In this document: positions 1-37,265 of the stretch, in pieces | Layout: each line of letters opens with the position of its first letter | How positions within the stretch are numbered: position 1 is the first letter of the stretch | Assembly (NCBI GenBank): GCA_021129825.1 | Contig: JAJOKO010000006.1 | Coordinates: 1 to 37,265 of the forward strand | DNA length: 37,265 nt | From: Desulfotomaculum sp. | GTDB taxonomy: Bacteria; Bacillota; Desulfotomaculia; Desulfotomaculales; Desulfohalotomaculaceae | Reading direction: 5' to 3' | Notes under the pieces: model-generated | What the model was told of the DNA's origin: nothing | The model's database searches: none | What the model saw: only the letters and a program-made list of their open reading frames with translations | Translations under genes and position numbers: made by a program

Positions 1-54
1 GGGGTTAGGGGGAGGGGGTGTTTGGAACTTTTTAACTGTTTCCGAGAGTGCTCA
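1..54. repeat. Right end of a family C element, truncated by the window edge
   Basis: ggggttagggggagggggtgtttggaactttttaactgtttccgagagtgctc is identical to about 25617-25669. Confidence 0.85.
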
Positions 55-65
55 GTAACTATATG

Positions 66-109
66 CAAAAAAATCTCTGATCATGCCTTTTACAGCTGAT
101 CAGAGATTT
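66..109 (-). terminator. Rho-independent terminator after rpsI
   Basis: Minus strand AAATCTCTGATCA-loop-TGATCAGAGATTTTTTT: perfect 13-bp stem followed by a T run. Confidence 0.85.
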
Positions 110-122
110 GATATTATAATTT

Positions 123-515
123 TTAACGCTTGGAAAACTGTGGAGCACGGCGAGCTTTTTTCAAACCATATTTGCGTCGTTCTTTCATGCGCGGATCACG
201 AGTTAAAAATCCAGATTTTTTTAATAACGGACGTAAATTTGGATCTGCTTGTAATAACGCCCGGGCAATACCTAGTTTCACTGCACCAGCTTGACCACTG
301 GTACCGCCACCATGTACTTTACATAATATATTAAAACGACCGGTAACACCAGTAATTTCTAGCGGTTGATTTACAATCATTTCTAAAGTCTTCCGACCAA
401 AATAATCGCTTAGTTCTTGATTATTAATTACTAACTTTCCTTCGCCAGGTACTAAATACACCCGGGCTACTGCATTTTTACGACGACCAGTACCATAAAA
501 TTGTACTTGAGCCAA
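123..515 (-). CDS. rpsI: 30S ribosomal protein S9
   Basis: [24 protein letters not shown]...RRAPQFSKR. Confidence 0.98.
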
Positions 516-518
516 TAT

Positions 519-956
519 TTAAACCTCCCCTAATTGCAAAATTTCCGGTTGTTGTGCTAAGTGTGGGTGTTGATCACCACGATAAACTTTTAATTTTTTA
601 GCTACTTTAGCACCTAAGCGGTTGTGTGGTAACATACCTACTATTGCTTTTTCCACTAATTTTTCCGGTTGCTTAGCTAAAAAATCTTCGTATTTTGTTG
701 CTTTTAAACCACCCGGATAGCCACTATGCCGATAGTAAAATTTATTTTGTAATTTATTGCCGGTTAATGCTATCTTTTCAGCATTAATTATAATCACATG
801 ATCACCAGTATCCACATGCGGGGTGAAAATAGCTTTATGTTTACCACGCAAAATATGGGCTACTTTGGTAGCTAATCTTCCTAATACCTGATCTTTAGCA
901 TCTATGATATACCATTTGTGTTCTACTTCTACCGATTTAGCCATAAAAGTTTTCAT
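519..956 (-). CDS. rplM: 50S ribosomal protein L13
   Basis: [30 protein letters not shown]...[15 protein letters not shown]. Confidence 0.98.
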
Positions 957-1039
957 TTCTTTATTATTTCCTCCTCAAAAAGCCTTCCTAAGCTAGTTAT
1001 TTGCTTACAGTGTGCGTTCGAAAAGGAGCCTAGCGGATA

Positions 1040-1070
1040 GGTGACACACCTGTTTCACAGGAATGTCCCC
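1040..1070. repeat. REP-like hairpin inside element B1
   Basis: ggtgacacacctgtttcacaggaatgtcccc folds on itself; shares the GGGGACATTCC / GGTGTGTC ends with 8224-8282. Confidence 0.65.
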
Positions 1071-1091
1071 ATCAATCTATAGACCCAAGAA
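1063..1091 (-). promoter_or_regulatory. Sigma-A type promoter for rplM-rpsI
   Basis: Minus strand TTGACA (1086-1091 offset within line; see 1286-1291) is reported as a separate corrected feature at 1263-1291; this entry is retained only as a low-confidence duplicate. Confidence 0.02.
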
Positions 1092-1262
1092 GTTCAAGGC
1101 GACTTAATTTTTGCGGTGCAAAGCGTATAAACAATACGTGAGTATCGTAAAAATTAAATCAACACAGAAATTCGCCGGGTATTTCGCACGGACTTTTTGA
1201 ACATCCTCTTATAATAAACCGCTTGCAGAACGGGGCAGGACTGCATTAAGTCACGTACACAC

Positions 1263-1291
1263 ATTTTAATGTATAAAAAATCCGTTGTCAA
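1263..1291 (-). promoter_or_regulatory. Sigma-A type promoter for rplM-rpsI
   Basis: Minus strand TTGACA (1291-1286), 17-nt spacer, TAAAAT (1268-1263), overlapping the truA stop codon. Confidence 0.75.
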
Positions 1292-2052
1292 GTTATTTTT
1301 TTATAATGAACTTCCTCCATACATAACCCTTGCGGTGCTACAGTTACTCCTGCCATAGCCCGATTTTTACTGGCTAAAATATGTTTAATCATTGCCGGTT
1401 CCATCTTACCTAAACCAACTTGCATTAAAGTACCGACCATAATCCTGACCATATTATACAAAAAACCGTTAGCAGTAAATTTTATTTTTAATATATGTCC
1501 CTGCCGCTCTATTGCCAGCTTGGTTATTTTTCTAACAGTAGTTTTTACCGCCGTTCCTTGGGCTTGAAATGCTTTGAAATCATGTTGCCCGATTAAATAT
1601 TTAGCCGCTTTTTGCATAGCCACATCATCAAGTAACCGTGGTTGATGCAATACAAATCTTTTGATAAAAGGATCCGGTATTTGGGTATTATAAATACTAT
1701 AACTATATGTTTTGGCCAAAGCTGAAAAACGAGCGTGAAATTCTGCTGATACCGGTTCAGCTCGCCAAACCACTACGGTGTTAGGTAATAAAGCATTAAT
1801 CGCCAACGGCAATCTATCTAGCGGCACCGGCCAATCTGGGTGTTTAAAATTAACTACTTGACCGCGAGCGTGGACACCAGCATCAGTGCGACCGGCAGCA
1901 ATGATTTTAATAGGCTGTTTAGCTAATTTAGATAATTTTTCTTCCAACAGATGTTGAATAGTAATTAGCTTGGTGCCACGTTGTTCTTGAAAACCATGAT
2001 AATCTGTTCCGTCATAGCCTACTGTTAATTTTATGTTTGCTGCTTTGATCAT
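1288..2052 (-). CDS. truA: tRNA pseudouridine(38-40) synthase TruA
   Basis: ORF; LTVGYDGTDYHGFQEQ and AAGRTDAGVHARGQVVNF motifs. Confidence 0.97.
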   Translation of the reverse strand: MIKAANIKLTVGYDGTDYHGFQEQRGTKLITIQHLLEEKLSKLAKQPIKIIAAGRTDAGVHARGQVVNFKHPDWPVPLDRLPLAINALLPNTVVVWRAEPVSAEFHARFSALAKTYSYSIYNTQIPDPFIKRFVLHQPRLLDDVAMQKAAKYLIGQHDFKAFQAQGTAVKTTVRKITKLAIERQGHILKIKFTANGFLYNMVRIMVGTLMQVGLGKMEPAMIKHILASKNRAMAGVTVAPQGLCMEEVHYKKIT

Positions 2053-2056
2053 CTGC

Positions 2057-2875
2057 TCACCAACTTATCCAACGTTGCACTATTGCTCCCACCAAAAAAA
2101 ATGTGGCCAGTGATAATGCTAGATAATCTTTAGCACCCATCAACAGCGGACACATTACCGTTCTGTTAATACCGCCCCGGTAACAGCGGGCTTCCATTGC
2201 TATCGCCAATTCTTCAGCCCGGCGCAATGAACCAGCCAGTAACGGCACCATAAACGGGATTAACGCTTTAATCCTATTCACCGGATTGCCCCGGGTAAAA
2301 TCAGCCCCCCGCGATTGCTGCGCTTTAATAATGATATCTGCTTCAATAGCAATAGTAGGAATAAACCTTAAAGCAATACTGGTCATCATTGCTAATTCGT
2401 GCGCCGGTACGCCCACTCTTTTAAACGGGTTTAGCAATTGCTCTAAACCATGCGTAAGGGCTACCGGTGAGGTAGTAACAGTAAGTGTTGATATCAGCAA
2501 CACCACTAGCAACAACTTACCCATGATCAGTGCTGCTTTTTCTAAGCCTTGCCAAGTAATATCAAAGTACACAAAGCTAATCGCCGGATCACCCGGTACA
2601 GTTAACGCATGAAAGAAAAAAGTGAACAACATGATTATCCATAATAAACGTAATCCTCTGAGAGTGAATAATGCTAATTTACCAATACACAGCATGATTA
2701 TCAACACATATACCGCAGATACTGTTAAACCCGTTAAACCAGGAGCTATTAAAATACCGGTGCCACTAATCAGGATGATCATAATTTTACTCACCGGATT
2801 TAATTGGTGAATAAACGATTGCCCCGGTATAAATTGTCCCAGTGTAATCTGACCCAACATAAGATCAAGCCTCAC
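2057..2875 (-). CDS. ecfT: ECF transporter transmembrane T component
   Basis: ORF; hydrophobic protein with AQQSRGADFTRG and EARCYRGG (CbiQ/EcfT coupling motifs); downstream of two EcfA genes. Confidence 0.95.
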   Translation of the reverse strand: MRLDLMLGQITLGQFIPGQSFIHQLNPVSKIMIILISGTGILIAPGLTGLTVSAVYVLIIMLCIGKLALFTLRGLRLLWIIMLFTFFFHALTVPGDPAISFVYFDITWQGLEKAALIMGKLLLVVLLISTLTVTTSPVALTHGLEQLLNPFKRVGVPAHELAMMTSIALRFIPTIAIEADIIIKAQQSRGADFTRGNPVNRIKALIPFMVPLLAGSLRRAEELAIAMEARCYRGGINRTVMCPLLMGAKDYLALSLATFFLVGAIVQRWISW

Positions 2876-2888
2876 TTCACACGCTGTT

Positions 2889-3755
2889 TTAACTTTTCGT
2901 TTTTAGTTTTTCGCTTTTAACTTTAACTATTTCCGCTACTGCTTCATCCAAACCGATTACATCACTGCGTACCGGTAGCTTACGCTGTTTTAATTTTAAC
3001 ATGATCTGTACTTCTAGCGGCAATGCTAACCCGGCATCAATTATTGCTTGCGCTTGTTCAAATACTGCTTGCGGTGTACCTGCTAGCATCAGTTTTCCTT
3101 GATTTAGCACTATCAACTGATCTGCTATTCTATAAACATCATCCATTTCATGGGTTACTAAGATCACTGTCATTTGATAATTATTCTGAATTCGTTTAAT
3201 GTTTTGTAAAAATTGTTTTTTAACTACTGGTTCCATACCAGCAGTAGGTTCATCTAATACCAGTATTTGCGGACGCATAGCCAATACCCCGGCTATTGCT
3301 ACCCGCCGTTTCATGCCCCCGCTTAAAGTCAGTGGCGAAAGCTCCAGGACGCTTTCCGGCAATGCTAGGCACTGCAAAGCTTCTATCACCCTGTTTTTTA
3401 TTTGCTGTTCATCTAACCCTAAGTTTTTAGGTCCAAAAGCGATATCTTCATAAACTGTTTCTGCAAACAACTGGTGATCAGGGTATTGAAATACCATCCC
3501 CACTAATGACCACAATTGTTTTCTTTCTTTTTTTTCAGCAATATCTCGCCCGGTAATTTTTAACGTGCCTTTTTTAGCAGACACTAACCCGTTAAAATGT
3601 TGGATCAATGTGGATTTACCAGAACCGGTAGGACCAATAATACCTACCGTTTGTCCCACAGCAATTTTAAAAGAGATGTCTATTAAAGCAGGTTGTTCAA
3701 ACGGCGTACCGGTCGCATGCGTGAAATAAAGATTATTAACTTCTACAGCCCACAT
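2889..3755 (-). CDS. ecfA2: ECF transporter ATPase
   Basis: ORF; Walker A GPTGSGKST, LSGGMKRRVAIAGVLA signature, Walker B ILVLDEPTAG. Confidence 0.95.
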   Translation of the reverse strand: MWAVEVNNLYFTHATGTPFEQPALIDISFKIAVGQTVGIIGPTGSGKSTLIQHFNGLVSAKKGTLKITGRDIAEKKERKQLWSLVGMVFQYPDHQLFAETVYEDIAFGPKNLGLDEQQIKNRVIEALQCLALPESVLELSPLTLSGGMKRRVAIAGVLAMRPQILVLDEPTAGMEPVVKKQFLQNIKRIQNNYQMTVILVTHEMDDVYRIADQLIVLNQGKLMLAGTPQAVFEQAQAIIDAGLALPLEVQIMLKLKQRKLPVRSDVIGLDEAVAEIVKVKSEKLKTKS

Positions 3756-4603
3756 AAGTTATCCACCAGTTCATCTATGTATAATGGTATTCGTTTCTGA
3801 TTATATAGTCCTACTGCTGCTAGTTTTAAGGCCATTTCTGCTAAGCCGGGTAATTGCAAGCCGTATTTTTCTAATTGTGCTTTTTGGGTAAAAATTTGCC
3901 GAGGGGTATCGTCCATCGCTACCGTACCTTGATGTAATACTACTAAGCGGTCTGCTAAGGCAGCTTCTTCCATCAAGTGGGTAATTAAAACTACCGTCAT
4001 CCGGTTTTCACGATTTAATTTCACAATAGTTTGTAGTAATTGCTGCCGACCACTAGGATCAAGCATCGCTGTTGGTTCGTCCAATACTAAACACTGGGGC
4101 TGCATTGCCAAAACACCGGCAATAACCAGTCGTTGCTTTTGACCACCAGATAATAGATGTGGTGGTCGTTTTTGTTGTGCTGTTAAATCTAGTAACTTTA
4201 AATAATAGGCTACTCTTTGGCGTATTTCTACCGGTGGTAATCCTAAATTTTCCGGACCAAAAGCGACATCTTCTTCGGCTATCGCCGCCACTAATTGATT
4301 ATCCGGATTTTGAAAGACGATACCCACTCGTTTGCGAACTGCCCAAGTATTATCTGGATTAGCAGTATCTAGACCATCAACTATTACTTTGCCACTATCT
4401 GGTAGTAGCAAAGCGTTTAAGTGCTGGGCAAACGTAGATTTACCAGAACCGTTAGCTCCGATTACCGCTATAAATTCTCCCATTCTAATTTTAAGATTTA
4501 GATCAGATAAGGCTTTAATCGACTTTTGATAACCTATTTCATAAGCATGATTGACATTCTGCAATTCTATTAAACTTTCATTACCAGCTTTTGTATCCTG
4601 CAC
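3743..4603 (-). CDS. ecfA1: ECF transporter ATPase; start proposed at GTG 4603, not ORF-track start 4744
   Basis: GANGSGKSTFAQHLNALLLP and LSGGQKQRLVIAGVLA. GTG at 4601-4603 is in frame, preceded by TAGGGG. The longer ORF runs into element A1. Confidence 0.85.
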   Translation of the reverse strand: MQDTKAGNESLIELQNVNHAYEIGYQKSIKALSDLNLKIRMGEFIAVIGANGSGKSTFAQHLNALLLPDSGKVIVDGLDTANPDNTWAVRKRVGIVFQNPDNQLVAAIAEEDVAFGPENLGLPPVEIRQRVAYYLKLLDLTAQQKRPPHLLSGGQKQRLVIAGVLAMQPQCLVLDEPTAMLDPSGRQQLLQTIVKLNRENRMTVVLITHLMEEAALADRLVVLHQGTVAMDDTPRQIFTQKAQLEKYGLQLPGLAEMALKLAAVGLYNQKRIPLYIDELVDNLCGL

Positions 4604-4689
4604 AATGCCAACCCCTAAACTTTTGTAGCAAGGTAACGTATGAAAATAGCCAAAAACAGACGCTGATTTCAAGTAAAAGAATAAGAGGC

Positions 4690-4713
4690 TAAAAGAAATC
4701 TTTTTACCTTTTA
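4690..4713. repeat. Left 24-bp direct repeat flanking element A1
   Basis: taaaagaaatctttttacctttta, identical to 4972-4995. Confidence 0.9.
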
Positions 4714-4971
4714 GTGCGTGTTCGAAAAGGGTACCATTTAGCACATTTAAAATTTACATATTAATCCAATTAACCTTAAAACACACCCCCACCCTACCCT
4801 CCCCCATCAAGGGGGAGGAGATTCAATCTCCCCTCCCCTCGTGGGAGGGGCGGGTACCCACCCGGCACTCACCGGACTTAAGCAAGATAGTCTACCGTTG
4901 ACGCTTGGTGAGTGCCGGGAAGGGTGCAGGGAGGGGGGTTTTTACCACAAACATACTTTTCGAACACGCAC
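4714..4971. mobile_element. Family A element copy 1 (MITE-like, no ORF)
   Basis: GTGCGTGTTCGAAAAG ... CTTTTCGAACACGCAC perfect 16-bp TIRs; homologous to 7604-7813; flanked by 24-bp direct repeats. Confidence 0.88.
4861..4919. repeat. Nested REP-like hairpin inside element A1
   Basis: cccggcactcacc...ggtgagtgccggg; absent from copy A2 at the same position. Confidence 0.8.
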
Positions 4972-4995
4972 TAAAAGAAATCTTTTTACCTTTTA
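4972..4995. repeat. Right 24-bp direct repeat flanking element A1
   Basis: taaaagaaatctttttacctttta, identical to 4690-4713. Confidence 0.9.
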
Positions 4996-5028
4996 ATCTT
5001 TTTACCTTTTTACCTTTTTACCTTTTTC
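4982..5028. repeat. Short tandem repeat, unit ctttttac
   Basis: ctttttac cttttaat ctttttac ctttttac ctttttac ctttttcg. Confidence 0.85.
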
Positions 5029-5032
5029 GTCC

Positions 5033-5386
5033 TTACTCCGTAATTAGTTCTAAAATAGCCAAAGGAGCCGCATCGCCTTTACGTAAACCGGTTTTAATGA
5101 TCCGGGTATAGCCACCGGGGCGTTCGGTATATTCAGGCGCAATATTATCAAATAATTTACGCACTACCGTTTCTTCATAGATATACGCTAAACAATGCCG
5201 CCTGGCTGCTAAATTATTTTCTTTAGCCACTGTAATCAACTTTTCAGCTATTCTACTAACTTCCTTAGCCCTAGTTTCAGTAGTTTCAATACGATCATCC
5301 CGGAATAAAGAAGTTACTAAATTACGCAACATCGCTTTACGATGACCGGTATTGCGTCCTAACTTGCGATAACCCACTGATTTCAC
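5033..5386 (-). CDS. rplQ: 50S ribosomal protein L17
   Basis: [35 protein letters not shown]. Confidence 0.98.
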
Positions 5387-5390
5387 TCCC

Positions 5391-6338
5391 TTACTCGTCC
5401 TCTTTTTGTAATTTAAGTCCCATTTCTACTAATTTATTATTAACTTCTTCTAAAGATTTTTTGCCTAAATTACGCACTTTCATCATATCTTCTTCATTAC
5501 GCTGAATAAGATTTTGAATAGTGTTGATACCGGCACGCTTTAAACAATTATAAGAACGCACCGATAAATCTAATTCTTCAATGGTCATTTCCATCACCAA
5601 ATCTTTTTGTTCTTCTTCTTTTTCTACCATAATTTCTACTTCTTCAACTATTTCAGTCAGTCCGGTAAAAAGTTGCAAGTGTTCGCTCATTATTTTAGCG
5701 GCCAAACTAGTGGCTTCATCTGCCCGGATACTACCATTAGTCCACACTTCCAGTGTCAGTTTATCATAATCAGTAATCTGCCCAACCCGGGTGTTTTCTA
5801 CTGCAAAGTTAACTTTTTTAACCGGCGCATAAAGAGAATCAATTGGGATTACCCCGATAACATAATCACTTTTTTTATTCTTTTCTGCCACGGTATAACC
5901 GCGACCCCGGTTAACTGTAATGTCCATCACCAAACAACCATTTTCAGCAAGTGTAGCTAAATGCAAGTCTGGATTTAAAATTTCTACATCTGCATCAGCA
6001 ATAATATCTGCCGCTTTAACGACCCTTTCACCTTTAACATCAAGCCGCAAAGTTTTTTCTTCATTACCATGTAGCTTTAGACACAGTTTCTTAAAGTTGA
6101 GAATGATTTCTGTTACATCTTCTTTGACATCCGGTATCACCGAAAATTCATGCTGCACATTCTCCACCTTTATTGATGTTACCGCTGCTCCCGGTAATGA
6201 TGATAATAACATCCGGCGCAAACTGTTTCCCAAAGTAATTCCGTAACCACGCTCTAATGGTTCTAGTACAAATTTACCATAGGTGCTATCTGGGTTCATT
6301 TCTAAACATTCTATTTTCGGTTTTTCAATTTCCAACAT
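5391..6338 (-). CDS. rpoA: RNA polymerase subunit alpha
   Basis: [31 protein letters not shown] and C-terminal [16 protein letters not shown]. Confidence 0.99.
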
Positions 6339-6360
6339 GTACGGTAACCCTCCTAATTAA

Positions 6361-6390
6361 GACGTCAGCTATCGGACGTCAGACGTCGGG
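6361..6390. repeat. Degenerate gacgtca-type 7-bp repeat
   Basis: gacgtcagctatcggacgtcagacgtcggg; related to the 16129-16165 repeat. Confidence 0.55.
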
Positions 6391-6420
6391 GAAATCTATA
6401 TCCCAAGAGAATGCAGAAAC

Positions 6421-7047
6421 TTATCTGGAATAAAGTTCAACAATTAGATGTTCTTCCACCGGAACATCAATTTGTTCTCTGGTTGGAAAACCCACCACAC
6501 TACCTTGGGCTTGTTCAGCATCATATTCCAACCAAGCAGGAGTATTCTTTTCGCCAGCTCGCTCTATTATTTCTTTAATAAAAGTAGATTTTCTGCTTTT
6601 ATCCCGGATGGTAATTTTATCCCCTACCTTAATCAAGTAAGATGGGATATCTACCTTGCGACCATTAATTTCAAAATGACCGTGAGTGACTAATTGGCGG
6701 GCCTCAACCCGTGAAGAGCTCAAACCCAAACGAAAAATCACGTTATCTAAACGCCGCTCTAATAAATATAACAAGTTGCTACCTGTTACACCCTTTTGCC
6801 GGGATGCTTCTTGAAAATAGTTACGAAATTGTTTTTCCAAAACACCGTAGATACGACGGGTTTTTTGTTTAGCACGTAACTGCAAGCCATATTCCGATAC
6901 TTTTTTGCGACCCTGACCATGTTGACCCGGCGGATAAGCGCGTTTTTCCATAGCACATTTACCGGTATAACAACGGTCTCCTTTCAAATAAAGCTTTAGA
7001 CCTTCCCGCCGACATAACTTACACTGAGCACCTGTATATCTTGCCAT
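6421..7047 (-). CDS. rpsD: 30S ribosomal protein S4 (zinc-binding form)
   Basis: [39 protein letters not shown]. Confidence 0.99.
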
Positions 7048-7062
7048 CTACTTTTTCACCTC

Positions 7063-7452
7063 CTAAACTCTCCGGCGTTTGGGTGGTCGACAACCATTAT
7101 GCGGTACCGGGGTAATATCTTTAATGATACTTACTTCTAAACCAACCGCTTGCAACGAACGAATAGCTGCTTCACGACCAGATCCAGGCCCCTTAACCAT
7201 TACTTCAACCACTTTCATGCCATGTTCCATTGCTTCTTTAGCTGCTTTTTCCGCAGCTAATTGCGCCGCAAAAGGGGTGCTCTTACGCGAACCTTTAAAA
7301 CCAACTTGACCAGCCGTAGACCAAGCGATGGTATCCCCTTTTAAATCAGTAATCGTAACAATCGTATTGTTGAAGGTGGATTTTACAAAAACCTTGCCCG
7401 ATTCAACATTTTTTCTTTCGCGTTTTTTTGTACGCGTTGCACGACGCGCCAT
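7063..7452 (-). CDS. rpsK: 30S ribosomal protein S11
   Basis: [41 protein letters not shown]. Confidence 0.99.
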
Positions 7453-7501
7453 ATATTAATTCCCTCCTTATTTGAAAAGTAAAATTTTTGCTTTTTTATG
7501 G

Positions 7502-7553
7502 GTAGGTACAAGACCTACCTCTACACTTGCTGGGCAGACACACAGGTCTGCCC
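7502..7553. repeat. Two adjacent REP-like hairpins
   Basis: gtaggtacaagacctac (7502-7518) and gggcagacacacaggtctgccc (7532-7553), each followed by ctac-a. Confidence 0.7.
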
Positions 7554-7571
7554 CTACATTATTTCTCGCTC

Positions 7572-7588
7572 CTGACCACTGACCACTG
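7572..7588. repeat. 7-bp tandem repeat, unit ctgacca
   Basis: cctgaccactgaccactg. Confidence 0.6.
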
Positions 7589-7603
7589 TTTTTTAACTCC
7601 TTA

Positions 7604-7813
7604 GTGCGTGTTCGAAAAGGGTATCATTTAGCACCTTTGGAATTTACATATTAATCCAATTAATCTTAAAACACACCCCCACCCTAACCCTCCCCCATCA
7701 AGGGGGAGGAGATTTAGTCCCCCCCTCCCCTCGTGGGAGGGGCGGGTACCCACCCGAAGGGAAGGGTGCGGGGAGGGGGGTTTTTACCACAAACATACTT
7801 TTCGAACACACAC
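7604..7813. mobile_element. Family A element copy 2 (MITE-like, no ORF)
   Basis: gtgcgtgttcgaaaagggtat...catacttttcgaacacacac; homologous to 4714-4971; flanked by CCTTA (7599-7603 and 7814-7818). Confidence 0.88.
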
Positions 7814-7823
7814 CCTTACTAAA

Positions 7824-8195
7824 CTAATTTTTCCGGCGTGCGCCTACTGTTTTCTTCGCCCCTTTTCGGGTACGAGCATTAGTTTTAGTCTTTTGACCAC
7901 GTACCGGCATACCACGCCGGTGTCTTAAACCACGATAGCAACCAATTTCGATTAATCTCTTGATATTTAAGGATATTTCTCGCCTTAAATCACCTTCTAC
8001 TTGCATATTTTTATCGACATACTCCCGCAACTTATTAATTTCTGCTTCCGTTAAGTCGCGCACCCTAGTATTAGGATTAATATCAGTTACTGCCAAAACA
8101 TTTTTTGAAGCAGATAAACCGATGCCATATATATAGGTAAGAGCAATTTCTACTCGTTTATCTCTAGGTAAATCAACCCCGGAAATACGTGCCAT
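7824..8195 (-). CDS. rpsM: 30S ribosomal protein S13
   Basis: [29 protein letters not shown]. Confidence 0.99.
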
Positions 8196-8223
8196 TTGTT
8201 ACCAACACCTCCTCTGAATTGAT

Positions 8224-8282
8224 GGGGACATTCCGTCGGGTACCCACTTTCCCGAAGGGAAAGAAGGGTGCGGTGTGTCCCC
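8224..8282. repeat. REP-like hairpin containing a family A/C core module
   Basis: ggggacattcc...ggtgtgtcccc ends with cgggtacccactttcccgaagggaaagaagggtgcgg in the middle; preceded by ctctgaattgat. Confidence 0.7.
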
Positions 8283-8314
8283 TATCTTTATAAACATTCT
8301 TGGTTTTCGCTTTT

Positions 8315-8428
8315 TCATCCTTGTCTTTGCTTGTGTTTAGGATTAACACAAATAACTCTTACCACTCTTTTGCGGCGAATAATTTTACATTTTTCACAAA
8401 TCGGCTTAACCGATGGTCTTACTTTCAT
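8315..8428 (-). CDS. rpmJ: 50S ribosomal protein L36 (not in ORF track)
   Basis: Translated by eye: [37 protein letters not shown]. Confidence 0.97.
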
Positions 8429-8505
8429 GCTAAAAACCTCCTAAAGAAAATCGCCAACTTCTTAACTATATCTTTTATAATGTTTATTGCCCGGTTTCCG
8501 ATATT

Positions 8506-8724
8506 TTACTTGTAACGGTAAATTATCCTGCCGCGCGTTAAATCATAAGGAGACAGTTCTACAGTTACTTTATCACCTGGTAATATTCGAATAAAATTCA
8601 TTCTAATTTTGCCGGAAACATGGGCTAATATTTTGTGACCATTAGATAATTCTACCCGAAACATTGCATTCGGTAAAGGTTCTGCCACAGTGCCTTCAAC
8701 TTCAATTACATCACTCTTAGACAT
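8506..8724 (-). CDS. infA: Translation initiation factor IF-1
   Basis: [56 protein letters not shown]. Confidence 0.99.
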
Positions 8725-8828
8725 TAGTTTAGGTTTAACCTCCCTTACTCTTCCTTCAAAAGGATGTTCGAAAACATCAACCCGGTGTAAACAGTGTTTG
8801 CCTATTCTAGTAATAGCAATAACTCATC

Positions 8829-9116
8829 TCAACAAGCTAAATAATCCTTAATACCAGCCTTTATATCTGCATTAGTCACCCGCTGATCCTGTTTAACTTT
8901 TCCAGCAATTTTTCCGTCAATAAAAGGTTTCTTTTGCAAATGTTTAATGTTTTTCGACTTAGGATTTTCGATTTTTCGGCTTATTCCATCAACAACCCAT
9001 ACCCGCTTGTTATCACTAGATATTTTTAATACGAGATAAAGATTTTCTTTGTCTCGCCCAGCCGTTGAACAAACCAATTGCCCTGGTGTTAAGTTCTCCA
9101 ACCTAGCACCTCCCAC
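8829..9116 (-). CDS. KOW-domain RNA-binding protein
   Basis: ORF between map and infA; LTPGQLVCSTAGRDKENLYLVLKI resembles the short KOW protein common at this locus in Clostridia. Confidence 0.75.
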   Translation of the reverse strand: MGGARLENLTPGQLVCSTAGRDKENLYLVLKISSDNKRVWVVDGISRKIENPKSKNIKHLQKKPFIDGKIAGKVKQDQRVTNADIKAGIKDYLAC

Positions 9117-9141
9117 AATTTCACTTATAGAGGCTGTTCAC

Positions 9142-9888
9142 TTATAGCTTAGTTAAAATTTCAGGCGCATCATCGGTTATCGCAATGGTATGTTCAAAAT
9201 GAGCCGATAATTTCTTGTCTCTAGTAACCACCGTGCAATTATTAGGAAGAGTGAGCACTTCATGCGTGCCTACATTAACCATCGGTTCTATTGCTAATGT
9301 CATTCCGGTTTTTAAGCGTGGCCCCCGCCCGCCGCGACCAAAGTTTGGTATTTGAGGTTCCTCGTGCAACTTTCTACCGATACCGTGTCCTACATAATCT
9401 CGCACCACCGAAAAACCAGCATTTTCTACATAGGTTTGAATAGCGTGAGAAATATCCGACAAGCGATTACCATCTACCGCCTGCTCTATCCCTAGATATA
9501 AAGCTCGCTCAGCCACTTGAAGTAATTTTAGGGCTTCATCACTAACTGTCTCTACTTTATAAGTATGAGCCGCATCTCCAAAATAACCATTTATTTCCGC
9601 TCCCAAGTCACTGCCAATAATATCCCCTATTTCTAGTTTTCTTAACCCGGGAACACCATGAACTACTTCTTCATTGACAGAGGCACAAATAGTGGCTGGA
9701 AAACCATACAAACCTTTAAACGCCGGACGGGCCCCTTGCTTAATAATAAAATCTTCAGCCATAACATCCAATTCACCGGTAGTAATACCAGGCTTAATCG
9801 TTTTTTTTAATTCTTGATGGGTTAAAGCTACTATTTTACCAGCATCACGCATGTACTTTAATTCCCGTTGTGATTTACAAGTAATCAT
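9142..9888 (-). CDS. map: Type I methionyl aminopeptidase
   Basis: [37 protein letters not shown]. Confidence 0.98.
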
Positions 9889-11147
9889 TACTTAATAAAA
9901 CCTTGATAGCTGCGCATCAACAAGTGTGATTCAATTTGCTTCATAGTATCTAAAGCTACACCTACTACAATTAAAAGGGAGATACCACCAAACCAAATAC
10001 CGGGAATTTGAGTTGCTGCCATCACAAAATTAGGTAAAATCGCCACTAATGCTAAAAATACCGCACCCGCCAAAGTAATTCTATTCATTACTTTAGAAAT
10101 ATACTCTGCTGTAGGACGCCCTGGTCTCATTCCGGGAATAAATCCACCGTTTCTTTTAATATTATCCGCCATATCCACTGGATTCACTGTAATAGCAGTA
10201 TAGAAATACGTAAACCCAATAATCAATAATGCAAAAAATATGGTATTAGGGATACTGCCAAAACCCATAAAAGCAGAATACCAAGCAGCAATATTAGCAC
10301 TGGCAAACCAACTGATCATCATTTCCGGAAACATTAACAGCGATGAAGCAAAAATAACAGGAATTACACCGGCCTGATTAACCTTAATTGGCAAGTGGGT
10401 AGTTTGACCACCGTAAACACGCCGACCCACAACCCGCTTAGCATACTGTACCGGAATACGCCGCTGACCTTGATGGATTATTATAATAGCAATTATTACC
10501 AATAATCCAATAACCAGCAAGAATACAATGTTGTGCACATGAATAGTACCCACCGCTAATAACTCAGCTACATGGGTAATTGCCGCCGGCATCCCGGAAA
10601 TAATAGCAGCAAAGATAATCAAAGAAATACCGTTACCAACACCCTTTTCAGTAATTTGTTCACCTAGCCACATTAAAAATACCGTTCCGGCAGTCAATGT
10701 AATCACTACAGCCGCATAAGCAAAAATTCCTGGGTTTTCTAGCGCTCCGCCTAAAAACATAGATAAACCAATCGCTTGCACAAAAGCTAATATCGCCGTA
10801 AAATTTCGAGTGTACTGGGTAATTTTTTTGCGCCCTTCTTCTCCCTCTTTAGACAGTTGCTCTAACTTGGGAATTACCACTGTTAATAACTGAATAATGA
10901 TCATGGCATTAATATAAGGAAATATCCCCATAGCCACTATAGATACATTCATAAATGCACCACCAGTGATGACGTCAAAAAAACCCAACAACTGGTTGCC
11001 AGCCATTAATTCCTGAAACACCCGGGCATCTACACCAGGAACTGGAATATGTGCTGCTAACCTAAACACAAATAACATCGCCAATGTAAATAACAACTTG
11101 CTTTTTAATTCCGGATTTTTAAAAGCATTTTTAATACTGTCAAACAT
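9888..11147 (-). CDS. secY: Preprotein translocase subunit SecY
   Basis: [48 protein letters not shown]. Confidence 0.99.
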
Positions 11148-11149
11148 GA

Positions 11150-11590
11150 TTAAATCACCTCAACAGTGCCGCCGGCAGCAGCAATTTTTTCGGCCGCTGC
11201 TTTACTAAATGCATTAGCCTTAACAGTAAGTTCTTTTGCTAGCTCACCATTGCCTAAAATTTTAACGCCATCTGCTTGCTTTTTGATTATACCAACTTCT
11301 TCAAGTAGATCCGGCGTAATTACTACACCATTATCAAATCTGTTTAAAGCAGTAATATTAATGGCTATAATCTCTTTTCTAAAAATATTTGTAAACCCTC
11401 GTTTAGGTAAGCGCCGCTGCAAAGGCATTTGACCACCTTCAAAACCTAGTCTTACACCACCACCGGAACGAGCTTTTTGACCTTTATGCCCCCGTCCTGC
11501 TGTTTTACCTAAACCAGAACCAATCCCTTGCCCTTTACGAGTAGGCTTTTTCTTTGAGCCGGGAGCCGGTTTTAACTCATGTAGTTTCAC
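11150..11590 (-). CDS. rplO: 50S ribosomal protein L15
   Basis: [44 protein letters not shown]. Confidence 0.99.
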
Positions 11591-11631
11591 CGCTAACCCT
11601 CCTTTATCCTCATTCCTTGATTTTCGCTCTT

Positions 11632-11853
11632 CTATCCTTTTTCCACTTTAACCAAGTGAGCTACTTTTTCAATCATTCCCCTGATTTGGGGATTATCTTG
11701 CTGGATAACTGAACTATTAAGTTTAGTCAAACCAAGTGTTTTTACTGTTACACGTTGCTTTTCATTTCTGCCAATCAAACTTTTCAGCAAAGTAACTCTT
11801 AATTTGGGACATTCCGCATTAGTGGTTGGCTTTAACAAATCTACTTCCACCAT
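11632..11853 (-). CDS. rpmD: 50S ribosomal protein L30
   Basis: [51 protein letters not shown]. Confidence 0.95.
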
Positions 11854-11923
11854 TTACCCCTCCTTTTTGTAATTACGAAATTCTAGGTTCCCGGTTTTTC
11901 TTTTCCTAGTTCCCTTATCCTCA

Positions 11924-11956
11924 TTCCTAATTCCTAATTCCTAATTCCTAATTCCT
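11924..11956. repeat. 7-bp tandem repeat, unit ttcctaa
   Basis: ttcctaa repeated four times plus a partial unit. Confidence 0.9.
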
Positions 11957-11969
11957 TGTTTTTGCCTTT

Positions 11970-12470
11970 TCACCCCAAAAGTTCTTCAACAGATTTACCT
12001 CTAAGCCTAGCCATTTGTTCCGGTGTTCTAAGACTTTTTATCGCCTGCATAGTAGCACTCACCACGTTATTGGGATTAGATGAACCCAAGGACTTCGTTA
12101 AAATATCACGCACACCAGCTAATTCAAGAATAGCCCGTACCGGTCCCCCGGCAATCACACCTGTTCCTGGTGCAGCTGGTTTTAAAAACACTCTTCCCGC
12201 CCCAAACACACCTAATACTTCGTGCGGCAAAGTAGTACCGTTCATTGGTACCGTAATCATGTTTTTCTTAGCGCTTTCTACACCTTTACGAATAGCATCA
12301 GGTACTTGGTTAGCTTTACCAAGACCAACACCTACTTGACCTTTACCATTACCAACAGCAATTAAAGCCGAAAATCTAAATCGCCGACCACCTTTTACTA
12401 CCTTAGCTACACGATTAATAAATACAACTTTTTCAGACAGTTCTTGCTTATCTTTGTCATTTCTGTACAC
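11970..12470 (-). CDS. rpsE: 30S ribosomal protein S5
   Basis: [43 protein letters not shown]. Confidence 0.99.
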
Positions 12471-12503
12471 TGCATCTTCCCTCCTTTCTAAACAAAAACT
12501 TGA

Positions 12504-12872
12504 TTAAAAATCTAACCCGCCACTTCTGGCCGCTTCAGCCAATGCCCGTACTCTACCGTGATAAATATAACCCGCTCTATCAAAAACAACTCTACTGACA
12601 CCAGCAGCCAGTGCTTTTTTAGCCACAAGATCTCCCACTGCTTTAGACGCTTCAATATTGCCATTTTTACCAAACGTTTCTTTTAATTCCGGCGAAAGGG
12701 TTGAAGCTTCCACCAGTGTTACACCCTTTTGATCATCAATTATTTGGGCATAAACATTATTCAAGCTTCGGAAAACATTTAATCTAGGTCGCTCCGCTGT
12801 ACCACTAATTTTATTACGTAATCTCATATGACGTTTAACACGTGCAATTTTACGTTTGGGTTTTTTCAACAA
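12504..12872 (-). CDS. rplR: 50S ribosomal protein L18
   Basis: [33 protein letters not shown]. Confidence 0.99.
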
Positions 12873-12890
12873 CTGATTTCACTCCTTTCC

Positions 12891-13430
12891 TTATTTTTTA
12901 CCGGTTTTACCAGCCTTACGACGAATATGTTCGTTTTCATACTTAATTCCTTTACCTTTATAAGGTTCCGGTTCCCGTACCGCACGAATATTAGCCGCAA
13001 TAGCACCTACTAATTCTTTATCCATTCCTTTAACCATAATTTTGTTTTGAGCCGGAACTTCAATATCTATTCCTGCCGGTGCTTCTATTTCCACCGGATG
13101 AGAGTGACCAACACTTAGCACCAATTTGTTACCTTTTTTCTGAGCCCGGTACCCCACACCAACTAAATCTAAGTTTTTTTGAAATCCTTGAGTTACCCCT
13201 TCCACCATATTAGAAATTAATGTTCGGGTTAACCCGTGCAATGATTTGCTCAGTTTACTTTCTGACAAACGTTCGACTACAATACTATTATCTTGCATTT
13301 TCACCAACACATTCTGGTGAAATTTTCTCTCTAATTGCCCTTTGGCACTCTTTACTTGCACCAAGTTATCCTGAATTTTAACTTCAACACCTTGCGGTAC
13401 CAGAATCGGTTTTTTGCCAATACGCGACAT
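12891..13430 (-). CDS. rplF: 50S ribosomal protein L6
   Basis: [45 protein letters not shown]. Confidence 0.99.
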
Positions 13431-13496
13431 TTTTTACAACCCCCAAATAACAGTAGTCAGTCGTCAAACACCACCATCTGACGACCGCTTACCATA

Positions 13497-13895
13497 TTAC
13501 CAAATATAACACAGCACTTCGCCACCAAGCCCTAATTGACGGGCTTTTTTGTCAGTGACAACGCCCTTAGAAGTGGAAATTATAGCCACTCCTAATCCCC
13601 CTAAGACTTTAGGCACATTATCTTTTCTTGCATACACCCGCAATCCAGGTTTAGATATTCTCTTTAGACCGGTTATAACTCGTTCCTTACCTCCAGCATA
13701 TTTCATGTAAACCCGCAGAACACCTTGTTTCCCATCCGCTACAATTTCGCAATCTTTAATATAACCTTCTTCTTTAAGAATTGCTGCAATTGATTTTTTG
13801 ATTTTAGACGTAGGTGCCTCAACCTTATTACCAAATACCATATTAGCATTTCGAATACGGGTCAAGAAGTCTGCAATGGGATCAGTCATTACCAT
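13497..13895 (-). CDS. rpsH: 30S ribosomal protein S8; start proposed at ATG 13895
   Basis: [18 protein letters not shown] gives 132 aa; the ORF-track extension ([15 protein letters not shown]) reads into the adjacent hairpin. Confidence 0.95.
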
Positions 13896-13923
13896 TGCCT
13901 CTGCCCCCTTCCTCTGAATTGAT

Positions 13924-14000
13924 GGGGACACACCCGGCACTCACCGGAATTAAACGGCATCGTTTGCTGTTAATGCTTGGTGAGTGCCGGGTGTGTCCCC
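13924..14000. repeat. Long REP-like hairpin
   Basis: ggggacacacccggcactcacc...ggtgagtgccgggtgtgtcccc, 22-bp perfect outer arms; preceded by ctctgaattgat. Confidence 0.9.
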
Positions 14001-14007
14001 TGTCCTA

Positions 14008-14193
14008 TTACCAGCTTGCTTTTTTAATTCCAGGAATTTCGCCTTTATGAGCTAATTCCCGAAAACAAATTCGACAAATACCAAATTTTCGCATATAGGC
14101 ATGCGGTCTTCCACAAAGCTTGCACCGGTGATATCCTCGCACTTTAAATTTTGGCGTGCGATTAGCTTTATTAATCATAGATTTCTTAGCCAT
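14008..14193 (-). CDS. rpsN: 30S ribosomal protein S14 type Z
   Basis: 61 aa; [41 protein letters not shown]. Confidence 0.98.
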
Positions 14194-14231
14194 TTAATTC
14201 CCTCCCAGTTGAGCACCATCATCCTCTTCAA

Positions 14232-14432
14232 GTGCGTGTTCGAAAAGGAGCCTAGCGGATAGGTGACACACCTGTTCCACAGGAATGTCCCCATCAATCT
14301 ATAGACCCAAGAAGTTCAAGGCGACTTGGTAATGGTGGGGTGAAGCGTATAAATAATACGTAAGCGTCGCCATTACAAAGTTAACGCAGAAATTCGCCGG
14401 GTATTTCGCACGGACTTTTCGAACATCCTCTT
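14232..14432. mobile_element. Family B element copy 2 (MITE-like, no ORF)
   Basis: gtgcgtgttcgaaaaggagcctagcggataggtg...gtatttcgcacggacttttcgaacatcctctt; flanked by ATCCTCTTCAA at 14221-14231 and 14424-14434. Confidence 0.8.
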
Positions 14433-14977
14433 CAACTACTTTTTTTGAAAGGCATGCCCATTAATCTTAACAATTCCCGGGCTTCTTCATCATTTTTAGC
14501 AGTAGTTACAATACAAATATCCATACCACGTATTTTATCTATTTTATCATATTCAATTTCTGGAAAAACCAACTGTTCTTTAATTCCTAATGTATAGTTA
14601 CCTCGCCCATCAAAAGATTTTGGAGATACCCCCCTAAAATCACGCACTCGCGGTAAAACAACATTAAAAAGCTTGTCCGTAAAATCCCACATCCGGCTGC
14701 TGCGTAACGTTACTTTAGCACCAATGTTCATGCCTACACGCAACTTAAATCCCGCAATAGCTTTCTTAGCTTTAGTAATTACCGGACGTTGCCCGGTAAT
14801 AATCATTAAATCTGCTACCGCTATATCAATTACTTTAGGATTTTGCACCGCTTCACCCAGCCCCATATTTACAACTACTTTTTCTAGTTTAGGAACTTCC
14901 ATAATACTTTTATAGCCAAATTTCTGCATCATCGCCTTAACTACTTCTTGATTATATTTATCTTTCAACCTTACCAC
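14432..14977 (-). CDS. rplE: 50S ribosomal protein L5
   Basis: [49 protein letters not shown]. Confidence 0.99.
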
Positions 14978-15053
14978 TAGCCACAGCCTCCTTTTCTAGA
15001 AGTGAGGTGTCCAAGTAATTTTATAACTCTCACATCCAACCTCTTATCTCCTC

Positions 15054-15380
15054 TTAAAGTTCTTCCCCGCACCGTTTGCAAACTCGCTCTTTAGGAGCGT
15101 CGGGTACTGTTTTTTTACCTACCCGAACCGGTTGATCACATTTAACGCAAAACGGCATTACATTGGAACTATGAATCGCCGCTGCTTTTTCTATAATACC
15201 ACCCTGCGGATTAGCTTGGGTGGGTTTAGTATGACGTTTAACAACATTTACATCTTCTACTACAACCCGACCGGTTCTAGGGTGTGCTTCTAGTATTTTT
15301 CCTTTTTTACCAGTATCTTTACCGGCTATTACAACTACCGTATCGCCTTTACGCACATGTAGTTTGTGCATCTTATGCAC
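15054..15380 (-). CDS. rplX: 50S ribosomal protein L24
   Basis: ORF; LHVRKGDTVVVIAGKDTGKKGKILE; C-terminal CVKC...CKRC. Confidence 0.98.
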   Translation of the reverse strand: MHKMHKLHVRKGDTVVVIAGKDTGKKGKILEAHPRTGRVVVEDVNVVKRHTKPTQANPQGGIIEKAAAIHSSNVMPFCVKCDQPVRVGKKTVPDAPKERVCKRCGEEL

Positions 15381-15418
15381 CCCTTTTTAGCTATCAGCCA
15401 TCAGCACTGAATTAATAT

Positions 15419-15787
15419 TTACAATACTTCGGGAGCTAAAGATACTATCCTCATAAAATCTTTATCCCGTAGTTCCCGAGCCACCGGACCAAAAATACGC
15501 GTACCCTTAGGTGTCTTATCATCTTTAATTATCACTGCTGCATTTTCATCAAATTTAATATAAGAACCATCCGCCCGGCGCACTTCTTTAGTAGTGCGCA
15601 CAATCACAGCCTTAACCACATCATTTTTTTTTACAACCCCGCCTGGAGCCGCTTCTTTAACGGTAGCAGTGATAATATCTCCCACACTAGCATAACGCCT
15701 CATTGATCCGCCTAAAACCCTAATACACAGTATTTTACGAGCACCGGTATTATCAGCCACATTTAATCTGCTTTCGGTCTGAATCAA
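15419..15787 (-). CDS. rplN: 50S ribosomal protein L14; start proposed at TTG 15787
   Basis: AAGGAGG then TTG gives [21 protein letters not shown], 122 aa (canonical L14 length). ORF-track start 15838 adds 17 residues. Confidence 0.96.
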
Positions 15788-15844
15788 GCTGATTTCCTCC
15801 TTAGGTTGGGAATATTCCGTGCCTTTCTTAATTAACATCCCCAG

Positions 15845-16114
15845 CTACATTTGTTTGCCTCTACGAAGAATTTCTATTAATCGCCAACATTTATCTTTAG
15901 ATAGCGGACGAGTTTCCATAATCTTCACTTCATCACCAATACGACAAGTGTTTTCTTCGTCATGAGCCTTATATTTTTTAGTCTGACGCATAGTTTTTCT
16001 GTATAAAGGATGACTGGTAAAGCTTTCTACTGCCACCACGATAGTTTTATTCATTTTATCACTGACCACCCGGCCATGACGAACTTTACGCAAGTTACGA
16101 TCTTGCACAAACAC
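15845..16114 (-). CDS. rpsQ: 30S ribosomal protein S17
   Basis: [41 protein letters not shown]. Confidence 0.98.
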
Positions 16115-16128
16115 ACCCCCTCTAAAAC

Positions 16129-16205
16129 AGTCGTCAGTCGTCAGTCGTCAGACGTCGGACGTCAGATTATTGTAGGAATTCACTAAAGCGAATTCCTGAT
16201 TAAAA
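16129..16205. repeat. Family D composite repeat: 7-bp tandem repeat plus hairpin
   Basis: (gtcgtca)n ending in cagattattgt, then AGGAATTC-actaaagc-GAATTCCT hairpin; same layout at 36908-36980. Confidence 0.7.
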
Positions 16206-16226
16206 TACAAAACATTGACCACTATT

Positions 16227-16439
16227 TCATGCTCTTTTCAGCCCTAATTCTCGCTCGCGTATAATCGTTTTTAAACGAGCAATTCTACGCCGCACTTCTT
16301 GAATTGGCATTGTATTATCTAGTTGCCCGGTAGCCAAGCGAAATCTTAATTTAAAGAGTTCATCTTTAGCTTCATCTATTTTTTTGTTTAATTCTTCGGT
16401 GGTCAGTTCTCTAAACTCTTTAATTTTCATTGGCTTCAC
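16227..16439 (-). CDS. rpmC: 50S ribosomal protein L29
   Basis: [41 protein letters not shown]. Confidence 0.98.
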
Positions 16440-16854
16440 CTACTTCTACGCGCTTGATAACCTTACACTTAATCGGTAATTTATGCATTGCTAATCTCAA
16501 CGCTTCATGAGCTATATCTTCTGTTACCCCGTTAATTTCAAACATTATCCGCCCCGGTTTAACTACCGCCACCCAGTGTTCTGGCGAACCCTTACCTTTT
16601 CCCATCCGAGTTTCAGCAGGCTTTTGGGTAATAGGCACATCCGGGAAAATACGAATCCACACTTTGCTACCCCGTTTAGTGTGACGGGTCATAGCAATAC
16701 GAGCAGCCTCAATCTGACGATTTGTGATCCAAGCCGGTTCTATTGCTTGCAAACCATAATCACCAAAATGTACTGTCGTGCCACCTTTTGCCCGACCGGA
16801 TAATTTACGGGGGCGATGTGGTTTGCGATGTTTAACTTTTTTTGGAACCAGCAT
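16420..16854 (-). CDS. rplP: 50S ribosomal protein L16
   Basis: [40 protein letters not shown]. Confidence 0.99.
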
Positions 16855-16857
16855 TGT

Positions 16858-17553
16858 TTATTCCCCTCCTTTTACAGCAGTCGCCTGCTTGCGGGCATCT
16901 TCCTTTTTTTCGCTATTTGCCCGTTGAGGCAATATTTCTCCTTTATATATCCATACTTTTACACCAATCTTACCATAAGTAGTATTCGCTTCTGCAAAAC
17001 CATAGTCGATATCGGCTCGCAAAGTATGCAAAGGAACTTTTCCTTCACTAGCCCACTCGGTACGAGCAATTTCAGCCCCGCCCAAACGACCACTAACCGC
17101 TACTTTAATTCCCTTGGCACCAACTTTACCAGATCTGGTGATCACCTGTTTAATAGCTCGCCGAAAAGCAATTCGCTTTTCTAATTGTCCAGCTACATTT
17201 TCTGCCACCAGCTGAGCTTCCACTTCCGGCATTTTTACCTCTTGAATATTAATGCTAACTTTTTTTCCAGTTATTTTTTCCAGTGTTTTTCTCAAAACTT
17301 CAACTTCGGTACCACCACGACCAATTACTATCCCTGGTTTAGCGGTGTGAATAGTCACTTTTACCCTATTTGCTGCCCGTTCTATCAAAATACGTGAAAT
17401 TCCAGCTTGATATAATTGCTTTTTTATGAATTTACGAATTTTAACATCTTCAATCAATAAAGCCGGAAAGTTCTTTTTATTAGCAAACCATTTACTTTCC
17501 CAATCTTTAATGATACCAACCCTAAGTCCAGTAGGGTTAACCTTCTGACCCAC
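16858..17553 (-). CDS. rpsC: 30S ribosomal protein S3
   Basis: [27 protein letters not shown]. Confidence 0.99.
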
Positions 17554-17557
17554 TAAT

Positions 17558-17899
17558 TTATCCCCCCTTCTTTTCTTTTACCACTACAGTAATATGACTG
17601 GAACGTTTACGCATCAAGTCCGCCCGACCATAAGCCCGGGGTTTAAAACGTTTGAGGGTGGGACCCTGATCTACATAAACTGTAGCTACATATAGATTAT
17701 CTTTATCCATTTCATAATTATGCTCAGCATTAGCAGAAGCAGAATTAATTGCTTTAATTACTGCATCAGCACCCCGGTTAGGAGTATGTTTTAGGATTGC
17801 TAAAGCATCACTAACATCTTTTCCACGAATCAAGTCAACAACTTGGCGCACCTTACGCGGGGAAATTCTAATATATTTGGCAATAGCCTTAGATTCCAC
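17558..17899 (-). CDS. rplV: 50S ribosomal protein L22
   Basis: [24 protein letters not shown]. Confidence 0.99.
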
Positions 17900-17954
17900 T
17901 TTATTGTCCCCCTCTCTTTTAAGTTTTTGTTCGAACTCTTTAATTACTTCTAAA

Positions 17955-18239
17955 TTACTTCAATGAAGTAGATTTTTCTCCATGCCCACCATGACCTCTA
18001 AAAGTACGGGTTGGAGCAAATTCTCCCAACTTATGCCCCACCATATCTTCAGTAACATATACTGGTATGTGCCGGCGACCGTCATGTACTGCAATAGTAT
18101 GACCAATCATTTCCGGGAAAATTGTCGAACTACGTGACCAAGTTTTTATAACTTTTTTTTGGTCTGTTTCATTCATTTTTTGTATTCTAATCAATAATTT
18201 TTTCTCAATAAACGGTCCTTTTTTGAGCGAACGACCCAT
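17955..18239 (-). CDS. rpsS: 30S ribosomal protein S19
   Basis: [19 protein letters not shown]. Confidence 0.99.
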
Positions 18240-18264
18240 ATTCGAAAGCCCCCTTTCCTATCAA

Positions 18265-19092
18265 CTACTTTTTGCGCCGCTTAATAATCAGCTTATTACT
18301 CTGCTTATTTTTGCGCCGCGTCCGGGCACCCAGTGTTGGCTTGCCCCATGGAGTAACCGGGTTCCTACCAATAGATGAACGACCTTCACCACCACCATGA
18401 GGATGGTCAACCGGGTTCATTACTACACCACGCACTTTGGGACGATTACCTAACCAGCGATTACGACCAGCCTTACCAATAGTTATATTCTCATGTTCAT
18501 GGTTGCCGACTTGACCAATTGTAGCCCGGCATGTTTGCAAAATTAATCTCATTTCACTAGACGGCATTCGAATAGTAGCATACTTACCTTCTTTAGCCAT
18601 TAATTGAGCCGAAGTTCCAGCAGAACGTACTAATTGCCCACCATGCCCCGGATGTAATTCAATATTATGCAATACCGTACCAACTGGAATATTTGCCAGC
18701 GGCAAAGTGTTACCTACTTTAATATCCGCCTCCGGACCCGATTCAATAACCAGACCGACCGTTAATCCTTGAGGAGCAATAATATATCGCTTTTCACCAT
18801 CAGCATAATGTAATAACGCAATCCGTGCCGAACGATTCGGATCATATTCAATAGCCGCTACTTTAGCCGGAACCCCATCCTTATTTCGTTTAAAATCTAT
18901 GATGCGGTACATCCGCTTATGTCCCCCGCCGATACGTCTCACTGTAATGCAGCCGTGATTATTGCGACCAGCACTTTTCTTTAGGGGTGCTAGCAAAGAT
19001 TTCTCCGGTTCAGTTTTGGTTATTTCTGAAAAATCCGCAACGGTTACAAAACGGCGACCGGGAGAAGTTGGTTTGAACTTTTTAACAGGCAC
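18265..19092 (-). CDS. rplB: 50S ribosomal protein L2
   Basis: [40 protein letters not shown]. Confidence 0.99.
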
Positions 19093-19113
19093 TTAATATC
19101 CCCCCTAATTGTT

Positions 19114-19199
19114 GGGGACACACCCGGCACTCAATTCAGAAACAAAGATTTGTTTAACAATATATTCTTGCGTCTGAATTGAGTGCCGGGTGTGTCCCC
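19114..19199. repeat. Long REP-like hairpin
   Basis: ggggacacacccggcactcaattcaga...tctgaattgagtgccgggtgtgtcccc, 27-bp perfect arms. Confidence 0.92.
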
Positions 19200-19207
19200 T
19201 TTTCATT

Positions 19208-19495
19208 TTACAATCCTTCAAATATCTCAATTTTATCGCCATCCCTAAGCTTAACAATTGCTTTCTTTCTATCAGGAGTTTTACCGACAAATTGGCGCAC
19301 GCGCTTACGTTTACCCTTTACTACCATCGTGTTTACTTTTTCAACTTTAACTTTAAATAAATTTTCCACCGCTTGTTTAATTTCTGCTTTATTAGCTTTT
19401 TTATCTGTCCAAAAGGTATATTTATTATTTGCCAGTAATTCTGTACATTTTTCAGAAACTACTGGTTTCTTAATAATATCACGTGGATTCTTCAA
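19208..19495 (-). CDS. rplW: 50S ribosomal protein L23
   Basis: [42 protein letters not shown]. Confidence 0.98.
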
Positions 19496-20118
19496 CGTGT
19501 CAGCACCTCCTCGACCTTGGCTACTGCATCCTTGGTGATTACCAGTTGATCATGGTTTAAAATATCATAAACATTTAGTCCCGCTGCCTTCATTTGTTTT
19601 ACACCAGGAATATTACGGGCGGATTTTAAAATGTTTTCATTTTGCTCGCCTGTCACCACTAAAGCTTTATTAGTTACACTAAGATTAGCTAAAATTTTCA
19701 CCATTTCTTTAGTTTTAGGTTGGTTAATTTCCAATGAATCTAAAACTAAAACATCACCTGTTTGTATTCTGCCGGATAATGCCGACCTCATTGCTAAACG
19801 TCTCACTTTTTTAGGTAATGAAAATTTATAACTTCTAGGTTGTGGACCAAAAACAACCCCGCCGCCCCGCCAAATAGGTGAACGAATAGTACCATGCCTA
19901 GCCCGACCGGTACCCTTTTGACGCCAAGGTTTACGACCGCCACCCCTAACCATACTCCGGGTTTTAGTACTATGAGTACCTTGACGCTGACCAGCCAACT
20001 GCATCACTACTGCTTGGTGTAAAACATACTCATTGGGTTCAATTCCCCACACCGTATCATTTAATTCTATTTCATCAACTTGCTCACCACTAATATTATA
20101 AACTGCTACTTTGGGCAT
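19492..20118 (-). CDS. rplD: 50S ribosomal protein L4
   Basis: [36 protein letters not shown]. Confidence 0.99.
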
Positions 20119-20175
20119 TATTTAACCCCCCTATTATTAGCTATCAGCTATTTAGCTGACCGCTATCTTTCACAC

Positions 20176-20802
20176 TTAGGCTTTAATGTTATTTTTAATC
20201 ATCAATAAACTGCCACGAATTCCAGGAACTGCTCCTTTAACTACCAACAAATTACGTTCTACATCTATTTTGACTATCTCTAAATTTTGGATAGTCACTC
20301 TGGCTGTTCCCATCCGCCCGGGAGATTTTTTGCCCTTAAAAGTATGCGCCGGACCTAAAGCACCTGAAGAACCAGGTTGACGATGACTTTTAGAACCATG
20401 CGTCATTGGACCACGCCTAAAACCATAGCGTTTAATGGTCCCGGTAAAACCACGTCCTTTAGAAGTACCTACAACATCTACTTTATTTCCAATAGCAAAA
20501 ATATCTACTTTTACTTCTTGACCCACTTGATAATCATCTGTATTTTCAATTCTGATTTCTCTAATGAAGCGCAAAGGATCAATACCACTTTTTGCAAATC
20601 GCCCTTTATCGGGCTTATTTACTAAGCGTTCTCGAATAGCACCAAAGCCAATTTGCACCGCATTATAGCCATCACTTTCACTTGTTTTTTTTTGTACTAC
20701 CAAGCACGGACCAGCTTCAATCACCGTCACCGGAATAGCCTGACCATCATCAGTGAGTAGTTGAGTCATACCCACTTTTTTACCTAAAATTGCTTTAGAC
20801 AT
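20176..20802 (-). CDS. rplC: 50S ribosomal protein L3
   Basis: [32 protein letters not shown]. Confidence 0.99.
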
Positions 20803-20832
20803 AACTTTTACACTCCTAATTAAAAACCAAAT

Positions 20833-21141
20833 TTACAACTTGATTTCAATATCTACACCCGCCGGCAGATCTAGGCGCATTAAAGAATCTACCGTTTTAG
20901 GGGTGGGATCAATAATATCAATCAATCTTTTATGCACTCGCATTTCAAACTGCTCCCGCGAATCTTTATTAACATGCGGTGATCTTAAGATAGTATAAAT
21001 ACTTTTAGCGGTTGGTAATGGTACCGGACCTGCTATCTCTGCCCCAGTACGTTTAGCTGTATCTACAATTTTTAATGCCGATTGATCTAATATTTGATGA
21101 TCATAAGCTTTTAATTTAATCCTAATTTTTTGGTTTTTCAT
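20833..21141 (-). CDS. rpsJ: 30S ribosomal protein S10
   Basis: [43 protein letters not shown]. Confidence 0.99.
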
Positions 21142-21175
21142 TTCTTGTCCTCCCTGTACCAGATTATAACAAAAA

Positions 21176-22378
21176 TTATTCGATAATAGTTGTTACCACT
21201 CCGGCTCCTACAGTACGTCCGCCTTCACGAATAGCAAAACGTAGCCCTTCTTCTATCGCAATTGGAGTAATTAAATCAATTTTAAATTTAGTGTTGTCAC
21301 CAGGCATTACCATTTCTACCCCTTCCGGTAATTGCACTATCCCGGTAACGTCAGTAGTGCGGAAATAAAACTGGGGGCGATAACCATTAAAGAACGGTGT
21401 GTGACGACCACCCTCATCTTTAGCCAACACATAAACTTCTGCTTCAAATTTAGTATGCGCTTTAATTGAACCAGGCTTAGCCAATACTTGACCACGTTCA
21501 ATCTCATCACGTTCAATTCCACGCAGCAAGCAACCAATATTATCCCCAGCTTCAGCATAATCCAGAAGTTTTCTAAACATTTCCACACCTGTTACTGTTA
21601 GCGTACGCGGCTTATCACTCATCCCTACCAATTCTACTTCTTCTTGCACTTTAACCTGACCACGTTCCACACGACCGGTAGCTACAGTACCACGACCGGT
21701 AATCGAAAATACATCTTCTACCGGCATTAAAAAGGGCTTATCTTTATCCCGTTTTGGGGTAGGAATATAACTATCTACATTGTCCATTAATTCCCATATC
21801 TTGCCGCACCAATCACATTCACGCTTACCGCAAGCACACTCCAGCGCTTTTAAAGCAGAACCAATTGCAATCGGGGTATCATCACCCGGGAATTCATAAG
21901 CGGAAAGTAATTCACGCACTTCCATATCTACTAATTCCAATAACTCTTCATCATCCACCATGTCAGATTTGTTTAAAAATACGGTGATATGAGGCACACC
22001 TACCTGGCGAGACAATAAAATATGTTCTCTGGTTTGAGGCATCGGACCGTCAGCAGCAGATACAACTAAAATAGCACCATCCATTTGTGCTGCACCAGTA
22101 ATCATATTTTTTACATAATCAGCGTGACCCGGGCAGTCCACATGGGCATAGTGGCGATTATCAGTTTCGTACTCAACATGAGCAGTATTAATAGTAATAC
22201 CCCGCTCCCGTTCTTCCGGTGCATTATCAATTTCATCATACTTCCTAACTTCCGCTCCACTGCTTTGCGCTAATACCGTAGTAATAGCCGCCGTTAGAGT
22301 TGTTTTACCGTGATCAACGTGACCAATAGTACCAACATTTACGTGCGGTTTAGTTCTTTCAAATTTTTCTTTTGCCAT
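21176..22378 (-). CDS. tuf: Elongation factor Tu with a four-cysteine segment
   Basis: [35 protein letters not shown]; contains [22 protein letters not shown]. Confidence 0.99.
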
Positions 22379-22447
22379 GAGAATTTCTCCCCCTTAAAAT
22401 ATATATTATTTTTTATGAGTATTAATTTAACTCAGATAATACCAATA

Positions 22448-24520
22448 TTACGCATTTTTACTAATGATTTCTTCAGCGATGCTTTTGGGTACTTCTTCAT
22501 AATGCGCAAACTGCATCGTATATTGACCACGACCTTGAGTGCGTGAACGCAGCTCCGTTGCGTAACCAAACATTTGAGAAAGCGGCACAAAAGCATTAAT
22601 CACCCGGGAGTTACCCCTTTGCTCCATCGCTTCTATGCGTCCCCGGCGACTGTTAATATCACCCATTACATCACCCATGTACTCCTCTGCCACTATCACT
22701 TCTACCTTCATTACCGGCTCCATCAGCACCGGATTAGCTTTTTTAGCTGCCGCTTTAAAAGCCATCGAACCAGCTATTTTGAAAGCCATTTCCGACGAAT
22801 CCACATCGTGATAAGTACCATCATAAACTGTCGCCCGGGCATCTAACATCGGGTAACCGGCTAACACGCCTGTTTCCATCGCCTCACGAATACCGTTATC
22901 TACCGCAGAAATATATTCCTTAGGAATGACACCGCCGACAACTTTGTTAATAAATTGATAGCCTTCACCGGGCTCAAGTGGTTCCAACTCAATTAAACAG
23001 TGACCATATTGACCACGACCACCAGATTGCCGCACAAACTTACCTTCTGCTCTAACGGTTTTTTTAATAGTTTCTTTGTATGCTACTTGTGGTTTACCGA
23101 CATTAGCTTCTACCTTAAATTCCCTTATCAGCCGGTCTACGATAATATCCAAGTGTAATTCGCCCATCCCGGAAATGATTGTTTGACCCGTTTCATGATC
23201 GGTGTGGGTTTTAAATGTCGGGTCTTCTTCTGCTAATTTTTGCAAAGCAATACCCAGTTTTTCTTGATCACTTTTAGTTTTTGGTTCAATAGCAACATCA
23301 ATTACCGGATCCGGAAACTCCATTGACTCTAAAACAACCAGATTTTTTTCATCACAAAGCGTATCCCCGGTAGTGCTAAACTTTAAACCTACCGCAGCCG
23401 CAATATCCCCGGCAAATACTGCTTCCACTTCTTCCCGGTGATTAGCATGCATCTGCAAAATACGCCCTAAACGCTCTCGCTTGTTTTTGGTAGAATTAAA
23501 AACATATGATCCCGATTGCAAACTGCCGGAATAAACCCGGAAAAAAGTCAATCTTCCTACATAGGGGTCAGTCATGATTTTAAATGCTAAAGCAGAAAAA
23601 TCTTCTTCATCGCTAGCTTTACGGCTTACTTCTTCATGCGTATCCGGATCAACACCACTAATAGCAGCTACATCAGTCGGCGCCGGTAAATAATCTATTA
23701 TCGCATCCAAAAGCGGCTGAACCCCTTTGTTTTTAAAAGAAGAACCGGCAATAACCGGCGTAAACTGTACTGCCAAAGTAGCGGCACGAATACCCCGTTT
23801 CAACTCTTCAACAGTAATTTCTTCCCCTTCGAGATATTTCTCCATCAACTTTTCGTCATTTTCAGCAACCGCTTCTAATAACTTATCACGATATTCTGCT
23901 GCTAATGCTGCCATGTCATCCGGAATAGCTGCTTCTTCACTTTTAGTACCCAAATCATCAGTATATATAATTGCTTTATTATTAACTAAATCAATGATCC
24001 CTTTAAAGTTTTCTTCAGCACCAATCGGTAATTGAATCGCTACCGGACTAGCCCCCAAACGATCTTTCATCATCCCGATACCGTTAAAAAAATCAGCACC
24101 GGTACGATCCATTTTGTTGACATAAGCAATTCTAGGCACACCATACTTATCTGCCTGTCTCCAAACTGTTTCGGATTGTGGTTCCACCCCACCAACAGAA
24201 CAAAATACCGCTACCGCCCCATCAAGCACCCGCAACGAACGTTCTACTTCCACCGTGAAGTCCACGTGCCCGGGTGTGTCGATAATGTTTATTTGATGAT
24301 CACGCCACCGGCAAGTAGTAGCAGCAGAAGTAATCGTAATACCTCGCTCTTGCTCTTGCACCATCCAATCCATAGTTGCCGCCCCGTCATGCACTTCGCC
24401 AAGTTTATGCACTTTACCGGTGTAAAATAAAATGCGTTCGGTAGTAGTAGTCTTACCGGCATCAATATGAGCCATAATACCAATATTCCGGGTGCGTTCT
24501 AAAGAAATTTCACGGGCCAC
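22448..24520 (-). CDS. fusA: Elongation factor G
   Basis: [53 protein letters not shown]. Confidence 0.99.
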
Positions 24521-24532
24521 TTCTTCTCCTCC

Positions 24533-25437
<905 letters not shown>

Positions 25438-25471
25438 TTTAAATTTTCCACCTCCTTCTTTATAATGAATT

Positions 25472-25664
25472 CTCTCGGAAAGTCTAACCCCACTATTTCT
25501 GTACCTTTCAAAGAAAGTTTTCGTTTTTTCACCCCCACCTGCACCCTTCCCTTCGGGTGGGTACCCGCTCCCCCATCAAGGGGGAGGGAACTTGATTTCC
25601 CCTCCACTAGTGGGAGGGGGTTAGGGGGAGGGGGTGTTTGGAACTTTTTAACTGTTTCCGAGAG
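25472..25664. mobile_element. Family C element (MITE-like, no credible ORF)
   Basis: ctctcggaaa at left, tttccgagag at right; right end repeated at 1-54; interior modules shared with family A. Confidence 0.75.
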
Positions 25665-25706
25665 TGCTCTATAATTCAAGCACGTGTTCGAGCATCCTCA
25701 TAATTA

Positions 25707-25943
25707 TTATTCTTCTACTACTGATGCTACAGCACACTCTACATCAATAGAACAAGCTCGCCCCAAAGACTTCATGCTTTCAACCTGCACTACCGGAATG
25801 TTTTTGTTTTTACAAATTTCTACTACCGGTTGAACCACTCGCTGGTCAGCATTTTGAGCTATATATACAATTTTAACCTGATTTTTTTCAACCGCTTTCA
25901 AGGTTTGCTTTAACCCCACCGTCTTTTGACTTGCAGTATCCAA
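25707..25943 (-). CDS. L7Ae/L30e/YbxF-family ribosome-associated protein
   Basis: ORF between rpoC and rpsL; KIVYIAQNADQRVVQPVVEICKNKNIPVVQVESMKSLGRACSIDVECAV. Confidence 0.92.
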   Translation of the reverse strand: MDTASQKTVGLKQTLKAVEKNQVKIVYIAQNADQRVVQPVVEICKNKNIPVVQVESMKSLGRACSIDVECAVASVVEE

Positions 25944-25996
25944 ATGATTATAGTTAACGATAAACTACCACCTCTTTAAACATTAAAAAGCAACTT

Positions 25997-26061
25997 AAAA
26001 ACAAAAAAACAATATCCAAGTACCTGAATTTCAATGAAACGTCAAACAGACACTTGGACAT
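25997..26061 (-). terminator. Probable intrinsic terminator between rpoC and the str genes
   Basis: Minus ATGTCCAAGT (26061-26052), 30-nt loop, ACTTGGATAT (26021-26012), then TGTTTTTTTGT; 10-bp stem with one G.U. Confidence 0.55.
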
Positions 26062-26088
26062 CATATCACTAACCCATTGTGTTGTCAA
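26060..26088 (-). promoter_or_regulatory. Sigma-A type promoter for L7Ae-rpsL-rpsG-fusA-tuf
   Basis: Minus TTGACA (26088-26083), 17-nt spacer, TATGAT (26065-26060). Confidence 0.8.
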
Positions 26089-29000
26089 TGATTTTTTTCT
26101 GTTTTGATGTCAACCAATTTTGTCTCTACATTACGATAACGCATCAACCCAGTGCCTGCCGGTATTAACTTACCAATAATTACATTCTCTTTTAACCCGC
26201 GTAATGTATCTGTTTTACCTTTAATCGCTGCTTCCGTTAACACTCTAGTAGTTTCTTGGAACGAAGCCGCCGATAAAAAAGATTCGGTAGCAAGAGCCGC
26301 TTTGGTAATCCCCAACAGAACTTCTGCTGCGGTCGCCGGTTCTCCACCCTTGCTTTCCGTCTTGGCATTTACTTTTTTAAAGTCCAACATATCCACTAAA
26401 CTAGCTGGCAACAATTCAGTATCTCCAACTTCTGCCACTTTAACTTTACGCAACATCTGCCTAATCATTACCTCGATGTGTTTATCATTAATTTCTACAC
26501 CTTGCAAACGATAAACTTTTTGCACCTCTTGCAAGAGATATAATTGTACTCCCTGAGCACCTTTTACTCTTAATAAATCATGCGGGTTAATTGAGCCTTC
26601 TGTCAACTCATCCCCTGCTACAACCCGGTCTCCTTTACTCACTTTAATCCGTGAACCAAATGGTACTTGATAAATATATTTTTCACCATGTTCAGCAGTT
26701 ACTTCTATTTCTTGGGTTTCTTCTGTTTCAATAATATTAATAATACCATCATTTTCAGTAATAACTGCTTGCCCTTTAGGCCGGCGAGCTTCAAAAAGTT
26801 CCTCAATCCGCGGCAACCCTTGAGTAATATCATCACCGGCTACTCCGCCGGTATGAAAAGTGCGCATCGTCAACTGTGTACCCGGTTCACCAATAGACTG
26901 GGCTGCAATAATCCCTACCGCCTCACCAATCTCCACTTGCTGCCCGGTAGCCAAGTTACGTCCATAACACTTTTTGCAAATACCATGCCTAGTTTTACAA
27001 GTTAATACCGAACGCACTCTCATTTTTTCAATACCTAAAGCAATAATAGCACTGGCGGCTTCTTCCATTATTTCGGCACCCGCTCTAACTAACACTTCGC
27101 CAGTAACCGGGTGTTTGAAATCATTTAATACAAACCGACCAATAATCCGATCTATTAGATTTTCGATAATCTCCGCACCATCTCTAACCGCCATTACTTC
27201 TATATCTTCTTTACTACCACAGTCTTCTTCCCGCACAATCATATCTTGAGCAATATCAACCAAGCGGCGGGTAAGATAACCTGAATCAGCAGTTCTTAAC
27301 GCCGTATCAGCTAACCCTTTGCGAGCCCCGTGGGTAGAGATAAAGTATTCTAACACCGTTAAACCCTCACGGAAATTAGCCTTAATCGGTAAATCAATAA
27401 TTCTACCGGTCGGATCAGCCATTAATCCCCGCATGCCCGCTAATTGTCGGATTTGTTGAATATTCCCTCGTGCTCCCGAAGTAGCCATCATATATATCGG
27501 GTTAAATTCATCTAAAGTTTGCATTAATGCTTGGGTCACGTTCTTTGTAGCTTGGTTCCAAACAAGAATTACTTTGCGATAACGCTCATCAAAAGTAATT
27601 AAGCCTCGCCGGTACTGTTGCTCCACTTCATAAATTTCTTGATCAGCTCCAGCTAAAATTTCTCCCTTTTGCTCCGGAATAGTAATATCAGTAATGCCAA
27701 TAGTAGTACCAGCTCTAGTAGCATACGTGTAACCTAATTTTTTCAAACCATCCAATAATCTTACTGTTTGAGCATAGCCGTTTTCACGATAGCATTTATC
27801 AACAATTTTACCTAGTGCTTTTTTATCAGCTATTTTATTGAAAAATTCTCCTCCAGCTGGAATTACATCGTTAAAGATCAGTCTGCCTACTGTTGTTGCT
27901 ATTCTTTCCCCGGCAATACGTACCGTTATTTTAGCGTGTAAAGTTATTACTTTAAAATCATACGCACTAATCGCTTCTTCAATGTCAGCAAATATTTTAC
28001 CCTCACCTAAGTCACCATCTTTTTGAATAGTTAAATAACAACATCCTAATACCATATCCTGAGTCGGAATTGCTACTGATTTTCCATCTTTAGGGTTAAG
28101 GATATTATACGCTGAAAGCATCAACAATCTAGCTTCAGCCTGAGCTTCTACTGAAAGCGGTACATGAACAGCCATTTGATCGCCATCAAAATCTGCATTA
28201 TATGCCGCACATACCATCGGGTGTATTTTAATCGCCTTACCTTCCACCAATACTACTTCAAAAGCTTGAATACCCAAACGGTGCAAAGTAGGAGCGCGGT
28301 TCAATAAAACCGGGTGACCGCTAATTACCTTTTCTAATATATCCCAAACTTCGCTGGATCCTCTTTCTAGCATGCGTTTGGCACTTTTGATATTATGAGC
28401 ATGGCCTGCTCCAACCAGTTCTTTCATCACAAAAGGCTTAAAAAGTTCCAAGGCCATTTTTTTCGGCAAACCACATTGATACATTTTAAGTTCCGGTCCG
28501 ACCACAATTACTGAACGACCAGAATAATCTACCCTTTTACCAAGTAAATTTTGCCTAAAACGTCCTTGTTTCCCTTTGAGCATGTCAGACAAAGACTTTA
28601 GCGGGCGATTACCAGGACCAGTAACCGGTCTGCCACGACGCCCATTATCAATCAAAGCATCTACCGCTTCTTGTAACATCCTCTTTTCATTACGCACAAT
28701 GATATCCGGCGCTCCTAAACCTTGCAGTCTTTTAAGACGATTATTACGATTGATCACCCGGCGATAAAGATCATTTAAGTCGGATGTAGCAAAACGCCCC
28801 CCGTCTAATTGCACCATCGGACGCACTTCCGGTGGAATAACCGGCACCACATCCAAAATCATCCATTCTGGTTTGTTGCCTGAACTACGAAAAGCTTCTG
28901 TTACTTCCAGACGGCGACCAGCCCGGATTTTACGTTGACCGGAAACTTCTTTCAACTCCTGACGCAACTCTTTAGACATTACTTCTAAATCAATTTCTAA

Positions 29001-29537
29001 CAATAATTCTTTAACAGCTTCTGCACCCATACCCACTTTAAAGCTTTGACCGTGCTGGTCCAAATATTCTCGATATTCGTTTTCTGTTAGTAATTGCTTT
29101 TTAATCAAATTAGTGTCACCGGGATCCAGTACAATATACGATACAAAATAAAGTACTTTTTCCAATGCCCGGGGAGACATATCCAACAATAATCCCATCC
29201 GGCTAGGAATACCTTTAAAATACCAAATATGTGATACCGGGGCAGCAAGCTCAATTTTGCCCAATCTTTCCCGGCGCACTTTTGATTTAGTAACCTCTAC
29301 TCCACAACGATCACAGATAACCCCTTTATAACGAACCCGTTTGTATTTACCACAATGACATTCCCAATCCCGGGTAGGACCAAAAATTCTTTCGCAAAAC
29401 AAGCCGTCTCGCTCTGGTTTCAACGTACGATAATTAATAGTTTCTGGTTTTTTTACTTCCCCACTGGACCATTGCTGAATTTGTTCCGGAGAAGCCATCG
29501 CAATTCGGATTCGATCAAAGTTATTTAGATCCAACAT
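26085..29537 (-). CDS. rpoC: RNA polymerase subunit beta'
   Basis: ORF 1150 aa; [39 protein letters not shown]. Confidence 0.99.
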
Positions 29538-29564
29538 AAATCTCCCCCTTAATGCAGTTTACAG

Positions 29565-29651
29565 TTGCCGGTTTACGGTTTACGGTTTATTGTTTATTGT
29601 TTACTAGGTTTTAACCGATAACTGGTAACTGGCAACTGATAACTGGTAACC
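29565..29651. repeat. Two adjacent 7-bp tandem repeats (units gtttacg and aactggt)
   Basis: ccggtttacggtttacggtttattgtttattgtttact ... aactggtaactggcaactgataactggtaacc. Confidence 0.85.
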
Positions 29652-29719
29652 AAAGCATATATCTTGTGGCTAAAATCTTTTGCTTTTTCAAATACGAATT
29701 TGAGATATTTATTAATTAA

Positions 29720-32700
29720 TTACTCGTCATCTTGAAGTAATTTTGCATCTGAATCAATATCTTCTTCAATAAAAGAATCGTCCCCCACAACTTTTTCGTT
29801 GTTTTTAGACCCTGAATCTGTTTCCGGCTGGATATCCAAGCCATATTTGCGAGCCGTTTCATTAATATCTTCAATATCATCATTTTTGTCTTTAATTATT
29901 ACTTCTTGTTGATCGTCTGTCATTACTTTAATATCTAAACAAAGACTTTGCAGTTCTTTAATTAATACTTTAAAAGATTCCGGTATGCCTGGTTTCGGCA
30001 TATTTTCACCCTTGACAATCGCTTCGTATGTTTTAACCCGCCCGACCACATCATCAGATTTCACAGTCAGAATTTCTTGTAAAGTATGTGCCGCACCATA
30101 AGCTTCTAAAGCCCATACTTCCATTTCACCAAAACGCTGACCGCCAAATTGTGCTTTACCGCCTAATGGTTGTTGAGTAACCAAAGAATACGGACCCGTA
30201 GAACGAGCGTGAATCTTATCCGCAACCAAGTGGGCTAATTTCAACATATATACATAACCAACGGTTACCGGGTTATCAAAAGGCTCCCCGGTCCGCCCGT
30301 CATACAAGATGCTTTTACCATCTTCGGGCAATCCTGCTTTTTGGAAACTCGCTTTAATATCTTCCTCAGTGGCACCATTAAACACTGGCGTAGCTACATA
30401 AATACCCAAGCTTTTTGCTGCCCAACCCAAGTGAGTTTCCAATACCTGCCCGATATTCATGCGTGAAGGAACTCCCAGGGGGTTAAGCACTATCTCCACC
30501 GGTGTGCCATCTGGCAAAAACGGCATGTCCTCTTCCGGCATAATCCGGGCCACCACTCCTTTGTTCCCATGGCGACCAGCCATTTTATCCCCTTCAGAAA
30601 TTTTTCGCTTTTGAGCAATATAACAACGCGCCAAATAATTGACGCCGGGGGGTAATTCATCACCGTTTTCTCGTGAAAATACCTTCACGTCCACAATTTT
30701 GCCAGACTCACCATGAGGCACCCGCAAAGAAGTATCCCGTACTTCCCGGGCTTTTTCGCCAAAAATAGCTCTCAACAATCGTTCTTCGGCAGTAAGTTCC
30801 GTTTCCCCTTTAGGCGTCACTTTACCAACCAAAACATCTCCTGGGGAAACTTCCGCCCCTACCCGGATAATACCCCGTTCATCTAAATCTTTCAAAATTT
30901 CTTCGCTTACATTGGGAATATCACGCGTTATTTCCTCTGGTCCTAACTTTGTATCCCGGGCAATAGATTCATATTCTTCGATATGAATAGAAGTAAAGTA
31001 ATCTTCTTTAACTGTTTTTTCACTGAGTAAAATAGCATCTTCGTAGTTATAACCCTCCCAAGGCATAAATGCTACTAAAATATTACGCCCTAAAGCTAAC
31101 TCCCCTTGATCAGAAGAGGGTCCATCTGCAATAATATCACCAGCTGCAATCCTTTGCCCTTTATCCACAATTGGCTTCATATTTATACATGTGCCTTGAT
31201 TAGAACGAGTAAATTTGTATAATTTATATTTTGCTAACGCCGCCGTGGGATCACTTTCAGAGCGGATAGCTATTTCTGTTGCTGTAACTTTTTCTACCAC
31301 ACCATTATGTTTAGATACCACCACACTACCGGAATCTCTCAACGCTTTATGTTCAATCCCAGTACCCACCAAAGGTGCCTGAGCACATAATAACGGTACC
31401 GCTTGACGCTGCATATTAGCACCCATCAAAGCCCGGTTAGCATCATCGTGTTCCAGAAAAGGAATCAATGATGTCGCGATACTAAATACCTGTTTCGGTG
31501 ATACATCCATATAATCTAGCTTATCAATTACAGACATTAGTATTTCATGACCACGCCTAGCATTCACCTTATCCTCTTGAAAACAACCTTCTTGATTTAA
31601 AACAGCATTAGCTTGAGCAATAATAGCTTGTTCTTCTTCATCTGCTGTCAGATAAACCACTTCACCAGTAATTTTTTTGTTTTGTTTATCGACTTTGCGA
31701 TAGGGTGTTTCCATAAACCCAAATTCATTAATCCGGGCATAGGTAGCTAAAGAACCAATTAAACCAATATTAGGTCCTTCTGGCGTTTCAATAGGACAAA
31801 TCCGACCATAATGAGAATGGTGGACATCACGCACTTCAAAACCAGCACGTTCCCGCGAGAGTCCACCGGGACCTAAGGCCGACAAACGGCGTTTGTGGGT
31901 CAGTTCTGCCAACGGGTTAGTTTGATCCATAAATTGTGACAACTGGCTCGAACCAAAAAACTCCTTCATAGCTGCCACTACCGGACGGATATTAATTAAG
32001 ACTTGGGGAGTAATCACATCTACATCCTGAATAGTCATGCGTTCACGAATTACTCGTTCCATTCGCGATAGGCCAATTCGAAACTGGTTTTGTAATAATT
32101 CCCCTACTGAACGTAACCGCCGGTTACCTAAATGGTCAATATCATCGCTGGTTCCTTCGCCCCGCATTAATCCTAACAAATAACGCACTGTGGCTATAAT
32201 ATCTTCTCGGGTTAGTTCTCGTATAAAACACCTGTCTACCGGCACTTCACGCTGCAAATAACGATCAAATTCCTGCGGTCCCTGATCTTTTTGAGGATAA
32301 TAATAAAGCACATCATGTTTTAATTTTTTATGTAATTTATAGCGACCGACATTAGCTAAATCATAACGTTTAGGGTTAAAAAATAATGTCTCCAGTAACG
32401 AACGCGCACTCTCCACCGTTGGTGGTTCACCCGGTCTTAATCGTTTATAAATTTCCAGCAAGGCTTCCTCAATAGAATCCGCATTATCTTTTTCTAAAGT
32501 TTCCTTGATGGCTTGGTCATCATCAAATAAATCTAATATTTGTTGATCCGTAGCATGACCAAGTGCTCTAATTAGTACTGTAGCAGGTATTTTACGGGTG
32601 CGATCTACTCTTACAAACAAATAATCATTAACATCTGTTTCGAATTCTAACCAAGCTCCTCGATTAGGAATAATTGTAGCCCCATAAAGTTTTTTACCAC

Positions 32701-33151
32701 TCGCATCCATTGTCTCTGAAAAATAAACCCCCGGCGAGCGTACCAATTGGCTAACTATCACTCTTTCAGCACCGTTAATAATAAATGTTCCTTTTTCAGT
32801 CATCAAAGGAAAATCACCCATAAAAACTTCTTGTTCTTTAACTTCACCGGTATCTTTATTAATTAATCTAGCTTTAACCCGCATTGGTGCTGCATAGGTA
32901 ACATCACGTTCTTTGCATTCTTCTATTGAATATTTCGTTTCAGCTAATTTATAATCTAAAAACTCCAACACTAAATTTCCGGTAAAATCTTGAATAGGAG
33001 AGATATCTTTAAATACTTCTTGTAAGCCCTTGTTCATAAACCAATCACAAGATCTTTTTTGGATTTCAATTAAATTGGGCAATTGCATAGTATCGGCAAA
33101 TTTGCCATAATTCCATCTAACTCTGGCACCAACTTTTTCCGAAAAAAACAT
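29720..33151 (-). CDS. rpoB: RNA polymerase subunit beta
   Basis: ORF 1143 aa; [68 protein letters not shown]. Confidence 0.99.
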
Positions 33152-33200
33152 CTATTGCACCACACCTTTTATAAGATTTACAATCTATCGGAAACACATA

Positions 33201-33243
33201 AAAGCAAGGCTAGAACACCAAATTCTACAACCTCGCTTTTCTT
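33201..33243 (-). promoter_or_regulatory. Hairpin in the rpoB leader, possible attenuator
   Basis: Minus AAAGCGAGGTTGTAGAAT-loop-GTTCTAGCCTTGCTTTT. Confidence 0.45.
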
Positions 33244-33334
33244 AAATATTAATTTAATAATTACTGTATCTTATACCATTCACCCACAAATATACCCACT
33301 TTTTTTATCAATAACAATATAATGGCATTTTATG

Positions 33335-33363
33335 ATGCTATCATAAGTGATTTCATTTGTCAA
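33335..33363 (-). promoter_or_regulatory. Putative promoter for rpoBC
   Basis: Minus TTGACA (33363-33358), 17-nt spacer, TAGCAT (33340-33335). Confidence 0.5.
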
Positions 33364-33377
33364 GGATAAGAAATAAA

Positions 33378-33424
33378 GCTATCAGCGGTCAGCTTTCAGC
33401 TGATAGCTGATAGCTGATAGCTAA
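33378..33424. repeat. 7-bp tandem repeat, unit ctgatag
   Basis: agctatcagcggtcagctttcagctgatagctgatagctgatagcta. Confidence 0.85.
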
Positions 33425-33429
33425 TTAAC

Positions 33430-33804
33430 TTACTTTACTTCGACAGTAGCACCGGCATCAGTAAGTTTAGTTTTTATTTCTTCTGCTTCTTCTTTGCTTA
33501 CTTTTTCTTTAACCGGTTTCGGAGCACCATCAACCAATGCTTTGGCTTCTTTCAATCCTAAAGCAGTAATATCCCGCACTGCCTTAATTACACCAATTTT
33601 TTTATCACCGGCAGCAGTTAAAATTACATCAAATTCAGTTTGTTCCTCTGCTACTTCAGCAACAGCTCCAGCCACAGGGGCCGCTGCTGCCACAGGAGCT
33701 GCTGCACTAACTCCAAATTCCTCTTCAAAAGCTTTCACTAACTCAGATAATTCTAACACCGTTAATCCTTTTACAGATTCCAAAATTTCATTTACTTTAG
33801 ACAT
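33430..33804 (-). CDS. rplL: 50S ribosomal protein L7/L12
   Basis: [50 protein letters not shown]-like C-terminal domain. Confidence 0.99.
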
Positions 33805-33848
33805 TATTTATATTTCCTCCTAAGTTTTCTTTGTATTTTTTTATATAC

Positions 33849-34388
33849 TTAACTGGCAACTTGCTCTAATTCTTTCTGCTTGCGAACCGCTTCTAACACA
33901 TAAACAAAGTTTCTCAAATTCGCCGCCAATACCCCGGCAAAACTATACAACGGCGTCTGCATACCACCCAATACTTTGGCTAATAATACTTCCCGCGGAG
34001 GCAATTTAGCTAAAGCTGTAATTGCTTTATCATCTACTACTTTTCCTTCCAATAATCCCCCTTTGATACTCAAACCCTCATTAACTTCTTCGGAGAATTT
34101 AGATAAGATTTTGGCAGCTTCTACTATATTGCTTTGACTAAAAGTTAAAATTGTCGGACCAGATAAATAAGCATCTAAGCCTTTGATACCTAAATTAGCC
34201 ATAGCAATTTTAGTAAGCGTATTTTTGATTACTTTTATTTCGCAATCAGCTTGGCGTAATTCAGCTCGCAAATTAGTAATTTGTTCTACTGTAATGCCCC
34301 GGTATCCCGCTAAAATAGTTACTTGAGAATTTTGTATTTTTTCTTTAACTGCTGCTACAATTTGCTCTTTTTGCTGCTTACTTTGCAT
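33849..34388 (-). CDS. rplJ: 50S ribosomal protein L10
   Basis: ORF; GYRGITVEQITNLRAELRQADCEIKVIKNTLTKIA. Confidence 0.98.
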   Translation of the reverse strand: MQSKQQKEQIVAAVKEKIQNSQVTILAGYRGITVEQITNLRAELRQADCEIKVIKNTLTKIAMANLGIKGLDAYLSGPTILTFSQSNIVEAAKILSKFSEEVNEGLSIKGGLLEGKVVDDKAITALAKLPPREVLLAKVLGGMQTPLYSFAGVLAANLRNFVYVLEAVRKQKELEQVAS

Positions 34389-34438
34389 TAATACTATCCC
34401 CCTTTCACCAGTAGCGAATATATTTTTTGTCTAAACAT

Positions 34439-34565
34439 CAAAAAAGAGCCTCTTAGACATAGAAGCCCTTTAAATAAAATTATTTATCGGTATACTCCCA
34501 GCCTATGGTTGGAGACTAACGTCATTAAGTTTAAAACGCCAACCGTCTGAAGCAGGATTGCTTAT
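34439..34565 (-). promoter_or_regulatory. rplJ (L10) leader with terminal hairpin
   Basis: Structured 5' region before rplJ; ends AGGGCTTCT-atgtcta-AGAGGCTCTTTTTT, a terminator-like hairpin. Confidence 0.75.
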
Positions 34566-34571
34566 TAAATT

Positions 34572-35258
34572 TTAAGTTAAAACCTCTAAGGTATCAATCT
34601 TAACCCCTGGACCCATAGTACTAGACAACGTAATGCTTTTTAAATAAGTCCCTTTAATCGTTGCTGGTTTAGATTTTATCACCACATCTATCAATGCTTT
34701 TAAATTATCCTTTAATTTATCTACATCAAATGATACTTTACCAACAGGGGCATGGATTATACCACTTTTCTCTGTCCGGTAATTGATTTTACCGGCTTTA
34801 GATTCTTTAACAGCCTTCTCTACATCCATAGTCACAGTACCGATTTTGGGATTAGGCATTAAACCTCTGGGACCCAATACATGCCCCAGTTTACCAACCA
34901 AAGCCATCACATCTGGAGTAGCTACAGCTACATCAAAATCTAACCAACCGTCTTGCACTTTTTCCACCAAATCCTCAGCACCAACAAAATCGGCACCAGC
35001 ATTTTCGGCTTCTTTAGCTTTATCACCTCTAGCAAAAACCAACACCTTTTTGTTTTTACCAATTCCATGAGGCAACACCAATGCTCCACGGAGTTGCTGA
35101 TCGGCATGGCGAGTGTCCACATTTAAACGAATAGCTACTTCCACTGTTTCATCAAATTTTGCTGACGCAATCTTTTTAACTAAATCTATTGCCGCCGCCA
35201 GTTCATATAACCGTTCTTCATCTACCGCCTTAAGTGCTTCTTTAAATTTCTTACCCAT
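34572..35258 (-). CDS. rplA: 50S ribosomal protein L1
   Basis: [25 protein letters not shown]. Confidence 0.99.
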
Positions 35259-35324
35259 TTAACAATAATCCTCCTTGGTGGTATTAACGCCCAGCACCAG
35301 GTGCTTGGCTCCCACACATATTCT

Positions 35325-35771
35325 TTACCCCTCCACAACTTCAATACCCATGCTCCGCGCTGTCCCCGCTATCATGCTCATTGCCGCTTCAATACTAGCT
35401 GCATTCAAATCCGGCATTTTCAACTCAGCAATTTCCTGTATTTTAGAACGCGGTACTTTAGCTACTTTTTTTACATTAGGTTCGCCAGATGCTGTTTCAA
35501 TACCAGCTGCTTTTTTTAATAATACCGCAGCCGGCGGCGTTTTAGTGATAAAAGAAAATGAACGATCTTCATAAACAGTTATTTCCACCGGCACAACCAA
35601 ACCCGCTTGCTTCGCCGTTTTATCGTTATATTCTTTCACAAAAGCCATGATATTAACCCCGTGCTGACCTAAAGCCGGTCCCACCGGCGGAGCCGGTGAA
35701 GCCTTGCCGGCAGGGATTTGCAATTTAATTACACCAATTATTTTTTTAGCCATCAATAACACACCTCCCAC
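35325..35771 (-). CDS. rplK: 50S ribosomal protein L11
   Basis: [38 protein letters not shown]. Confidence 0.99.
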
Positions 35772-35805
35772 TTCAATCTTTACTACTAATTATCGCTCGC
35801 CGAAC

Positions 35806-36336
35806 TCAACTTATTTTTTCCACCTGTGCTATTTCTAATTCCATCAGGGTTTCACGCCCTTCAAACATAGAAACTATCACTTTCAATTTTCCTCTTTCGG
35901 GATAGATTTCTTGTACTACCCCGATGAAGTTTTCAAAAGGTCCGCTGATTATTCGCACCTTTTCATCTTTGGAAAAATCAACTCTAACACACGTATCGCC
36001 ACCCTCTGCTTGTTGAACAATCTTTTCCGCTTCGAGTTCACTCAGAGGAATCGGCTTAGAACCCGGCCCTACAAAACCGGTCACTCCTGGCGTATTACGC
36101 ACAACATACCAAGAAGTATCTGTCATCATCATTTCCACCAAAACATATCCCGGGAAAATCTTTTTTTTAGAAACTTTTCTTTGGCCATTTTTTATTTCAA
36201 CTTCATCTTCCACCGGTACCAAAACACAAAAGATTTTATCTTCCATATTCATTGATTCTATCCGTCTTTCTAAATTGGCCTTTACTTTATTTTCATATCC
36301 GGAATAAGTATGGATAACATACCACTTTTCACTCAT
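35806..36336 (-). CDS. nusG: Transcription termination/antitermination protein NusG
   Basis: ORF; KWYVIHTYSGYENKVKANLERRIESM, FPGYVLVEMMMTDTSWYVVRNTPGVTGFVG. Confidence 0.99.
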   Translation of the reverse strand: MSEKWYVIHTYSGYENKVKANLERRIESMNMEDKIFCVLVPVEDEVEIKNGQRKVSKKKIFPGYVLVEMMMTDTSWYVVRNTPGVTGFVGPGSKPIPLSELEAEKIVQQAEGGDTCVRVDFSKDEKVRIISGPFENFIGVVQEIYPERGKLKVIVSMFEGRETLMELEIAQVEKIS

Positions 36337-36378
36337 GCAAAAAGAACCTCACTTATCCAGTAATAGTTGTAAAGATTT

Positions 36379-36687
36379 TTATCCAACAATAGCTCTCAAT
36401 CCATGACTTAGCAAAGAATCTAGCAACCAAATCAAAATAGCAATCACTGTCACCGTTGCTAAAACAACTCCGGTATAAACCATCGTTTCCCGCCGTGTGG
36501 GCCAATATACTTTCTTCAATTCACCCTTAACTCCCACAAGAAAGTTCTTAACACCTGATAACCAACCCTCTTTAGAAACTTTAGCAGTGGTCTGCTTATC
36601 TTTTTTAGATAAAGTTGAATCTTGACTGGTTTTTTTATTGTTTTTTGAATTTTGCTTTTTAGAGAACACCATATCTAACCGCCACAT
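36379..36687 (-). CDS. secE: Preprotein translocase subunit SecE
   Basis: ORF; FLVGVKGELKKVYWPTRRETMVYTGVVLATVTVIAILIWLLD; start may be the internal ATG (MVFSKK). Confidence 0.95.
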   Translation of the reverse strand: MWRLDMVFSKKQNSKNNKKTSQDSTLSKKDKQTTAKVSKEGWLSGVKNFLVGVKGELKKVYWPTRRETMVYTGVVLATVTVIAILIWLLDSLLSHGLRAIVG

Positions 36688-36732
36688 CCTTATAACTAAC
36701 TCAGTTTTTCCACTTGAATATATAGATGATGC

Positions 36733-36882
36733 TTATCTGGTCTCTTTATGATCAGTATGCGTTTTACAAAAACGGCAATATTTTTTCATTTCAATTCTAT
36801 CAGGATTATTCCTCTTATTTTTAGTAGTTGTATAATTCCTCTTTTTACATTCCACACAAGCAATTGTAATCCCTAATCTCAA
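36733..36882 (-). CDS. rpmG: 50S ribosomal protein L33 (TTG start; not in ORF track)
   Basis: Translated by eye: [49 protein letters not shown]. Confidence 0.96.
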
Positions 36883-36907
36883 TGTCAATACCTCCCTGCA
36901 TAATGAC

Positions 36908-36980
36908 AGTCGTCGGTCGTCGGAGATCGGTCGTCAGATTACTTGTGAGCATTCGCTTTGCGAATTTTTAACTGAAATTA
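36908..36980. repeat. Family D composite repeat, second copy
   Basis: cagtcgtcggtcgtcggagatcggtcgtcagattacttgtgagc then attcgctttgcgaat hairpin; compare 16129-16205. Confidence 0.65.
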
Positions 36981-37063
36981 AGACCACACCGTAAACCAAT
37001 TATTTTTATTCTTTTGCCGGTGTTAAGTTCGCAATACCAGCATTTTTGTAATTCTAAAATACA

Positions 37064-37089
37064 CTAAAAAAGCGGGATATCCCGCTTTA
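37064..37089 (-). terminator. Rho-independent terminator after tRNA-Met
   Basis: Minus AAAGCGGGATATCCCGCTTTTTTAG. Confidence 0.85.
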
Positions 37090-37123
37090 TCTTTAACTTT
37101 CTCACAATTTATTATAACAACAT

Positions 37124-37200
37124 TGGTAGCGGTGGCTGGACTTGAACCAGCGACTCCGCGGGTATGAACCGCGTGCTCTGACCAACTGAGCTACACCGCC
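37124..37200 (-). tRNA. tRNA-Met (CAT anticodon), CCA encoded
   Basis: GGCGGTGTAGCTCAGTTGGTCAGAGCACGCGGTTCATACCCGCGGAGTCGCTGGTTCAAGTCCAGCCACCGCTACCA; anticodon loop TTCATAC. Confidence 0.96.
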
Positions 37201-37210
37201 ATACTTAACT

Positions 37211-37265
37211 TGGAGCCACCGACCGGGATTGAACCGGTGACCTCATCCTTACCAAGGATGCGCTC
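37211..37265 (-). tRNA. tRNA-Thr (GGT anticodon), 5' part outside window
   Basis: GAGCGCATCCTTGGTAAGGATGAGGTCACCGGTTCAATCCCGGTCGGTGGCTCCA; anticodon loop TTGGTAA. Confidence 0.95.

Follow-up and report, generated by a model that had tools for sequence, protein, structure and literature searches.

The bcr1 to bcr3 repeats of the Bacillus cereus group are dispersed intergenic sequences of approximately 150 bp that are foldable and MITE-like and often lie in operons or UTRs (PMC3446304, PMC2267715). ERIC, YPAL, NEMIS, and other stem-loop repeats are imperfect palindromes located between genes; both of their strands fold, and they can form hairpins in mRNA (PMC2267715). Abundant families of intergenic palindromic repeats are also found in Geobacter, as multicopy palindromic sequences (PMC2700814, PMC2996986). 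Among insertion sequences, IS1272 of the IS1182 family interacts with inverted repeats as targets, replaces them, and leaves no target duplication (TSD) (PMC5678879). The repeats described here share the general features of the first three groups. They differ from bcr1 to bcr3 in occurring in other bacteria and having other ends; the comparison was made by description, and no link of bcr to IS1182-like ends is described there (PMC3446304, PMC2267715). ERIC, YPAL, and NEMIS, likewise compared by description, are proteobacterial with other ends (PMC2267715), and Rfam gave no match here. With the IS1182 family the present repeats have in common terminal repeats of about 16 bp and a putative parental-type transposase that is IS1182-like, but they leave 5-bp TTWAA duplications, and the transposase scores below the IS1182 cut-off. 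We consider it probable that they form a MITE family that is mobilized in trans by an IS1182-like DDE transposase and whose body belongs to an older hairpin class that keeps its fold.

The window analyzed is a stretch of 37,265 nucleotides from Desulfotomaculum sp. (assembly GCA_021129825.1, contig JAJOKO010000006.1). The initial annotation had placed two copies of a repeat, designated family B, at 1010 to 1210 and 14232 to 14432. The starts were correct, and the exact ends proved to be 1208 and 14430. The features of the two copies are as follows.

1010 to 1208, plus strand: MITE copy 1 in the 199-bp long form, with ORFs on either side at 519 to 956 and 1288 to 2052 (the latter putative truA)
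1005 to 1009 (TTACA) and 1209 to 1213 (TTATA): TSD of copy 1, 4/5 match
1010 to 1025, plus strand: left terminal repeat of copy 1, GTGTGCGTTCGAAAAG
1029 to 1078, plus strand: extra hairpin module of copy 1 (long form)
1079 to 1208, plus strand: structured core of copy 1, with stem arms at 1104 to 1115 and 1146 to 1157; scored 135.6 bits by the covariance model
1191 to 1208, minus strand: right terminal repeat of copy 1, GACTTTTTGAACATCCTC
14232 to 14430, plus strand: MITE copy 2, also in the 199-bp long form, at the rplE stop codon, between rplE and rpsN
14227 to 14231 (TTCAA) and 14431 to 14435 (TTCAA): TSD of copy 2, exact
14232 to 14247, plus strand: left terminal repeat of copy 2, GTGCGTGTTCGAAAAG
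14251 to 14300, plus strand: extra hairpin module of copy 2 (long form)
14301 to 14430, plus strand: structured core of copy 2, with stem arms at 14326 to 14337 and 14368 to 14379; scored 142.9 bits by the covariance model
14413 to 14430, minus strand: right terminal repeat of copy 2, GACTTTTCGAACATCCTC

The repeats are MITEs: they are short, non-coding, and multicopy, with terminal inverted repeats (GTGCGTGTTCGAAAAG .. / .. CTTTTCGAACATCCTC) and a TSD of fixed length. The TSD of 5 bp, with the consensus TTWAA, was exact in 47 of 72 aligned copies with flanks and matched at 4 or more of 5 positions in 67; exact duplications averaged 8.4, with a maximum of 15, when the flanks were re-paired in 200 shuffles, and other lengths did not work for the 72 copies. 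The duplication TTCAA of copy 2 overlaps the rplE stop codon inside a ribosomal-protein operon, and nine relatives display the empty site, with rplE directly followed by rpsN. This MITE nature was missed by the initial annotation, which had not recognized the element as a known RNA class. In Rfam 15 no element of this kind scored above the gathering score of any family, and permissive thresholds gave chance matches only.

The family amounts to about 40 copies in the genome of the window, a member of the Desulfotomaculales, of which the window itself contains the two that had been visible. BLAST against this 1.58-Mb MAG of 171 contigs gave 46 family matches, and a search for right ends that allowed up to 3 mismatches gave 37, versus 0 for the reversed pattern. 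Copies contain no ORF and are 153 bp (the short form, the majority) or 199 bp in length; the long form, lengthened close to the left end by an additional hairpin of some 46 nt, accounts for 8 copies, and stretches related to this module occur alone in other genomes. Some copies have further nested hairpins at the loops, and others are reduced to the two ends alone. Diverged copies, at 72 to 76% identity, are present in at least five related species. In the scan of records, the end sequence of the family was found only in Desulfoscipio geothermicus, Desulforadius tongensis, Desulfotruncus alcoholivorax, and the MAGs MES5, K_7_2_bin.50, and BRH_c8a.

IS1182-like transposase genes with ends of the family type were found in D. 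geothermicus and in a genome of the window's own family (G003). In both, as in the MITEs, TGTTCGAAAAG lies five bases from the T...A boundary. The left boundary in G003 reads TTTAA|GTGCGTGTTCGAAAAG, the first 16 nt of the element matching the left end of copy 2 exactly, and the D. geothermicus element has the ends GAGTCTGTTCGAAAAG / GAGCCTGTTCGAAAAG. The transposase contains the domains PF01609 (DDE_Tnp_1) and PF05598 (DUF772), both above cut-off. Its best NCBIfam model is NF033551 (IS1182; E value of 1.1e-29), and since the score of 103.7 bits is below the curated cut-off of 270, we call it IS1182-like. Because the MITEs and these genes have their ends in common, the IS1182-like transposase is the probable mobilizer; judged by these ends, it probably moves the family. 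Among the other candidates, transposases with PF13751 (the IS1182 DDE domain) or of the Tn3 type (PF01526) were not found near family ends, and most PF01609 matches were without such ends; a match in D. geothermicus pointed the way to the IS1182-like element. A search of the early loci for terminal repeat pairs 0.4 to 7.5 kb apart with a TSD gave no element enclosing a gene. In the window genome, one contig ends within an IS1182-like transposase gene, no complete element with both ends and a TSD is assembled, and at least two other repeat families bear the same ends as the MITEs.

The initial annotation had also proposed that the two copies keep a central stem by compensatory change. All four stem strings (at 1104, 1146, 14326, and 14368) were confirmed base for base. 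Copy 1 forms 12/12 pairs (11 Watson-Crick, 1 G-T), and copy 2 forms 11/12 with G·T counted as a pair (10 Watson-Crick, 1 T-G, and 1 G/A mismatch). The four double compensatory changes are at pairs 4, 6, 7, and 9, and the two one-sided changes are at pairs 10 and 11. The claim that divergence is confined to the stem did not hold, as paired and unpaired sites of the main subfamily vary about equally (0.051 versus 0.039). The window copies look special because each represents a different subfamily, and it is in the stem that these subfamilies diverge.

Covariation was present when the other copies were tested. In 29 copies from the same genome, 97.7% of stem cells pair, compared to 91.6% after shuffling and 29 to 42% with the partner slid by 1 to 3 columns; the shuffles ignore relatedness, and the slid controls do not. 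These copies have 47 double-change cells versus 9.4 shuffled (0/500 shuffles), and 13 pairs with a double change versus 6.6 shuffled. A mixed-species set gave 98.2% paired cells and 43 double-change cells versus 8.1 shuffled (0/500). Different base pairs occupy the same positions in independent subfamilies and species, and a maintained fold has good support from many independent copies and species. The 215-nt region of each copy folded much better than its shuffles, with z values of -5.5 (copy 1) and -5.9 (copy 2) on the plus strand and of -4.4 and -3.2, respectively, on the minus strand.

A covariance model built from 29 copies, which matches both window copies, was run against 113 genomes of the class Desulfotomaculia with acceptance at E values up to 1e-4. 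It matched 35 of the 113, from many families. When 60 of the regions, totaling 180 kb, were retrieved, almost every model match in them was at a listed place. Distant copies conserve GA-rich internal loops, with the motifs GGAGCGTA in 53/59, TACGTGAG in 52/59, and TGAC..AG in 54/59, and differ in their stems and outer ends; the IS1182 link is thus limited to the window's branch. In the distant set, the pair type changes at nearly every helix position. With an alignment (A5) fitted to the model, which leans towards structure, the covariation score is 0.491 versus 0.157 shuffled and 0.03 to 0.10 slid, and there are 402 double-change cells versus 134 shuffled (0/500). The helices covary from copy to copy as well as across species and families. 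A G-T adjoining CGTA/TACG is conserved in 65/73 sequences.

Several settings of the distant hairpins were observed in passing. Four genomes (G041 and G062 to G064; 22 loci) have a leader-like conserved unit of about 200 to 330 nt immediately upstream of unrelated genes, with the layout GACCCGTAAGC..GTTACTTA..GTAACATAAACGAAACGCGG-core-CGCG..GAAAGAAGTACTATTTTCGGAGG. Each genome has some 20 copies of it, a few of them arranged in tandem, and it is not in Rfam. In three other genomes (G038, G080, and G081; seven loci), the hairpin core lies within 16S-23S rRNA spacers, where it adjoins the 16S 3' end or stands just before a CTTTGAAAACTAAACAG stretch upstream of 23S. At five loci (L299, L302 to L304, and L322), core copies have other apparent terminal repeats, GTAACTATTCA / TGAATAGTTAC, and are perhaps another MITE type with the same hairpin.

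Pairing of this kind could have arisen in several ways. With just two copies in the window, the differences of two diverged repeats might happen to pair; the same pattern in all copies of the genome and in other species (0/500 shuffles) excludes this, and we treat chance as negligible. Bidirectional transcription terminators are very improbable. The stems are strong, and many copies do lie at 3' ends of genes, but copy 2 stands ahead of rpsN and the genes that follow it within an essential ribosomal-protein operon, and its sequence has no U-tract after the stem. A cis-acting RNA that serves the host as a leader or in processing or stability, with the fold selected as plus-strand RNA, would suit the distant copies of one family of the order (G041 and G062 to G064), which lie in sense 8 to 26 nt 5' of genes with a Shine-Dalgarno sequence. 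The copies in 16S-23S spacers and the conservation of the GA-rich loops and one G-U also speak for it. However, the downstream genes, judged by eye from translations, are unrelated (ileS, fabZ, hisC, secD, atpF, flhA, and others), the element is a mobile repeat with TSDs, and the window family has no orientation bias relative to genes (29 sense, 25 antisense, by crude ORF calls). Where a pair is predicted for either strand, deviations of the G·T and A·C types are balanced (13 versus 13 cells and 9 versus 9 events), and they are nearly so in the distant set (30 versus 31 cells). Watson-Crick-only folds gave mixed counts, with 25 G·T against 4 A·C in near copies and 11 against 26 in distant copies. 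With no consistent wobble bias and copies lying both ways, strand-specific RNA selection is without support, and we judge the host-serving RNA rather improbable; RNA action from either strand may stay compatible with the wobble and orientation counts.

The compensatory changes might instead be mutational, with a nascent strand switching template, copying the opposite arm, and rewriting one arm as its complement. Template switching between palindrome arms is a documented mechanism (PMC8794818). On a copy tree, for pairs common to the folds of both strands, we counted 18 double changes that went straight from one Watson-Crick pair to another versus 2 from G-T back to Watson-Crick, as template switching predicts. 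One copy (L003) has adjacent double changes at pairs 28-77 and 29-76, with a block TTTTGC versus AATGG in both arms. Such rewriting should erase mismatches, yet specific ones persist across families, including the A-G 1x1 mismatches that dominate the distant set (78 in 59 sequences), the G-T by CGTA/TACG, and other internal loops; one-sided mismatches are also common. The conserved mismatches weigh against template switching as a whole account, and a purely mutational origin seems unlikely, although less so than a host-serving RNA. We think that selection on the fold and template switching both act. Of the originally proposed selected RNA or DNA structure, then, the fold stands; its action as a strand-specific RNA gains no support from the wobble and orientation counts, and template switching could yield part of the pattern without selection.

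For the MITE family that we favor, the DDE transposase (DUF772 plus DDE_Tnp_1) would bind the TGTTCGAAAAG ends in trans and move the elements. The body, an imperfect palindrome of about 130 nt, would belong to the much older hairpin class spread through Desulfotomaculia. Pairing would be kept because the copies that propagate or are tolerated are those able to fold when single-stranded, and template switching between arms during replication would be a likely contributor to multi-base changes. Against a fold needed for movement, dispersed copies require none to transpose as such. Inserted copies would be read through as mRNA hairpins, for example in the ribosomal operon, where strong termination by the copy would be untenable unless the downstream genes have internal promoters. 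As a MITE family this is of an ordinary kind, and what is unusual is the clarity and breadth of fold conservation. Compensatory change usually passes for proof that an RNA is functional. In this case, the strongly covarying sequence is a mobile DNA repeat, which makes the family a natural test of folded-strand selection versus template switching. RNA and transposon biology also gain a new subject in the class-wide hairpin, which is absent from Rfam and lies in rRNA spacers as well as upstream of genes.

The central motif extends beyond Desulfotomaculia. It is present in plasmids of Sphingobium, Agrobacterium, and other Alphaproteobacteria and in 24 contigs of a viral collection, where CGGAGCGTAY..RTACGTGAGSAC lies inside long palindromes. 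The two contigs inspected (L362 and L372) both encode phage-like head genes, and in each the palindrome adjoins the capsid gene of the head gene cluster. Common descent of these motifs with the Desulfotomaculia class is plausible; searches of plasmids with the Desulfotomaculia elements gave no match, and a scan for the class C end and TSD pattern returned nothing. The Geobacter multicopy palindromic sequences may resemble the present elements in ends and center. A Geobacter-like end pattern had 0 strict matches in the viral contigs and three looser ones, in coding sequence. Tentatively, and with somewhat more doubt than confidence, we propose that the MITE body represents one lineage within an ancient class of long hairpins that has gone undescribed, with conserved GA-rich internal loops, having different ends across Desulfotomaculia (IS1182-like MITEs, leaders, and rRNA spacers) and reaching Alphaproteobacteria by the central motif. 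A shared factor might recognize the folded strand, the hairpin having been adopted by different transposases.

The window genome has a very heavy load of small elements of one end type. Ends like GTGTTCGAAAAGNNC with at most 1 mismatch number 108 in its 1.58 Mb, versus 1 for the reversed control, and several contigs break near such ends. In the window, 4714 to 4970 and 7604 to 7813 belong to a second family of repeats, which shares the GTGCGTGTTCGAAAAG ends but has a different, GC-rich body with nested hairpins. The copy at 4714 to 4970 is flanked not by the usual 5 bp but by a 25-bp direct repeat (4689 to 4713 and 4971 to 4995), itself an imperfect inverted repeat. Other hairpins, with GGGGACACACCCGGCACTCA, lie at 13924 to 13991 and 19114 to 19199, and related stretches (GGGGACA..TGTCCCC) are nested in family B copies of other genomes (L055/L167).
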